Source: Gordonia hongkongensis
GTDB lineage: Bacteria > Actinomycetota > Actinomycetes > Mycobacteriales > Mycobacteriaceae
Direction: 5' to 3'
DNA length: 64,000 bases
NCBI RefSeq assembly: GCF_023078355.1
Contig: NZ_CP095552.1
Location: 4,278,001 to 4,342,000, forward strand
Shown: piece by piece, positions 1 through 64,000 of the stretch
Layout: each line of letters starts with the position of its first letter
Numbering within the stretch: position 1 is the stretch's first letter
Translations under genes and position numbers: made by a program
Notes under the pieces: model-generated
What the model saw: the letters and a program-made list of their open reading frames with translations, nothing else
What the model was told of the DNA's origin: nothing
The model's database searches: none

Positions 1-255
1 TCGATGGAGACGTACCAGTACATGCCTGACGGTCGTACTCGAATAATGTTCCAGGACGACGCTGGCGATCATACGGAATACGGGCCACTGCGCGACCTCC
101 CCTCTCAGCATCATTATGGGCAATACACCTCAGATCTATCTCGATTCCCCAAGGACGCCGGGTCTGTCGTCTACGGCCCACCGCCCCACCCCATCGACGA
201 GATGACCGAGTTCGGCGGTGCGGACGACCCTCCTAGGGTCAATCAGGCCAAATGA
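1..255 (+). CDS. C-terminal fragment of an unknown protein (5' end outside window)
   Basis: The frame is open from the first base and stops at 253-255, giving about 84 residues. An ATG at base 4 exists but has no visible ribosome site, so I read this as the tail of a longer gene. The fragment is hydrophilic, rich in Asp, Pro, Tyr and Gly, with no transmembrane segment or cysteine. I do not recognise the family. Four small membrane-protein genes follow on the same strand about 50 bases downstream. A secreted effector followed by membrane partners would fit that layout, but this is speculation. Confidence 0.45.
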   Translation, partial: SMETYQYMPDGRTRIMFQDDAGDHTEYGPLRDLPSQHHYGQYTSDLSRFPKDAGSVVYGPPPHPIDEMTEFGGADDPPRVNQAK

Positions 256-306
256 CCATTCAAACGAGTTATTGACAGATACCGCAAAAAAATGAGGACG
301 GCGTCC

Positions 307-579
307 ATGACCAACGAATCAAGCAGCAACGCACCACCCGGCGACCAGGCTGGTCAACGCGTCTTCGCTGCCCAAACGGCAACCGTCGTTGCCATCCTAT
401 GTTCGAGTTTCGGCATTCCGTTCCTATTCGCCGATAACCGAGTAGTAATAGCCTTGGTGCTGGCCACGACGACGTTGCTGATCGGATGCGCCCTTGCCCT
501 ACCTCGTCGCACCCGCTCGTGGGGAGGCGTGGTCGTTGCGGCCGCGGTGCCCGTCTACCTCATAACTGGTGTGATGTGA
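307..579 (+). CDS. Small membrane protein, copy A1 of a duplicated pair
   Basis: About 90 residues with a short polar N-terminus and then two to three hydrophobic segments (roughly residues 20-40, 43-62 and 68-88). I chose the ATG at 307 because GAGG lies at 294-297; an in-frame ATG at 292 has no ribosome site. The stop TGA (577-579) overlaps the GTG start of the next gene, so the two are translationally coupled. The protein resembles the product of 904-1194: both have an AAQT stretch before the first hydrophobic segment and an Arg-Ser-Trp between later segments. Function is unknown. Membrane immunity proteins for a toxin are one possibility. Confidence 0.6.
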   Translation: MTNESSSNAPPGDQAGQRVFAAQTATVVAILCSSFGIPFLFADNRVVIALVLATTTLLIGCALALPRRTRSWGGVVVAAAVPVYLITGVM

Positions 580-917
580 CAAATCGCGACGACCGCCAAT
601 CGGCCAACCGATTCTTCGGACCGATCACGCCCTACATCTGCGTTGCCGCGATCACCCTCGCTTTGATTGCGGTGAATTACCTGTGGGTGATCGGAATATT
701 GCTCAATATCGTGTTCGTATTCGTCGGCATTGCGCTCATGGCGAATCGGGGGGTGGCTCGTCAAGTCGGTACCGGGATTACTGTCGCGTACCTCACCTTC
801 GTTGCCGCACTTGGCATCCTGATACTCTTCGACTACGTCAAGACTGGCGACGGCCCGTCCACGACATCGTCTTTGTCGGCTCCGCCCAACCCAGAAACGT
901 CACATGGAAGTGACTGA
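576..917 (+). CDS. Small membrane protein, copy B1 of a duplicated pair
   Basis: About 113 residues starting at GTG 576, which overlaps the stop of the preceding gene in a GTGA arrangement. A polar N-terminus carries NRFFGP; three hydrophobic segments follow (about residues 17-35, 38-57 and 66-88), and the tail is polar and Ser/Pro rich. The NRFFGP motif and a later RQ-GTG motif recur in the product of 1191-1451, so the two are paralogues. Its end overlaps the start of the next gene by 14 bases, so all four small genes look like one transcript. No catalytic motif is visible and I do not recognise the family. Confidence 0.6.
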   Translation: MTNRDDRQSANRFFGPITPYICVAAITLALIAVNYLWVIGILLNIVFVFVGIALMANRGVARQVGTGITVAYLTFVAALGILILFDYVKTGDGPSTTSSLSAPPNPETSHGSD

Positions 918-1194
918 CGAAGTCGCCTCTGTGGGCGGAGAATCTTTCAACCCAACCCAATTGAGCTACGCGGCACAGACACTCGTGTCGTTGCTTCTGC
1001 CAGTCGCGATCTTTCTCGCTGCGCTCAACTCCGACACGTCACGCGTTCTCCCCGTCCTCGTAACGATCTCGCTAGCCACCGCGTGTGTCGTCGCCATCGT
1101 CAAACGTCCCGCTGCGCGCAGCTGGGTTATCACGATCACGACGGCCACCGTGACCATGAGTGTGGCCGTCATTCCCTACGGGGGTTGGCTGTGA
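904..1194 (+). CDS. Small membrane protein, copy A2 of a duplicated pair
   Basis: 96 residues. After about 20 polar residues there are three hydrophobic segments (roughly 25-42, 47-65 and 72-92). The ATG at 904 lies inside the end of copy B1, and a GTG at 910 is an alternative start. The stop TGA (1192-1194) overlaps the GTG start of copy B2. It matches copy A1 in length, segment spacing, the AAQT stretch and the Arg-Ser-Trp motif, which points to a tandem duplication of an A-B gene pair. Function unknown. Confidence 0.6.
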   Translation: MEVTDEVASVGGESFNPTQLSYAAQTLVSLLLPVAIFLAALNSDTSRVLPVLVTISLATACVVAIVKRPAARSWVITITTATVTMSVAVIPYGGWL

Positions 1195-1451
1195 ACCCGT
1201 GCGATGAGCCACCCGACAACCGATTCTTCGGACCCGCGACTCCGATGACAGTGATCTTTACGCTGGTAGCGGCACCGTGCACGTTTCTGTTCGTGTGGGT
1301 CGCCAACGTCTTCCTGTTTCTGTTTCTCTTTGTCCTCGGCGCGGCAATGCTCGTCACCGGCACATCCCGCCAGATCGGCACCGGCCTAGTGGCCGGCAGC
1401 CTGACTTACGTACTGGTTCTCGCGGGTTTGCTCGTGTACGCCAGCGCCTGA
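1191..1451 (+). CDS. Small membrane protein, copy B2 of a duplicated pair
   Basis: 86 residues starting at GTG 1191, coupled to copy A2 through a GTGA overlap. The N-terminus has NRFFGP as in copy B1. Two or three strongly hydrophobic segments follow, including a Phe/Leu-rich stretch around residues 35-52, then SRQIGTG and a last segment ending close to the C-terminus. Unlike B1 it lacks the polar Ser/Pro tail. The matching motifs and the identical A-B coupling show a tandem duplication. Function unknown. Confidence 0.6.
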   Translation: MNPCDEPPDNRFFGPATPMTVIFTLVAAPCTFLFVWVANVFLFLFLFVLGAAMLVTGTSRQIGTGLVAGSLTYVLVLAGLLVYASA

Positions 1452-1592
1452 GGAAGCGACACCGCCGCCTCACAAACCCCCTCGGTTCGACACCTGCGCC
1501 CGCCGGGACGATGAGGATTCTGTCCATTGGTGGTGGATGCGCTCCGAATGGGTGAGACTGGCACCGGTACGCCCGACGAGAGGCTGGACACC

Positions 1593-2189
1593 ATGACCGG
1601 TAGGTACCTGCTCCGCACCCTGGGCATCGCACTCGGATGCGCAACCGCGGCAATCCTCTCCCCCGCGATCGCGAACGCCGCACCGAACGACGTGACGATC
1701 ACACCCTCGGTGTCGGGCAACTCGGTCACCGTGACCGTCACGAACCGGTCCACGGCGGTGATCGGGTGCAAGATGTTCGGGCTCCCGGCCGGGTCCGTGG
1801 CCGACAGCGACTCGCGACCACCCTTCGGCTACGTCAACCCCGTCGACCCGCGCGCATTGATCGCGCCGGGTGGCACGCGCACCGTGGCGCTCGAGGTGTT
1901 CACCGACGAGGGTCCAAGCGGGTCCACCGTCCTGCCCGACGGCAACTGGGACCTGTACTGGGGATGCACCACCGTGCCAGGGTTCGACGGCGTCGAACAG
2001 TGGGGCACGCTGGGCCCGGCCGGAAAGCCGTCGACCGCGCGAACCACGCGGCTGACACTTCCCGCCGAAGTCGGCACCCTGATCGCACCGACCCCCATGC
2101 CGCCGGGGCCGTGCCCCGACGCGAGCTGCCTCCCGCCAGACGTCGCCGACATCGTCGACGACCTATGGGGCGAGTACACCTCGCCCTAG
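1593..2189 (+). CDS. Secreted protein with signal peptide, unknown function
   Basis: About 198 residues. The start at 1593 follows a purine-rich GAGAGG (1578-1583) and places a signal peptide at the very N-terminus: Arg-containing n-region, hydrophobic core at about residues 8-27, and an ANA-A cleavage site near residue 31. The mature part looks like a beta-sandwich: threonine/valine-rich strands (TVTVTN), one Cys near the start, one in YWGC and two near the C-terminus (PCPDASCLPP), so two disulfides are possible. There are no membrane segments after the signal. It resembles small exported proteins of Mycobacteriales, but I cannot name a family. Confidence 0.6.
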   Translation: MTGRYLLRTLGIALGCATAAILSPAIANAAPNDVTITPSVSGNSVTVTVTNRSTAVIGCKMFGLPAGSVADSDSRPPFGYVNPVDPRALIAPGGTRTVALEVFTDEGPSGSTVLPDGNWDLYWGCTTVPGFDGVEQWGTLGPAGKPSTARTTRLTLPAEVGTLIAPTPMPPGPCPDASCLPPDVADIVDDLWGEYTSP

Positions 2190-2625
2190 CCTGAGCCAAG
2201 CGGCGAGGCCGTTGCCGTCGGGGACACTCGCCCGGTCACCCAGTGGCTTCGACTCGGCTCCTCGCTCCGCTCGGTGCCGGCTCAACCAGCGGGGGGGTGG
2301 CCGACCGCGCGGGCACCTGCCTGCCGGCTCAACCAGCGCGGGGTGGCCGCTGGCGCGGGATCAAGACGACTGGCGGCCACGACGCAACGGTCGTGCCACC
2401 GCGTTGGTTCCGAAGACGGGTCGATTGGTGACCGATTGCCCGGCTGGTCCCGCATGTGGTCGGACTCACGTGGCGCCGACGGCCGACTTCCGGTGCTCTG
2501 GGAGATAGGGAACCGCTCAATTCGGGCTTCCCCGACGGGACAGACCGCCGATGCCGCCGGGACGCACTCCCCCGTTCGAAAGCCGATCACGACCACAGCC
2601 CTATCGACAGGACTGGAGCCGACCG
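2190..2625. other. Intergenic stretch with no supported gene
   Basis: 436 bases between the secreted protein and the DUF1275 gene. Reading frames here are short and lack ribosome sites or recognisable protein sequence. The visible content is one imperfect direct repeat (2275-2303 and 2322-2349). The segment just before 2626 probably holds the promoter of the next gene, but I cannot place its elements. Confidence 0.5.
2275..2349. repeat. Imperfect direct repeat of about 28 bp
   Basis: Two copies beginning TGCCGGCTCAACCAGCG and ending GGGGTGGCCG, at 2275-2303 and 2322-2349, separated by 18 bases. The first has a longer G run. No hairpin or coding role is evident. Confidence 0.6.
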
Positions 2626-3378
2626 ATGACCGTAGCCGAACGCACCGCACCCGAATCCGACTCCCGCAGACAGTCAACCCGAACGGAGCTGCTGGGCCCC
2701 TTCCACGACGGGCGGGAAATGATTCTCGCCGCCGTCCTCGCCGCGTTGGCCGGGGCCACCGGCGCGGCGGCGTGGCTGTACTCCTCCGGGTGGTACGTGA
2801 CCTTCATGACGGGCAACAGCGAGCGACTGGTGCTCGAACACGTCAAGGGGGCCCATCAGCTCGGCTTCACCGCTCTGCTCACCGTGGTGGTGTTCGTTCT
2901 CGGCGTGTTCGTGGCCACCCTGGCCAGGATGTACGTCTGGCGCAAGGCCCGGCACGGGGCGACAATGCTGACCGCGGGCTCGACGATCGCCGCGTGGCTC
3001 ATCGACATCAACCTCGACAACGGCAACCGAGAATTCGGCGCCGGCCCGGTTCTCTGCCTGGCCTTCGGTCTCGGCGCACTCAACACCTCGATCAGCCGCA
3101 AGGGCGAGGTGGTCATGCCTCTGTCCTACGTGACCGGCACCCTGGTGAAAATCGGCCAGGGCGCCGGGTTGCACGTGTCCGGCGCCAAGCGATGGGGATG
3201 GGTCGCTCACTTGAGCACCTACGCGGGATTCCTCGCCGGTGCAGGATTCGGCGGCCTGCTGTTCAACGCCTTCGACGAACGGAACTCGCTGCTGACCCTG
3301 GCCGTGGTCGCGGTGGTCGCCGCGGCGATCACCTGGCGTCTGGATCATCCCAAGTTCTTGCGTGCCGACGTCCGCTGA
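2626..3378 (+). CDS. DUF1275 (YoaK-like) membrane protein
   Basis: 250 residues with a polar N-terminus of about 30 residues and six to seven predicted membrane segments. The motif WYVTFMTGNSERL near residue 60 is the signature of the YoaK/DUF1275 family, and the second half repeats it in diverged form (PLSYVTGTLVKIGQG near residue 170), as the family's internal symmetry predicts. The start at 2626 is preceded by GGAG at about eight bases. Family members are integral membrane proteins of unsettled function; a transport role is only suspected. The gene converges on the nitronate-monooxygenase-like gene and shows no operon partner. Confidence 0.8.
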   Translation: MTVAERTAPESDSRRQSTRTELLGPFHDGREMILAAVLAALAGATGAAAWLYSSGWYVTFMTGNSERLVLEHVKGAHQLGFTALLTVVVFVLGVFVATLARMYVWRKARHGATMLTAGSTIAAWLIDINLDNGNREFGAGPVLCLAFGLGALNTSISRKGEVVMPLSYVTGTLVKIGQGAGLHVSGAKRWGWVAHLSTYAGFLAGAGFGGLLFNAFDERNSLLTLAVVAVVAAAITWRLDHPKFLRADVR

Positions 3379-3428
3379 CATGACCAGCCGCGTCGTCGGC
3401 CGGTCGCGTCGACTCCTGGACGGGCCGG

Positions 3429-4568
3429 TCAGCCGCCCAGCGTCTTGTTCATCCGGCCGACGGCCTCGTCGTATTCGCTGACGAGGTCGGCGATGAGGTC
3501 GGCGACGGGCGTGATCGCGTTGCAGCGTCCGACGATCTGACCGGCCGGCATCGCGACGACATCGGGATTGTCGGCCTGTGAGATCCGTGCGTGCGCCTCG
3601 GCGACGAGCAGGTTCTGCAGCGGCATCGGCAACGGTTCGGGCGCGGACTCGGCGTCCCAGGCATCGGTCCAGGCCGTCTTCAGCAGTCGCGCAGGCTTTC
3701 CCGAGTAGATGCGGCGGCGCACGGTGTCCCGCGACGTCGCCTTCAGCAGCGCCTGCTGGACGGTCGACGGCTTGTCGGAACCCTCCGGCACGCCGAGCTT
3801 GTACTCCGCCGCCGTCAGCCAGTACGTGCCCATCCAGACGCCCTGCGCACCGAGCGCGATCGCCGCGGCGATCTGGCGGCCACTGCCCACGCCACCGGCC
3901 GCGAGGACCGGCGCGGTGTCGCCGACGGCGTCGACGAGATCCGGCCACAGGATCATCGAGGTGACCTCACCGGTGTGCCCACCGCCCTCGTAGCCCTGGG
4001 CGATGACGATGTCGACGCCCGCCTCGACGTGATGCAGCGCATGCTCTTTCGCGCCCGCGAGCGCGGCGACCAGGACGCCGTTGTCGTGCGCGGTCTGGAT
4101 GACGTCGGCCGGCGGCGAGCCGAGTGCGTTGGCGATCAGCTTGATCTGTCCGTACTTACGACGATGCTCCATCGCGACGTCGACATGCGAGCGCGCGACC
4201 GAGTGCAACCAGCCGAGCACCCCGGCGTCGACCCGGTCTCCACCCGGGAGCGGGGGCACGCCCAGATCGTCCAGCGTGCGTTCGACGAACGCGCGGTGCT
4301 CCGGCGGGATCATCGAGTCGAGGTCCATCTTCGAGCCCTCGGTCGGGATCTTGGCGGGCATCACCACATCGACCCCGAACGGTTTGCCGTCGGTGTTGTC
4401 GTGCATCCACTCCAGGACTTCGTCGAGCTCCTCGGCCTCGTTGAAGCGGACACAACCCAGGACACCGAGGCCACCAGCCCGGCTGATCGCCGCCGCCACG
4501 TCCTGGCTGGGGGTGAATCCGAAGATCGGATACTCGATGCCGAACTTCTCGGCCAGTTCAGTACGCAT
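3429..4568 (-). CDS. Nitronate monooxygenase-like FMN oxidoreductase
   Basis: 379 residues forming the TIM-barrel flavoenzyme of the NMO/FabK type. Visible are the N-terminal IEYPIFGF, the AGGLGVLG glycine motif, GYEGGGHTGE near residue 200 (its His is the usual active-site residue) and AAGGVGSGRQIAAAIALGAQGVWMGT for phosphate binding. Family members oxidise nitronates or act as flavin-dependent dehydrogenases. It lies 22 bases downstream of fadD19 on the same strand, so it is probably co-transcribed and KstR-controlled. It is a distant paralogue of ipdC in this window. The substrate is unknown; a CoA-thioester or steroid intermediate is plausible from context. Confidence 0.82.
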   Translation of the reverse strand: MRTELAEKFGIEYPIFGFTPSQDVAAAISRAGGLGVLGCVRFNEAEELDEVLEWMHDNTDGKPFGVDVVMPAKIPTEGSKMDLDSMIPPEHRAFVERTLDDLGVPPLPGGDRVDAGVLGWLHSVARSHVDVAMEHRRKYGQIKLIANALGSPPADVIQTAHDNGVLVAALAGAKEHALHHVEAGVDIVIAQGYEGGGHTGEVTSMILWPDLVDAVGDTAPVLAAGGVGSGRQIAAAIALGAQGVWMGTYWLTAAEYKLGVPEGSDKPSTVQQALLKATSRDTVRRRIYSGKPARLLKTAWTDAWDAESAPEPLPMPLQNLLVAEAHARISQADNPDVVAMPAGQIVGRCNAITPVADLIADLVSEYDEAVGRMNKTLGG

Positions 4569-4590
4569 GTTTCAGCTCGCTTCCGGCGCT

Positions 4591-6216
4591 CTACTGCGCC
4601 TCGTCGGCGGGACGTTCGGTGGTGACCGACGCTCCCCATCGATAGTCGGGTTTGCCTGCGGGAGAACGCTTGATCTCGTCCACGAACCACACGCTGCGCG
4701 GACACTTGTAGCCCGCCAACTCTTTTCGGACAACTTCGTTGAGACTCGTGAGCGACGGACGCGCACCGTCCCGAGTGGCGATGACCGCTGCGACGCGCTG
4801 ACCCCACCGGTCGTCGGCCACACCCACCACGACGGTGTCGAACACGTCCGGGTGGGCCTTGAGCGCCCCCTCCACCTCCTCGGGGAAGACCTTCTCGCCG
4901 CCGGTGTTGATCGACACCGACCCACGGCCGAGCATGGTGATCGTGCCGTCGGCCTCGAGGACGGCGTTGTCGCCGGGCAGCGAGTAGCGCACGCCGTCGA
5001 AGACCTTGAACGTCTTCGCCGACTTCTCCGGGTCGTTGTGGTAGCGCAGCGGTACGTGGCCGGATCGCGCCAGCACACCGACCTCGCCGCTGCCCGGCTC
5101 GACCGGCGTACCGTCCTCCCGCAGGACGTGGGTCTCCTTGTCCGCCTTCACCCGCGGACCGCCGGTGTGCGGTGTGTCCTTCGCGACGACGCCCATCCCG
5201 CCGAAGCCGGTCTCCGACGATCCGATCGCGTCGATGATGACCGAATTCGGGAACCGGTCGAGGAACTGTTCCTTGACGCTCGGTGAGAACAGGCAGGCCG
5301 ACGACGCGATCGACAGCACGCTCGACAGGTCACGGTCCCCACCGCTCTCCAGCGCCTCGATCATGGGGCGCCCCATCGCATCTCCGGTGATGAACACGAC
5401 GTTGACCTTGTGTCGTTCGACGATGTCCCACGCCGACGATCCGCTGAACTCGGGGTACACCACCGCTTTTCCGCCGGCGAAGAGGGACTGGAAGATCGCC
5501 CACTGCGAGCCGCCGTGGATGAACGGCGGGATCGGGTACCGGACGAGCTGCCCGCCCTCGGCACCGGTCTTGGCGAGATGCCACTCGTCGGGTACGGGTT
5601 CGCTGGTGTACCAGTCGATTCCACCACCGAGGACGCGCCACACGTCTTCCTGCCGCCACACCACGCCCTTCGGCTTCCCGGTGGTACCGCCGGTGTAGAG
5701 CATGTACAGGTCGTCGTCGCTGCGTTCCCCGAAGTCGCGTTCGGTCGACGACGCCGCGATCGCCTCCTCGAAACGGATCGCATCGCTGTGGCCCGCACAG
5801 CACAGGTCCTCGTCCGACCCGTCCTCGATGACGACGCGGTACTCGAGATCGGGCGCTTTCGGCAACGTGTTGCACACGCGACCGGCGAAGCTCCGCTCGT
5901 GGATCAGCACCTTCATCCCGGAGTCGGTGAAGATGTGTTCCAGCTCGGCTTCGACGTAGCGGTAGTTGACGTTGACCATCACCGCGCGCGCCTTGAAGAT
6001 GGCGACCATCGCCTCGACCGACTCGATGGTGTTCCTGCTGTACAGACCCACTCGGTCGCCCGGTTGTACGCCTAGTTCCCGGAGTTTGTGGGCGAGGGCG
6101 TTGGCACGCGCCTCCAGGTCGGCGTAGGAGCGCGAGCGGTCGCCCGACTCGAGCGCGACGCGCTCGGGAACCAGGTCGACGGCATGCTCGATGAGGTCGG
6201 CGATCGTGTAAGCCAT
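4591..6216 (-). CDS. fadD19: Steroid side-chain acyl-CoA synthetase FadD19
   Basis: 541 residues of the ANL superfamily. The AMP/phosphate-binding P-loop [12 protein letters not shown] is near residue 177, the SSETGFGG motif in the middle, [20 protein letters not shown] marks the hinge to the C-terminal domain, and Lys in RSPAGKPDY near the end is the catalytic lysine. FadD19 ligates CoA to C26 sterol carboxylates and is required for C24-branched side chains in Rhodococcus. It is divergent from echA19 with a KstR-type box between them, the same neighbour as in M. tuberculosis (Rv3515c-Rv3516). The start at 6216 gives the conserved [14 protein letters not shown]. Confidence 0.9.
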
Positions 6217-6227
6217 GGGTTCAAAAT

Positions 6228-6241
6228 TAGAACGTGTTATC
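6228..6241. promoter_or_regulatory. KstR-type operator between fadD19 and echA19
   Basis: TAGAACGTGTTATC matches TnnAACnnGTTnnA at all fixed positions except the last. It is 12 bases upstream of the fadD19 start and 78 bases upstream of echA19, so one site could repress both divergent promoters. Confidence 0.8.
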
Positions 6242-6318
6242 GTTCTGGGCAAGCGGCAAAACGCGCCCGCCGCCATCACCTGATCACCACCCGAGCACAG
6301 CGACACCGGAGTGCAGCG

Positions 6319-7140
6319 ATGACCACAGCAACCCCCGCCGAGTCCGTCACCGAGAAGGCACCCGAGTGCCTCGTCGAGAAGCGCGGGCACATCCTTATCG
6401 TGACGATGAACCGCCCGGAGGCGCGCAACGCGTTGTCGACGGAGATGATGCGGATCATGACCGAGGCGTGGGACCAGGTCGATGCCGATCCCGACGTCCG
6501 GGTGGCCATCCTCACCGGCGCCGGCGGGTACTTCTGCGCGGGTGCCGACCTGAAGAGCATGAACAAGAACGCTCCCGGCGACACCGTCGACTCCGGTGCG
6601 TGGAATCCGGCCTCGTTGCCGGCCCTGCTGAAGGGACGCCGTCTCACCAAGCCGCTCATCGCCGCAGTCGAGGGACCCGCCATCGCCGGCGGTACCGAGA
6701 TCCTGCAGGGCACCGACATCCGGGTCGCCGGCGAGAGCGCGAAGTTCGGTGTCTCCGAGGCCCGTTGGGGCCTGTACCCGATGGGTGGCAGCGCGGTTCG
6801 CCTCGTCCGGCAGATCCCGTACACCGTGGCGTGCGACATCCTGCTGACCGGCCGCCACGTCACCGCGCGCGAGGCGCTCGAATACGGACTGATCGGCCAT
6901 GTCGTCGACGACGGGACCGCTCTCGACAAGGCACTCGAACTCGCCGGGAAAATCGCGGCCAACGGTCCGCTCGCGGTGCAGGGCATCCTCAAGACCATCC
7001 GCGACACCGAGGGCCTACACGAACTCGACGCCTTCGAGATCGATGTGAAGATCGGCATCTCGGTCTTCAAGTCGAAGGATGCGAAGGTCGGACCCCGCGC
7101 GTTCGCCGAGAAGCGCACGCCGGAATTCACCGGGGAGTAG
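6319..7140 (+). CDS. echA19: Enoyl-CoA hydratase EchA19
   Basis: 273 residues of the crotonase fold. CAGADLKSM (about residue 73) forms the first oxyanion-hole segment and [23 protein letters not shown] the second, with Glu residues in the usual acidic positions (SEARWGLYP). EchA19 hydrates steroid side-chain enoyl-CoAs during beta-oxidation. The start at 6319 gives a short polar extension before the domain. It is divergent from fadD19 across a KstR-type box, which supports the specific assignment over a generic hydratase. Confidence 0.85.
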
Positions 7141-7187
7141 CAGCACCCGACAGTTCAGCCGCGCAGCGACTTCCGCGACGCCCCCGG

Positions 7188-7841
7188 TCAGCGGACGGCG
7201 TCCGACGTATCCCCCGACGACCTGCGTGGGCGCAGCACGATCTCGTCGAGACGCCGACGATGATGCTCTTCGATGGTCATGCCCGCCTGGATCTCGTCGA
7301 CGAGGGCTGCAGCGACGTCGCGGATCTTCACGTTCTCCTGCTGTGAGCGCCACCGGAGCACATCGAACGCCCGGTCGGCGTTGACTCCGTAGACCAGCAT
7401 GAGCATGCCCTTGGCCTGCTCGATCACGCCGCTGCTGTCGCGGAAGGCTCGTACCTGGTCGTCGACCCGCCGTTGCACCACGGCCATCTCGGCGTCGGTC
7501 AGGTCGAGGTAGAAGCCCTCGGTGCCGATGGCGCGCCCCGCGGCGTCGGTGATGGAATGCGCGATGACCGCAACCGGGCGGACCCGCCCGGACGTGTCGA
7601 CGATGCGGTGCCGACTCGAGAACGGCGCGTGATTGGTGAGCATCTCGGCCAGCACGGCGTCGAAGTGGGCTCGATCGTCGGGGTGCTTGTGGCGGCGCAT
7701 GAGTTCGGTGGTCGGTTCGACCTCCTCTGGCGCATAACCGTGCAGGGCGGCGACCTCATCGGACCATTCCCACTTCTCGCCCTCGTAGAAGAAGCGGAAG
7801 TCGCCGATACGTTGCATGCCCGCCGGCATTCGGTCGGGCAC
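7188..7841 (-). CDS. PAS-ANTAR domain regulator
   Basis: About 217 residues. The N-terminal part (residues 15-120) is a PAS fold: WEWSDEVAALHGY, then HPDDRAHF, then a strand/helix region ending EGFYLDLTD. The C-terminal part (about 150-200) is an ANTAR domain: VIEQAKGMLMLVYGVNADRAFDVLRWRSQ followed by IRDVAAALV. ANTAR domains bind paired-hairpin RNA and act as antiterminators. GTG 7841 follows a GAGAG stretch; ATGs at 7829 and 7817 are alternatives. It lies downstream of the LLM oxidoreductase on the same strand with a gap of about 210 bases. The signal sensed and the target are unknown. Confidence 0.8.
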   Translation of the reverse strand: MPDRMPAGMQRIGDFRFFYEGEKWEWSDEVAALHGYAPEEVEPTTELMRRHKHPDDRAHFDAVLAEMLTNHAPFSSRHRIVDTSGRVRPVAVIAHSITDAAGRAIGTEGFYLDLTDAEMAVVQRRVDDQVRAFRDSSGVIEQAKGMLMLVYGVNADRAFDVLRWRSQQENVKIRDVAAALVDEIQAGMTIEEHHRRRLDEIVLRPRRSSGDTSDAVR

Positions 7842-8054
7842 TTTGTTCTCTCGCCCCGTCGGCAGGCCGCCCCGTTCGTGGTCGGCGTCCCCGCAACGAG
7901 GACCGTGCTGACTTGGCTGCACGCGAGAAATTCTATGGTTCGATGTCGGGCCACGGCCGGAGTTCGCCGGTTACGGCTGTCGCCGGAGACGGTCGCACGC
8001 GGCGGATGACCGATACCGTGTCCCCTCCGGCACACACCGACACCGGGTGCGTCG

Positions 8055-9092
8055 TCACACCAACGTCGCGAGTTCCCGGATCGTCTCGGTGTCGCGGGCG
8101 GTGACCATGAGCATGGTGACGCCGGCCGCCTCCCACTCCTTGATCTGAGAGCGCACCTCGTCGGCCGTGCCGACGAGCATCGTCTCGCGGACCATCTCGT
8201 CGGGCACCGCGGCCATCGCCTCGGCCTTCTTGCCGCTGAGGAACAGGCTCACGATCTCGTCGACGGCGTCGGCGTAACCCATCCGCTTGTACAGCTCGGC
8301 ATGGAAGTTCTTCTCCTTGGCGCCCATTCCGCCGACGTAGAGCGCCGTCGACGGCCGGTAGCGATCGATGGCCGCGGACACATCGTCGGTGATGACGACC
8401 TGAACCGTCGCGGCCACCTCGAAGTCGTCCCGGGAACGCCGTGCCCCCGGCCGGGCGAACCCCTCGTCGAGCCACGAGTTGTACTGGTCGGCGAGGCCCA
8501 GGCTGAAGAAGATGGCGAGCCAACCGTCGGCGATCTCGGCGGTCTGCGCGACGTTCTTCGGCCCTTCCGCGCCGAGCCAGATCGGCACGTCGGCGCGCAG
8601 CGGATGCGTGATCGGCTTGAGCGGTTTGCCGAGCCCGGTCGCCCCGGGCGCGTCGGCCGGATACGGCAGCGGATAGTGCGGACCCGAGCTGGTCACCTTG
8701 CCCTCCCGGGCGAGCACGTCCCGGACGACACGGACGTACTCGCGCGTGCGCGCCAACGGTTTTGCGAACGGTTCGCCGTACCAGCCCTCCACCACCTGCG
8801 GGCCCGACACCCCGAGCCCGACGATGTGTCGGCCGCCGGAGAGATGGTCGAGGGTCAGCGCGTGCATGGCGAGGGAGGTCGGCGGCCGCGCCGACAGCTG
8901 GGCCACCGCCGTGCCCAGACGGATGCGCGAGGTCGCCGCGCCCCACCAGGCGAGCGGCGTGTACGCGTCGGAGCCCCACGACTCGGCGGTGAAGACCGCG
9001 TCGAACCCGCATTCCTCCGCGGTGGCGATCAACTCCGGCGCTTCTCGAATCGGATCGGCACCCCAGTACCCCAGTTGCAGACCGAGCTTCAC
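8055..9092 (-). CDS. LLM-class F420-dependent oxidoreductase (Rv3520c-like)
   Basis: 345 residues, luciferase-like TIM barrel. Visible are the N-terminal KLGLQLGYWG, the ECGFDAVFTAESWGSDAY motif, LDHLSGGRHIVGLGVSGPQVVEGWYG (typical of F420-binding LLM enzymes) and a C-terminal VTMLMVTARD. GTG 9092 has AGGGGAG five to six bases upstream. The position is that of M. tuberculosis Rv3520c, divergent from the DUF35-ltp4-ltp3 operon with a perfect KstR box between. Cofactor F420 is inferred from family. A steroid or side-chain intermediate is the likely substrate, but the reaction is not established. Confidence 0.82.
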   Translation of the reverse strand: MKLGLQLGYWGADPIREAPELIATAEECGFDAVFTAESWGSDAYTPLAWWGAATSRIRLGTAVAQLSARPPTSLAMHALTLDHLSGGRHIVGLGVSGPQVVEGWYGEPFAKPLARTREYVRVVRDVLAREGKVTSSGPHYPLPYPADAPGATGLGKPLKPITHPLRADVPIWLGAEGPKNVAQTAEIADGWLAIFFSLGLADQYNSWLDEGFARPGARRSRDDFEVAATVQVVITDDVSAAIDRYRPSTALYVGGMGAKEKNFHAELYKRMGYADAVDEIVSLFLSGKKAEAMAAVPDEMVRETMLVGTADEVRSQIKEWEAAGVTMLMVTARDTETIRELATLV

Positions 9093-9155
9093 AACCACTC
9101 CCCTTCTCGCCGGGCCGCGCTTCCCACGGCCTGACATGCATCTTGTGCCCAATAC

Positions 9156-9169
9156 TAGAACGTGTTCTA
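9156..9169. promoter_or_regulatory. KstR-type operator, perfect palindrome
   Basis: TAGAACGTGTTCTA fits TnnAACnnGTTnnA exactly and is a perfect inverted repeat. It lies between the LLM oxidoreductase (start 9092) and the DUF35 gene (start 9184), 14 bases before the latter start, so it can control both directions. Confidence 0.9.
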
Positions 9170-9183
9170 CTCGAGATGTGAGC

Positions 9184-10215
9184 ATGAGCGTAACGTCTCC
9201 GGCCGCCCCGAATCCCGTCGCCGAGGTGCCCGAGCCGAAGTCCCCCATCCTGACCGCTCCCCTGACCAACTCCTTCGACTACACACGGTCGCTGGGCCCG
9301 GTCCTGAGCCAGTTCGCGCTCGCGTTGCGCGATGGCCGGATCATCGGGTCCAAGGGCAGCGACGGCAAGGTGTCGGTTCCCCCGGTCGAGTTCGACCCCG
9401 TCACCGGCACCCAGTCCGCCGAGTTCGTCGAGGTGTCGACCGTCGGCACGGTGACCACGTGGACGTGGAACCCCGAGCCGCTGCCGGGCCAACCGTTGGA
9501 CACGCCGTTCGCGTGGGCGCTGATCCGTCTCGACGGCGCGGACACCACACTGCTGCACGCGGTTTCGGCCGACTCGCCCGACGACCTGTCGACCGGCCTG
9601 CGGGTCCACGCCGTCTTCGGCGCCGCGCGCATCGGCCGGATCGACGACATCGCGTACTTCGCCCCCGGCGAGGAACCCGCCACCGCTCCGGCCAACACCG
9701 CCGACGCCCCCCAGGGCGCGGAGGCGGGGCTGCTCGTCATCCCCACCCCGGTCAGCACCGCGATCACGCACTCGGCCAACGAGGAAGAGTCCGTGTACCT
9801 CGAAGGACTGAAGGCGGGCAAGCTGATCGGCACCCGCATCGGTTCGGGAGTCGACGCGGGGCGCGTGTACTTCCCGCCCCGCGGCGTCAGCCCCGCCGAC
9901 GGTTCACCCGCATCCGAGCGCGTCGAGTTGGCCCACACCGGCATCGTCACCACGTTCTGCATCGTCAACGTGCCCTTCCAGGGACAGCGGATCAAGCCGC
10001 CCTACGTGGCGGCCTACGTGCTCCTCGACGGGGCGAACATCCCGTTCCTGCACCTGATCCTGGACTGCGAGGCCTCCGAGGTCCGGATGGGCATGCGCGT
10101 CAAGGCCGTCTGGCTCCCCGAGGACGAATGGGAGTACTCGATCGGCAACATCAGCCACTTCGCGCCCACCGGAGAGCCCGACGCCGAGTACGAGACCTAT
10201 AAGGACCACCTCTGA
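9184..10215 (+). CDS. Duplicated DUF35 OB-fold protein (Rv3521-like), Ltp partner
   Basis: 343 residues built from two DUF35 units (about 25-165 and 190-335). Each has a helical start (FDYTRSLGPVLSQF; SVYLEGLKAGKLIG), a V-PP or YFPPR strand, and an OB-fold core ending in a FAPxxEP motif. DUF35 proteins pair with SCP2-thiolase (Ltp) aldolases. The CxxC zinc-ribbon cysteines common in DUF35 are absent in both units; the only two cysteines are in the second unit and not paired. The ATG at 9184 follows the KstR box, and the stop overlaps the ltp4 start (TGATG), so the two are coupled. Confidence 0.85.
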   Translation: MSVTSPAAPNPVAEVPEPKSPILTAPLTNSFDYTRSLGPVLSQFALALRDGRIIGSKGSDGKVSVPPVEFDPVTGTQSAEFVEVSTVGTVTTWTWNPEPLPGQPLDTPFAWALIRLDGADTTLLHAVSADSPDDLSTGLRVHAVFGAARIGRIDDIAYFAPGEEPATAPANTADAPQGAEAGLLVIPTPVSTAITHSANEEESVYLEGLKAGKLIGTRIGSGVDAGRVYFPPRGVSPADGSPASERVELAHTGIVTTFCIVNVPFQGQRIKPPYVAAYVLLDGANIPFLHLILDCEASEVRMGMRVKAVWLPEDEWEYSIGNISHFAPTGEPDAEYETYKDHL

Positions 10216-11258
10216 TGACACTGCCACCGATCGCGATCATCGGCTTCGCGCACAGCCCGAACATCGCCGGCTCCCACGGCACCACCAACGGCGTCGAGAT
10301 GCTGATCCCCTGCTTCGACAAGCTCTACGCCGAACTCGGCATCGCCCGCACCGACATCGAGTTCTGGTGCAGCGGTTCCTCCGATTACCTTGCCGGACGG
10401 GCATTCTCGTTCATCTCCGCGATCGACTCGATCGGTGCGATGCCGCCGATCAACGAGTCCCACGTCGAGATGGACGGCGCCTGGGCGCTGTACGAGGCGT
10501 GGGTGAAGATCGCGACGGGCGAGGTCGATCTCGCCCTCGCCTACGGATTCGGCAAGGCCACCGCGGGCAACGCCGACCAGACGCTCACCCTGCAGACCGA
10601 TCCGTACACCGTCGCCCCGCTGCATCCGGATGCCCGGTCGCTCGGCGCCCTGCAGGCTCGCGCCGGCCTCGACGCGGGCGTGTGGACCGAGGCCGACATG
10701 GCCGCGGTCGGTGCTCGGACCTTCGGCGGTTCCGTCGACGAGCTGCTCGGTCGTGAGTACGTCGCGAACCCGCTGCGACAGCACGACATCGCGCCGTACA
10801 CCGATGCCGCCGCAGCGGTCGTCATCGCCAGCGAGCGCAAGGCCCGCGAGCTGGTGGCCAACCCTGCCTTCGTCACCGGGTGGGATCACCGCATCGACAC
10901 ACCCAACTTCGGGGCACGCGATCTCACCGTCTCACCGTCGACGAAGCTGGCCGGCGACACCGCCTTCGGCGACCGCAGCCGCGCGGTCGACGTCGCCGAG
11001 ATCAACGCGTCGTACACGCACCAGGAGATCATCGTCCGCAACGCGCTCGGACTCCCCGACTCGGTGCGCATCAATCCGTCCGGCGGTTCGCTGGCCGGCA
11101 ACTCGCTGTTCTCCGCAGGTCTCCAGCGGATCGGGTACGCGGCCAACGAGATCCTCGGCGGCAACGCCGGCACCGCGGTCGCCCACGCCTCGAGCGGCCC
11201 GCTGCTGCAACAGAACATGGTGGTCACCCTGAGTGCCCAGAACAACGAGGGGGCCTGA
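10215..11258 (+). CDS. ltp4: Ltp4-like SCP2-thiolase/aldolase (Rv3522-like)
   Basis: 347 residues, thiolase fold of the SCP-X/lipid-transfer type. FWCSGSSDYLAGRAFSF near residue 52 covers the nucleophile region, and INPSGGSLAGNSLFSAG and the NAGTAVAHASSGPL tail are family motifs. Ltp3 and Ltp4 act as aldol-lyase-type enzymes in removal of C24-branched sterol side chains in Rhodococcus. The start overlaps the DUF35 stop by one base. The order DUF35-ltp4-ltp3 equals Rv3521-Rv3522-Rv3523, which is the main support for the name. Confidence 0.82.
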   Translation: MTLPPIAIIGFAHSPNIAGSHGTTNGVEMLIPCFDKLYAELGIARTDIEFWCSGSSDYLAGRAFSFISAIDSIGAMPPINESHVEMDGAWALYEAWVKIATGEVDLALAYGFGKATAGNADQTLTLQTDPYTVAPLHPDARSLGALQARAGLDAGVWTEADMAAVGARTFGGSVDELLGREYVANPLRQHDIAPYTDAAAAVVIASERKARELVANPAFVTGWDHRIDTPNFGARDLTVSPSTKLAGDTAFGDRSRAVDVAEINASYTHQEIIVRNALGLPDSVRINPSGGSLAGNSLFSAGLQRIGYAANEILGGNAGTAVAHASSGPLLQQNMVVTLSAQNNEGA

Positions 11259-11264
11259 GAACTG

Positions 11265-12443
11265 ATGGGACACAACAATCGTGCCGCGGTGCTGGGCACC
11301 GGGCAGACACGGTACGTCGCGAAGCGGTCCGACGTCACGATGGCGGGCATGGTCCGCGAGGCCATCGACGCCGCGCTGATCGACTCCAAGGTCTCGCTCG
11401 ACGACATCGACGCGATCGTCATCGGCAAGGCCCCGGACCTCTTCGAGGGGTCGATGATGCCGGAGCTCGCGATGGCCGAGGCCATCGGCGCGGTCGGCAA
11501 ACGCCTAATCCGCGTACACACCGCGGGTTCGGTCGGCGGTTCGACGGCCAATGTGGCCGCGTCGCTGGTCTTTGCGGGCGTGCACAAGCGGGTCCTGGCC
11601 GTCGCCTGGGAGAAGCAGTCCGAGTCCAACGCGATGTGGGCCCTGTCGATCCCGGTGCCGTTCACCAAGCCGGTGGGCGCCGGCGCGGGTGGCTTCTTCG
11701 CCCCGCACGTCCGCGCCTACATCCGGCAGTCCGGCGCGCCCGAGCACATCGGGGCGATGGTCGCCGCCAAGGATCGCCGTAACGGCGCGCTGAATCCGCT
11801 TGCGCACCTGCACCAACCGGATCAGACGGTCGAGAAGGTCATGAGCTCGCAGATGCTCTGGGACCCGATCCGTTACGACGAGACCTGCCCGTCATCGGAC
11901 GGGGCCTGCGCGGTCGTCATCGGCAGCGAGGATGTCGCCGATGCCGCGATCGCCGCAGGCGATCCGGTGGCGTGGATCCATGCCACCGCGATGCGCACCG
12001 AGCCGCTGTCCTACGCGCACCGCAACGTCGTCAGCCCGCAGGCCGGTCGCGATGCCGCGGCCGCGTTGTGGAAGGCCGGCGGCATCAGCAACCCGCTGGA
12101 GGAGATCGACGCCGCCGAGATCTACGTGCCCTTCTCCTGGTTCGAGCCGATGTGGCTGGAGAACCTGGGATTCGTGGCCGAGGGCGAGGGGTGGAGGCTC
12201 ACCGAATCCGGCGACACCGAGATCGGCGGGCGCATCCCGCTCAACGCGTCCGGCGGTGTGTTGTCGTCGAACCCGATCGGGGCGTCGGGCATGATCCGGT
12301 TCGCCGAGGCCGCCATCCAGGTCATGGGCAAGGCCGGCGACCATCAGGTCCCGGACGCCCGGAAGGCACTGGGCCACGCCTATGGCGGTGGCTCGCAGTA
12401 CTTCTCGATGTGGCTCGTCGGCGCCGACAAGCCCCTGCACTGA
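11265..12443 (+). CDS. ltp3: Ltp3-like SCP2-thiolase/aldolase (Rv3523-like)
   Basis: 392 residues of the thiolase superfamily. IRVHTAGSVGGSTANVAASLV near residue 88 is where thiolases carry the nucleophilic Cys; here the position reads Thr-Ala-Gly, so a plain thiolase reaction is unlikely and a retro-aldol role fits. LNASGGVLSSNPIGASGMIRFAEA and the HAYGGGSQYFSMWL end are family motifs. It follows ltp4 after six bases, is last in the KstR-type operon, and faces the sigma-factor operon across a strong hairpin at 12457-12489. Confidence 0.82.
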   Translation: MGHNNRAAVLGTGQTRYVAKRSDVTMAGMVREAIDAALIDSKVSLDDIDAIVIGKAPDLFEGSMMPELAMAEAIGAVGKRLIRVHTAGSVGGSTANVAASLVFAGVHKRVLAVAWEKQSESNAMWALSIPVPFTKPVGAGAGGFFAPHVRAYIRQSGAPEHIGAMVAAKDRRNGALNPLAHLHQPDQTVEKVMSSQMLWDPIRYDETCPSSDGACAVVIGSEDVADAAIAAGDPVAWIHATAMRTEPLSYAHRNVVSPQAGRDAAAALWKAGGISNPLEEIDAAEIYVPFSWFEPMWLENLGFVAEGEGWRLTESGDTEIGGRIPLNASGGVLSSNPIGASGMIRFAEAAIQVMGKAGDHQVPDARKALGHAYGGGSQYFSMWLVGADKPLH

Positions 12444-12456
12444 GCGGAACCTCGTG

Positions 12457-12489
12457 GCATTCATGCGCGCCATATGTGCGCATGAATGC
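12457..12489. terminator. Perfect hairpin between convergent ltp3 and CMD genes
   Basis: Two perfect 12-base arms, GCATTCATGCGC and its complement, at 12457-12468 and 12478-12489, with a nine-base loop. It sits 13 bases after the ltp3 stop and touches the stop of the opposing gene, so it may end transcription in both directions. The flanks (GTGG on one side, CTACGAAG on the other) resemble the palindromes at 45575 and 46131. Confidence 0.65.
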
Positions 12490-13037
12490 TACGAAGTGCG
12501 TTCGGGGACAGCGCAGGCGAGGCCGTCGGCCATTCCCGTGGGTCGCACACCCAGCGACTGGTTGAGACGCGCCCGCTGATTCTCCCAGGCCACGGTCATC
12601 GCGAGTTCGACGATCTGCGTCTCCGACAGGTGTTCGGCCAACCGGCGGCGCAGGTCCGCGAGATCGTCGCCGACAGCCGGCGTACGGGTCATCGCCTCGG
12701 CGTAGCCGATCACGAGTTTCTCCAGATCGGTGTAGGCCGTCGACTCCTGGTAGCGCGGCAGATCGCGGAGTTGCTGCTGGGTGATCCCGGCGCCCGACGC
12801 CAGCGCGGAGCCGATGTCGAGGCAGAACTCGCAACTGACCATCCCGGCGGCCTTGAGTTCGGCCAGTTCTTTGAGTTTCGGGTCCATCCGGTTGGACAGC
12901 AGCATCGCGCTCTCCATCCCGGCGATCCCGCCCGCCACCAGCGGCCGACGAGCGAGGTGGCCGACGAGTTCGGCGCGATGACGACGAGCCCGCCGCATCG
13001 CGCGTACATAATTCCGGATTCGATGCAGTGCTCTCAT
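12489..13037 (-). CDS. Carboxymuconolactone decarboxylase / AhpD-like protein
   Basis: 182 residues. The AhpD/CMD core runs from about residue 45 to 150: LKELAELKAAGMVSCEFCLDIGSALA carries the CxxC pair and is followed by helices typical of the family (LEKLVIGYAEAMTRTP, ETQIVELAMTVAWEN). The usual His three residues after the second Cys is not present, so peroxidase activity is uncertain. The ATG at 13037 overlaps the stop of the upstream membrane protein by four bases, making it the third gene of a sigma-factor operon. A redox or stress role is inferred from this linkage. Confidence 0.8.
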   Translation of the reverse strand: MRALHRIRNYVRAMRRARRHRAELVGHLARRPLVAGGIAGMESAMLLSNRMDPKLKELAELKAAGMVSCEFCLDIGSALASGAGITQQQLRDLPRYQESTAYTDLEKLVIGYAEAMTRTPAVGDDLADLRRRLAEHLSETQIVELAMTVAWENQRARLNQSLGVRPTGMADGLACAVPERTS

Positions 13038-13648
13038 ACCCGCCCTTCCCGATCCGGCCGAAAACTGTAACGCCGCCCCAGCACATATGTGACCAGCAGC
13101 ACCAGGGCAGCCACACCGACCGCACCGTGGGCGACCGCACCCCAGGCGAAGACGCCGATCTCGTGGAGACCGCGTCCGCCCATCACCAGTCCGAGCGGCA
13201 CGCCCACGATGACGGCGACGGGTAGCCACTGGCGACGCGTCGAGGCGACCGCGATCGCCGCGCCGACGGCGATGAACGCCAATCCGCCGTCGACCATCGC
13301 GTGCTGGTTGAACGGCTCGCCGAGCGACGCCGAGATCCACTCGCCGGCAATCATGTTCCCGACGCCATGGATGATCAGGATCGCGCCGAGCGCGGCCGCG
13401 GCCACCTGCGCCGCCGACCACCGTCTTCTCCGACGACCGGCAGGCGCAGGATGCAGTATCCGGTCGACCGCCGCGTAGGTCGACGCGGGCGGATCGGGCC
13501 GCAAGGCACCGGCGAGCAACTCGAGTTCCGGGTCCGGAGCATTCGGGACATCGCGCCCGTCGAGAACTGCCGATATCGCGTCATCGAGTCGTTCGGCCGC
13601 AGCGATGTCCACGGGGTCGAACTGTTCACTCGGATCGTGAGGCGTCAC
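13034..13648 (-). CDS. Membrane protein encoded with the ECF sigma factor, possible anti-sigma factor
   Basis: 204 residues starting at GTG 13648, overlapped with the sigma factor stop (GTGA). The first 75 residues are soluble and acidic (LDDAISAVLDGRD, PDPELELLAGALRP) and end in a run of arginines at about 76-80; four to five membrane segments follow. The cytoplasmic helical part plus membrane anchor and the coupling to an ECF sigma gene fit an anti-sigma factor. No HxxxCxxC zinc motif is visible, so it would not be the ZAS type. The membrane half resembles small four-helix membrane proteins of unknown role. Confidence 0.62.
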   Translation of the reverse strand: MTPHDPSEQFDPVDIAAAERLDDAISAVLDGRDVPNAPDPELELLAGALRPDPPASTYAAVDRILHPAPAGRRRRRWSAAQVAAAALGAILIIHGVGNMIAGEWISASLGEPFNQHAMVDGGLAFIAVGAAIAVASTRRQWLPVAVIVGVPLGLVMGGRGLHEIGVFAWGAVAHGAVGVAALVLLVTYVLGRRYSFRPDREGRV

Positions 13649-14208
13649 CTCGGCATCACCTCCCTCAATTTCGCCACCCCGCGATAGACGAGCATCCGCG
13701 CGGCCGTCGCCGAGATCCCCATCGCCGCGCCGATCTCCTCGGAGGTGAGTTCGGTGGCGAATCGGAGGGTCACGGCTTCTCGTTCGCGCGCCGTCAGAAC
13801 CCACAACCGGCTGCGCACGTCGTCGGCCGCGGCGGCCCGCAGCATCGCGGTCTCGGGATCGCCGTCGTACCCAGACGCCCCGGCGTCGCCGACGTCGACC
13901 TCGGCGACCGGCACCTCGCGGGATCGCCGGACCCACCAGTCCGCGACGACATGCCGCGCGATCCCGATCAGCCAGGCGCCGACGCTGCCGCGCCGGTCGT
14001 CGAACCGGTCCCACGAGCGCATCGCCTTCACGAAGACCTCCGCGGTCACGTCGTCGGCGTCGGCGGCCCCGGGCACACGGGTCCGCACGTAGCGCCAGAC
14101 CCCCGCAACGTGTTCGCGGTACACCGCGTCGAACTGATCGACCGCGCCGGACTTCGAGTCGCTCCCCCTCCGTCGACGACGCCGTGGGGGCGTCGGTGAA
14201 CCTGTCAC
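13645..14208 (-). CDS. ECF-type RNA polymerase sigma factor
   Basis: 187 residues. Region 2 lies at about 25-95 (FDAVYREHVAGVWRYVRTRV, DADDVTAEVFVKAMRSW, GSVGAWLIGIARHVVADWWVRR) and region 4 at about 125-180 (LWVLTAREREAVTLRFATELTSEEIGAAMGISATAARMLVYRGVAKLR). The N-terminus is a short Arg-rich stretch. It is the first gene of a coupled three-gene cistron with a membrane protein and an AhpD-like protein, an arrangement typical of an envelope or redox stress response. The sigma subgroup cannot be assigned by eye. Confidence 0.88.
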   Translation of the reverse strand: MTGSPTPPRRRRRRGSDSKSGAVDQFDAVYREHVAGVWRYVRTRVPGAADADDVTAEVFVKAMRSWDRFDDRRGSVGAWLIGIARHVVADWWVRRSREVPVAEVDVGDAGASGYDGDPETAMLRAAAADDVRSRLWVLTAREREAVTLRFATELTSEEIGAAMGISATAARMLVYRGVAKLREVMPR

Positions 14209-14325
14209 CCCATCTTCGGGCCCGGCCGACGCACTGTAACGACGGATGGGAGAACCCGGCCCACAAACGACCGCGGGCGGGACAGGGTGAGCACCCTGTC
14301 CCGCCCGTGGCGGCTCGTGTTGCGA

Positions 14326-14778
14326 CTATCCGGCCTTGCGCACCGAGTTGATCGTCTTCTCGACTTCCCAGAAGGCGCGCAGCGCCGACAGCTTGCCGTC
14401 GGCGTCGGCGCGATAGGTGAACACCCCGCGCGCCTCGGAGACGTGGCCGGCGATGTGGGTGACGATGCTGCCGATGTAGGCGACCTCGTTCCCGCAGATG
14501 ATCTCCTCGTCGAAGCGGAACTCGATGCTCTCGGTCGTCCCGATCGATTTGTCCCAGAATTCCGAGATCTGCTCATGCCCGCGGAATCCGACGCCGTCCG
14601 GGTCGAACATCGACGGGCCGACCGGGTCCTCGACCGTGGCGTCGGCCGCGAAGTTGTCGATCCAGGCCTGTTTGTCCCTGGATTCCACGAACTCACGCGA
14701 ACGACGCCCAGCCACGACTGCGGGATGGTTCTCCCGGTCGATGCCGAGGTAGGCCGGTGTCTGCTCTGCTGCGGTCAC
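14326..14778 (-). CDS. NTF2/SnoaL-like protein, ketosteroid-isomerase-like
   Basis: 150 residues of the NTF2-like fold. FVESRDKQAWIDNFAADATVEDPVG forms the first helices and acidic strand, GVGFRGHEQISEFWDKSIG the next helix, then IICGNEVAYIGSIVTHIAG and a C-terminal LRAFWEVEKTI strand. The Asp in the ATVEDP stretch lies where ketosteroid isomerases have their catalytic base region. The ATG at 14778 overlaps the cyp125 stop by four bases, so the two are translationally coupled. A steroid isomerisation or binding role is inferred from that coupling; activity is unproven. Confidence 0.75.
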   Translation of the reverse strand: MTAAEQTPAYLGIDRENHPAVVAGRRSREFVESRDKQAWIDNFAADATVEDPVGPSMFDPDGVGFRGHEQISEFWDKSIGTTESIEFRFDEEIICGNEVAYIGSIVTHIAGHVSEARGVFTYRADADGKLSALRAFWEVEKTINSVRKAG

Positions 14779-16094
14779 TTGGTGCCGTAGTCGACGCGGA
14801 GTTCCTTGACGCCGTTGATCCAGCCGTGGCGCAGGCGGCGCGGTGCGTCGAGCTTGGTGATGTCGGGCACCATGTCGGCGAGCGCGTTGAACATCAGGTT
14901 GATCTCCATCCGCGCGAGGTTCGCGCCGACGCAGAAGTGCGCACCGTTGCCGCCGAACCCGACGTGCGGGTTGGGATCGCGCATGATGTTGAACGAGAAC
15001 GGATCGTCGAAGACGTCCTCGTCGTAGTTCGCCGAACCGTAGAACATGCCGACGCGCTCACCCTTGGCGATGTCGACGCCGCCGATCTGCGTGTCGCGCT
15101 TGGCCGTCCGCTGGAAGCAGTTGACCGGGGTCGCCCACCGCACGATCTCGTCGACCGCGGTCGCCGGGCGCTCCTTCTTGAACAGTTCCCACTGATCGGG
15201 GTTGTCCAGGAAGGCATTCATCCCGTGGCTGATGGCGTTGCGGGTGGTCTCGTTGCCGGCGACGGTCAGCAGGATGAAGAAGAACCCGAACTCGGTCTCG
15301 TCGAGCGACTGCCCGTCGATGTCGGCGTTCACCAGCGTGGTGACGATGTCCTCACCGGGGTTCTTGCGCTTCTCCTCGGCCATCGTGTAGCCGTAGCCGA
15401 GAATCTCGGCATTGGCCTGCTGCGGGTCCGTGGTGTAGTCCGGGTCGTCGGCGTTCATCATCGAGTTCGACCAGTCGAACAGCTTCTCCCGATCCACCTC
15501 CGGCACGCCGAGGAGGTCGGCGATGGCCAGCAGCGGCAGGTCGACGGCGACGTCCTTGACGAAGTCGCCACTGCCCTTCTCCGCGGCCCGCGTCACGATC
15601 TCGCGCGCGGCGTCGTCGAGCTTCTCCTCGAGTGAATGCACGGCGCGCGGCGTGAACAACTTGGAGACCAGCTTGCGCAGGCGGGTGTGCTCCGGCGGAT
15701 CGTGGTTGATCAGCAATGCCTTGGTGATCTCGATCTGATCGGCGGTCATGTCGTCTTCGAAACGCATGATGACGCCGTTGGCGTTGGTTTCCCAGTCCTC
15801 GTTGTTCTTGGAGATCTCGCGCACATGGGCGTGCTTGGAGATCACCCAGTACCCGCCGTCGTGGAAACCACCGCCCTTGCCGGGCGCCTGGGCATTCCAC
15901 CAGACCGGCGCGGTCTTGCGCAGTTGCGCGAACTCCTTCACGGGGATTCCCTGCTCGAGCAGATCGGGGTTGGTGAAATCCCACCCCTCCTGCTCCATGA
16001 ACGGGCACTTCGCGACTACGTCGGAAGGGCTCGTGCGCGCAGAATCCGCCGGGGTCGGCTCGCTGCCGATCGGGGCGCTCTGGGCCTGGGTCAC
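14775..16094 (-). CDS. cyp125: Steroid C26(27)-monooxygenase Cyp125
   Basis: 439 residues, a class I bacterial P450. The I-helix oxygen-binding motif AGNETTR is near residue 280, the EIVRWATPVNCFQRTA stretch holds the ExxR-to-beta region, and the haem loop FGGNGAHFCVGANLAR has its Cys at about 388. Cyp125 oxidises the terminal methyl of cholesterol/cholestenone to start side-chain degradation. GTG 16094 has GAGGTGG upstream. It is separated from divergent fadA5 by three KstR-type boxes, matching the M. tuberculosis Rv3545c-Rv3546 arrangement. Confidence 0.9.
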   Translation of the reverse strand: MTQAQSAPIGSEPTPADSARTSPSDVVAKCPFMEQEGWDFTNPDLLEQGIPVKEFAQLRKTAPVWWNAQAPGKGGGFHDGGYWVISKHAHVREISKNNEDWETNANGVIMRFEDDMTADQIEITKALLINHDPPEHTRLRKLVSKLFTPRAVHSLEEKLDDAAREIVTRAAEKGSGDFVKDVAVDLPLLAIADLLGVPEVDREKLFDWSNSMMNADDPDYTTDPQQANAEILGYGYTMAEEKRKNPGEDIVTTLVNADIDGQSLDETEFGFFFILLTVAGNETTRNAISHGMNAFLDNPDQWELFKKERPATAVDEIVRWATPVNCFQRTAKRDTQIGGVDIAKGERVGMFYGSANYDEDVFDDPFSFNIMRDPNPHVGFGGNGAHFCVGANLARMEINLMFNALADMVPDITKLDAPRRLRHGWINGVKELRVDYGTK

Positions 16095-16118
16095 GTCACA
16101 CCACCTCGCTGTGAGATT

Positions 16119-16132
16119 TAGAACCTGTTTCA
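16119..16132. promoter_or_regulatory. KstR-type operator upstream of cyp125
   Basis: TAGAACCTGTTTCA fits all fixed positions of TnnAACnnGTTnnA. It is 25 bases upstream of the GTG start of cyp125, where it would cover that promoter. Confidence 0.85.
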
Positions 16133-16174
16133 ACCACATTGAAGCACACTGTGACGCATACGACACCCTCAGAT

Positions 16175-16188
16175 GAGAACTTGTTCTA
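16175..16188. promoter_or_regulatory. Second KstR-type site upstream of cyp125
   Basis: GAGAACTTGTTCTA matches TnnAACnnGTTnnA except for the first base. It is 43 bases beyond the first cyp125 site and may be a secondary site. Confidence 0.65.
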
Positions 16189-16336
16189 GTTTTGTTCCCG
16201 GTCCGGTATCCCGACCTGCGATCTTCTGTCGCAGATCCGTTCACATTCATCGTCGTGCAGCGTCGACGCATGGCGTCGAACACCCGCCGAGTGGGCCGTC
16301 CTGCCCGCATCATCCACCCCAGCGTAGACGCAAACA

Positions 16337-16350
16337 TAGAACGTGTTCTA
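16337..16350. promoter_or_regulatory. KstR-type operator upstream of fadA5
   Basis: TAGAACGTGTTCTA, a perfect palindrome fitting the KstR consensus, lies 83 bases before the fadA5 start. The 338-base gap between cyp125 and fadA5 therefore holds three sites and no gene. Confidence 0.88.
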
Positions 16351-16351
16351 G

Positions 16352-18087
<1,736 letters not shown>

Positions 18088-18103
18088 TCGCTCAACACCT
18101 TCT

Positions 18104-18361
18104 GCTCTCCCGAGGTGCAACATCCTCCGCTCCCTGAGGTGTGAGGAGAGCAAGATCCTCCGCTCCCTGAGGTGTGAGGAGCGATAGCGACGAGCCACGA
18201 AGGGCGGCAGGGCATCTCACCAGACCCTTCGTGGCTCGCTTCGCTCGCACCTCAGGGAGCAGTGGGCCGTCGCCCGCCTCAGGGAGCAGGGGGCCGTCAC
18301 GCTCGCACCCTCGGTCGCCAGACCCTTCGTGACGCGCCCTCCGCAAGCTCCGGACGCTGCT
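18104..18361. repeat. Gordonia-type intergenic repeat block, left half, interrupted by IS110 element
   Basis: Repeated words CTCCCTGAGGTGTGAGGAG (twice, 33-34 bases apart), then a strong inverted repeat with arms GAGCCACGAAGGG and its complement around 18204-18238, then a second unit with CCCTTCGTGACGCGCCCTCC and GCAAGCTCCGG. The same words recur at 20081-20165, 23036-23475 and 31826-31950. The unit ends abruptly at GCTGCT (18356-18361), where the insertion sequence begins, and resumes at 20079. Confidence 0.75.
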
Positions 18362-18389
18362 AGTAATAGCTGGAAGGGCTGGTAACTGG

Positions 18390-18449
18390 GACATCCTCCT
18401 GATGTGGTCATAAGGGGCTTGGTTATCCCAACCACAAAAGGAGGATGTC
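18390..18449 (+). promoter_or_regulatory. Inverted repeat masking the transposase ribosome site
   Basis: GACATCCTCCT at 18390-18400 is an exact complement of AGGAGGATGTC at 18439-18449, with 38 bases between. The right arm contains the Shine-Dalgarno AGGAGG (18439-18444) and an ATG. If the leader RNA folds this way the ribosome site is hidden, which would restrain transposase translation. Transcription reading in from outside would carry the full leader. Confidence 0.6.
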
Positions 18450-18450
18450 A

Positions 18451-19806
18451 ATGTCTAAGGCTAGTCGTTTGAGTCGTGGAGACAAGCGTCGCAACGATCG
18501 GTTGAGCAAGTTCCGGGGCATCGTGCGCCGTGACTACGCGGTCGCAGCGATTGATCTGGCGTCGAAAAAGCAAGTTGTCGCTGTGGTCGATCACGACTCC
18601 CGCATCGTGGCGCGCAGAACTTTTCACTGCGCGCCACCGCAGTTGGCCACCGCGATCGAGTGGAGCCGTACCGCCGCTACCGCTGCCGGGTTTGCCGGCA
18701 TCGTCATCGCGTGTGAACCGACCGGGCATCGCTGGAAAACGGTCCGAGACCTGACCGCGGCGGTCGGGGTGCAGATGGTGTGTGTGCAGCCGATCGCGGT
18801 GGCACGGGCCCGAGAGACCGAAGACTTCACCCACGACAAATCCGATGACAAAGACGCCCTGCTGATCGCACGGCTGACCACCCAACTTCATATCTATCTG
18901 CCCGAACACGCCGACGAGCAATGGACCCGGCTACGTCACCTCGGCGTACGCCGATCCCAGCAACTCACCCGCCGTGGTGCGGCGCAGCAACAAGCCCGCG
19001 ACCTCCTCGAAGGCGCCTGGCCCCACGCCCTTGACTGCGCCGGGCAACCGTTCAAATCGGTGACCTGGCTGGCCGCGATGGCCGTCATCGGTTGCACCCC
19101 GGAAACGTTGACCGCCCAGGGCAGCCGGGAACAGGCGGTGGCGTGGCTCCGCGAACACGTACGCGCCGAACTGCCCTGCTGGGGTGGGCGTCGGGTCACT
19201 ACCCGCATCCTGGTCGCGATCGTCGATGCCGCTTTCGCCGTCCAGACCGAGACCACGATCACCGCCGAGGCCGGTGCGCTGGAACGGGCCCGCTACGCCT
19301 TGGCCGACTTTCACCACGCCCGCACCGCCTGCGAGCAGGTCGAGGCGGCCATGATCGAGGTCCTCACCGGGCTGGGCCTGCACGAACTCGCCGGATCCAT
19401 TCCCGGAGTATCGGCGGTCTCGGTGGCGGCGATCCTCGCCGAAACCGGTGACCTGACCCGCTTCGACTCGGCGCGGGCGGTAGTCAAACATGCCGGACTA
19501 TGCCCCCGGGAGAACTCCTCCGGCGCCTACCGCGGCGCCACCCGCATCAGTGGTCGTGGCCGGCCGCTGTTGCGGGTCGCCGCCTGGCGAGCGGCGTTCG
19601 CGGCGTTGACCCACAACGAGGTATACGCCGCCCGCTATCGGCACCTGACCAGCCGAGAAGCAAACCGCCTCAACCCCAACCAGGCCCGGGTAGCGATCGC
19701 CGCGGCTCTGTTGCGGCAGCTATACGTCGTCATCACCACCGCCACGCCGTGGAACCCTGACATCGCTGCCGGCCGTACCCGACCCGTAGAAAGGACCGCC
19801 GCCTGA
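18451..19806 (+). CDS. IS110-family transposase (RuvC-like DEDD plus serine domain)
   Basis: 451 residues. The N-terminal DEDD domain has AAIDLASKKQ (first Asp), VIACEPTGHRW (Glu) and DKSDDKDALLIA (two Asp); a helical linker follows; the C-terminal transposase_20 domain begins SIPGVSAVSVAAILAETGDLTRF and includes the LCPRENSSG stretch with the candidate nucleophilic Ser. IS110 enzymes work with a bridge RNA. I chose ATG 18451 because AGGAGG lies six bases upstream; an ATG at 18445 directly abuts that site. No frameshift or stop interrupts it, so it may be active. Confidence 0.9.
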   Translation: MSKASRLSRGDKRRNDRLSKFRGIVRRDYAVAAIDLASKKQVVAVVDHDSRIVARRTFHCAPPQLATAIEWSRTAATAAGFAGIVIACEPTGHRWKTVRDLTAAVGVQMVCVQPIAVARARETEDFTHDKSDDKDALLIARLTTQLHIYLPEHADEQWTRLRHLGVRRSQQLTRRGAAQQQARDLLEGAWPHALDCAGQPFKSVTWLAAMAVIGCTPETLTAQGSREQAVAWLREHVRAELPCWGGRRVTTRILVAIVDAAFAVQTETTITAEAGALERARYALADFHHARTACEQVEAAMIEVLTGLGLHELAGSIPGVSAVSVAAILAETGDLTRFDSARAVVKHAGLCPRENSSGAYRGATRISGRGRPLLRVAAWRAAFAALTHNEVYAARYRHLTSREANRLNPNQARVAIAAALLRQLYVVITTATPWNPDIAAGRTRPVERTAA

Positions 19807-20078
19807 CCCCTAAACCCCTTCCGGCCGGGACAAGCTCGCTGCTCCTTGGGCACATAAGCCCGACCCTGAGCCTGAGCAGTCCCACCCCGGCGCGAACCAA
19901 GCTCGAATGAAGGCTGTTGGGTACCAACCCGTTTGACCGCTAGGTAGAGCCCGCGCCAGGCAACGACCCCGGCCATCCAAAACCCCACCATCATCCATCC
20001 CGCAGCCACCACCGGCCGCCGGGCCACACCCCCACGCCCACACCCATCACAGGACCCTGTTGACACAAACCCTCATAG
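19807..20078 (+). ncRNA. Candidate IS110 bridge RNA in the right non-coding end
   Basis: 272 bases without a gene between the transposase stop and the right end. CGCTGCTC at 19837-19844 equals the left half plus core of the insertion site, and CCTGAGCAG at 19871-19879 is the reverse complement of core plus right half (CTGCTCAGG). This is the left-guide/right-guide arrangement of a bridge-RNA target loop. Further on, AGGCTGTT (19911-19918) could pair with the element's own end AGGCTGCT with one G-U pair, as a donor guide would. The boundaries of the RNA are not known; the matches are short. Confidence 0.5.
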
Positions 20079-20080
20079 GC

Positions 20081-20165
20081 TGCTCAGGGAGCAGGAAGAC
20101 GCGCCCTCCGGGCGCTCCTCAGGGAGCAGAGGGGCTCAGGGAGCAGAGGCCGCCACCCGCCTCAC
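20081..20165. repeat. Gordonia-type intergenic repeat, right half after the IS
   Basis: CTCAGGGAGCAG occurs in several copies (from 20083, 20118 and 20135), together with GACGCGCCCTCCGGGCGCTCCT. It continues the repeat cut by the insertion sequence and runs into the 3' end of the gene at 20119-20784, supplying its last codons. Confidence 0.7.
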
Positions 20166-20784
20166 GAAGCCGGGACCAGCCCGCGGGGTCCCGGCCGGTC
20201 CAGTTGGCCAGTCGCTCAGTGGGTCCGGCGCCGGGGCGGGGTTCGACGACGACGCCGAACGGCACGTTGGGGTCGGTGCGGATCTCGGCCGGGATGAACT
20301 GCTGCGCGACCGCGAGGGTCGCCTCGGCCGTCGCGCGATCGGCTTCCGCGGGTTGGCCTGTCGCGACGGCGAGGTCCCAGCCGTGCACGAGGGTCTCGCT
20401 GACATAGCCCCAGAGCGCGCCTGCGCCGGGTACCTCACCCCACGGCACCTGGACCATGCGGGTCAGCGACGCATCATCGGCCCATCCCTCCAGGGCGGCC
20501 TCGACCAGCGCGGAGTAGGTGGCAGCGTCGTGCTCCTCGGCGATCGTCCGCATCGTTCGGACGTCGAGTCCGTCGGCGAGGGCCCGGGCGCGCTCGGCGG
20601 TCGCCACGACGTGCGCCGAGAGTGTCCGGACGTCGAAGTCCTCGCAGGGAGTGGGCGCTTCCAGCTGCTCGTCGGCGATCCCGGTCAACAGTGCGGCGAC
20701 CCAACTAGTTGCCACTCGGAATGCGGGACGGGGGTCGGCGGGTGCGGCCGGGGCGGGCACGGCCTCTGGTGTGGTTACGGTCAT
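20119..20784 (-). CDS. TIGR03086-type DinB-like metal-binding protein
   Basis: 221 residues. The four-helix DinB/MDMPI-like domain starts about residue 20: LLTGIADEQLEAPTPCEDFDVRTLSAHVVATAERARAL carries the conserved PC-x-DFDVRxLxxH metal-ligand motif, and LWGYVSETLVHGWDLAVATGQPAEAD holds the second His/Asp pair. Relatives include mycothiol-dependent maleylpyruvate isomerases and thiol-transferases; the substrate here is unknown. ATG 20784 has AAAGGA seven bases upstream. The last dozen residues (GGGLCSLSPSAP) are read from the intergenic repeat and look non-native. It is divergent from a WYL regulator, with a palindrome between them. Confidence 0.8.
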   Translation of the reverse strand: MTVTTPEAVPAPAAPADPRPAFRVATSWVAALLTGIADEQLEAPTPCEDFDVRTLSAHVVATAERARALADGLDVRTMRTIAEEHDAATYSALVEAALEGWADDASLTRMVQVPWGEVPGAGALWGYVSETLVHGWDLAVATGQPAEADRATAEATLAVAQQFIPAEIRTDPNVPFGVVVEPRPGAGPTERLANWTGRDPAGWSRLREAGGGLCSLSPSAP

Positions 20785-20833
20785 GATGACGTCCTTTCCT
20801 GGTAGTCGGTCGGTCTGACACCAGTGAATCCGC

Positions 20834-20860
20834 AATACACGACATCTACTGTCATGTATT
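20834..20860. promoter_or_regulatory. Inverted repeat operator between DinB-like gene and WYL regulator
   Basis: AATACACGACA, five bases, TGTCATGTATT: arms match at 10 of 11 positions. It lies in the 88-base gap between the two divergent starts (20784 and 20873), so the WYL regulator probably binds it to control both genes. Confidence 0.65.
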
Positions 20861-20872
20861 CGGGAGAGAATC

Positions 20873-21835
20873 ATGATCGTGCGCGCCGAACGTCTCATCG
20901 CCCTGCTGATGGTGCTGAAGAAGCACGAGCGGGTGACCGCCGCCGAGTTGGCCGCCGAGCTCGGGGTCTCCGAACGAACCGTGCTCCGCGACATCGACGC
21001 GCTGTCGCTGTCCGGCGTGCCGGTCTACGCCGAGCGCGGCCGGCACGGCGGCTTCGCGTTGTTACCGGGGTATCGCACCGATCTCACCGGACTGACCGTC
21101 GACGAGGCCACGTCGTTGCTCGCCGGTACCGGACGGGTCGACTCCCCCGCGTTCACCAGCGCCATGCGCAAGGTGACCGCCGCCCTGCCCGAGGCGCACC
21201 GGAGTCATGCCGTGCGCGCCGCGCAGCGGATCCTGGTCCGTCCGGAGGGTTTCGTCAGAACCCCGGAGATCCTCGACGGCCTCCAGGCCGTACAACTCGC
21301 CGTGTTCGAGGGCCGACGGATCCGTGTGAGCTACCGGAGCCGGGGTGCGCCCACCCCGCGCGAGCACGTCCTCGACCCGATCGGACTCATCGTGGCGGGC
21401 GAGACCTGGTACCTCGTCGCCACCTCACCGCGCAGCACGTCGCACGACGGCGCCGGCTCGGCGGAACGCATGTACCGCGTCTCCCGGATGAGCGACGTGG
21501 ACGTCCTCGACGAACCCGCGCGCCGGTCCGATGACGTCGACCTCGGCGAGATCTGGGAGCGGCATCGTGACGCGTTCCGACGCTCCTTCGAACCCGTCGA
21601 CGTGGTGATCGACTGCTCGGCCGACGATGCCGAGCAGATCGAGTCAATCGCCGCCGCAACATATCTCGACCGCTCACCAGAAGGACGATGTCGGCTCGGA
21701 CTCCGGTTCGCCGACCGTCGCCACGCCACGCGCGCGTTGTGGGCGTCGATGTTCGACCACGACTTCGTGGTCTGCGAGCCGGAATGGCTCCGAACCACGC
21801 TCACGGCCCGCGCCCGCGTTGTCGGCGGCGACTGA
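20873..21835 (+). CDS. HTH/WYL-domain transcriptional regulator (YafY type)
   Basis: 320 residues. The HTH_11 domain is at the N-terminus (LIALLMVLKKHERVTAAELAAELGVSERTVLRDIDAL, about 8-50), a GGFALLPGY turn follows, and the WYL domain is at about 140-230 (IRVSYRSRG, EHVLDPIGLIVAGETWYLVA). The C-terminal WCX-like extension ends LWASMFDHDFVVCEPEWLR. WYL domains sense nucleic-acid or nucleotide ligands in characterised cases; here the ligand is unknown. GGGAGAG precedes the ATG. Its divergent neighbour and the shared palindrome suggest local control. Confidence 0.85.
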   Translation: MIVRAERLIALLMVLKKHERVTAAELAAELGVSERTVLRDIDALSLSGVPVYAERGRHGGFALLPGYRTDLTGLTVDEATSLLAGTGRVDSPAFTSAMRKVTAALPEAHRSHAVRAAQRILVRPEGFVRTPEILDGLQAVQLAVFEGRRIRVSYRSRGAPTPREHVLDPIGLIVAGETWYLVATSPRSTSHDGAGSAERMYRVSRMSDVDVLDEPARRSDDVDLGEIWERHRDAFRRSFEPVDVVIDCSADDAEQIESIAAATYLDRSPEGRCRLGLRFADRRHATRALWASMFDHDFVVCEPEWLRTTLTARARVVGGD

Positions 21836-21912
21836 GGCGAGCACATCGGGCCGCCTGCACCGAACGAATGAATCCTCTGGCGAGGCCCCCCTGCCTGTGG
21901 TCTGATTCTCGA

Positions 21913-23031
21913 ATGTTCGGGGTTCTCACTCCATGTCGGCACGCACTCGACGACGACCTGATGGACCAGTGGCGCTCCCACCTGTGCGGGGTCTGTCTGT
22001 CGCTGCGCGACAACCACGGCCAGTCGAGCAGGTTGACGGTCAACACCGATGCGGTGATGGTGTCGATCCTCACCGCAGCCCAGTCGACGTCGGAGTGCGC
22101 CTCCACCGAGGCCGGTCGGTGTCCCCTACGCGGAATGCGCACGGCGACAGTCGTGTCCGCCGACGAACCGGGTGTCCGCCTCGCCGCGACCGCCTCCCTC
22201 ACCCTCGCCGCCGCGAAGGCGGCCGACGTCGGCAACGAGCAGCGACACGCGCTGGCGCCCCGTCGGCCGGTACGCGCGAAGCTCGCCGACTATGCCGGGA
22301 GCCACCTGCGCCGGAATGCCGCGGCCGACACCGAGGTCGCCCGACGTCTCGATGTCGACGGGATGATGACGACGCTCTCTCGTCAAGCCGAGATCGAGTC
22401 GACGAGCGTCGTCCTCGACGACCTCACCCGGGCGTCGGCAGTGGCTGCGGCACAGGTCTTCTCCGCGTCGGCGATACTCGCCGACGCACCCCGCAACGAG
22501 GCAGCGCTCTCCGACATCGGTGCCGATTTCGGCCGGATAGCGCACCTCTTGGACGCGGTCGACGACTATGACTCCGACGCCGAGCAGGGACGGTACAACC
22601 CACTCCGGTCCACCGGAACGTCGCCGGAGACCGCGCTCGAGCAGTGCCGGCGACTCGCCTCCGCGATCCGGACCCGCTACGCCGACCTCGAACTCGTCGA
22701 CGACCGACTCCTACGAGTGGTGTTGCTCGACGGACTGCGCCACGCGATCCACAAGCGCATGCACCCGCACGCGGAGGCCCCTTCGGTGGTCGCCGACTCG
22801 CGCACCCAGTGGCCGCCGCACCGGCCGTTCGGCTATCCGACCGAGTGGCCGTACCCGCCACCCTTCAAACCGAATCGATCGTTCCACGAACGGATTCTGC
22901 CGTTCATCGGCGTCTCGTGCTTCGGCAAGGCCTGCTGCGTCGACCACTGGAATCACTTCACCGACAAGTACAAGGACGCGGTCTGCGACGACTGCGACTG
23001 CTGCGATTGTTGCGACTGCTGCGACCTGTGA
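21913..23031 (+). CDS. DUF5685 family protein with Cys-rich tail
   Basis: 372 residues, soluble and largely helical. The N-terminus MFGVLTPCRHALDDDLMDQWRSHLCGVCLSL carries a CxH...CxxC cluster and is typical of the DUF5685 family. The middle contains VDDYDSDAEQGRYNPL. The end includes GVSCFGKACCVDHWNHF and an extreme C-terminus of Asp/Cys repeats (CDDCDCCDCCDCC). The many cysteines suggest metal or Fe-S binding, an inference only. ATG 21913 was chosen because it begins the conserved domain; an upstream ATG at 21868 is in frame. Function unknown. Confidence 0.72.
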   Translation: MFGVLTPCRHALDDDLMDQWRSHLCGVCLSLRDNHGQSSRLTVNTDAVMVSILTAAQSTSECASTEAGRCPLRGMRTATVVSADEPGVRLAATASLTLAAAKAADVGNEQRHALAPRRPVRAKLADYAGSHLRRNAAADTEVARRLDVDGMMTTLSRQAEIESTSVVLDDLTRASAVAAAQVFSASAILADAPRNEAALSDIGADFGRIAHLLDAVDDYDSDAEQGRYNPLRSTGTSPETALEQCRRLASAIRTRYADLELVDDRLLRVVLLDGLRHAIHKRMHPHAEAPSVVADSRTQWPPHRPFGYPTEWPYPPPFKPNRSFHERILPFIGVSCFGKACCVDHWNHFTDKYKDAVCDDCDCCDCCDCCDL

Positions 23032-23035
23032 CCCG

Positions 23036-23475
23036 CCCGGGCGGGTCAATTGAGGAGCGAGCAATGCGCTCCCCCTGTGCTCCTTGAGGTGCGAGCAATG
23101 CGCTCCCCCTGTGCTCCCCGAGGTGCGAGCAATGCGCTCCCCCTGTGCTCCCTGAGGTGCGAGCGAAGCGAGCCACGAAGGGCGCCGCAACCTGTCTCAC
23201 CAGGCCCTTCGTGGCTCGTCGACCTCGATGCGCTCCTTCGTCGCTTGCTCGGCCCGGCGGCTAACGCTCCTCACACCTCAGTATCTGCGGCCAGGCGGCC
23301 GTCGTGGACAACGAAAGAACCTCCGCTCCCTGAGGAGGCCGGAGCTTGCGGAGCCGTCACGAAGGGTCCTGGTGAGCCGGTTGCGAAGACCCTTCGTGAC
23401 GCGCCCTCCGCAAGCTCCGGGCGCTCCTCAGGGAGCAGGGGGCAGGTCGTTACTTTCGGATCAGGGAGCAGAGGG
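23036..23475. repeat. Large intergenic repeat block with 34-bp tandem units and two inverted repeats
   Basis: 447 bases between genes, filled with repeats. A 34-base unit (GAGCAATGCGCTCCCCCTGT and 14 more bases) occurs three times head to tail from 23059 to about 23160. An inverted repeat with arms GAGCCACGAAGGGC spans about 23171-23216. A second inverted repeat, built of CGGAGCTTGCGGAG and CACGAAGGGTC and their complements, spans about 23337-23432. It ends in CTCAGGGAGCAG near the stop of the acyl-CoA synthetase gene. No gene is supported here. Confidence 0.78.
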
Positions 23476-23478
23476 GAT

Positions 23479-25124
23479 CTAGCCGACCCCGCGGTCGGAG
23501 TCGGCCCAGTACTGGGACCGCAGCGCCTTCTTGTCCGGCTTGCCGAGCGCGGTCAGTGGCAGGGCATCGGCGAAGATCACCCGCTTGGGTGACTGCACCG
23601 CACCCTTGCGGTCTTTCACGGACTGCTGGATCTCGGCGGTGATCCGGTCCTTCGCCGCGTCGTCGGCGTCGGCATCGTTGCGCAGCACCACGATCGCGGT
23701 GACCGCCTCGCCCCACTTGTCGTCCGGGACACCGATCACGCCGACCTGACCCACTGCCGGGTGTTCGGCGACGACGTCCTCGACCTCGCGCGGGAACACA
23801 TTGAAGCCACCGGTGACGATCATGTCCTTGGTGCGGTCGACGATGAACCAGAATCCGTCCTCGTCCTCGCGGGCCACGTCGCCGGTGCGCAGCCAGCCGT
23901 CGCGGAAGGTGTCCGCGGTCTGTTCGGGGAGGCCCAGGTACCCGCCGGCGAGAAGTGGTCCCGCGACGCAGATCTCGCCGGGTTCGCCCTGCGGGACGGG
24001 CTTGTCGTCGGGCCCGAGCAGGGCGGTACGCAGGAAGGCCGACGGCCGTCCGCAGCTGCTCAGCCGACGCTGGTCCTCACCGGGACCCGGATGGTCACCC
24101 TTCGCCAGGTAACTGATGACCATCGGCGCCTCGGACTGGCCGTAGTACTGCGCGAAGATCGGCCCGAAGCGCTCGATCGCCTCGGCGAGCCGGACCGGAT
24201 TGATCGGCGACGCACCGTAGTACACAGTCTCCAGCGAGGACAGGTCGCGCGTCTTCGAGTCCGGGTGGTCCATCAGTGCGTACAGCATCGACGGCACCAG
24301 CATCGTCGCGGTGATCTTCTGCTCCTCGATCGTGCGCAGCACCTCGGCCGGGTCGAACTTGGACAGCACCACCATCGATCCGCCCTTCATGAGGGTCGGG
24401 ACGAAGAAAGCGGCACCCGCGTGCGAGAGGGGCGTGCAGAGCAGGAACCGCGGGTGTTCGGGCCATTCCCATTCCGCGAGCTGGATCTGCGTCATCGTCG
24501 ACATCGCGCGGGCTGTCCCGATGACGCCCTTCGGCTTGCCGGTGGTGCCGCCGGTGTAGGTGATGGAGACGACGTGGTCGGGTGAGAGATGCGCGGCGAC
24601 AAGGGGCTTCGGCTCGAAGCCGTCGGCTTCGGCGATCACGTCCCGCGCGTGGGCGGCGAGTTGCTCCGGCACCGGCCCGAGGGTCAGCACCTGCTTGAGA
24701 CCGGGAACCCGTTCGAGCAGTGCCGCGGCCCGCTCGACGAACATGGGCACCGGGTCGATGATGAGAGTCGACACGCCGGCGTCCGAGAGCACGTACGCGT
24801 GGTCGTCGAGTGAGCCCAGGGGATGCAGAGCGGTGCGGCGCCATCCCTGCGTCTGGCCGGCGCCGATCACGAACAGCACCTCGGGCCGATTCAGCGCAAG
24901 TAGGCCGACCGCGGTTCCCGTACCAGCACCCAACCCTCGAACGCCTGGATGTAGCGGCTGATCGACGCCGCCATCTCACCGCCGGTCATCTCGGTGTCGC
25001 CGAGAGACAGCACGGTGCGGTCGGCGTGCCGCCGCAGCGCCGCGACCATCAGGTCGCCCATGTGCGTGCCCCCGCGCAGGTGATCGAAGTCGGCCGGTGC
25101 TGTCGTCGTACCCTCGTTCGTCAT
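23479..25124 (-). pseudogene. Acyl-CoA synthetase (FadD8-like) interrupted by a 1-base frameshift
   Basis: An ANL-family ligase of about 548 residues read in two frames. The N-terminal part (ATG 25124 to about 24936) ends ISRYIQAFE; the rest resumes one base out of phase at 24933 with LGAGTGTAVGLLALNRPEV. The join is continuous for the family if one base is added at 24934-24935. Downstream everything is intact: [44 protein letters not shown] and the C-terminal Lys region LTALGKPDKKALR. A KstR-type site lies upstream. A true frameshift mutation or a sequencing error are both possible. Confidence 0.78.
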
Positions 25125-25135
25125 GACCACCAGAC

Positions 25136-25149
25136 TAGGACGTGTTACA
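25136..25149. promoter_or_regulatory. KstR-like site upstream of the acyl-CoA synthetase
   Basis: TAGGACGTGTTACA matches TnnAACnnGTTnnA except for one base of the left half (GAC for AAC). It is 12 bases upstream of the ATG at 25124. Confidence 0.6.
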
Positions 25150-25191
25150 GCTCTAGGGAAGAATCTCCACCAAAACAGGCAGACCCAACGG

Positions 25192-25205
25192 TAGAACTTG
25201 TTCTA
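25192..25205. promoter_or_regulatory. Perfect KstR-type operator in the divergent intergenic region
   Basis: TAGAACTTGTTCTA fits the consensus exactly. It is 68 bases from the acyl-CoA synthetase start and 89 bases before the GNAT fusion start, so it could control either or both. Confidence 0.82.
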
Positions 25206-25293
25206 GATTCGCATTTCCGAGACGTCGTCCGACCCCCTGCGCACGCGCCGGATGTCCCCCACATGGGAACCACCGGTGACCTAGGATCGAGTC

Positions 25294-25950
25294 ATGACTG
25301 ATCTCGACCTCGCCACCACCCGGCGTGACATCGCCGACGCCCTGCTGACCGCCCTCGAGCGCCGCCACGAGGTCCTCGATGCCATCGTCGACGCCGAGAA
25401 TCACGACGAGGCCGTCACCGCGATCGTCGACCTGCTCGGCAAATCCAAGCTCGGCGCCGAGGCCATCCTCGACATGAAGCTCGACCAGCTCACCAAGGAC
25501 GACCGCCGCAAGAACCAGGCCGAACTCGACAACCTCAACAGCGCCCTCACCTTCACGCTCGCCGAACGTCCGGCCAGCAGTGGGGACACCCTTGATCTCC
25601 GTCCGTTCGACCCGTCCGCCGACGCCGAACTGTTCTCGGCGCGCACCAACGAGATCGGCACCGCCGGCGACGGTTCGGGCGCTCCCGCCGGCGATGTCGC
25701 GGCCGAGATCGATGCCGCCACCGCCCGGGTCGACGCCGAGGAAGCCGTCTGGCTGGTCGCCGTCGAAGGCGAGTCGAAGGTCGGCTTCGTGTTCGGCGAA
25801 CTGAAGGACGGCGAGATCGACCTGCGCATCTGGATCCACCCGCAGTTCCGCAAGTCGGGGTACGGCACCGCAGCGCTACGCAAGTCCCGTTCGGAGATGG
25901 CGGCGTACTTCCCCGGCGTGCCGATGGTCGTCCGCGCGCCCAGCGCCTGA
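25294..25950 (+). CDS. GyrA-like coiled-coil fused to a GNAT acetyltransferase domain
   Basis: 218 residues. Residues 1-75 resemble the exit-gate/coiled-coil part of DNA gyrase A: LLTALERRHEVLDAIVDAENHDEAVTAIV, then AEAILDMKLDQLTKDDRRKNQAELDNL, echoing the QAILDLRLQKLT stretch of GyrA. Residues about 95-215 look like a GNAT fold: EEAVWLVAVEGESKVGFVFGEL, then LRIWIHPQFRKSGYGTAALR with the acetyl-CoA pyrophosphate loop (RKSGYGT). AGGA precedes ATG 25294. It stands alone and follows a perfect KstR box. The role is unknown; acetylation of a protein or a topoisomerase partner is conjecture. Confidence 0.65.
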   Translation: MTDLDLATTRRDIADALLTALERRHEVLDAIVDAENHDEAVTAIVDLLGKSKLGAEAILDMKLDQLTKDDRRKNQAELDNLNSALTFTLAERPASSGDTLDLRPFDPSADAELFSARTNEIGTAGDGSGAPAGDVAAEIDAATARVDAEEAVWLVAVEGESKVGFVFGELKDGEIDLRIWIHPQFRKSGYGTAALRKSRSEMAAYFPGVPMVVRAPSA

Positions 25951-26024
25951 CGGTCCACCTACAGTCGACGAACCCACCAGCCGTTCGGGGTGGTGGGTTC
26001 GTCTGTTGGTGGCGTGCCGGACGG

Positions 26025-26405
26025 TCAGGTCCGTTGGGGCCGCGGGAGGCCGAAGTGGGCGACGATCGCGCGGATCCGGTTGTCCTCGTCGACCACGAAG
26101 GTCTCGGACACGGTGGCACCCAGCCGAAGGGTCTTGGGTCGGACGTGGACGATGTAGCGCGTGGTGACGCTGTGCCCGTCCACCGTGGCGGTGAAGTCCG
26201 AGATCCGGTGGATGAGGCGGAATTGCGGGCCACGCGCGAGGCTGCGGGCGATGTGGTCGCCGTCGCGCCCGGTCCGCACACCGAACTCCACGCGGGTGCA
26301 GTCCGGGTGCAGGACGACCGACGACGGATCGTGACTCACCAAGGCGTCCACATAAGCGCGCGCCGCGGCGATCCGCTCGGCCGAGGGATCTCGGGGCGAG
26401 GTCAT
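26025..26405 (-). CDS. NTF2-like / SnoaL-like protein in SDR operon
   Basis: 126 residues of cystatin-like NTF2 type. AAARAYVDALVSHDPSSVVLHPDCTRVEFG gives the first helix and strand, FRLIHRISDFTATVDGHSVTTRYIVHV the central strands, and SETFVVDEDNRIRAIVAHFG the last strand with the usual phenylalanine-glycine end. The ATG at 26405 overlaps the stop of the upstream SDR gene by four bases, so the two are coupled. The fold is shared by isomerases and dehydratases of steroid metabolism, but no catalytic residue can be assigned with confidence. Confidence 0.68.
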   Translation of the reverse strand: MTSPRDPSAERIAAARAYVDALVSHDPSSVVLHPDCTRVEFGVRTGRDGDHIARSLARGPQFRLIHRISDFTATVDGHSVTTRYIVHVRPKTLRLGATVSETFVVDEDNRIRAIVAHFGLPRPQRT

Positions 26406-27298
26406 CGCGCGCCGTACACGGGCATCGGCACCGGCGCCTTGGCCAGGATCTCCTCGATCACCGGGCCGAGCTCGCCGGCCTCCCACCGAGAGCCCTTGTC
26501 CCGCTCGATGCTTCGCTGCCATCCATCGGTGATCGAGATCTTGCCGCCCTCGACTTCGAACACCCGGCCGGTCACCGAGCCCGCCGCGGGCGAACCCAGC
26601 CAGACCACGAGGGGCGAGACGTTCGCCGGATCCATCGTGTCGAAGGAACCGTCGGCGGGCGCCGCCATCTGAGCGGCCATCGCCTCACCGGCACCCATGG
26701 TCATCTGGGTACGGGCGGCCGGAGCGATCGCGTTCACGGTCACACCATACGACCCCAGTTCCGCGGCCGCCTGGATCGTCAGAGCCGCGATGCCGGCCTT
26801 CGCCGCGACGTAGTTGCCCTGCCCCACCGAACCGTACAGTCCCGCACCGGAACTCGTGTTGATGATGCGCGCCTGCGGAACGTCGCCGGCCTTCGCCTGG
26901 GCACGCCAGTGCGCGGCTGCGTGCCGCAGACCGACGAAGTGCCCTTTGAGATGTACGCGGACGACCGCATCCCACTCGTCCTCCGACAGCGAGACCAGCA
27001 TCCGGTCGCGCACGAAACCCGCGTTGTTGACCAGTACGTCGAGGCGTCCGAACGCGGAGAGTGCGGTCTCGACCATGGCCGCACCCGAATCCCAGTCCGC
27101 GACGTCGCCCACCGACGCGACTGCCTGCCCGCCGGCGGCGACGATTTCGTCGACGACCTCACTCGCGGGGTCCTCGGCGTAGTCGTTGACGACGACCTTC
27201 GCGCCGTCGGCGGCGAACGCGAGGGCGTGGGCGCGTCCGATGCCCTGGCCGGCACCGGTCACGATGACGACACGACCCTCATTCAACTTGCTGGTCAC
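26402..27298 (-). CDS. Short-chain dehydrogenase/reductase (Rv3548c-like)
   Basis: 298 residues. NAD-binding TGAGQGIGRAHALAF near residue 14, VNNAGFVRD near 92, the catalytic Ser in NTSSGAGLYG near 147 and YVAAK near 160. The C-terminal part carries an extension (VFEVEGGKISITDGWQRSIERDKG) typical of the HSD10/MFE-2-like SDRs of steroid side-chain oxidation. GTG 27298 has AAGGAAG seven bases upstream. Located next to a second SDR and divergent echA20, as Rv3548c-Rv3549c-Rv3550. The likely reaction is oxidation of a 3-hydroxyacyl-CoA or hydroxysteroid, by context. Confidence 0.83.
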   Translation of the reverse strand: MTSKLNEGRVVIVTGAGQGIGRAHALAFAADGAKVVVNDYAEDPASEVVDEIVAAGGQAVASVGDVADWDSGAAMVETALSAFGRLDVLVNNAGFVRDRMLVSLSEDEWDAVVRVHLKGHFVGLRHAAAHWRAQAKAGDVPQARIINTSSGAGLYGSVGQGNYVAAKAGIAALTIQAAAELGSYGVTVNAIAPAARTQMTMGAGEAMAAQMAAPADGSFDTMDPANVSPLVVWLGSPAAGSVTGRVFEVEGGKISITDGWQRSIERDKGSRWEAGELGPVIEEILAKAPVPMPVYGAR

Positions 27299-27349
27299 TG
27301 ATGTTCTTCCTTTCCGAAGTGTCTGCGGCCCCGAACCGCACACCGGGTC

Positions 27350-28138
27350 TCAGACTGCGTTACCGGCCGTGGCGGCGTCGAGGAATGCCGGCTTCTCGCC
27401 ACCGCCGTGGACGGTCAGCGTCGACCCGGTGATGTAGCCGGCAAGCGGTGACAAGAGAAAGGCGACCGCGTTGCCGACATCGGCGGGCGTGGCCATCCGC
27501 CCCATCGGGATGGTCTCGCCGACGGCTGCCACACCGGCGTCGTCGCCGTAGTGCAGGTGGGACTGTTCGGTGACGACCGGGCCGGCCACGACCGAGTTCA
27601 CCCGCACCCGCGGCGCCCACTCGACGGCGAGCGAGCTCATCAGGTTGTCGAGTCCGGCCTTCGCCGCACCGTAGGCCGAGGTGCCGGGTGACGGCCGGTG
27701 GCCGCTCACGCTCGAGATGTTCACGATGCCACCGCCATCCGGCTGCGTCTGCATCACCGCGTTGGCCGCGCGGGCCACGGCGAGCGGGGCGAGCAGATTG
27801 AGGTCGACGATCTTGCTCGCGAACCGGACCGACGCGTCGGCGGCCAGCGCGAACGGGGAGCCGCCGGCATTGTTCACGACACCGTCGATGCGTCCGGCCC
27901 GCCCGATGATGTCGTCCATCATCGCCACGACCGCATCCGCGTCGCGGACATCGCAGGACACGAAATCGAGATCGCGGAGGTCGTCGGCGAGATTGTCGGC
28001 GTTGCGACCACAGATCACCGGACGGGCGCCGAGCGAACCCAGGACGCGGGTGATCCCGGCACCCACCCCGCGCGCCCCGCCCGTGACCAGGATGACCTTC
28101 CCGACCAGGCCCAGCTCGACCTGTGACTGCGTCTGCAT
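27350..28138 (-). CDS. Short-chain dehydrogenase/reductase (Rv3549c-like)
   Basis: 262 residues. VTGGARGVGAGITRVLG near residue 19 (NAD site), VNNAGGSPFALAA near 88, the Ser of NISSVSGHRPSPGTSAYGAAKAG near 140 with the YxxxK pair 14 residues on. The ending STLTVHGGGEKPAFLDA is typical of SDRs in this cluster. The ATG is 20 bases from a KstR2-type palindrome and the gene is divergent from echA20. It is 51 bases upstream of the Rv3548c-like gene and is probably co-transcribed with it. A dehydrogenase step of C/D-ring or side-chain breakdown is inferred. Confidence 0.83.
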   Translation of the reverse strand: MQTQSQVELGLVGKVILVTGGARGVGAGITRVLGSLGARPVICGRNADNLADDLRDLDFVSCDVRDADAVVAMMDDIIGRAGRIDGVVNNAGGSPFALAADASVRFASKIVDLNLLAPLAVARAANAVMQTQPDGGGIVNISSVSGHRPSPGTSAYGAAKAGLDNLMSSLAVEWAPRVRVNSVVAGPVVTEQSHLHYGDDAGVAAVGETIPMGRMATPADVGNAVAFLLSPLAGYITGSTLTVHGGGEKPAFLDAATAGNAV

Positions 28139-28158
28139 GGGTGCTACCCTACCAAACA

Positions 28159-28172
28159 ACCAAGCACTTGCT
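28159..28172. promoter_or_regulatory. KstR2-type operator upstream of echA20-ipdABC
   Basis: ACCAAGCACTTGCT fits AnCAAGnnCTTGnT at every fixed position, and a further overlapping half-site (GCTTGGT) follows. It lies between the SDR start (28138) and the echA20 start (28230), so it can control both directions. Confidence 0.88.
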
Positions 28173-28229
28173 TGGTGCGCTTCCGCAGTCCCCTCGGACT
28201 GTCCGGACCGCCCCATGAGAGGAGCCCGC

Positions 28230-29015
28230 GTGCCGATCACCACGACACGTTCCGATACCGGGATCGTGACCGTCACCGTCGACTATCCGCCGGTCAACGC
28301 GCTGCCATCGGCCGCATGGTTCGAACTCGGCGACGCCATCACCGCCGCCGGCCAGGACCCCTCCACCCACGTGGTGGTGCTCCGCGCAGAAGGTCGGGGC
28401 TTCAACGCGGGCGTCGACATCAAGGAGATGCAGGCGACCGACGGCTTCGACGCCCTGATCGGCGCCAACCGCGGATGCGCCGCCGCCTTCAGTGCCGTCT
28501 ACGACTGCGCCGTCCCCGTCGTCGTCGCCGTCAACGGGTTCTGCGTGGGCGGCGGCATCGGCCTCGTCGGCAATGCCGACGTCATCGTGGCCTCCGACGA
28601 CGCCGTCTTCGGACTACCCGAGGTGGACCGCGGAGCACTCGGCGCCGCAACCCATCTCGCGCGGCTCGTGCCACAACACATGATGCGCACCCTCTACTTC
28701 ACCGCCAAGAACGTCACCGCCCGGCAACTCGAGCACTTCGGTTCGGTCTACCGGGTCGTGCCCCGCGAGGAACTGCTCGACGCGGCACTCGAGGTCGCAG
28801 AGGCCATCGCCGCCAAGGACACTCGCGTGATCCGCGCAGCCAAGGAGGCGATCAACAACATCGACCCCGTCGACGTCAAGGCGAGTTACCGCCTCGAGCA
28901 GGGGTACACCTTCGAGTTGAACCTGGCCGGCGTCGCCGATGAGCACCGCGACGCGTTCGTGTCGACCGGCAAACCACTTGCCGCGAATTCCGCCTCGGAT
29001 GGAGGACGTGCCTGA
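28230..29015 (+). CDS. echA20: EchA20, crotonase-family ring-opening hydrolase of the HIP pathway
   Basis: 261 residues of crotonase fold. FNAGVDIKEMQATDGFDAL near residue 62 and CVGGGIGLVGNADVIVASDDAVFGLPEVDRGALGAATHLARLV near 105 form the oxyanion hole and acidic region. EchA20 hydrolytically opens the remaining ring of HIEC-CoA in C/D-ring degradation. GTG 28230 has AGGAG five bases upstream; an ATG at 28215 would overlap that ribosome site. The next gene, ipdA, starts one base after its stop, so this is the first gene of echA20-ipdA-ipdB-ipdC, the order seen in M. tuberculosis Rv3550-Rv3553. Confidence 0.88.
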   Translation: MPITTTRSDTGIVTVTVDYPPVNALPSAAWFELGDAITAAGQDPSTHVVVLRAEGRGFNAGVDIKEMQATDGFDALIGANRGCAAAFSAVYDCAVPVVVAVNGFCVGGGIGLVGNADVIVASDDAVFGLPEVDRGALGAATHLARLVPQHMMRTLYFTAKNVTARQLEHFGSVYRVVPREELLDAALEVAEAIAAKDTRVIRAAKEAINNIDPVDVKASYRLEQGYTFELNLAGVADEHRDAFVSTGKPLAANSASDGGRA

Positions 29016-29016
29016 C

Positions 29017-29910
29017 ATGCCCACCGACAAGACAAGCACTTTCGACGATGTCATCGCCGAGCTACGCGACGGCATGACCATCGGCATCGGCGGATGGGGT
29101 TCGCGCCGCAAGCCGATGGCGTTGGTCCGTGCGCTCGCCCGCTCCGAAGTCAAGGACCTCACCGTGGTGACCTACGGTGGCCCCGACCTCGGATTGCTCT
29201 GCGCGGCAGGGAAGGTGCGCCGCGCGTACTACGGCTTCGTCTCGCTCGACTCGGCTCCGTTCTACGATCCGTGGTTCGCCAAGGCGCGCACCAACGGCGA
29301 GATCGAGGTACGCGAGATGGACGAGGGCATGGTGAAATGCGGCCTCGAAGCAGCCGCCGCACGCGTGCCGTTCCTGCCCATTCGTGCCGGCCTCGGCTCC
29401 GACGTCCTCAACTTCTGGGAGGGTGAGCTGAAGACCGTCACCTCGCCCTATCCCGACGCCGATGGCCGGACGCAGACGCTGGTGGCCATGCCGGCACTGA
29501 AGCTCGACGCCGCCTTCGTGCACCTGGATCTGGCCGATGCCCACGGCAATGCCGCCTACACCGGGGTCGACCCGTACTTCGACGACCTCTACTGCGCGGC
29601 CGCCGAACGTCGCTATCTCGAGGCCGATCAGATCGTCTCCACCGAGGTGCTCGTCAAAACCGTCCCACACCAACGTCTTCTGCTGAACCGAATGGCCGTC
29701 GACCGCGTCGTCCACGCGCCCAACGGCGCTCACTTCACGTTTGCCGGGGAGTACGGCCGGGACGAGAAGTTCCAGCAGTTCTATGTGGCGTCGGCGAAGG
29801 AGCCCGAGACCTGGGACGCGTTCTCGCGCCGATTCCTCCAGGTCGACGAACAGACCTACCAGCGAGAAGTGACCGCCTGGCAGGACGAGCAGAAGGAGAC
29901 CGGACAGTGA
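29017..29910 (+). CDS. ipdA: IpdA, alpha subunit of the COCHEA-CoA hydrolase
   Basis: 297 residues, class I CoA-transferase alpha-subunit fold. TIGIGGWGSRRKPMALVRAL near residue 22 is the glycine-rich CoA-loop start, and VVTYGGPDLGLL, then PFLPIRAGLGSDVL are family motifs. IpdAB opens the last ring (ring C) of the steroid nucleus as a hydrolase rather than a true transferase. ATG 29017 was preferred; GTG 29008 lies only two bases after GGAGG. It is coupled to ipdB by a four-base overlap. Subunit naming rests on order and homology. Confidence 0.88.
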   Translation: MPTDKTSTFDDVIAELRDGMTIGIGGWGSRRKPMALVRALARSEVKDLTVVTYGGPDLGLLCAAGKVRRAYYGFVSLDSAPFYDPWFAKARTNGEIEVREMDEGMVKCGLEAAAARVPFLPIRAGLGSDVLNFWEGELKTVTSPYPDADGRTQTLVAMPALKLDAAFVHLDLADAHGNAAYTGVDPYFDDLYCAAAERRYLEADQIVSTEVLVKTVPHQRLLLNRMAVDRVVHAPNGAHFTFAGEYGRDEKFQQFYVASAKEPETWDAFSRRFLQVDEQTYQREVTAWQDEQKETGQ

Positions 29911-30698
29911 GCACCGCCGAAACCGCGACCACGCCCGGTGAATCGTCCGGTACGGATGAACCCACCCGCGCCGAGTACTGCGTGATCTCCTGCGCCGACA
30001 TCTTCGCCGGCGCCGGCGAGATCATGGCCTCGCCGATGGCGCCCACTCCCCTGCTCGGCGCCCGGCTCGCGCGTCTCACCACCGAACCCGACCTGCTGAT
30101 CACCGACGGCGAGGCGCTGATCCTCGCCGACACCCCGCCGATCGGGAAGACCGGGCCGATCGAGGGGTGGATGCCGTTCCGCAAGGTGTTCGACGTCGTG
30201 GCATCGGGTCGGCGCCATGTTGTCATGGGCGCCAACCAGATCGACCGGCACGGCAATCAGAACCTGTCGGCGTTCGGTCCGTTGCAGCACCCCACTCGTC
30301 AGATGTTCGGTGTGCGCGGCGCGCCCGGCAACACCATCAACCACCCCACCAGCTACTGGGTGGCCCGCCACACCGCGCGCGTCTTCGGCGAGTCCGTCGA
30401 CATCGTGTCGGGCGTCGGTTTCGACAAGGTTGATCCGGAGAACCCGGCCTTCGACGACCTGAACATCCATCGCGTGGTCACCAACCTCGGCGTCTTCGAC
30501 TTCGGCGGACCAGGCCACACCATGCGGGCCCTGTCCCTGCATCCCGGCGTCGGCGCCGACGAGGTCGCCGAGAACACCGGCTTCGAGGTCGAAGGCCTTG
30601 CCGACGCACCCGAAACGCGCCGGCCGACGGCAGAGGAGCTCGGTCTGATCCGGGAAGTCCTCGACCCGAAGGGCGTCCGCAACAAGGAAGTCCGATGA
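29907..30698 (+). CDS. ipdB: IpdB, beta subunit of the COCHEA-CoA hydrolase
   Basis: 263 residues, CoA-transferase beta-subunit fold. YCVISCADIFAGAGEIMASPMAPTPLLGARLA near residue 25, then LITDGEALILAD, RHVVMGANQIDRHGNQNLS and VVTNLGVFDFGGPGHTMRALSLHPGV near the C-terminus. It pairs with IpdA to hydrolyse the ring-C diketone CoA ester. The GTG start overlaps the ipdA stop and the stop overlaps the ipdC ATG, so the whole group is translationally coupled. Confidence 0.88.
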   Translation: MSTAETATTPGESSGTDEPTRAEYCVISCADIFAGAGEIMASPMAPTPLLGARLARLTTEPDLLITDGEALILADTPPIGKTGPIEGWMPFRKVFDVVASGRRHVVMGANQIDRHGNQNLSAFGPLQHPTRQMFGVRGAPGNTINHPTSYWVARHTARVFGESVDIVSGVGFDKVDPENPAFDDLNIHRVVTNLGVFDFGGPGHTMRALSLHPGVGADEVAENTGFEVEGLADAPETRRPTAEELGLIREVLDPKGVRNKEVR

Positions 30699-31807
30699 GC
30701 AGTCCCACCAGCGCACAACCGAGTCCCGCGCGCGCCGCCGGACTGTCGACGTCGTTCACCGAGCTCGTCGGCATCGAGTACCCGATCGTCCAGACCGGCA
30801 TGGGATGGGTGTCCGGACCGTCGCTGACCTCGGCAACCTCGAACGCCGGCGGGCTGGGCATCCTGGCGTCGGCCACGATGACGTTCGCGGAACTCGAGGC
30901 GGCCATCGCGAAGACGAAATCGTTGACGGACAAGCCATTCGGTGTGAACATGCGTGCCGACGCGACCGATGCCCCCGAACGCATCGACCTGTTGATCCGA
31001 GAGGGCGTCAAGGTCGCCTCCTTCGCGCTGGCCCCGAAACCCGAACTGATCGCGAAGCTCAAGGACAACGGCATCGTCGTGATCCCGTCGATCGGTGCGG
31101 CCAAACATGCCGTCAAGGTCGCCTCGTGGGGTGCCGACGCAGTGATCGTCCAGGGCGGCGAGGGCGGTGGTCACACCGGACCGGTCGCCACCACCCTGCT
31201 GCTGCCGTCGGTGCTTGATGCGCTGTCCGCCAAGGGTATCGACATGCCGGTGGTCGCCGCGGGCGGGTTCTTCGACGGCCGTGGGCTCGCCGCCGCACTC
31301 GCCTACGGGGCTCAGGGCGTGGCCATGGGCACCCGGTTCCTGCTGACGTCGGACAGTGCCGTGCCCGACTCCGTCAAGCAGGAGTACCTCGCCCGCGGTC
31401 TCGGCGACACCGTTGTCTCGGTCAAGGTCGACGGCATGCCGCACCGCGTGTTGCGTACCCCGCTGGTGGAGGCGCTCGAGAGCGGGAGCCCGGCCCGGGC
31501 CCTCGTCGCCGCGGCCCGCAATGCCAACGAGTTCAAGCAGATGACCGGCATGCGCTGGACGACGATGCTCAAAGACGGGCGCACGATGAAGAAGTCGGGC
31601 GAACGCACGTGGCAGCAGGTCATCATGGCGGGCAACACCCCCATGCTGCTCAAGGCCGGCCTCGTCGAAGGTGACACCCGCGCCGGCGTGCTCGCCTCCG
31701 GCCAGGTCGTCGGCATGATCGACGACCTGCCCAGCTGTGACGAGTTGATCCAGTCCATCATGACCCGGGCGCACGAACGATTGAAGGCGCTCGGGTCGTT
31801 GGGCTAG
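30695..31807 (+). CDS. ipdC: IpdC, NMO-like flavoenzyme of the HIP pathway
   Basis: 370 residues of the nitronate-monooxygenase TIM-barrel family. VGIEYPIVQTGMGWVSGPSLTSATSNAGGLGILAS near residue 25, ADAVIVQGGEGGGHTGPVATT near 150 (active-site His region) and VAAGGFFDGRGLAAALAYGAQGVAMGTRFL near 190 for the FMN phosphate. IpdC is needed for C/D-ring degradation as a flavin-dependent oxidoreductase on a CoA thioester. ATG 30695 overlaps the ipdB stop. It is the last gene before a repeat block at 31826-31950. Confidence 0.87.
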   Translation: MSSPTSAQPSPARAAGLSTSFTELVGIEYPIVQTGMGWVSGPSLTSATSNAGGLGILASATMTFAELEAAIAKTKSLTDKPFGVNMRADATDAPERIDLLIREGVKVASFALAPKPELIAKLKDNGIVVIPSIGAAKHAVKVASWGADAVIVQGGEGGGHTGPVATTLLLPSVLDALSAKGIDMPVVAAGGFFDGRGLAAALAYGAQGVAMGTRFLLTSDSAVPDSVKQEYLARGLGDTVVSVKVDGMPHRVLRTPLVEALESGSPARALVAAARNANEFKQMTGMRWTTMLKDGRTMKKSGERTWQQVIMAGNTPMLLKAGLVEGDTRAGVLASGQVVGMIDDLPSCDELIQSIMTRAHERLKALGSLG

Positions 31808-31825
31808 GGGCCGCGGCCGCCGGGC

Positions 31826-31950
31826 CTTCGAGGCTCGTCGCTGGCGCTCCTCGCACCTCAGGCAGCGCAGGGCGGGCCGTCACCCCCTGCCCCCTGAGGA
31901 GGCCCGGAGCTTGCGGAGGGCCGTCACGAAGGGTCCGGTACCTTCGGACC
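31826..31950. repeat. Intergenic repeat block between ipdC and the ABC ATPase gene
   Basis: Contains CTTCGAGGCTCGTCGCTGG, GCTCCTCGCACCTCAGG, CCCTGAGGAGGCCCGGAG, CTTGCGGAGG and GTCACGAAGGGTC, the same words as at 18104, 20081 and 23036. The last part forms a small hairpin (GGTCCG ... CGGACC, 31935-31950) directly before the GTG start of the next gene. Confidence 0.72.
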
Positions 31951-32751
31951 GTGACGACCCCGGAAGTCCTGCGCCTGAATTCGGTCGACTTCGTGCGGCA
32001 GTCCCGCGCGATCCTCGCCGACATCGACCTCACCGTCCACGCCGGCGAGCGGTGGGCGCTCATCGGCCCGAACGGCGCCGGCAAGTCGACGATCCTGAGC
32101 CTGTGCGGCGCGGAACAGCATCCGACGCGCGGGACCGTCCATGTCCTCGGACACCAACTGGGGCGCGTCGAGACCCGGAAACTGCGTGAGTCCATCGGCC
32201 ACGTCAATCCGCGGCATCCGCTGCGGTCGCCGCTGTCGATCCGCGAGGTGGTGCTGACCGGTGCGACCGGCACGACCGAGTTGATGGACCACCGGGAACC
32301 CGCACCGGAGACACTGGCCCGCGCCGACGAACTGATCGAGATGCTCGTCTTGAGCGCGCTCGCGTCGGCGCCGTGGACGAACCTGTCGCAGGGCGAACGC
32401 GGCCGGACCCTGATCGCCCGCGCGCTGCTCTCCGATCCTCGACTCCTGCTGCTCGACGAACCGTCGACCGGCCTCGATGTGGCTGCCCGCGAGCGTCTTC
32501 TGCAGACCGTCGACCGGCTACACCGGACACATCCCGATCTCGCAACGGTGCTCGTCACCCATCACCTCGAGGAACTACCCGAGACGACCACGCATGCCGT
32601 GCTGGTGACCGGCGGCCGGATCCTCGCCGCGGGGCCGGTTCACGACATTCTCACCACAGCCCTGGTGACCGAGTGCTTCGACTACCCGATCGAGATCGCC
32701 CACGACGAAGGGCGGTGGTCGGCGCGGGGCGTCGCGACCACTTCTCCCTGA
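31951..32751 (+). CDS. ABC transporter ATP-binding protein (single-subunit ATPase)
   Basis: 266 residues. Walker A GPNGAGKST near residue 38, Q-loop region IGHVNPRHPLRSPLSIREVV, signature LSQGERGRTLIARAL near 144, Walker B LLLLDEPSTGLD near 165 and the switch His in VLVTHHLEEL. No permease gene is adjacent, which suggests a soluble ATPase of the YlmA/ModF type rather than a transporter subunit; function is unknown. The GTG start at 31951 has no Shine-Dalgarno and lies right after a hairpin, so a leaderless message or an unseen start is possible. Confidence 0.8.
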   Translation: MTTPEVLRLNSVDFVRQSRAILADIDLTVHAGERWALIGPNGAGKSTILSLCGAEQHPTRGTVHVLGHQLGRVETRKLRESIGHVNPRHPLRSPLSIREVVLTGATGTTELMDHREPAPETLARADELIEMLVLSALASAPWTNLSQGERGRTLIARALLSDPRLLLLDEPSTGLDVAARERLLQTVDRLHRTHPDLATVLVTHHLEELPETTTHAVLVTGGRILAAGPVHDILTTALVTECFDYPIEIAHDEGRWSARGVATTSP

Positions 32752-32890
32752 ACTCAAGCACCGCGAGTGGTCCCCAGTGCGAAGGCCGCCGGCGACGAGA
32801 TGGCCCCCTGCAGATTTCGTGCGCTCCGAGGTCGGTGGCGAACCCGGGCCCTCTTGTCGGCCAGCCGCTGTGTGACTGGTGGGGTGTCTG

Positions 32891-32920
32891 TTCACCACGG
32901 TTCACTGCGGTTCACCATCG
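32891..32920. repeat. Three 10-bp direct repeats
   Basis: TTCACCACGG, TTCACTGCGG, TTCACCATCG in tandem with a period of exactly 10 bases, in the 267-base gap before the HNH gene. Such phased repeats can bind a protein on one DNA face. No other feature is seen in this gap. Confidence 0.45.
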
Positions 32921-33018
32921 GGACGTGTGTGACAGTGACTGTGGAACAACCATTTTCGACGAAATCGGGGTTGTGGAGAAATCTCGTCGTCGAACGTTCT
33001 GGCGAGTACCTTGGTGTC

Positions 33019-34262
33019 ATGACCCCGATCACCGAGCTCCGCGACACCCTCATTGGTCTACAATTTCCACCCGACGACGGGAGTGGTCGCGCGGTGGTCG
33101 AGCGACTCGACGAACTACGCGTGCTGCGCAACGTCCTCGATCACCAGATCGCCGTCCACATCGCCCTGTTGGAGGATTCGGGGGCACCGGCGCGAGCAGG
33201 GTCGACGACCCGATCCTGGCGTATCGAGATGGGCCTACCCCGACGGCCGCGCACCGCGGTGCACGGATCGCCACCGGACTGGGATCGTTGCCGAAAGTCG
33301 CCGACTGCGCCGCCGACGGATATCTGTCTGTTGAGTGTGTTGATGCGATGGTCCGCGGTATCGCGTTCATCGACAAACAGGCAGCGACTGCGTTGTCCAG
33401 CGACGACCTATCGGCGTTCGAAAGCGAGCTGCTCGCGCAGGCCTTCTCCGGGGCCACCCCCGCCGAGATCAACACTCACGCCCGGAGCATCGCCACGCGG
33501 GTCGCCGATGACGATCCGCACGCGGTCGCGGCAGCCGATGATGCGTCGCTGAACACCTTGCACACCAGAGTGACCGACGAAGGCCGGGTCGCGATCACCG
33601 GCGATGTGACGGCGGTGATCGGCGAGAAGTTCCTGGCGATGATCGACGAAAACTCCTGTCCGCGTCCCGAACCCGACGGGGCCGACGACCGCCGTGATGT
33701 CGGGCAGCGTCGTGCGGACGGGTTGGAGCTACTGCTCGATCAGGCCGCGATCGGTGCGGCGATGACCACCGCAGGTGCACCCCGCACTCAGGTAGTGGTG
33801 ACCATCCCCGCTGATGGTGTGGGCCCGGCGATTCTGCCGTGGGTGGGCGCGGTCACGGCATCGACGGCACGTCGGTTGTCGTGTGACGGCGGGGTCGCCG
33901 AGATCGTCCTCGACGACGAGGGGGTGCCGCTACGGATGGGGACGACGAAGCGGTTATTCCCGCATCATCTGCGTCAGGCGATCGTCGTGCGGGATGTGTG
34001 TTGCGTGAAATGCGGTGCACCAGCCGCGCATACGCAGGTGCATCATCTGGTGCCATGGGCTGACGGCGGACCGACTGATCTGGACAACGGATGTCTACTG
34101 TGTCAGCGCTGTCATACCCAGGTGCATCATCATGGGTGGGAGGTGATGATGGGCCCTGATCGTCATCCGTGGTTGATCCCACCGGCCGATATCGACCCGC
34201 GGCGTCTACCTCGGCCGGCTTACAACCGGCGCACCATGCGCCTGGACGACGCCCTCGTCTGA
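33019..34262 (+). pseudogene. DUF222/HNH endonuclease gene with a frameshift
   Basis: Read in two frames it encodes about 414 residues. The first frame (ATG 33019 to about 33180) gives a DUF222-type N-terminus with AVVERLDELRVLRNVLDHQIA. The rest continues one base back at the GGGGG run 33180-33184 (RVDDPILAYRDG onward) and ends in an HNH domain: CVKCGAPAAHTQVHHLVPWADGGPTDLDNGCLLCQRCHTQVH near the C-terminus, with Cys pairs and the His-His motif intact. This multi-copy actinobacterial family is often tied to mobile DNA. The shift at a G run may be a mutation or a sequencing error. Confidence 0.72.
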
Positions 34263-34486
34263 CCTCACCCCGCCCCCACCAGACCCTCCGGCGTCGACAC
34301 CGACCGACGCCACACGACCTTTGACAACTCCACAGCGTTCAACAAGCCCTGGCCGCCGGGGTCTGGTGGCGAAAATCTCTTGCGCGTTGCGCAATTTCGC
34401 TCCGAGATCCCGGTGGGCGGGGGGCGATCGGTCTCGGAACGAGGTCGACAGGTCCAGCCCGCTCTCACCGCCTCGGAAGGGCGCGC

Positions 34487-36223
34487 CTAAGCCGACGGCG
34501 TCAGCGTCCAGCCGGCAGCTGCGGTCCGCTGGTTCCAGAACTCGGTGTATCGCCCGCCGCGGGTGAGCAGTTCGTCGTGGGTACCGATGTCGTCGACGCC
34601 GCCCTGGTCGTCGAGCACGACGATCTGGTCGGCGGCGATCACGGTGGACAGCTTGTGCGCGATGACCAGCACCGTGCTGCGGTCGGCGAGGCGGCGGATG
34701 GATTCCGCGACGTGGGACTCGTTCTCGGGATCGAGAGCGCTCGTCGCCTCGTCGAACAGCACGATCGGCGCGCCCTTCAGCAGGGCGCGTGCGATCGAGA
34801 CTCGTTGCCGCTCACCGCCGGACAGGGCAGAACCGCCCTCACCGACGACGGTCTGCCAGCCATCGGGCAGCCGGTCGACGATCGAGGTGACCCCCGCGGT
34901 CTCGGCGGCTGCTCGGATCTCGTCGTCGGTCGCATCTGGCCGTCCGAGTTTGATGTTCTCCCACAGGGTGTCGTCGAACAGGTAGACGTCCTGGAACACC
35001 TGGGACAACTGGCCCATGAGTGCACCGGTCTCCTGCTCCCGCACGTCGACGCCGCCGACCCTCACGACGCCGCCGTCAACGTCGTAGAACCGTGCGATGA
35101 GACGGAAGATCGTCGACTTACCCGACCCCGACGGGCCGACGAGTGCAGTCATCGTGCCGGGGCGGGCTCGCAGGGACACATCGCGCAGGACCAGCGCGCC
35201 GGTCTCGTACCCGAAAGCGACACCGTCGAGTTCGACAGCACCCGGTTCGGTGATCGGCGTGGGTTGATCGGGGGTGGGCATCCGGTCGGTGTCGAGCACC
35301 CCGGTGATGCGGTTGATCTCATCGGTGGACATACGCAGCGTCGAACCCAGTTCGGCGAGTTCACCGATCGGGCCGAAGAAGCGTGCGGCGAGGCCGAAGA
35401 CGGCGATCAGCAGGGCCGGCTCGATGTGGCCCGCCACGGCCAGCCCCGCGCCGAGCGCGAGCACGGCACTGAAGACGACCTGCACCGACAGTCCGTTCAG
35501 CAGGATGCCGAGGATCGAGCGCCAGAGCATCGACTTGCCCACGCGTGCTTGTTGTCCGAGTGCGTCGGCGAGCGGCTTGTGCGCGGAGTCCGAGTCGCCG
35601 AAGGCCCGCAGCACCGCCTGGCAGCGGGCGAACTCCAGGACCCGGTTGTTGACCTTGACGGCCTCGGCACGCTTACGGCCCTCGGACTTCGCGAGGAACG
35701 AACTCGACAGCTTGCCGACGTACATCAGCAGCAGCGTCCCGGCGACCATCAGAAGACCGATGCGCCAGTCGAAGAAGCAGATACCGATGACGACCACGAC
35801 GGAGCTCACCATGTTGACGACGACCGGGGTGATGTAGTGCGCGCCGGTACTGCCCACGAACATCGTTCCCTTGACCGCGATCTGGGAGACGTCACCGACG
35901 CGGTCGCGGGTGAACCAGCCGAGCGGCAGCGTGACCATGTGATCGCCGAGACGGTGGTGCAGCATGCGCATCGCGTAGAGCGCCATCGTCATGCCCTTGA
36001 GCGACTGCACGTAGGCACTGACCGCACAGATGACGACCAGAACGGCCAACGGCCACAACCACATCGCGGCGGCGGAGAGGTCACCGGTCAGCAGGTGTTC
36101 GACGATCGGGACCAGGGTCAGCATCGCCAGCCCCTGCGCGACGCCGTAGACGACCACCCAGGTCAGGAAGACGACCATCCGGGCCCGTTCGGAACCCAGG
36201 ATCGTATAGAAACCGCGGATCAT
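34487..36223 (-). CDS. ABC exporter-fold permease/ATPase, second half of an IrtAB-like pair
   Basis: 578 residues: six membrane helices in the first 320 residues, then an ATPase domain with Walker A GPSGSGKST (about 370), signature LSGGERQRVSIARAL and Walker B IVLFDEATSALD. The coupling-helix stretch HRLGDHMVTLPLGWFTRDRVGDVSQ resembles IrtB and YbtQ. The ATG at 36223 overlaps the stop of the first half by four bases, so a heterodimer is expected. With the iron box upstream of its partner, a siderophore or iron-related transporter is the best reading; a general exporter is not excluded. Confidence 0.78.
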   Translation of the reverse strand: MIRGFYTILGSERARMVVFLTWVVVYGVAQGLAMLTLVPIVEHLLTGDLSAAAMWLWPLAVLVVICAVSAYVQSLKGMTMALYAMRMLHHRLGDHMVTLPLGWFTRDRVGDVSQIAVKGTMFVGSTGAHYITPVVVNMVSSVVVVIGICFFDWRIGLLMVAGTLLLMYVGKLSSSFLAKSEGRKRAEAVKVNNRVLEFARCQAVLRAFGDSDSAHKPLADALGQQARVGKSMLWRSILGILLNGLSVQVVFSAVLALGAGLAVAGHIEPALLIAVFGLAARFFGPIGELAELGSTLRMSTDEINRITGVLDTDRMPTPDQPTPITEPGAVELDGVAFGYETGALVLRDVSLRARPGTMTALVGPSGSGKSTIFRLIARFYDVDGGVVRVGGVDVREQETGALMGQLSQVFQDVYLFDDTLWENIKLGRPDATDDEIRAAAETAGVTSIVDRLPDGWQTVVGEGGSALSGGERQRVSIARALLKGAPIVLFDEATSALDPENESHVAESIRRLADRSTVLVIAHKLSTVIAADQIVVLDDQGGVDDIGTHDELLTRGGRYTEFWNQRTAAAGWTLTPSA

Positions 36224-38124
36224 CGTGCCGCCTCGCTGCTCGTGACCGCGCCCCGCGCGATCTCCTCGTCCTGCCTGGTGGTCCCGGCCTCGTAGGAGGC
36301 CCACATCGACGCGTACAACCCGCCGCGGGCGACCAGTTCGTCCTGCCGGCCCTGTTCGACGACCCGACCCCGATCCAGGACGACGATGTTGTCCGCGTGC
36401 GTGATCGAGCCCAGACGGTGCGCGATGACGAGCACCGTGCGCCCGACCATCAACGCGCCGATGGCCTGCTGGATCTGCGCCTCCGACTCCGGGTCGGCGA
36501 AGGCGGTGGCCTCGTCGAGGACGAGGATCGGGGTGTCGGCGAGCAGGGCCCGCGCGATCGAGACACGTTGCGCCTCACCGCCGGAGAAGTGTGCCCCGTC
36601 GCCGACCACGGTGTCGTAGCCGTCGGGCAGCTCGAGGATGCGGTCGTGGATCTGGGCGGCGCGGGCGGCGTCGTAGACCTGCTCGTCACTTGCGTCCGGA
36701 CGGCCGAGCCGGATGTTGTCGCGCACCGACATCGTCAGCAGCTGCACGTCCTGGAGCACGAACCCGACGTGGCGATAGAGCTCGGTGGGTGCGATGTCGC
36801 GGACATCGACCCCACCGATGCGCACCGCACCGGAGTCGGGATCGCCGAAGCGGGGCAGCAGCGTCGCAAGCGTCGACTTACCGCTTCCCGACGGCCCGAC
36901 GAGAGCGGTCACGGTTCCCTCGGCCAGTTCGACACTGACCCCGTCGAGCGCCTTCACCCCGGACGGGACTCCGAGGCGCGGCGGGTAGGTGAAGTGCACG
37001 TTCTCGATCCGCACATCGTGCCCGGCGGGCACCTGGGGGTTCTCCGGAACCGTCAGCTCCGGTTCGGCGAGCAACGAGGCGATACGCAGGGCGGCGGCCG
37101 AGGCCTGCTGACGGGTGTGCACCGCGGTCGAAACCGTGAGCAGCGCGGTCGGGAGCACCATCGCGATCAGCGTCGACCCGACGAGCTCGATAGGCTGGAC
37201 CCACCCGTTGTCGACGAGCCAGTACCCGACTCCGAGGTTGACCAGCAGGATCAAGGGCGCGCTGATCAGGACGGTGGTGACCGCCTGTACGCGGAGCATC
37301 GGCCCCATGTAGCCGGCGAAGTCGTCGTTGAACTCATCGGCGGCATCGACGAACCGCCGGTGTGCCTTGCCGGTCTGCCCGAAGGTCTTCACCACGGCGA
37401 CGCCCGAGATGAACTCGACGATCGTGGCGCTGATCCGCGCGACGCCCTTGTCCATCTTCTCCATCTCGGTCGTCAGGTCACGAGCCATGTAGGAGTACGT
37501 CAGCGCGTACAGCGGCACCGTCGCGATCGCGAGCAGCCCCAGGCGCCAGTCCAGGTAGAAGCAGTAGATCAGCGCGAAGATCGGCGACAGCATCGCGGCC
37601 GTGGCCTCGACGGTCGCGTGCGCGACGAGATAGTGCAGGTCGGCGACATCGTTCTGCACCGACTTGCGGACCGCACCCGAGCTGGTCCGGCTGAACCACC
37701 CCAGCGGCAGCCGACCCAGCTTGTCCGCGATGCGGATTCGAAGTTGCGCCTGGAGATCGAGATCGGCGAAGTGGGTGATCGCGAGCGCGAGGAAGCTGAA
37801 GGCGGCGCGAGCGCCGAGCCCACCGACCACCAGCCACACGACCATCCAGACGCGCCCGGAATCGACCGGTCCCGGTTCGAGCAGGATGCGCCCGAGTTCG
37901 ACGATCCCGATGAACGGCACCACCGTGGCGGCGGAGGCGAAGACCTGGACGAACTGGGCGAGCAGCGTGCGCTTCTTCACCGGGGCCAGGACGTCGGCGA
38001 GGGCAGCGGCTTTCGCCTTGGACTCGGATCTGGCCTGAGCGCGCGCGGCTTTCGGATCGTCGGGTTCGACGTCGACGTCGGAGACTGGTGCCGGCGCGGC
38101 CACATCGGTTCCGCCAATTGTCAT
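36220..38124 (-). CDS. ABC exporter-fold permease/ATPase, first half of an IrtAB-like pair
   Basis: 634 residues. A charged Ala/Lys-rich N-terminus (1-50) precedes six membrane helices (about 55-345). The ATPase domain has Walker A GPSGSGKST (about 424), FSGGEAQRVSIARAL and Walker B ILVLDEATAFADPESEAQ; the glutamate-alanine-threonine order with AFADPE is common in this siderophore-type subfamily (YbtP/IrtA-like). The N-terminal siderophore-interacting flavin domain of mycobacterial IrtA is absent. An IdeR-like box lies 28 bases upstream of the ATG. Location inside the KstR2 cluster is unexpected. Confidence 0.78.
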   Translation of the reverse strand: MTIGGTDVAAPAPVSDVDVEPDDPKAARAQARSESKAKAAALADVLAPVKKRTLLAQFVQVFASAATVVPFIGIVELGRILLEPGPVDSGRVWMVVWLVVGGLGARAAFSFLALAITHFADLDLQAQLRIRIADKLGRLPLGWFSRTSSGAVRKSVQNDVADLHYLVAHATVEATAAMLSPIFALIYCFYLDWRLGLLAIATVPLYALTYSYMARDLTTEMEKMDKGVARISATIVEFISGVAVVKTFGQTGKAHRRFVDAADEFNDDFAGYMGPMLRVQAVTTVLISAPLILLVNLGVGYWLVDNGWVQPIELVGSTLIAMVLPTALLTVSTAVHTRQQASAAALRIASLLAEPELTVPENPQVPAGHDVRIENVHFTYPPRLGVPSGVKALDGVSVELAEGTVTALVGPSGSGKSTLATLLPRFGDPDSGAVRIGGVDVRDIAPTELYRHVGFVLQDVQLLTMSVRDNIRLGRPDASDEQVYDAARAAQIHDRILELPDGYDTVVGDGAHFSGGEAQRVSIARALLADTPILVLDEATAFADPESEAQIQQAIGALMVGRTVLVIAHRLGSITHADNIVVLDRGRVVEQGRQDELVARGGLYASMWASYEAGTTRQDEEIARGAVTSSEAAR

Positions 38125-38151
38125 ACGCGCACAATAACGGCCAGACGCTGG

Positions 38152-38170
38152 GAAAGGAAAGCTACCCTAA
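38152..38170 (-). promoter_or_regulatory. IdeR/DtxR-like iron box upstream of the ABC pair
   Basis: On the minus strand TTAGGGTAGCTTTCCTTTC matches the DtxR-type consensus TTAGGTTAGCCTAACCTAA at 12 of 19 positions, with the left half nearly perfect (9 of the first 10). It sits 28 bases upstream of the start at 38124, a usual position for iron-dependent repression. Confidence 0.5.
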
Positions 38171-38185
38171 CTTCGACGCGCGTGG

Positions 38186-38833
38186 TCAGCGCGGCAGGAT
38201 GCCGTCGAGGACCACCGACAGGTACTGATCGGCGATCGAGTCGACCGTCATCGAGCCCCCGGGCCGATACCACCGCACGGCGACCCACACGGTGTCGCGC
38301 ATGAAGCGGTAGACGAGTTCGACGTCGAGATCGGCCCGGAATTCCCCGTTTTCGACGCCGCGCTGCAGCACCGACTGCCACAACTGCCGGAACTCGACGT
38401 TCAGTTCGGAGATATAGGCGAAACGTTCCTGGCCCGAGAGACGCTTCGCCTCGTCCTGGTAGATCGCGACCGCGTTGCGTTCGGCATCGATGGACTCGAA
38501 CGACGCGATGACGAGCCCCCGCAGGGTCTCGGTCGCCGACTTGCTCGACGCCGCGATCTGCCGGTAGCGAGCGAACAGGTCGTCGAGAAAACCCCGCAGG
38601 ATCTCGTCGACCATCGACTCCTTCGAGTCGAAATGGTGATACAGACTCCCAGAGAGGATTCCGGCCGCGTCGGCGATGTCCCGGACCGTCGTCGAGCGCA
38701 GTCCCTGCTCGGCGAACATGCGCCCGGCGGTCGCCAACAACTCGTCCCGGCGCGACGAACGAGTCGGCGCGTCGGCGGTGCTCGCAGCGGTCCGTCCGTT
38801 CGCGTCGATCCTGGTCTGACCTCGTGGTGACAA
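38186..38833 (-). CDS. kstR2: TetR-family repressor KstR2
   Basis: 215 residues. The HTH lies at about 25-70 (RRDELLATAGRMFAEQGLRSTTVRDIADAAGILSGSLYHHFDSKESMVDEIL), and the ligand domain ends with VYRFMRDTVWVAVRWYRPGGSMTVDSIADQYL, the same pattern as M. tuberculosis KstR2. KstR2 represses the C/D-ring genes and is released by HIP-CoA. The start is uncertain: TTG 38833 has AGGAGG exactly six bases upstream and is preferred; ATG 38839 abuts that site and ATG 38863 would sit against the operator. The operator at 38867-38880 implies autoregulation. Confidence 0.9.
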   Translation of the reverse strand: MSPRGQTRIDANGRTAASTADAPTRSSRRDELLATAGRMFAEQGLRSTTVRDIADAAGILSGSLYHHFDSKESMVDEILRGFLDDLFARYRQIAASSKSATETLRGLVIASFESIDAERNAVAIYQDEAKRLSGQERFAYISELNVEFRQLWQSVLQRGVENGEFRADLDVELVYRFMRDTVWVAVRWYRPGGSMTVDSIADQYLSVVLDGILPR

Positions 38834-38866
38834 GCGCATCCTCCTGGAAGAGTCTGCGCTCACCCT

Positions 38867-38880
38867 AGCAAGCGCTTGGC
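38867..38880. promoter_or_regulatory. KstR2-type operator upstream of kstR2
   Basis: AGCAAGCGCTTGGC matches AnCAAGnnCTTGnT at all fixed positions but the last. It lies 34 bases upstream of the proposed TTG start, consistent with autorepression. Confidence 0.75.
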
Positions 38881-38920
38881 CGGGACCGTCGCACGACGAT
38901 CCCGGCCAAGAGCACCGATG

Positions 38921-40450
38921 TTATGCGCCGAGGCGCTTCCGCACCTTCTTCATGGCGCGGTTGTTGAAGAACTTCCACAGCTTCAGCTGGTTGTTGGTCA
39001 GCCTGGTGTCCTTGGGCAGGAACGGTGGCGACATCATCTCGGCAACGCTGACCGGCAGCGTCGAGAACGCGACGGCCCGAGCATGGCTGAAGGTCTCGAA
39101 GCCGGTGCGGCCGTGATACCCGCCCATTCCGCTGTTACCGACGCCGGCGAACGGCAGCTCGCCGCTGAACAGGTGGATGGCGAAGTCGTTGCCGTTGATC
39201 GAACCACTGCGGGTGTTGTCGGCCAGCTTCTGGAACCGCTCGTTCTGATCGCCGCACCAGTACATGGTCAGCGGATGCGGGTGCGAGCCGATCTGGCTGA
39301 TGACCTCGGACAGGTCGCGGTAGGGGTACACGGTCAGCACCGGACCGAAGACCTCGTCCTCCTCGATCTTCATGCCCGCCTTGACACCGGTGAGCAGCGT
39401 CGGCGGGATCTTGCGGCGTTCGGCGTCCGGCAGCGGTTCGCCGCCGGGGACCACCTGACGCTTGGTGGCGCCGAGCTGCTCGGCGTCGTCGATGAGCCCG
39501 AGGATCCGCTCGTAGTTCTTCTGGTTGATCGTCGACGTGAACTGCTCGTTGTCGATGATCGTCGGGAAGTTCTCGGTCCACCGCGCGACGACCTTGTCGG
39601 TGAACTCACCGAGCTTGGCCTCGGGAACGAAGACGTAGTCCGGGCACAGGCACACCTGGCCGCCGTTGACCATGCGGGCGTCGGCGAGCATCGTCGCGGC
39701 CTTGTCGATGTCGGCGTCGACGTCGACGACGGCAGGGTTCTTGCCGCCGAGTTCGAGGGTGACCGGGATCAGGTTCTTCGCGGCTTCCTGGGCCACCGAG
39801 GCGCCCACACCGGGCGAGCCGGTGAAGAACATGTGGTCGACCTTGAGCTTGGCGAAATCCGATCCGGAGCCGTGCTTGGAGGTGGCGATCGCCAACTCCT
39901 CGATCGAGAAGTAGTTCGGTGCGTGCTTGGCGATCACGTCGGTGGTCTTCGCGGTCACCGACGACGGTCGCATGATGACCCGGTTACCGGCGGCGAACGC
40001 CGAACCCGCGGGCACGACCGTCAGCTGCAGCGGGAAGTTCCACGGCCCCATGATGCCGACGACGCCCAGCGGGTCGTGGCGGATGCTCTGCTTGTACCCG
40101 AGCAGGCCCTGCACCTTCGCGACCTTCGACTCGGCCATCCACTCCTTGACCCCGCGACGCTGGTGGGCGAGGTCGATCATGCAGCCGGCCACATCGGCGG
40201 CGAGCGAGAGCTCGCGCGGGCGGGCACCGAAGTCCTCGGCCAGCGCGGCGGCGATCTCGTCGGCGTTGTCGAGGAGCAGGGCTGCAAGCCGCGTGATGCG
40301 GTCGATGCGCGTGTCGGCGTCGGGGATCCCGTCGCGCAGGAACGCCGCGCGCTGGATCTCGACCAGTTCGGTCAAACTATGCGCTTCCGACGAGACGCCA
40401 CGCGTCGCGCCGGTGGCGCCGGTGCTGGTGTGCTCAGCAGGCTTGGTCAT
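38921..40450 (-). CDS. Aldehyde dehydrogenase (coniferyl-aldehyde/class-3-like)
   Basis: 509 residues. GIMGPWNFPLQLTVVPAGSAFAAGN near residue 150 (NAD site), FFTGSPGVGASVAQEAAKNLIPVTLELGGKNPAVVD near 220-250 with the catalytic Glu, and GGQVCLCPDYVFVPE near 280 with the catalytic Cys. The C-terminal SGMGGYHGRTGFETFSHARAV is typical of coniferyl-aldehyde dehydrogenases (CalB-like). ATG 40450 follows GAGGGG at six bases. The gene stands between kstR2 and fadA6 but no KstR2 palindrome is seen near its start, so membership in the steroid regulon is uncertain. Confidence 0.85.
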   Translation of the reverse strand: MTKPAEHTSTGATGATRGVSSEAHSLTELVEIQRAAFLRDGIPDADTRIDRITRLAALLLDNADEIAAALAEDFGARPRELSLAADVAGCMIDLAHQRRGVKEWMAESKVAKVQGLLGYKQSIRHDPLGVVGIMGPWNFPLQLTVVPAGSAFAAGNRVIMRPSSVTAKTTDVIAKHAPNYFSIEELAIATSKHGSGSDFAKLKVDHMFFTGSPGVGASVAQEAAKNLIPVTLELGGKNPAVVDVDADIDKAATMLADARMVNGGQVCLCPDYVFVPEAKLGEFTDKVVARWTENFPTIIDNEQFTSTINQKNYERILGLIDDAEQLGATKRQVVPGGEPLPDAERRKIPPTLLTGVKAGMKIEEDEVFGPVLTVYPYRDLSEVISQIGSHPHPLTMYWCGDQNERFQKLADNTRSGSINGNDFAIHLFSGELPFAGVGNSGMGGYHGRTGFETFSHARAVAFSTLPVSVAEMMSPPFLPKDTRLTNNQLKLWKFFNNRAMKKVRKRLGA

Positions 40451-40642
40451 CGAGATCCCCTCAGCTAGGTCGTGCTGCACCTGACGTGCGGCGGTTGGAA
40501 CGAAATGGTCCGCGTGTGCCACACAATAGTATGCGCCAGATCACACCCGTATGTGGGCACGCCTGTTGTCAGAATGGTACGGCCTCGAGAGGGGAACGTC
40601 GAGGGGCGAACTGTGGCCCTCAGGCAGCAGAGGTGGTGACTC

Positions 40643-41800
40643 TCAGCCGAGCCGCTCGATGATCGTGACGTTGGCGGTCCCGCCGCCCTCGCACATCGTC
40701 TGGAGTCCGTAGCGGCCGCCGGTGCGCTCGAGTTCGTTGAGGAGGGTCGCGAACAGCTTGGCGCCGGTGGCGCCGAGGGGGTGACCGAGTGCGATGGCGC
40801 CACCGTTGGGGTTGACCTTCGCCGGGTCCGCGCCGGTCTCCTTGAGCCACGCGAGCACGACCGGCGCGAACGCCTCGTTGATCTCGACGACGTCGATGTC
40901 GTCGATGGACATGCCGGTCTTGTCGAGGGCGTACTTGGTGGCCGGGATCGGCGCGGAGAGCATCATCACGGGGTCGTCGCCGCGCACGGACAGGTGGTGG
41001 ATGCGGGCTCGCGGTGTCAGATTGTGTTCCTTCAGCGCGCGTTCGGAGACGACGAGGGTCGCCGACGACCCGTCGGCGATCTGCGAGGCGACGGCCGCGG
41101 TGAGCCGGGAACCATCGGCGAGGACCTGCAGGCCGGCCATCTTCTCCATCGAGGTCTCGCGCGGGCATTCGTCGACGACGCAGTCACCGAGGGCGACGTT
41201 CTCGTTGTCGAACTTGCCGTCGGCGATCGCTGCCCGGGCCCGCTCGTGCGACTGCAGCGCCCAGCGCTCCATGTCCTCGCGACTGATGTCCCACTTCTTC
41301 GCCATCATGTCGGCGCCGAGGAACTGCGAGATCTGCGCGTCGCCGAAACGTTCCTGCCAGCCGGCGGATTCAGCGGTGGGCGTGGTGAATCCGAACTCCT
41401 TGCCCGAGATCATCGCCTGCGAGATCGGGATGGCGCTCATGTTCTGCAGGCCGCCGGCGACGACGATGTCCTGGGTTCCGCTCATGATGCCCTGCGCTGC
41501 GAAGTGGATGGCCTGCTGGCTGGACCCGCACTGCCGGTCGACGGTGGTGCCGGGCACCTCGAGCGGGAGACCGGCTGCGAGCCAGGCGGTCCGGGCGACG
41601 TTGCCCGCCTGGCCACCGATGGCGTCGAGGCAGCCGAACACCACGTCGTCGACGGCCGCGGGGTCGATGCCGGTGCGCTCGACGAGTGCGGAGATGATGT
41701 GGGCGCCGAGATCGGCGGGGTGGGTCTTGGCCAGTGAGCCGTTGCGCTTGCCGACCGGGGTGCGGACGGCGTCGACGATGTAGGCCTGGGGTGTGGTCAT
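40643..41800 (-). CDS. fadA6: Thiolase FadA6 of the steroid C/D-ring pathway
   Basis: 385 residues, type II thiolase. VDRQCGSSQQAIHFAAQG has the nucleophilic Cys at residue 91, VVEINEAFAPVVLAWL the central motif, [21 protein letters not shown] the catalytic His and LQTMCEGGGTANVTIIERL the second Cys. FadA6 is the thiolase proposed to cleave the last C/D-ring chain in the KstR2 regulon. ATG 41800 follows AAGGAGC at seven bases. It lies 37 bases after ipdF on the same strand, matching the Rv3556c-Rv3560c neighbourhood. Confidence 0.86.
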   Translation of the reverse strand: MTTPQAYIVDAVRTPVGKRNGSLAKTHPADLGAHIISALVERTGIDPAAVDDVVFGCLDAIGGQAGNVARTAWLAAGLPLEVPGTTVDRQCGSSQQAIHFAAQGIMSGTQDIVVAGGLQNMSAIPISQAMISGKEFGFTTPTAESAGWQERFGDAQISQFLGADMMAKKWDISREDMERWALQSHERARAAIADGKFDNENVALGDCVVDECPRETSMEKMAGLQVLADGSRLTAAVASQIADGSSATLVVSERALKEHNLTPRARIHHLSVRGDDPVMMLSAPIPATKYALDKTGMSIDDIDVVEINEAFAPVVLAWLKETGADPAKVNPNGGAIALGHPLGATGAKLFATLLNELERTGGRYGLQTMCEGGGTANVTIIERLG

Positions 41801-41837
41801 GGTCGGTGCTCCTTGGTTCGGTGGAAGTCGTTGTCCG

Positions 41838-42677
41838 TCAAGCGCGTTGGCTGGAGATCGAGACGACCTCGCCGGTGAGGTAGGTGGTGTAGTCGCTGGC
41901 GAGCATCGCGACGGTCGCGGCGACCTCCCAGACCTCGGCGGCACGCCCGTAGGCTTCGCGGGAGGCGAGTTCGTCGAGGAGGTCGTCGCTGGTGACCTTC
42001 GCCAGGAACGGGTGTTTGGCGATCGACGGCGCGATCGCGTTGATGCGCACCCCGACGTCGGCGGCTTCGAGTGCCGAACACCGGGTCAGGGCCATCACCC
42101 CGGCCTTCGCCGCAGCGTAGTGCGCCTGTCCGCGCTGGGCCCGCCAGCCGAGGACAGAGGCGTTGTTGACGATCACGCCGTTGTGCTCGACCGAGCCGAA
42201 ATACCGCAGGGCTGCGCGGGTGGCGCGGAATGTACCGGTGAGCGTGATGTCGAGGACACGATCCCATTCCTCGTCGGTCATCTCGGCGACCGGGGTCTCG
42301 CCGCCGAGCCCGGCATTGTTGACCAGTACGTCGATACGTCCGAGTTCGGTTGCGGCATCGGCGATCAGCGCGTCGACCTCCGCGGTGACCTGCACATTGC
42401 AGGTGCGCTGGGTGACCGTGCGCTCCGGGAATTCCGCCGACAGCTTCTCGGCGGCCTCACCGAGGCGTCGTTCATGCCAGTCGCTGATGAGCACATCCGC
42501 GCCTTCGAGCAACGAACGCCGGGCCGACGCGAAGCCGATTCCCGTTCCGGCGGCGGCGGTCACCACGACCTTCTTGCCCAGCAGCAGGCCGTGCCCGGCG
42601 ATCTCGGCAGGCGGTGTGGCCAGCGGCGAGACCGCTCGGCCGGCCGCCCGGGCCCCGTTGACGTCGACTCCGGTCAT
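41838..42677 (-). CDS. ipdF: IpdF, SDR-family hydroxy-acyl-CoA dehydrogenase of the HIP pathway
   Basis: 279 residues. The NAD site VVVTAAAGTGIGFASARRSLLEGADVLISDWHE near residue 38 departs from the usual TGxxxGIG by starting TAAAGTGIG, as known for this SDR. VNNAGLGGETPVAEM, NNASVLGWRAQRGQAHYAAAKAGV (Ser and YxxxK) and a C-terminal TGEVVSISSQRA follow. IpdF oxidises the 5-hydroxyl of 5OH-HIP-CoA-type intermediates (Rv3559c equivalent). It starts one base after the fadE30 stop, so the two are co-transcribed. Confidence 0.85.
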   Translation of the reverse strand: MTGVDVNGARAAGRAVSPLATPPAEIAGHGLLLGKKVVVTAAAGTGIGFASARRSLLEGADVLISDWHERRLGEAAEKLSAEFPERTVTQRTCNVQVTAEVDALIADAATELGRIDVLVNNAGLGGETPVAEMTDEEWDRVLDITLTGTFRATRAALRYFGSVEHNGVIVNNASVLGWRAQRGQAHYAAAKAGVMALTRCSALEAADVGVRINAIAPSIAKHPFLAKVTSDDLLDELASREAYGRAAEVWEVAATVAMLASDYTTYLTGEVVSISSQRA

Positions 42678-42678
42678 C

Positions 42679-43938
42679 TCAGCGTGCCTCTCGGGGTAGG
42701 CCGAGCACACGCTCGGCGATGATGTTGCGCTGCACCTCGTTCGAGCCGCCGTAGATGGTGTCGGCGCGCGTGAAGAGGTACAGCCGTTGCCATTCGTCGA
42801 GTTCGACGTGCTCGGGGTCGGTGATGTCGTTGGCCCGACCCTCCGCCGTCGCGGCGGGACCGATCAGCGCCGGTGCGCCGACGACGTCCATGGCGAGTTC
42901 GCCGAGATCGCGATGCCAGTTCGCCCACAACAGCTTCGAGACCGACGCCGCGCCGGCTTGCGAAGTGACATCGCCGTCGAGTGTCCGCTGGGCGTGGGCG
43001 CGCATGACCGTCAACCCGATGTCCGCCCGGGCCAGCCGCGACGCGATCTCCGGGTCGTCCAGCGCCCCGTTGGCTCGCGCGAGATCGGTGAGATTGCCCA
43101 GCTCGCGCGCGAATCCGACCTGCTGACCCAGCGTCGACACCCCGCGCTCGAACTGCAGCAGCCCCATCGCGACCTTCCAGCCGTCGCCCGGGTCACCGAC
43201 GATGAGATCGGCATCGGTTTCCGCGTCGTCGAAGAACACCTCGTTGAATTCCGAAGTGCCGGTGAGCTGTTGGATCGGACGGACGGTGACGCCCGGTTGG
43301 TCGAGCGGCACCAGCAGGAAACTCAGTCCGGCATGGCGCGACGATCCCTTCTCGGTACGCGCGATCACGAACACCCACTGCGCCACGTGGGCGAGCGAGG
43401 TCCAGATCTTCTGGCCGTTGATGATCCACTTGCCGTCTTCGAGCCGCGCCGACGTGGACACGCCCGCGAGGTCCGATCCGGCGCCCGGCTCGGAATAACC
43501 CTGCGACCACAACTCGGTGACATCGACGATGCCGGGCAGGAAACGCCGCTTCTGCTCGTCGGTCCCGTAGGCGATGAGCGTGGGGCCCAACAGTTCCTCG
43601 CCCAGATGATTCACGCGCGCAGGTGCGTTTGCACGTGCGTACTCGCGATGGAAGATGATGCGCTGTTCGAGCGTCGCACCACGACCGCCGTACTCGACCG
43701 GCCAGCCGATGCAGGTCCACCCGGCGCGCGCGAGGTGACGATCCCATTCGAGGCGCTCGGCGAAGAACTCGTGTTCGCTGCCCGGCCCCCCACGACCCTT
43801 CAGATCGGCGAAGTCGCCAGCGAGGTTCTCGTCGAGCCACGCACGCACCGCGGCCGCGAACTCGGTGGTGGCGTTCGGTGTCGATTTCGCCCATTCACCC
43901 AGGTCGACGGCACGATCGGCGAGATTCGTCGTGGTCAT
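42679..43938 (-). CDS. fadE30: Acyl-CoA dehydrogenase FadE30
   Basis: 419 residues. GWTCIGWPVEYGGRGATLEQRIIFHREYARANAPA (N-terminal helices), LWSQGYSEPGAGSDLAGVSTSARLEDGKWIINGQKIWTS (FAD/substrate motif near residue 150) and the C-terminal RLYLFTRADTIYGGSNEVQRNIIAERVLGLPR. FadE30 dehydrogenates the propionyl side chain of HIP-CoA-type esters early in ring C/D degradation. ATG 43938 is 22 bases from a KstR2-type operator shared with divergent fadD3, the Rv3560c-Rv3561 arrangement. Confidence 0.88.
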   Translation of the reverse strand: MTTTNLADRAVDLGEWAKSTPNATTEFAAAVRAWLDENLAGDFADLKGRGGPGSEHEFFAERLEWDRHLARAGWTCIGWPVEYGGRGATLEQRIIFHREYARANAPARVNHLGEELLGPTLIAYGTDEQKRRFLPGIVDVTELWSQGYSEPGAGSDLAGVSTSARLEDGKWIINGQKIWTSLAHVAQWVFVIARTEKGSSRHAGLSFLLVPLDQPGVTVRPIQQLTGTSEFNEVFFDDAETDADLIVGDPGDGWKVAMGLLQFERGVSTLGQQVGFARELGNLTDLARANGALDDPEIASRLARADIGLTVMRAHAQRTLDGDVTSQAGAASVSKLLWANWHRDLGELAMDVVGAPALIGPAATAEGRANDITDPEHVELDEWQRLYLFTRADTIYGGSNEVQRNIIAERVLGLPREAR

Positions 43939-43959
43939 GGGCGCTAGCATAACGCACCA

Positions 43960-43973
43960 AGCAAGTGCTAGGT
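43960..43973. promoter_or_regulatory. KstR2-type operator between fadE30 and fadD3
   Basis: AGCAAGTGCTAGGT matches AnCAAGnnCTTGnT at all fixed positions except one (CTAG for CTTG). It sits in the 42-base gap between the two divergent starts, seven bases before the fadD3 ATG, so it can control both. Confidence 0.75.
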
Positions 43974-43980
43974 TGGGCGC

Positions 43981-45567
43981 ATGGCGCAGACCCCACTGCA
44001 CGAGGTCCTCCCCACGCCCACGACCCCGGCCGCACTGCGCCGGGCGGCGCAGACCTGGCCCGACCGTATCGCTCTCGTCGACGGTCAGTGGCAGTCTTCG
44101 ACGCATCCGCGGATCGAGTCGACCTGGACCCGTCTCCACGAGTCCGTCCGGGATTTCGCGGCAGCGTTGGTGGCCTCGGGTATCGAGGCCGGCGACCGGG
44201 TCGCCATCTGGTCGCCGAACAGCTTCCACTGGCCGATTGCGGCGCTCGGGATCCACTACGCCGGTGCGACGCTCGTCCCCTTGAACACGCGCTACACCGC
44301 GGGCGAGGCGATCGAGATCATCGAACGGTCCGGGGCCCGGGCCGTCGTCGTGTCCGGCGAGTTCCTCGGTGCCGATCATGTGGCCGAGTTGTTGCGCGAT
44401 CACCGCGCCACGATGCCCGACGTCGTGATCCGGGTGTCGCTCACGGACGACGCCGCCCCGCTCGACGGTGCCGTCGACTGGGATGAGTTCCTCAGTCGGG
44501 CGGCAACCCCCGACGCACTCGCCGAAGCCGACCGACGCGCCGATGCCGTCTCCCCCGACGATCTCTCCGACATCCTCTTCACCTCCGGCACGACCGGGAA
44601 GTCGAAGGGTGTGCTGGCGACCCACCGGCAGACCCTGACCGGCTCGTACGGCTGGGGCGCGAATGCCGGCCTGGGCCCGGACGACCGCTACCTGATGGTC
44701 AACCCGTACTTCCACACCTTCGGGTACAAGGCGGGCATCCTGCCGAGCGTGCTGTTCGGCGTGACCATGCTGCCACTTGCCGTCTATTCACCGGACCAGG
44801 CGATGAAGCTCGTGTCCGACGAGCGCGCGACGGTCTTCCCGGGCGCGCCCACCATCTTCCAGACCATCCTCGACGACCCGAAGCGCGCCGACCACGATCT
44901 CTCGAGCCTGCGCATCGTCATCACCGGCGCGGCGATCGTGCCCGTCGTCCTCGTCGAACGCCTCCAGCACGACCTGGGCGTCGACACCGTCATCACCGCC
45001 TACGGCCTGACCGAGGCGAGCGGCTTCGTCTCCACCTGCACCCCCGACGACGACGACGCGACCGTCGCCAACACCTGCGGACGTGCGTTCCCGGGCATGG
45101 AAATCAGACTCTCCGACGACGGTGAGGTGCTGGCGCGCGGAGACATGGTGATGGTCGGCTACCTCGACGACCCGGAGGCCACCGCCGCGACGATCGACGC
45201 CGACGGGTGGCTGCACACCGGCGACATCGGGATCCTCGACGAGCGCGGCAACCTCAAGATCACCGACCGGCTCAAAGACATGTACATCTGCGGCGGGTTC
45301 AACGTCTACCCCGCGGAGATCGAGCAGACCCTCGCGCGGCTCGACGGTGTCACCGAGTCCGCGGTCGTCGGCGTGCCCGACGACCGGCTCGGCGAGGTCG
45401 GCCGCGCCTACCTGACGGTCCGGGCGGACGCCGACCTCGACGAGGCGCAGGTCATCGCGTTCGCCAAGGAGCACCTCGCCAACTTCAAGATCCCCCGGTC
45501 GGTGGTCTTCGTCGACGAGTTCCCCCGCAACGCGTCGGGCAAGATCCTCAAGCGCAACCTCACCTGA
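43981..45567 (+). CDS. fadD3: HIP-CoA ligase FadD3
   Basis: 528 residues, ANL superfamily. FTSGTTGKSKGV near residue 200 is the P-loop, YGLTEASGFV the adenine/acyl motif, LHTGDIGILDERGNLKITDRLKDMYICGGFNVYP the hinge, and NASGKILKRNL the catalytic Lys near the end. FadD3 activates the C/D-ring propionate HIP and starts ring C/D catabolism. It lies divergent from fadE30 across a KstR2-type site, as in M. tuberculosis. The ATG at 43981 has only GGTTGGG upstream, a weak ribosome site. Confidence 0.9.
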   Translation: MAQTPLHEVLPTPTTPAALRRAAQTWPDRIALVDGQWQSSTHPRIESTWTRLHESVRDFAAALVASGIEAGDRVAIWSPNSFHWPIAALGIHYAGATLVPLNTRYTAGEAIEIIERSGARAVVVSGEFLGADHVAELLRDHRATMPDVVIRVSLTDDAAPLDGAVDWDEFLSRAATPDALAEADRRADAVSPDDLSDILFTSGTTGKSKGVLATHRQTLTGSYGWGANAGLGPDDRYLMVNPYFHTFGYKAGILPSVLFGVTMLPLAVYSPDQAMKLVSDERATVFPGAPTIFQTILDDPKRADHDLSSLRIVITGAAIVPVVLVERLQHDLGVDTVITAYGLTEASGFVSTCTPDDDDATVANTCGRAFPGMEIRLSDDGEVLARGDMVMVGYLDDPEATAATIDADGWLHTGDIGILDERGNLKITDRLKDMYICGGFNVYPAEIEQTLARLDGVTESAVVGVPDDRLGEVGRAYLTVRADADLDEAQVIAFAKEHLANFKIPRSVVFVDEFPRNASGKILKRNLT

Positions 45568-45574
45568 CCCCGGG

Positions 45575-45621
45575 ATTTCGTAGCGCCAATGCGCGCTATT
45601 CACCTACTGACGCTACGAAAT
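45575..45621. repeat. Intergenic palindrome with TTTCGTAGCG arms, copy 1
   Basis: Perfect 11-base arms ATTTCGTAGCG (45575-45585) and CGCTACGAAAT (45611-45621). The inner part contains ATGCGCGC. It lies eight bases after the fadD3 stop and may end its transcript, and it resembles copies at 46131 and 12457. Confidence 0.65.
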
Positions 45622-45665
45622 TCGGGGCTGGGAACCGGCCGGACGTGCGGTGCGTCGAAGTGTGT

Positions 45666-46109
45666 ATGACCGACGACCTGCGCGCCATGATCGCTTCCCA
45701 CGACGGCGTCTTCACCACGCATCAGGCACACTCGCACGGGGTGTCGGCCGACGGCATCCGGCATCGGGTTCGGACCGGACAGTGGGTCCGGGTCACGCGA
45801 GGTGTCTTCCGGGTGGCCGACCGGACGGTCGACGATCGGATGCGGATGCGGCTCGCCGGGGTTCGCCACGCGCGCGGGCGATGCTGGAGGCGATGTCGTC
45901 GGGCGCGAGGTCGGAGGCGGAGCGGATCACCGCGAAGCTACTCGACGGCAGCGGGTTCACGGGGTGGTCGGCCAACACGCCGGCGTGTGGCTACGTCCTC
46001 GACTTCGCGTTCGAGGCGTCGAAGATCGCCATCGAGATCGATGGGATGGCATTCCATAGTGACGCCGTCGCATTCCAGCGAGACCGCACCCGACAGAACG
46101 ACCTCGTCA
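45666..46109 (+). pseudogene. Remnant of an AbiEi/DUF559-type protein gene
   Basis: The first frame (ATG 45666) gives an AbiEi-like N-terminus: MIASHDGVFTTHQAH, then RHRVRTGQWVRVTRGVFRVA. It then runs out of sense near 45870. A second frame from about 45882 gives the end of a DUF559 endonuclease-like domain (SEAERITAKLL, DFAFEASKIAIEIDGMAFHSD, FQRDRTRQNDLV) but stops short of the usual C-terminal core. About 100 middle residues and the last strand are missing, so internal deletion and truncation have destroyed it. The remnant is enclosed by palindromes at 45575 and 46131. Confidence 0.65.
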
Positions 46110-46130
46110 GATCCGTACAGCCCTACGACG

Positions 46131-46180
46131 GAAATCCGTAGCGTAGATGCGGATATAGCGCGTATCCGCGCTACGAAATC
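46131..46180. repeat. Intergenic palindrome with CTACGAAAT arm, copy 2
   Basis: Outer arms ATCCGTAGCG and CGCTACGAAAT (imperfect) plus inner arms GCGGATA (46149-46155) and TATCCGC (46163-46169) form a long hairpin. It ends five bases before the lysS stop and may act as its terminator. Confidence 0.6.
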
Positions 46181-46184
46181 CCGG

Positions 46185-47726
<1,542 letters not shown>

Positions 47727-47812
47727 CCCACGCACCCTATCGGGGCCGGTCATCGACTCCAACTCACTGCCTCGCGGTGACCGCGGACACAACCGGGTCG
47801 CGCTGGGCGGGT

Positions 47813-48295
47813 TCAGCTCTCGTGGGCGGAGATGACAGCGAGGTCGTCGGGCCGAATCCGACCGTTGACCCGTGCCGACCGCATCCGACGGTGCCCGCCG
47901 ACGACGAACACCGCGCCGTGCACCCCGCGCGCCTGCAGGTGCCAGGCGAGCCATTCGGCCTCGTGCCCGTCCTCGCTGACGAGGATCCATCGTGATTCCG
48001 GCCGGGCGACGCGCAGTGAGTCCGGGGTGTCCGGCGTGAGCCGGTCGAGAACCTCGACGGCGTCGATGGCCAGGGCCCCGAACAGTGCGCCGTCGAGCTG
48101 ACGGCGCCGGTGGGAGCGGACGTCGACGGGGGTGGCACCGGCGGCGACGGCGAACGCGTAGTCCTCGACCCGCAACGACAGCGGCGCAGACGGGGCCGGG
48201 GCGACGGTCGGCGGTACAGCGGCAAACACCGAAGCAGGGGCGAACACCGAACCGGCGGAAGAAGGACGAACAGAAGAAACAACCGAAGCGGTCAT
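47813..48295 (-). CDS. Rhodanese-like domain protein lacking the catalytic Cys
   Basis: 160 residues. After a Ser/Ala/Pro-rich N-terminus (1-45), the fold reads [30 protein letters not shown] (entry strand and helix), then [36 protein letters not shown], the strand-loop-helix of rhodanese domains. The active-site Cys expected after the VLV strand is replaced by Ser-Glu-Asp, so sulfurtransferase activity is unlikely and a binding or regulatory role is possible. It is next to lysS with no clear operon partner. Confidence 0.65.
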
Positions 48296-48456
48296 GAGAG
48301 GGAGTCCTCAGGTGATCGAGATCGAGCGGGGAGCGCGAAGGAGGGCAGCCGCAGACGCGGTATCAGCCCTGACAACACTCCCGACAGCTCGTGATCACGA
48401 CGACGAGTATGCCACAGCACACCCCCACCGGCCAGACCCCAATCGGACCGAGGTCG

Positions 48457-49599
48457 TCACACTTCCGGCGGCTGCCACCGCTGCACGCGTCGCATCTGTG
48501 CGTTCAGGACGGCGTCGGGCGTCATGCGCAGAGCGAGGTCGCGCGCCCAGACAGCGGGGCCGGCACGCAGTTGCCCGACCCGGCCGATCATCGACGCCTG
48601 CCGCGCGATCTGCTGGGTCCGCGGGCGTCGGAGCCGGTCGTAGGTGCGCAAGGCCTCGTCGAGGTCAGCGCGGCCGTGCCGGCGTAGCAGCGCGGTCAGG
48701 GTGGCCGCGTCCTCCATCGCCTGGTTGGCACCTTGACCCAGGTTCGGGGTCATCGCGTGGGCGGCGTCGCCGACGAGAACACTCGAGCACCCCCGGCCCG
48801 CTCTGACGAACGTGGGCAGCGGCTTGGCGAGCTCCTCGATCGGCAGGTATCCGACGGTCGCCGGATCGGTGGCGTCGAGCAACTCCCCGATCGGTCGATG
48901 CCACCCCGAAAACCGTTGCCGCACTGCATCGAGACCGCCCTCCGAGTCGCCCCCGTCGTCCGACACCGAGGCGAACCAGTAGACATGCCCGTCAGGGAGC
49001 GGCGCAATCCCGAAACGCGCCCCACGTCCGGTCGTCTCGCCGGCCGCGTCGACCGACACCGGGGTCGTCGTGATGGCCCGCCACGCGGAGTAGCCACATC
49101 GCCGGACGCCCGGGTCCTCGACGACCGCGGCACGCACCCGGCTGCGCAGACCGTCGGCGCCGACGATCAGGTCGCAGTCACCGATCTCGGTGCCGTCGGC
49201 CAGCCGCACGAGACCGCGGTCGGGCGCGATGTCGTCGACCCCGGAACCGGTCCTGATGTCCACGACGGCGGCCGCGGCGGCGAGGAGGGCCGCGTGGAGA
49301 TCGGTGCGGCGGACGACGCGCATGTCGGTCAGCGACGCCGGATCGAACCGACTGAGCCATCGCCCGCCCGGTGTCCGGGTTCCGCTGGTCGGCGGGGTCG
49401 ACGCTGCGGCGCCGCCGAGGACCGACCGCATACCCAATGCGTCGAGTGCGCGGACCCCGTTGGCGAAGATGCTCAGGCCGGCACCCCCGCCGCGTACCTC
49501 GGGCGCGCGCTCGACGACCGTCACCCGGGCACCCGTCGACGCCAGTCCGACCGCGGTACACAGGCCGGCGATCCCGGCCCCCACCACGACGACCTTCAT
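48457..49599 (-). CDS. FAD-dependent aromatic-type monooxygenase
   Basis: 380 residues, class A flavoprotein monooxygenase. VVVVGAGIAGLCTAVGLASTGARVTVVER is the N-terminal dinucleotide site, GDCDLIVGADGLRSRVR the DG motif near 155, and VLVGDAAHAMTPNLGQGANQAMEDA the GD motif near 280. The family hydroxylates phenolic or polyketide-like compounds; the substrate is unknown. ATG 49599 has GGAG within operator 1 about nine bases upstream; a GTG at 49614 is alternative. It is divergent from a TetR gene with two identical-type operators between them. Confidence 0.82.
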   Translation of the reverse strand: MKVVVVGAGIAGLCTAVGLASTGARVTVVERAPEVRGGGAGLSIFANGVRALDALGMRSVLGGAAASTPPTSGTRTPGGRWLSRFDPASLTDMRVVRRTDLHAALLAAAAAVVDIRTGSGVDDIAPDRGLVRLADGTEIGDCDLIVGADGLRSRVRAAVVEDPGVRRCGYSAWRAITTTPVSVDAAGETTGRGARFGIAPLPDGHVYWFASVSDDGGDSEGGLDAVRQRFSGWHRPIGELLDATDPATVGYLPIEELAKPLPTFVRAGRGCSSVLVGDAAHAMTPNLGQGANQAMEDAATLTALLRRHGRADLDEALRTYDRLRRPRTQQIARQASMIGRVGQLRAGPAVWARDLALRMTPDAVLNAQMRRVQRWQPPEV

Positions 49600-49606
49600 G
49601 AGACTG

Positions 49607-49655
49607 TTCTCCACATGGAGAAGAAGCTAGCAGATAAAATTCTCCGCGTGGAGAA
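49607..49655. promoter_or_regulatory. Two palindromic operators between the monooxygenase and TetR genes
   Basis: TTCTCCACATGGAGAA (49607-49622) and TTCTCCGCGTGGAGAA (49640-49655) are near-identical palindromes 33 bases apart, three helical turns. They cover the starts of both divergent genes, so the TetR protein probably represses both. Confidence 0.78.
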
Positions 49656-50151
49656 ATCAGTCAATGGGTCGACACGCGATCTGCTACTGGACACCGGCAT
49701 CACCCTCATCGGCACCGTCGGGAGCCGGCAGGCGTCGGCACGCGCGGTCGAAGACGCGTCCGGGGTGCCACACGGGAGCGTTCGGCATCATTTCGGCGGT
49801 CAGAGCGGTTTTCTCGCGGCTCTCGTCGAGCATGTGTTCAGCGCCGACCGCGCTGCGGAGGGCGAGTCGACCCAGGAGGTGATCGTCCGCTGGTTGGGCA
49901 CCGACCGCGTCCGCACCAGGGCGCGGTACGAGCTCATGCTCCTGGCGACACGCGACGAGGACCTGCGACGGGCGATGGTCGGGCACCGTGAGCGCTACGT
50001 CGACGGACTCGTCGACGGCGGGTTGACCCGTACCGAGGCCCGGCAACTGGTCGCCGCGCTCGACGGCCTCGTCCTCGACGCGCTCCTGCGGAACTCCGAC
50101 GGCACCGACGCCGACCACGATCCCACTCCCCTGCTGCGCGCGTTCCGCTGA
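49615..50151 (+). CDS. TetR-family regulator of the FAD monooxygenase
   Basis: 178 residues from ATG 49615, or 167 from GTG 49648; both lie inside operator copies and neither has a clear ribosome site. The HTH is ASARAVEDASGVPHGSVRHHFGGQSGFLAALVEHVF, unusual in having Val-Arg-His-His-Phe. The C-terminal domain (about 80-165) is helical, with ARYELMLLATRDEDLRRAMVGHRERYVDGLVDGGL. It probably senses a substrate of the divergent monooxygenase. The start is the main uncertainty. Confidence 0.8.
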   Translation: MEKKLADKILRVEKSVNGSTRDLLLDTGITLIGTVGSRQASARAVEDASGVPHGSVRHHFGGQSGFLAALVEHVFSADRAAEGESTQEVIVRWLGTDRVRTRARYELMLLATRDEDLRRAMVGHRERYVDGLVDGGLTRTEARQLVAALDGLVLDALLRNSDGTDADHDPTPLLRAFR

Positions 50152-50161
50152 CGATCCGGGG

Positions 50162-51127
50162 TCACGTCGTCCCGATGAGATCGGCGGCCAGCGCACGGAG
50201 GTGTGCCGCGAGCTCGTCGACACCGGGCTGCTCGACCGGGAAGTGCCCGCACCCGGTCAGCAGATGGATGTCGGCGCGCGCCGCGATCCGGCGCGCGAAG
50301 CGCACGCTGACCTCCGGCGGCGTCCACGAGTCGGCCGCCGGATGGACCAGCAGCACCCGTGGACCCCGGTACCCCTCAGGGGTTGGCACCTCGTGCGTCA
50401 TCAGGTCCGCCAGGAACCCCAGCGACACTGACGATCCGGCACCGAGACGGTCGTCGACGCAGGCCCGGGACAGGTCCGGGTCGAGACTCATCGCCGACAT
50501 CGGCGCCACCCAGCGGATCGGAAACCGCATCCGGGCGAGCACCCCGACGCGGCCGAGCACCGGCATCAGCGGGGTGAGGCGACCGAGCGCCGGCGTACGC
50601 GCGACCGCTCGACGCGCATCGGGATCCCCGGCCAGATCGAGCAGGCAGGTCGCGACGACCGCGGCCACCCGTCCGGTCCGGCTCGCGACCTCGTAGGCAA
50701 GCATCCCACCGAGACTCGCCCCCAGCACGATGAGCGGACGCGGATCGTCCTCGGTCTCGGCCACCACGAGATCGGAGATCAGATCGACCCAGTCCTGGTA
50801 GCGGACCCTCCCCGGATCGGCCACCCGCGTGCGTCCGTACTGCGGCAGATCGGGGGCGAGGACCTCGAACCCCTCGTCCGCGAGGATCGCGCCCAGCGGC
50901 CAGACCAGGGCACTGTGTCCGCCACCGCCATGCAGCAGCAACACGCGCAGCGGTGCCGCGCTCCGGCGCGCCCGCAGGATGTGGACGTCGACCTCCCCGC
51001 AGGCCCGGCCGGAGCTCGACGGCCAGGTCCACCAGGTGGATTCGGCCGCGACCCCGGCGGCGACGGACCGCCACGGCTCGGGCAAGAAGCGAAAGTAGGA
51101 TTCGGGGGTTCCGGATCGGCGGATCAT
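50162..51127 (-). CDS. Alpha/beta-hydrolase
   Basis: 321 residues. RVLLLHGGGGHSALVWPLG near residue 62 is the oxyanion HG motif, LIVLGASLGGMLAYEVASR near 140 holds the GxSxG nucleophile (GASLG), and HLLTGCGHFPVEQPG near the end provides the catalytic His; an Asp in VLLVHPAADSWTPP fits the acid position. The family acts as esterase, lipase or C-C hydrolase. It is divergent from a TetR gene whose start is 60 bases away. An ATG at 51169 is an alternative start. Confidence 0.82.
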   Translation of the reverse strand: MIRRSGTPESYFRFLPEPWRSVAAGVAAESTWWTWPSSSGRACGEVDVHILRARRSAAPLRVLLLHGGGGHSALVWPLGAILADEGFEVLAPDLPQYGRTRVADPGRVRYQDWVDLISDLVVAETEDDPRPLIVLGASLGGMLAYEVASRTGRVAAVVATCLLDLAGDPDARRAVARTPALGRLTPLMPVLGRVGVLARMRFPIRWVAPMSAMSLDPDLSRACVDDRLGAGSSVSLGFLADLMTHEVPTPEGYRGPRVLLVHPAADSWTPPEVSVRFARRIAARADIHLLTGCGHFPVEQPGVDELAAHLRALAADLIGTT

Positions 51128-51187
51128 GTATCCATCGTCGAACCGGCGGCGGGACTCCACAACTCGCATTCCCCGAGGATCGATCAG

Positions 51188-51775
51188 ATGCGCAAAAGGC
51201 CACGGCAGCAACGCTCTTCGTTCACCGTCGACACGATCCTCGAGGCGGCCACTCAGCTTCTCGACACCGAGGGCGCGGAGATGACGACCAACCGCATCGC
51301 CGAGAGGGCCGGGGTGTCGGTGGGCTCGATCTATCAGTACTTCGGCGACAAGCAGGCGATCTTCGACGAACTCGCGCTTCGCCATCTCGACGCGGCCGCC
51401 GGGGCGATGACGGCCGTCCTCGCCGACCACCCGCCCGGTTCGTGCCCGTGGCCGGAGGTGCTTCATGCGGTGATCGAGGTCGCGGTCAGCGAGAACTCTA
51501 CGCACGGCCGCGCCCATGGGCGGCTGCGCGAACTGGCCGACCCGACACGCCTGGCCACGGAGTACACCACCCTGATCGATTGGCTGATCGACCGGTTGAG
51601 CGCCCATCTCGTCGCCGACGGCTGGACGGCGCAGTCCGCGGCCGCCGACCTCCGGCTCGCCTTCGCCGCCGTCGACGCCCAGATCCACCAGCTGGCCGGC
51701 ACCGACCTGACCGCCGACGAACTGACCGACCGCATCACGGCCTACACCGAGGCAGCACTCCGCGCGCACCGATGA
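51188..51775 (+). CDS. TetR-family regulator next to alpha/beta-hydrolase
   Basis: 195 residues. The HTH is TILEAATQLLDTEGAEMTTNRIAERAGVSVGSIYQYFGDKQAIFDEL at about 13-60. The C-terminal domain (helices around WPEVLHAVIEVAVSE and YTTLIDWLIDRLSAHLV) is of the TetR_C type common in actinobacteria. ATG 51188 has GAGG about nine bases upstream. It probably controls the divergent hydrolase; no clear palindrome stands out in the 60-base gap. Confidence 0.82.
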   Translation: MRKRPRQQRSSFTVDTILEAATQLLDTEGAEMTTNRIAERAGVSVGSIYQYFGDKQAIFDELALRHLDAAAGAMTAVLADHPPGSCPWPEVLHAVIEVAVSENSTHGRAHGRLRELADPTRLATEYTTLIDWLIDRLSAHLVADGWTAQSAAADLRLAFAAVDAQIHQLAGTDLTADELTDRITAYTEAALRAHR

Positions 51776-51808
51776 CACGCCGAATCCCCGTGCCGCCGTT
51801 CGGTTCGC

Positions 51809-51974
51809 CTAGTGTCCCGGGTCGGAAATTCGTTTCATGAGTTCGGCGGTCCAGGTGGATGCATCGCGAGGCGGCGGAGGACGCAGCTACTGGATGTACC
51901 TGCGACGACGCCAACGAAGCGAGGCGCCGCCTGGGCGTCGCAATCATCAACGAATTTCCGGCGCGGGACACTAG
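51809..51974. repeat. 166-bp inverted-repeat element, MITE-like
   Basis: 26-base terminal inverted repeats, beginning CTAGTGTCCCG and including CGGAAATTCGTT (51809-51834 and 51949-51974), match at 24 of 26 positions. The interior of about 114 bases has no gene. The element ends two bases from the coaX stop. It behaves like a miniature transposable element or mobile palindrome; a parent transposase is not in the window. Confidence 0.75.
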
Positions 51975-51976
51975 AT

Positions 51977-52780
51977 CTACTTCCCGCGACGCGGATTCGC
52001 CTTGGCCCGTTCGTGGACCAGACGTAGACCATCCAGGGTCAGGTGCGGGTGATGATCGGTGAGGGAACGACATTCGTCGAACATCAGCGGGGCGAGAAAT
52101 CCGGTGGCGACCACTGTCACGTCGTCGCCGTCGAATCCCGGGACGGTGTCGCAGACGCGGTCGACCAACCCGTCCACCTGACCGGCGAAGCCGTACAGGA
52201 TGCCGGACTGCAACGCTTCGACGGTGTTCTTGCCGAGCACGCTGCGGGGCGGCATCAACTCGACCTTGCGCATGGTCACGGTGTGCTCCGACAGCGCCTC
52301 GACCGCGAGGTTGACGCCCGGTGCGATGGCCCCGCCGAGGAACTCGCCCGTCGCCGAGACCGCGTCGACGACCGTTGCGGTACCGAACGCGACCACGATG
52401 CAGGGCCCGCCGAATTCCGTATGCGCGGCAAGGCAATTGGCGACCCGGTCGGTGCCGACCTCTTTCGGGTTGTCGACCAGGAGGGGAACCCCGGTCCGCA
52501 CACCCGGTTCGAGCAGCACGTGTGGCCCGTTGCCGAAGTAGCGCGGCACCATCACGCGCAGTTCGCGCAGGAGCGACGGAACCGTCGACAGCGCACTCAC
52601 CCCGGTCACCTGCTCGATGTCGTCGCCGAGCATGCCGCGGAACGCCCACGCCAGTTCGTCGGCGGTGTAATGCGGGTCGGTGTGGATTCGCCAATCACGC
52701 ACCAGGCGCGCGTGATCCCCGACCCCGGCGTACACGCCGAGATGGATGTTGGTGTTGCCGACGTCGACGGTGAGCAGCAT
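51977..52780 (-). CDS. coaX: Type III pantothenate kinase CoaX
   Basis: 267 residues of ASKHA fold. The N-terminal DVGNTNIHLGVY is the phosphate-1 motif, EVGTDRVANCLAAH the second, and CIVVAFGTATVVDAVSATGEFLGGAIAPGVNLAVEAL the third. CoaX phosphorylates pantothenate at the first step of CoA synthesis and is insensitive to CoA. It lies 17 bases after panD in the order coaX-panD-panC. The ATG at 52780 gives the canonical MLLTVDVGNTN. Confidence 0.92.
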   Translation of the reverse strand: MLLTVDVGNTNIHLGVYAGVGDHARLVRDWRIHTDPHYTADELAWAFRGMLGDDIEQVTGVSALSTVPSLLRELRVMVPRYFGNGPHVLLEPGVRTGVPLLVDNPKEVGTDRVANCLAAHTEFGGPCIVVAFGTATVVDAVSATGEFLGGAIAPGVNLAVEALSEHTVTMRKVELMPPRSVLGKNTVEALQSGILYGFAGQVDGLVDRVCDTVPGFDGDDVTVVATGFLAPLMFDECRSLTDHHPHLTLDGLRLVHERAKANPRRGK

Positions 52781-52797
52781 CGAAGGTCGTCGCCGCG

Positions 52798-53244
52798 TCA
52801 GAGCAAGGCGTCGGCGAAGATCGGGCTGTCGAGGTGACGCGGGTCGAGCAGGCCCGACCCCGCGGGTACGTCTGCCGGATCGTCGCCCGTGGTCACGATG
52901 CGGTTCTGCGCGTCGACGAACACCACGTTCGGCGAGTACTCACGCAGCTCGGCCGCATCGAGCATGCTGTAGGCGATGATGATGACCAGGTCGCCGGGGT
53001 GAACGAGATGCGCTGCCGCACCGTTGATCCCGATGACACCACTGCCGCGCTCACCGGCGATCGCGTAGGTCACCAGCCGGGCACCGTTGTCGATGTCGAC
53101 GATCGTGACCTGCTCACCCTCGAGCAGGCCCGCGGCGTCGAGCAGATCGGAGTCGATGGTCACCGAGCCGACGTAGTGCAAGTCGGCCTGGGTCACGGTG
53201 GCGCGGTGGATCTTCGAGGTCATCATGGTGCGCAACATGGTCAT
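52798..53244 (-). CDS. panD: Aspartate 1-decarboxylase PanD
   Basis: 148 residues. [25 protein letters not shown] contains the Gly-Ser bond (YVG-S) that self-cleaves to form the pyruvoyl group, about 12 residues after Lys-Ile-His. [28 protein letters not shown] follows. The enzyme makes beta-alanine for pantothenate. The ATG at 53244 overlaps the panC stop by four bases; ATG 53238 is nearly equivalent. The C-terminal tail is about ten residues longer than in E. coli, as in other actinobacteria. Confidence 0.92.
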
Positions 53245-54212
53245 CGTCCCTCTGTCGTGGTTGTGGTGGCATTGGTCCAGGCGATTTCTTCTTCGAGCGC
53301 GGCGATCCCGCCGACCGTCACGCCGACGTTGTCGATCAGGCGAGCGCCGCCGAGCCGGGCGGCGACGAGCAACCGTCCCGCGCCCTTCTCCGGTGGTTCC
53401 TCGAGCTGACGCCCGCGCAGGTCCAGGTAGTCGACCTCGATCTCCGGGACCGTGGCGAGCACCGACCGTGCGGCGGCGAGAATGGCATCGCGTCCGCCTT
53501 CGGCCGCATGGGCCCCCGCGACGAGCGACGCCGAGAGCGTCGTCGCCAGCTCCCGCTGCTCCGGGGTGAGATAGCGGTTGCGTGACGACATCGCCAGCCC
53601 GTCGGACTCGCGGACGGTCGGGACCCCGACGATGTCGACGTCGAGGTTCAGGTCGGTCACCATCTGCTTGATGAGCACCAGCTGCTGATAGTCCTTCTCA
53701 CCGAAGAACGCCGCATTGGGTCCGACGATGTTGAGCAGCTTGAGGACCACCGTCAGCATTCCGGCGAAGTGTGTCGGCCGCGAGATCCCATCGAGGATTC
53801 GGCCCGCCTCGCCCGGGTGCACCGTCGTCCCCGGGCCGTTCGGGTACATCGACGACGCGGACGGCGCGAACACCAGCTCGACGCCCAGCGGTTCGAGGAG
53901 CGCGAGGTCGGCGTCGAGAGTGCGCGGGTAGGCGTCGAGGTCCTCGCCGGCACCGAACTGCAACGGGTTGACGAAGATGGACACCACCACCACGGTGTTG
54001 CCCTTGGCCTTGGCGGCCCGGACGAGCTGCAGATGGCCGGCGTGCAGGGCGCCCATGGTTGGAACGAGCACCACACGCTTGCCGGCAGCGCGCAGCGCGC
54101 GGGTGACGCGGCTCAGGGACGCCGGCTCTCGATGCACGGTCATCTTGCCGGCCGAATAGGTGGGCTGTGCGTCGGACGGGCCGCTCACGCCGTCTCCTCC
54201 GCTTGATGTCAT
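53241..54212 (-). CDS. panC: Pantothenate synthetase PanC
   Basis: 323 residues. [22 protein letters not shown] near residue 50 contains the ATP HxGH motif, [25 protein letters not shown] the second, [18 protein letters not shown] the KMSKS-like loop region, and [12 protein letters not shown] the last motif. It condenses pantoate with beta-alanine. ATG 54212 has GGAGG four bases upstream and overlaps the stop of the upstream gene, so it is coupled. The N-terminal extension of about 22 residues before MTVHREP is longer than in mycobacteria. Confidence 0.92.
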
Positions 54213-55243
54213 CGGTCCTCCAATGCGTCGATCAACGCCTGCGGTGCGTGGCTGTGGTCCGCGGCGCGCCGGGCGAGTGTGCGATATGCCTCGGCGATGC
54301 CGTGCGGTCCCGGGCCGGCGGGGACGGTGCGCAGCGCCGCCAGGTGTCGGGCGACCGCGGGCGCGTCACCGCGGGCGACGGGCCCGGTCAGCGCCGACGG
54401 GCCGAGTTCCAGCACGTTTCGCAGCGACGCCGCGGCCAACGGCCCGAGGATGCGTTCGGCGAGGCGGTTACCGTGTCCGTCGACGGTCGCGGTGTCGCGG
54501 CCGGAGTGGTCGATGGCGGCGTTGAGTGCGAGGACCGCGTCGGAGATCAAGGCGATCAGGTGGTTGGCGCCGTGGGCCAGTGCGGCGTGGTAGAGCGTGC
54601 GCTCGGCTTCGGCGATCCGCACCGGGTCACCGCCCATTTCCAGCACCAGCGACGACGCGATGGCCTCGCCGACCGCATCGGCGGCGGTGATGGCGAAACA
54701 GGCGTTGGTGAGGCGCGCGGTGTCGTCCTCCGAACCCACGAACGTCATCGCCGGATGCAGTGCGATCCCCAGTGCACCGCGGTCGGTCAGCGGTTGCAGC
54801 ACGGCCACCCCGTGCGCGCCCGCGGTGTGCGCGACGATCGTCCCCGGACGGAGCGAGTCGGACGCCGCGATCTCGTCGACCACGGCGGCGAGCTCGGAGT
54901 CGGGCACGCTGACCAGCAGCAACTCGGATCGCGCGACGACCGCGTCGAGGTCGAGGACCTCGGAATCGGGAAGTCGACTCACCGCGCGGGCCCGGGACTC
55001 GGGCGACCGCGCCACCACGGCTCCGACCACATGCCCGGCCTTCTCGAGCGCCTCGCCCAGAGCGGTCCCGACGCGGCCGGCGGACACGAGGCCGACGGTG
55101 AGGCGAGCGGGCGTCGGCAGATTCGTCATGCCGGGAAACGGGTCGGTGAGACCGGAACGGAGGTGCGAGCCATCGACGAAGGCGTCGTCGCCACCGGTTC
55201 GCCGTGCCGATGGCATACCGGCATCACCGCTCGGTGAGGTCAC
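54209..55243 (-). CDS. DUF2520 Rossmann-fold protein upstream of panC (Rv3603c-like)
   Basis: 344 residues. The NAD(P)-type fold starts [39 protein letters not shown] (about residues 48-85), and the second half ([25 protein letters not shown], then [18 protein letters not shown]) is the DUF2520 helical domain. Relatives sit next to panC in many actinobacteria and the role is unsettled; a ketopantoate or pantoate reductase-like function has been considered. GTG 55243 with GGAGG six bases upstream is preferred over ATG 55129, which has no ribosome site, and it gives an N-terminus about 38 residues longer. Confidence 0.82.
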
Positions 55244-55555
55244 CGCTGTCCTCCAGAGTGTCGTTCCAGTCCCGCATCTGCCGAGACGTCCGTCGGATGA
55301 GCGGACTCATCGCGGCGGCGTCGGCACGGGTACCAGACGTTGCAGAGCAAGAGTAGGTCCGACACCGCGGCCCGTGCCAACGTCTGTGACAGGTGTCACC
55401 TCGAGGGCGTCCGGTTGATCCGCCGGTCGTGCCGACCGATCCACCGAACCGCCGGTGACCTGCGCCGACGCGGCGTAGTCTGAGACAGCCGCAGTCCGCC
55501 CAGGATTGCCGGCCCGGACGACTTCGACACACCCGCGCACACGAAGGTCCCGCCC
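55244..55555. other. Intergenic region with divergent promoters
   Basis: 312 bases between the pan-operon start and the kinase start on the opposite strand. No reading frame here resembles a protein, and I see no strong palindrome. It must hold promoters for the Rv3603c-like/panCD/coaX operon and for the kinase. Confidence 0.4.
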
Positions 55556-56968
55556 ATGAGCTTGGAACCGGGCACAGAGTTCGCCGGTTACCGGGTCGTG
55601 CGCAGGATCGGTGCGGGCGGGATGGGTGAGGTGTACCTCGTCCGCCATCCACGGCTCCCGCGCCATGACGTGATCAAGGTGCTCGCCGAGCAGGTGTCGA
55701 ACGATCCGATCTTCCGAGCCCGGTTCACCCGCGAGGCCGACCTCGCCGCCCAGCTGGACCACCCGTGCATCGTCAGCGTCTACGACCGGGGCGAAGTGGA
55801 CGGACGACTCTGGATCTCGATGCAGTACGTGCCCGGCACGGACGCCGCGGCACTGCTCGCCACCAGCCCCGGCGGGCTCCCGCTCGCCGACGTCGCGGCC
55901 GTGGGCGACGCGATCGGCGCGGCGCTCGATCACGCGCACCGCTCCGGTCTGCTGCACCGCGACGTCAAACCGGCGAACATTCTGATCAGCCCCGGGGAGT
56001 CCGATCCGCGACTCCCCCAGCACGTCACGCGCCGGCGTATCCGGCTGGCCGACTTCGGGATAGCGCGCCCGACCGACGGTGGTGCCACCTCGCTCACCTC
56101 GACGGATCTCGTCATCGGCTCGTTCCCCTATTCGTCACCCGAACAGCTCTCGGCCGAGACCCTCGATGCCCGCAGCGACGTCTACTCACTGGCCTGCAGC
56201 CTCTTCGAATTGATCGCGGGCACAGTGCCGTTCACCGCACGGACCCCCGCCATGATGATCCACCACCACCTCAGCACCCCGCCCCCGGAGCTGGCCGACC
56301 TCCGTCCCGACGTGCCGAGGGCGGTGTCCGACGTGGTGCGCTCCGGTCTCGCGAAGAACCGGACAGACCGTCCGTCGTCGGCGGGCGCCTTTGCCGCCGA
56401 GCTCCGTTCGGCGATCGACTCGACGGTCTTCGCCCCGGCGCCACCGCGGCCGGAGCGCACCGTGCGCGGCCACGCCGCGGCGGCACCGATGTCCGGTCCA
56501 CCGATGTCCCGACCCGCACCGCGGGCGCTGCCCCCGACCGCCTTCGCACCCACTGCTGCGATCCCGGTCGCCGGTGCCACCCGGCCGGGGGACGACGGCT
56601 CTCGGCCCACCATCGCACGGGGCGCGACGGCATACTCCGGACTCCCCGGACACGCTGTCCCCCAGCATGATCCCGGGTCGTCGACGGTCCGCGCCTCGCG
56701 CGATCTACCGGTGCTGGACCCACCTCGGCCCGGCCCGGGTGCGACCCGGCGGACCACCGCGTCGCTCGCATGCGGTGTGGCGGCGATCCCGTTGAGCGTC
56801 GTCGGCGGACTGGGCCTGCCGGTCGGCGTGGCCGGCTGGTATCTCGCCGGCCGTGGTCAGCCGGGTTCGGCCGGGCGGTTCGCCCGCATGCTGTGCGTCT
56901 TGGGCGTCGTGCTGAGCCTGGGGTTCATCGCGTTCACCGTCGGACGCGCCGTGGCGATGCAGTTCTGA
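55556..56968 (+). CDS. Membrane-anchored Ser/Thr protein kinase
   Basis: 470 residues. Kinase domain at about 10-275: glycine loop RIGAGGMGEVYLVRHP, Lys in HDVIKVLAEQV, HRDVKPANIL catalytic loop, DFGIARP, and SFPYSSPEQL for the P+1/APE region. A Pro-rich linker (about 290-395) follows and then two hydrophobic segments near the C-terminus, so the kinase faces the cytoplasm. No PASTA or other sensor domain is present. It is inserted between genes that are neighbours in mycobacteria (Rv3603c and Rv3604c-like). Substrates unknown. Confidence 0.88.
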   Translation: MSLEPGTEFAGYRVVRRIGAGGMGEVYLVRHPRLPRHDVIKVLAEQVSNDPIFRARFTREADLAAQLDHPCIVSVYDRGEVDGRLWISMQYVPGTDAAALLATSPGGLPLADVAAVGDAIGAALDHAHRSGLLHRDVKPANILISPGESDPRLPQHVTRRRIRLADFGIARPTDGGATSLTSTDLVIGSFPYSSPEQLSAETLDARSDVYSLACSLFELIAGTVPFTARTPAMMIHHHLSTPPPELADLRPDVPRAVSDVVRSGLAKNRTDRPSSAGAFAAELRSAIDSTVFAPAPPRPERTVRGHAAAAPMSGPPMSRPAPRALPPTAFAPTAAIPVAGATRPGDDGSRPTIARGATAYSGLPGHAVPQHDPGSSTVRASRDLPVLDPPRPGPGATRRTTASLACGVAAIPLSVVGGLGLPVGVAGWYLAGRGQPGSAGRFARMLCVLGVVLSLGFIAFTVGRAVAMQF

Positions 56969-56994
56969 CTTCGACGTCGTCGCAACGGATTTCG

Positions 56995-57780
56995 TCAGCG
57001 CCGGCTCCCTGGCCGGGACTTCTGCGGCTCACGCGCCTGCCTGGACAACGCGCCGAACACGGCGTCGACCACCCACAGGGTCAGGATCCCCGCCACGATG
57101 TCGACCACGTCGTCGAACGGTGAACGGAATCTCGGCGAGAACGGGTCCAGTACCTGCGAGGCCGGGACGTCGAGGAGTCTCCCGGTGCCGTCGACGATCG
57201 CGTCGACCGGGTTCGACGCCCAGCCCTCATAGGCGTTGATCGCCAGCAGCATGATGACCGGAATGGCCAGCACCCACCAGAATCCACGACGACGCGCGAC
57301 CGACCACGCCACGATCAGCATCGTGACGAAGGCGGGCATGTGCTCCGAACAGAACGTGAGAACGGGGTAGTCTCCCGATCGCACCAGGACCGGGACCTGA
57401 CCACCCCAGAATCCGAGTGCCCCGACCGCGCCGATCACCACCGCGATCCCCGACCGCAACGGGTTACGAGCCCAGATCCCCAGCACGAGAACCATGTACA
57501 GCGGCATCAAAGCCGTCAGCGACCAGATGAGCAACAGGCTCGCCTCGGGACCGTTGGCCTGGAGGTTCGCGTGGTACTCGGGGAACGGGGTGCCGTCGAG
57601 CGGGTCGAAGGTGAAGAGCCACAACACCGTCGGCCACCACGCGATGACCGGCAAGAACACCGCGGTGCTCACCAGCGACTGCTTGACCGCGTTCCCGCGC
57701 TCGGTATGGCGGATCGCGGCCATCGACGGATCGGACCCCGGCCCGAGACCGAACTCCCCACCCGCGAGCGTCTCGCTCAT
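56995..57780 (-). CDS. Membrane protein, unknown function
   Basis: 261 residues with a polar N-terminus of about 30 and six predicted membrane segments (roughly 38-56, 80-98, 106-125, 140-160, 165-183 and 225-245). Between the last two lies a soluble stretch with VDAIVDGTGRLLDVPASQV. WWPTVLWLFTFDPLDGTPFPEYHANLQANGPEA is a conserved-looking loop. The tail is Arg/Ser rich. I do not recognise the family. It converges on the kinase gene. Confidence 0.62.
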   Translation of the reverse strand: MSETLAGGEFGLGPGSDPSMAAIRHTERGNAVKQSLVSTAVFLPVIAWWPTVLWLFTFDPLDGTPFPEYHANLQANGPEASLLLIWSLTALMPLYMVLVLGIWARNPLRSGIAVVIGAVGALGFWGGQVPVLVRSGDYPVLTFCSEHMPAFVTMLIVAWSVARRRGFWWVLAIPVIMLLAINAYEGWASNPVDAIVDGTGRLLDVPASQVLDPFSPRFRSPFDDVVDIVAGILTLWVVDAVFGALSRQAREPQKSRPGSRR

Positions 57781-57911
57781 ACGGGAATACTAGGGCGATC
57801 GTCCAACTCGTATCGGCGAATCCGCGGCAACGCCGCAGATGCACTCGGACGGATGACAGGGGCATCGGACCGCGACCCGGCAGTGTTGCAAGCGGCCGGG
57901 CCCCCGGCCGA

Positions 57912-59255
57912 TCAGCCGTTCCGTCGGCGCCGTCCGCCGCCGGTGGACTCGGTCTGTGACCGCAGCTGGCTCAGGAGTTCGGAGACGGGCAACCCCGCCG
58001 AGTGTGCCGATTCCGCGTCGTCGGCGACCGCTCGGCGTCGACGACCACCGCCGAAGGACTGCGTGGGCCGACCGCCCGGCTGATTCTCGTGTCGTCCAGC
58101 GGACCCGAGGAAGGGCGGGGGCTCCACGTCGTCGGAAGCATCCGCGCCGTCCGGGGTCTCATCGCTCTCGGGTGCTTCGCCCGACGCCGACCGGGTCGAC
58201 CATTCGTCGGTCGGGGTGTCGTCGGTGTAGAGCGGTTGATTCGCGTCCGCGACCGGCGACTGCGATCCCGGGCCTCGGGTATCCGACGCGTCGGCATCGC
58301 TTCCGAGGTAGAAGCCCCCGGAGAACGGCACGGACGCGGACTCTCCGGCGCCGGTTGACGCACCACTGTCCGCACCCGAGGTCTCGCCGCCGGCGGTGGC
58401 TTCCGTGCCGCCGGGGTGATCGGTGTCGACGATCTCGGCGTCGGAGACGTCCGCATCGGACGTCCCCGTCGCGGCATCGGGTTCGGCCGGCGCGCTCGTC
58501 GCCGCGGCCTCGTCGGGCGATACCTCGGTGGCGATGCGGCCCGAGATCGGGTCGTCGGTGACGACCGGGATCACCTCGGTCATCTCGTTGGGATCGACCG
58601 GTCCCGTATGCCTGCCGTCGTCCGCGGTCGGAGCCGTCGCCGCGAAGTCGCGCGCGGCGAGCACCCCGTCGTCGGCGTAGGTGGCGCCGTAGGAGGACAC
58701 GCCACCGATATCACCGGAGAAGCCACCGCCGTAGGGTGCGCCGGATCGACGTCCCGCGCGTGATTCGTCGTTCAGGCCCGAGGCCAGTTCGCGCATCTTC
58801 TCACTCGACAGGGCGACCCGCTGATCCGGCAGCGGTTCACCGAGGAGCATCTCCAGGCTGGAACGCAACGCCAGCACCTGGGCCTTGAGCTCGGAGAGTT
58901 CTTCGTTCGACTCGGCGGTGACCTCTTTGCGGATGGTCGTCTCGACATCGAGTTCGTACTGCCGACGCGCGGCGATCTCGCGTTCCAGCTGCAGTTCGTA
59001 GACCAACCGGAGGTCACGGCTCTTCGCCTCGGCGCTCTCGGCCTGTCGACGGAACTTCGTCACCAGGATCGCGCCGATGACGGCCGCCCACAACGCCGCG
59101 ATGACTGCCAGCGAGCCGGTGATCGACAGCCTGTCGGTGAAGACCATCAGGATGCTGGCGATCAATGCGAGCACGATCAAGAGGCCGAGCAACCACTGAG
59201 CCGTCGACCGACTCGAGCGGCGCGAGTCGGCGGCACGGCCGTTCGAGGTCGTCAT
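57912..59255 (-). CDS. Membrane-anchored coiled-coil protein (Rv3604c-like)
   Basis: 447 residues. Two membrane segments (about 20-40 and 46-66) are followed by a helical, charged stretch predicted as coiled coil (RRQAESAEAKSRDLRLVYELQLEREIAARRQYELDVETTIRKEVTAESNEELSELK, about 68-130). The rest, about 300 residues, is low-complexity, rich in Asp, Glu, Thr, Ser, Gly and Pro, and ends in Arg/Gly-rich repeats. It fits the position and layout of the Rv3604c family. No catalytic motif is visible; a scaffold or envelope role is plausible. Confidence 0.65.
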   Translation of the reverse strand: MTTSNGRAADSRRSSRSTAQWLLGLLIVLALIASILMVFTDRLSITGSLAVIAALWAAVIGAILVTKFRRQAESAEAKSRDLRLVYELQLEREIAARRQYELDVETTIRKEVTAESNEELSELKAQVLALRSSLEMLLGEPLPDQRVALSSEKMRELASGLNDESRAGRRSGAPYGGGFSGDIGGVSSYGATYADDGVLAARDFAATAPTADDGRHTGPVDPNEMTEVIPVVTDDPISGRIATEVSPDEAAATSAPAEPDAATGTSDADVSDAEIVDTDHPGGTEATAGGETSGADSGASTGAGESASVPFSGGFYLGSDADASDTRGPGSQSPVADANQPLYTDDTPTDEWSTRSASGEAPESDETPDGADASDDVEPPPFLGSAGRHENQPGGRPTQSFGGGRRRRAVADDAESAHSAGLPVSELLSQLRSQTESTGGGRRRRNG

Positions 59256-59370
59256 GATCGTGAATTTACCCGCTGTGAGTGCATTCGGACCGCAGGCGGG
59301 TGCGGAGTTTCTCCGATAGTCGACATGTTAGGCGACGAGTGCGCGGGGCGACCGACACTCGCCCCGACCC

Positions 59371-59886
59371 TCACGGACCGCCGACGGCGGACGGATCGTC
59401 GGGTGCTCGGCAGCAGTACTCGAGCCACAGCGCGGCACCGACGAGGACCACCCCGCCGATCAGTCCGACGATCGCGCCCGGCCGGTCGTGGTCGGCAGCG
59501 GCCAGATCGTGTTGGCCGAGCAGGAAGGCCAGCAGACCCAGCCACACCCCGACGGCGATCGCGCCGAGGATCGCAGAAGCCTTGGCCAGGGCCAGCACTC
59601 GCGCGGCCGTGAGTGGATGGAGTTGTCCCCGCGCGCGACCGACATCCCGCGAATCGACCCGGGAACGGACGACGAAGGCGATGACGATCTCGAGTGCGGC
59701 AAGCACATACAGCACCACACCGGCGAGCAACGGCAGCGGCGGGAAATCGGAGTAGTTGTACCGCACCAGGATCCACGCGACGATCGCCGTGACCGCCGCG
59801 ATGACGGCGAGATCGCGGATCCGGGTGGGACCGAGACCGGTCTCCTCGTCGTCCTGATCCGGCCGGCGCGGATCCGGCGCGGTCAC
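59371..59886 (-). CDS. DUF3180 membrane protein (Rv3605c-like)
   Basis: 171 residues with four membrane segments (about 26-43, 52-73, 96-118 and 128-150) and an acidic N-terminus ([17 protein letters not shown]). The motif [22 protein letters not shown] is the DUF3180 signature. GTG 59886 overlaps the folK stop (GTGA), so it is part of the folate operon as in mycobacteria. Function is unknown. Confidence 0.78.
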
Positions 59887-60401
59887 GACTCGACCCCGGT
59901 CAGGCGGCCGACCGGACGCACCGCGTCCCGCTCTGCGGCGTCGAGCCCGGCCACGAGATCGGACACCGCGCGCGTACCGTCCGGGGTCCAGAGGATGGCA
60001 TCGGGTTCGATCTCGAGCCACGGGACGAGGACGAAAGCCCGTTGCGCGGCACGGGGATGGGGCAGTGTCAGGTCCGGGTCCCCGGACACGACGACCTGGC
60101 CGGACTCGGACACGGTGATCACGTCGACGTCGAGAGTTCGCGGCCCCCAGCGGATCTCGCGCGTCCGATCGGCCGCCCGCTCGAGATCGAATCCGCGCTC
60201 GAGCCACCCGCGCGCATCATGCGGGCCGTCGACGACGAGCGTGATGTTGCGGAAGTCCTCCTGCTCGACCCCGCCCCACGGCGGCGTCGAATAGACCGCG
60301 GACACCGCGACCAGGTCGTCGGCGAAAGCCTCGACGACCGAACGCAGGTGCGCGGTCGGGTCACCGATGTTGGAACCGGCCGAGAGCACCGCGCGGCTCA
60401 T
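59883..60401 (-). CDS. folK: HPPK, 6-hydroxymethyl-7,8-dihydropterin pyrophosphokinase
   Basis: 172 residues. [23 protein letters not shown] near the N-terminus, [22 protein letters not shown], and [12 protein letters not shown] with the catalytic Asp pair, then [21 protein letters not shown]. It transfers pyrophosphate to hydroxymethyl-dihydropterin. The ATG at 60401 overlaps the folB stop by four bases. Order folE-folP-folB-folK as in other Mycobacteriales. Confidence 0.92.
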
Positions 60402-60769
60402 CGCGTCCCCTTGCGGGAACGTCTGGTCACCACCGCGACGTCGTCGAAGGTCAGTGGGATCGGCGCCGACGGCTTGTGCACGGTCACCTCGCAGGCATCG
60501 ATGCGCTCGTCGGTCATGATCGACTCCGCGACCTCGGCCCCCACCTTCTCGATGAGGTTGCGCGGTTCGCCCCCGACGATGCCGGCGACCTGCTGCGCGA
60601 GCGCGCCGTAGTCGACGGTGTCGGCGAGGTCGTCGGACTCGCCGGCGGCCCGTAGGTCCAGCCAGAGCACGACGTCGATGTAGAAGTCCTGGCCGTCGGC
60701 CCGTTCATGGTCGAACACACCGTGATTGCCGCGGACCTTGAGGCCGCGCAGTTCGATCCGGTCAGCCAT
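60398..60769 (-). CDS. folB: Dihydroneopterin aldolase
   Basis: 123 residues. [38 protein letters not shown] at the N-terminus contains the GxHGVF substrate motif, and [15 protein letters not shown] near the middle the second conserved helix; [19 protein letters not shown] holds the catalytic Lys region. It makes hydroxymethyl-dihydropterin. It overlaps folP by eight bases. Confidence 0.92.
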
Positions 60770-61670
60770 TCGTGTCTCCTACCGAGGACGAGGTTCGGGA
60801 ACCGCCGGTGCGCCAGGCCGCCGCGACCGCGACCGCGTCGCGACTGCTCGCGACGTCGTGGACGCGCACCCCCCATGCGCCCGCGGCGGCGGACAGCGCC
60901 GAGACCGACGCGGTGGCGACATCGCGTCCGGCGGGCGGCCGGTCCGCACCGTCGCGACGCAGCAGCGCCCCGAGGAAGCGTTTGCGGGAGGCTCCGACCA
61001 GCACCGGGAAGCCGAGACCGGTGATGGTGGGCAGTGCGTTGAGCAGGGCCCAGTTGTGCTCGGCGGTCTTGGCGAAGCCCAGCCCCGGATCCAGGATGAG
61101 GCGGTCGGCGTCGACGCCGGCCGACACCGCCGCGTCGACCTGGGCCAGCAGTTCCCCACTCACCTCGGCGACCACGTCCCGGTACCCGTCGACGTCTCCA
61201 CTGCGGTGCGTGAACCGCCGGTCCGTGCTGTCCCCGGCCGGGCGCCAGTGCATCAGGATCCACGGCAATCCCGCGTCCGCGACGACCCGCGCCATGTCGG
61301 CGTCGGCACGCCCGCCGGACACGTCGTTGACGATCGCGGCGCCGGCCCGGATCGCGGCGGCCGCGACCGGGGCGCGCATCGTGTCGACAGACACGGTCAC
61401 CCCGCGCGCGGCGAGTTCGCCGATCACCGGGACCACGCGCTCCGCCTCGAGACCGGGGTCGACCCGGACCGCGCCGGGCCGGGTCGATTCGCCACCGACG
61501 TCGATGAGGTCGGCACCCTGCTCGATGAGTTCGAGCCCATGCGCGATGGCCGCATCGGCGTCGAGGTAGCGGCCGCCGTCGGAGAAGGAGTCGGCGGTGA
61601 CGTTGAGGACGCCCATCACGAGAGTCCGGTGCACACCGCCGCCGGCGGGGACTGCGTGCGCCTGCGTCAC
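60762..61670 (-). CDS. folP: Dihydropteroate synthase
   Basis: 302 residues. [17 protein letters not shown] (pterin/pyrophosphate loop 1) follows a short N-terminus, [11 protein letters not shown] is loop 2, then [15 protein letters not shown] and [17 protein letters not shown], with [10 protein letters not shown] near the C-terminus. It condenses pABA with the pterin pyrophosphate and is the sulfonamide target. GTG 61670 overlaps the folE stop. The C-terminus ([15 protein letters not shown]) is slightly extended. Confidence 0.92.
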
Positions 61671-62278
61671 CGGGTGATCAGGTCGAGGGCTTCGCCGCGG
61701 GACACCGCACTGGTCTTGAAGATGCCGCGCACCGCCGACGTGGTGGTCGTCGCGCCGGGTTTGCGGATACCGCGCATGGCCATGCACAGGTGCTCGGCCT
61801 CGATCACCACGATCACCCCGCGGGGCTCGAGTCTGCGCATCATCGCGTCGGCGATCTGGCTGGTGAGCCGCTCCTGGACCTGCGGACGCTTCGCGTACAG
61901 GTCGACCAGGCGTGCCAACTTGGACAGCCCGGTCACCCGGCCCGACGCCCCGGGGATGTAGCCGACGTGGGCGACGCCGTGGAACGACACCAGGTGATGC
62001 TCGCAGGTGGAGTACATCGGGATGTCCTTCACCAGCACCAGCTCGTCGTGGTCCTCGTCGAACGTCGTGGCGAGGACCTCGTCGGGCTCGGTGTACAAGC
62101 CGGCGAACATCTCCCGGTAGGCGTTCGCCACCCGCGTGGGCGTCCGGATCAGACCTTCCCGATCCGGGTCCTCGCCGACGGCGAGCAGCAACTCGCGGAC
62201 CGCGGCTTCGGCGCGTGCCTGGTCGAAGTCGGACCGGGGTCCCTCGAGTACGGCGTCCCGCCGCTCGCTGATACTCAT
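61667..62278 (-). CDS. folE: GTP cyclohydrolase I
   Basis: 203 residues. [71 protein letters not shown] contains the zinc Cys-Glu-His-His motif and substrate residues; a second Cys in [16 protein letters not shown] completes the zinc site. It opens GTP at the first folate step. ATG 62278 is nine bases after the ftsH stop. Confidence 0.93.
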
Positions 62279-62287
62279 CCGGCCACT

Positions 62288-64000
<1,713 letters not shown>

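Follow-up and report, generated by a model that had tools for sequence, protein, structure and literature searches.

Guide register of a predicted right-end bridge RNA in an IS110-family element of Gordonia hongkongensis

Introduction

How does an IS110-family element of Gordonia hongkongensis choose its insertion site, and which bases of its non-coding right end act as guides? The element lies on the forward strand of a 64,000-nucleotide stretch of contig NZ_CP095552.1, hereafter the window, in which all coordinates are given unless stated otherwise. A sequence-only reading of this locus had proposed a bridge RNA downstream of the transposase gene (tnp), with CGCTGCTC (19837-19844) as left guide and, after 26 bases, CCTGAGCAG (19871-19879) as right guide. 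It had also proposed that AGGCTGTT (19911-19918) pairs with the element end AGGCTGCT (20077-20084), and had noted the flanks CTCCGGACGCTGCT and CAGGGAGCAG. All these strings were found at the places given for them. The comparison with relatives described here indicates that the element is very likely a bridge-RNA-guided IS110 element, and it places both target guides in another register.

Materials and methods

Relatives were collected at the protein level (3767 of 7997 scored proteins at E <= 1e-30) and at the DNA level, where an alignment used as query gave 72 loci; a single-protein query of genome contigs, plasmids and viral contigs found no relative. Usable matches were obtained at 94 loci, overlapping copies counted, and 25 of these were dropped because the anchors, the scaffold or the right end were not recognisable. 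The 69 loci kept correspond to 54 distinct insertion sites, of which 50 lie outside the element's own copies, with transposase identity of 47-100%. Guides were placed by the conserved RNA scaffold and flanks by the conserved ends, each independently of the other. The right-end pattern fixed the second core base as T and left the first core base free, and the left-guide anchors of two loci (L066 and L095) were set by rule. The covariance model was built from 41 sequences including that of the window. For flank prediction, 24 loci outside the model were taken from covariance-model matches, six others being omitted as duplicates or truncated.

The element and its transposase

The host genome (5.4 Mb) carries four intact copies of the element and one broken copy. 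Among the intact copies, those of the window, L002 and L003 have identical transposases, and that of L004 is 98% identical. In the fifth, broken copy (L005-L007), other DNA interrupts both tnp and the region just 3' of it. The features of the window copy are collected in Table 1.

Table 1. Positions of the element, its predicted RNA and its flanks in the window
Feature	Position	Strand	Remark
Left flank: left target CGCTG + core CT	18355-18361	+	Natural repeats mostly CGCTC-CT
IS110-family element	18362-20084	+	1723 bp, with core CT included at right end only; both ends common to four intact copies
Left end / right donor AGTAATAG	18362-18369	+	
Transposase, 453 aa	18445-19806	+	DEDD_Tnp_IS110 and Transposase_20
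Bridge-type RNA (predicted)	19816-19970	+	Covariance-model match, 121.4 bits, sole match in window; extent is that of model match
5' arm, target-loop base stem	19827-19831	+	Pairs with 19879-19883
Inner stem GCTC	19834-19837	+	Pairs with GAGC 19874-19877
Left target guide TGCTC + core CT	19840-19846	+	
Apical hairpin of target loop	19848-19861	+	GGGC/GCCC
Right target guide CCCTG + core complement AG	19864-19870	+	Pairs with CT-CAGGG
Candidate handshake dinucleotide, target loop	19871-19872	+	Pairs donor -1 G; -2 unpaired here
3' arms of target-loop stems	19874-19883	+	Most of first-proposed right guide
Donor-loop stem GCTC	19901-19904	+	Pairs with GAGC 19947-19950; 3/4 pairs in consensus
Left donor guide AGGCTG	19911-19916	+	
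Right donor guide GCTAG	19939-19943	+	Final G pairs with first core base
Candidate handshake dinucleotide GT, donor loop	19944-19945	+	
-35-like box TTGACA (candidate promoter)	20060-20065	+	In a circle would fall 18 bp before TAGTAA of left end
Right end: left donor ATAGGCTG + core CT	20075-20084	+	
Right target CAGGG in flank	20085-20089	+	

The assignment of the transposase to the IS110 family in the sequence-only reading was borne out by its domains PF01548 (E 1.1e-19) and PF02371 (E 6.9e-22), by a score of 169.4 bits against NF033542 (cut-off 140) and by profile matches to the solved IS621 and ISCro4. Residues D37, E91, D134, D137 and S359-G360 were invariant among 16 aligned transposase relatives, and comparison with IS621 suggests that they are catalytic. 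The motif G--P----SG, given as an IS110 family trait in the text of PMC11187229, is present with its conserved serine (G351, P354, S359 and G360 invariant in 16 sequences). With a DEDD (RuvC-like) domain, Transposase_20 and the serine motif, the element belongs to the IS110 family sensu lato. Of two further traits of the family, RNA-guided insertion and a circular intermediate, the first is supported by the covariation of guides and flanks described below.

Non-coding DNA of the element amounts to 83 bp before tnp and 278 bp after it. A search of the linear element for a sigma-70-type promoter found none. The neighbouring genes (14775-18087 and 20119-24933) encode a cytochrome P450, a steroid 3-ketoacyl-CoA thiolase (NF005889), a TIGR00026 oxidoreductase, a TIGR03086 protein and a FadD8-type ligase, which suggests that the surroundings are a region of lipid/steroid catabolism.

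A conserved predicted RNA structure at the right end

Folding of the 41 aligned sequences by RNAalifold gave two stem-loops, each made of an internal loop and an apical hairpin, with 17 pairs. The proportion of paired cells was 98.6% against 91.7% in shuffles, and 38-60% in slid versions; compensatory cells numbered 59 against 14.6, and the covariation score was 0.276 against 0.138. No excess over shuffles was observed for pairs changed on both sides (6; shuffles 5.5) or for further pair types (10; shuffles 13.5). Of 49 loci that had not entered the covariance model, 30 were matched by it, some of them containing copies of modelled elements. Rfam gave no match, and one sub-threshold match to a miRNA family within tnp was disregarded. 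The covariance modelling of right ends and the compensatory changes support the conclusion that the right-end non-coding region encodes one conserved structured RNA, with a predicted target loop 5' of the donor loop. Both the presence of this RNA and the order of its parts, including a left guide 5' of the right guide as in IS621, had been anticipated by the sequence-only reading.

The conservation could also reflect a feature at the level of protein or DNA, such as end binding or a cis DNA structure, with no acting RNA. Folding of the single sequence was indeed weak (z -1.68, 9 of 200 shuffles being equally good). The compensatory stem changes, together with the covariation of guides and flanks on both strands described below, argue against such a feature, which we consider very improbable.

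Register of the target guides

In the register anchored on the conserved stem, the right guide agreed with its own right flank in the core at all 54 sites, in five of five bases at 44 and in at least four of five at 52; without the element's own copies, the last two values were 40 and 48 of 50. Mismatches at +1 to +5 numbered 1, 0, 1, 6 and 4 of 54, and at +6 they numbered 45 of 54, forming a sharp edge. The left guide matched the left flank exactly at 28 of 46 sites and in at least four of five bases at 41 (28 and 39 of 42 without own copies). Its mismatches at -1 to -5 numbered 5, 2, 2, 1 and 16 of 46, seven of the 16 at -5 being U:G-compatible, and the left guide is good as far as -4. On scanning of offsets, the right guide scored 6.76/7 at zero and at most 3.1 elsewhere between -12 and +12, while the left guide scored 6.52/7 at zero and at most 2.67 elsewhere between -10 and +10.

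Shuffling of flanks among the 22 right guide types gave a mean of 42.5 and a maximum of 65 in 20000 trials, against 103/110 observed. For the 12 left guide types, the observed 49/60 compared with a mean of 28.0 and a maximum of 44, and was reached in 0 of 20000 trials. For the right guides, none of 20000 permutations attained the observed value overall; within single cores it was attained in 0 (AT), 1 (GT) and 333 (CT) of 20000, the permutation within CT-core elements alone being weak. Prediction of right flanks from the guides succeeded at the expected place for 18 of the 24 loci outside the model, with seven of seven bases in 13, and the expected match was absent in the other six; this prediction was not fully blind, because several of the loci had been seen by eye beforehand.

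Because the stem-anchored register fits the flanks of relatives, we take TGCTC-CT and CCCTGAG as the guides. The first-proposed guides CGCTGCTC and CCTGAGCAG correspond to registers -3 and +6, which scored only 2.67/7 and 1.88/7 in relatives. The left guide is thereby placed three bases further 3', and the right guide directly 5' of the stem. Most of CCTGAGCAG forms the 3' arm of the target-loop stem (the consensus pairs 19874-19877 and 19879), and this stem is kept in relatives with unrelated targets, such as L036. What favours the first-proposed guides is their close match to the flanks of the window copy, and one natural repeat that reads exactly CGCTGCTCAGGGAGCAG. For the four own copies, the left guide scored 6, 7, 6 and 7 of 7 in the first-proposed register against 6, 5, 6 and 5 in the anchored one, and the right guide 6/7 against 7. 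Since the own copies alone score the first-proposed register similarly, only comparison could settle the matter.

The broken copy bears on the same point. Its guide is TGCAC and its left flank CGCAC, an agreement found in the anchored register only; in the intact copies the guide reads TGCTC, and the left flank is CGCTC in two of them and CGCTG in the other two. A change of a single base in the guide goes with a change of a single base in the flank, which shows an apparent natural retargeting within one genome. Left flanks that do not exactly fit CGCTGCTC accompany the same RNA in two of the four intact copies, an outcome that the sequence-only reading had named as telling against it; absence of a conserved structure was the other, and here a structure was found. 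The perfect match of CGCTGCTC to the left flank of the window copy is a coincidence of register, and there is little chance that CGCTGCTC and CCTGAGCAG are the guides.

Cores and donor guides

The core was AT at 30, GT at 14 and CT at 10 of the 54 sites. These three natural cores co-vary with the guides, being tracked by the left and right target guides and the right donor guide, and this covariation shows what reads as natural core reprogramming in the clade. The left donor guide equalled the left donor in six of six bases at 43 of 54 sites and was incomplete at 11; pairing of the segment at 19911 with the right end, as first proposed, therefore stands for AGGCTG. The last base of the right donor guide complements core base 1 at 53 of 54 sites. 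Dinucleotides at the handshake positions, which were defined for IS621 (text of PMC11208158), pair with donor -1 at 53 and donor -2 at 39 of 54 sites, and with target -1 at 42 and target -2 at 34 of 46; this pairing is weak support, as the -1 positions hardly vary.

The left flanks of the four intact copies read CGCTCCT in two and CGCTGCT in two, the window copy among the latter; its left flank, like that of another copy, mismatches the left guide at -1. At this base (18359) the window copy and L004 have G, where the guide has C and the donor G. Either the G is a donor-derived trace of strand exchange, or these copies inserted at rare natural targets, of which one such repeat is known. A trace of strand exchange was considered since, on our reading of the text of PMC11208158, the staggered strand cuts of IS621 would leave -1 in heteroduplex. 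This explanation is weakened by the one natural repeat that reads CGCTG. L044 has a left-flank G together with a right-end C.

The host repeat as target

The site to which the guides point, CGCTC-CT-CAGGG, is a palindromic repeat present in large numbers in the host. The genome has 139 occurrences of GCTNCTCAGGGAGC, against 4 of the reversed pattern, and 153 of GCACCTCAGGGAGC, for which the control gave 0. Among 100 listed of the 139 places, 95 read GCTC, 1 GCTT and 4 GCTG. Of the six occurrences of GCTGCTCAGGGAGC, five belong to the right ends of the element's five copies, and the sixth is a natural repeat. The uninterrupted site CGCTGCTCAGGG of the sequence-only reading is the rare form, most repeats having GCTC; the natural uninterrupted repeat, at genome position 4924726, reads exactly CGCTGCTCAGGGAGCAG and is the single natural CGCTG repeat found. 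Within the window, the repeat CTCAGGGAGC is present in six forward and four reverse copies, including one right-end junction, at 18129-18287, 20083-20144 and 23147-23436; genome-wide there are hundreds, often in arrays. No REP-associated transposase (PF01797) was found in the host genome.

Copies of one element usually have such flanking bases in common, so that the matched bases might belong to the element itself, its ends having been mis-set and the agreement being internal. This is most unlikely: the host has many uninterrupted GCTCCTCAGGGAGC repeats (95 of the 100 places listed), L027 and L021 have the same RNA yet right flanks GTTTG and GTCTG, and the flanks of L114, L123 and L120 diverge directly beyond five bases.

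Discussion

It is very likely that the locus is an IS110-family insertion sequence with a right-end bridge RNA in the anchored guide register. Comparison of relatives shows the element, its ends, the RNA structure, the predicted target- and donor-guide matches and the core covariation. The RNA would be made and bound by the transposase. Its target loop (TGCTC-CT and CCCTGAG) would pair with both strands of CGCTC-CT-CAGGG in the genomic repeat, the predicted target of the guide pair being CGCTCCTCAGGG, and its donor loop (AGGCTG and GCTAG) with ATAGGCTG-CT-AGTAATAG, where the two ends of the element are joined. Recombination by the transposase at the CT core would then place the circular element in the repeat. 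We infer the circle, a promoter at its junction and the activity of the element.

As described in the texts of PMC11208160 and PMC11208158, the IS621 bridge RNA likewise has two loops, with the left guide 5' of the right and the target loop 5' of the donor loop, and IS621 shares the 2-nt core and the DEDD and Tnp domains. According to the same texts, its RNA lies in the left end, whereas that of the Gordonia element lies in the right; its right target guide has four bases including the core, against 5+2 here; and its core is CT, whereas relatives of the Gordonia element also have GT and AT. With 453 aa, the transposase is also longer than the solved IS621 chain (328 aa). The IS1111 seekRNA elements ISEc11, ISPa11 and ISKpn4 (text of PMC11187229) also have the non-coding region downstream of tnp, but they differ in their transposases of 330-350 aa and in having subterminal inverted repeats (sTIRs), and their top-strand guide lies 5' of the bottom-strand guide, opposite to the Gordonia element. 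The agreement with IS1111 noted in the sequence-only reading thus holds for RNA location and fails for guide order, since the tested IS1111 seekRNAs in that text are downstream with the top-strand match first. The tested IS110 element ISEc21 has its RNA upstream and the bottom-strand match first (same text).

The predicted architecture is therefore mixed, the RNA occupying the IS1111-type end and the guides following the IS110-type order. From the IS110 group it has the bottom-strand guide 5' of the top-strand guide, an order that would be the same whichever strand is transcribed, and a transposase length within the 395-455 aa given for the subgroup with IS110 in the text of PMC11187229; it lacks the long non-coding region upstream of tnp that is usual, with exceptions. 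From the IS1111 group it has the downstream non-coding region, and it lacks the top-strand-first order and the subterminal inverted repeats of 7-17 bp, the Gordonia element having 3 bp. For such repeats, AT-core relatives average 7.26/10 at offsets 1 and 4, and CT-core relatives 4.6. Exact subterminal inverted repeats of 7-8 bp, an IS1111-like trait, were seen in L066, L047, L051, L091 and L019.

PMC11187229 mentions IS110-type elements whose non-coding region lies downstream (the 'green group' of Fig. 1b), and its text gives no RNA data for them; likened by this description only, they and the Gordonia element are probably the same or neighbouring groups. ISAar29, one of six elements with RNA drawn in Extended Data Fig. 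10 of PMC11208160, may be close to the Gordonia element. In the literature searched, which comprised mainly openly available article texts, no description of a downstream RNA combined with bottom-strand-first order was found. A third architecture between IS110 and IS1111 might be represented by an actinobacterial clade in which the RNA lies at the IS1111-type end, the guides have the IS110-type order, transposases are about 450 aa long and only AT-core members have imperfect subterminal repeats, a proposal that we find plausible while stopping just short of favouring it. If true, where the RNA lies and how its guides are ordered would be separable traits, and the clade may preserve traces of a move of the RNA between element ends.

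Guides read from one element alone can yield a convincing but wrong register. The comparison provides a rule by which targets can be read from the sequence of the IS110 clade with right-end RNA, namely 5+2+5 bases anchored on the conserved stem. It also offers an apparent case of natural retargeting by one guide base inside one genome, and a test case for the evolution of RNA position, guide order and subterminal repeats.
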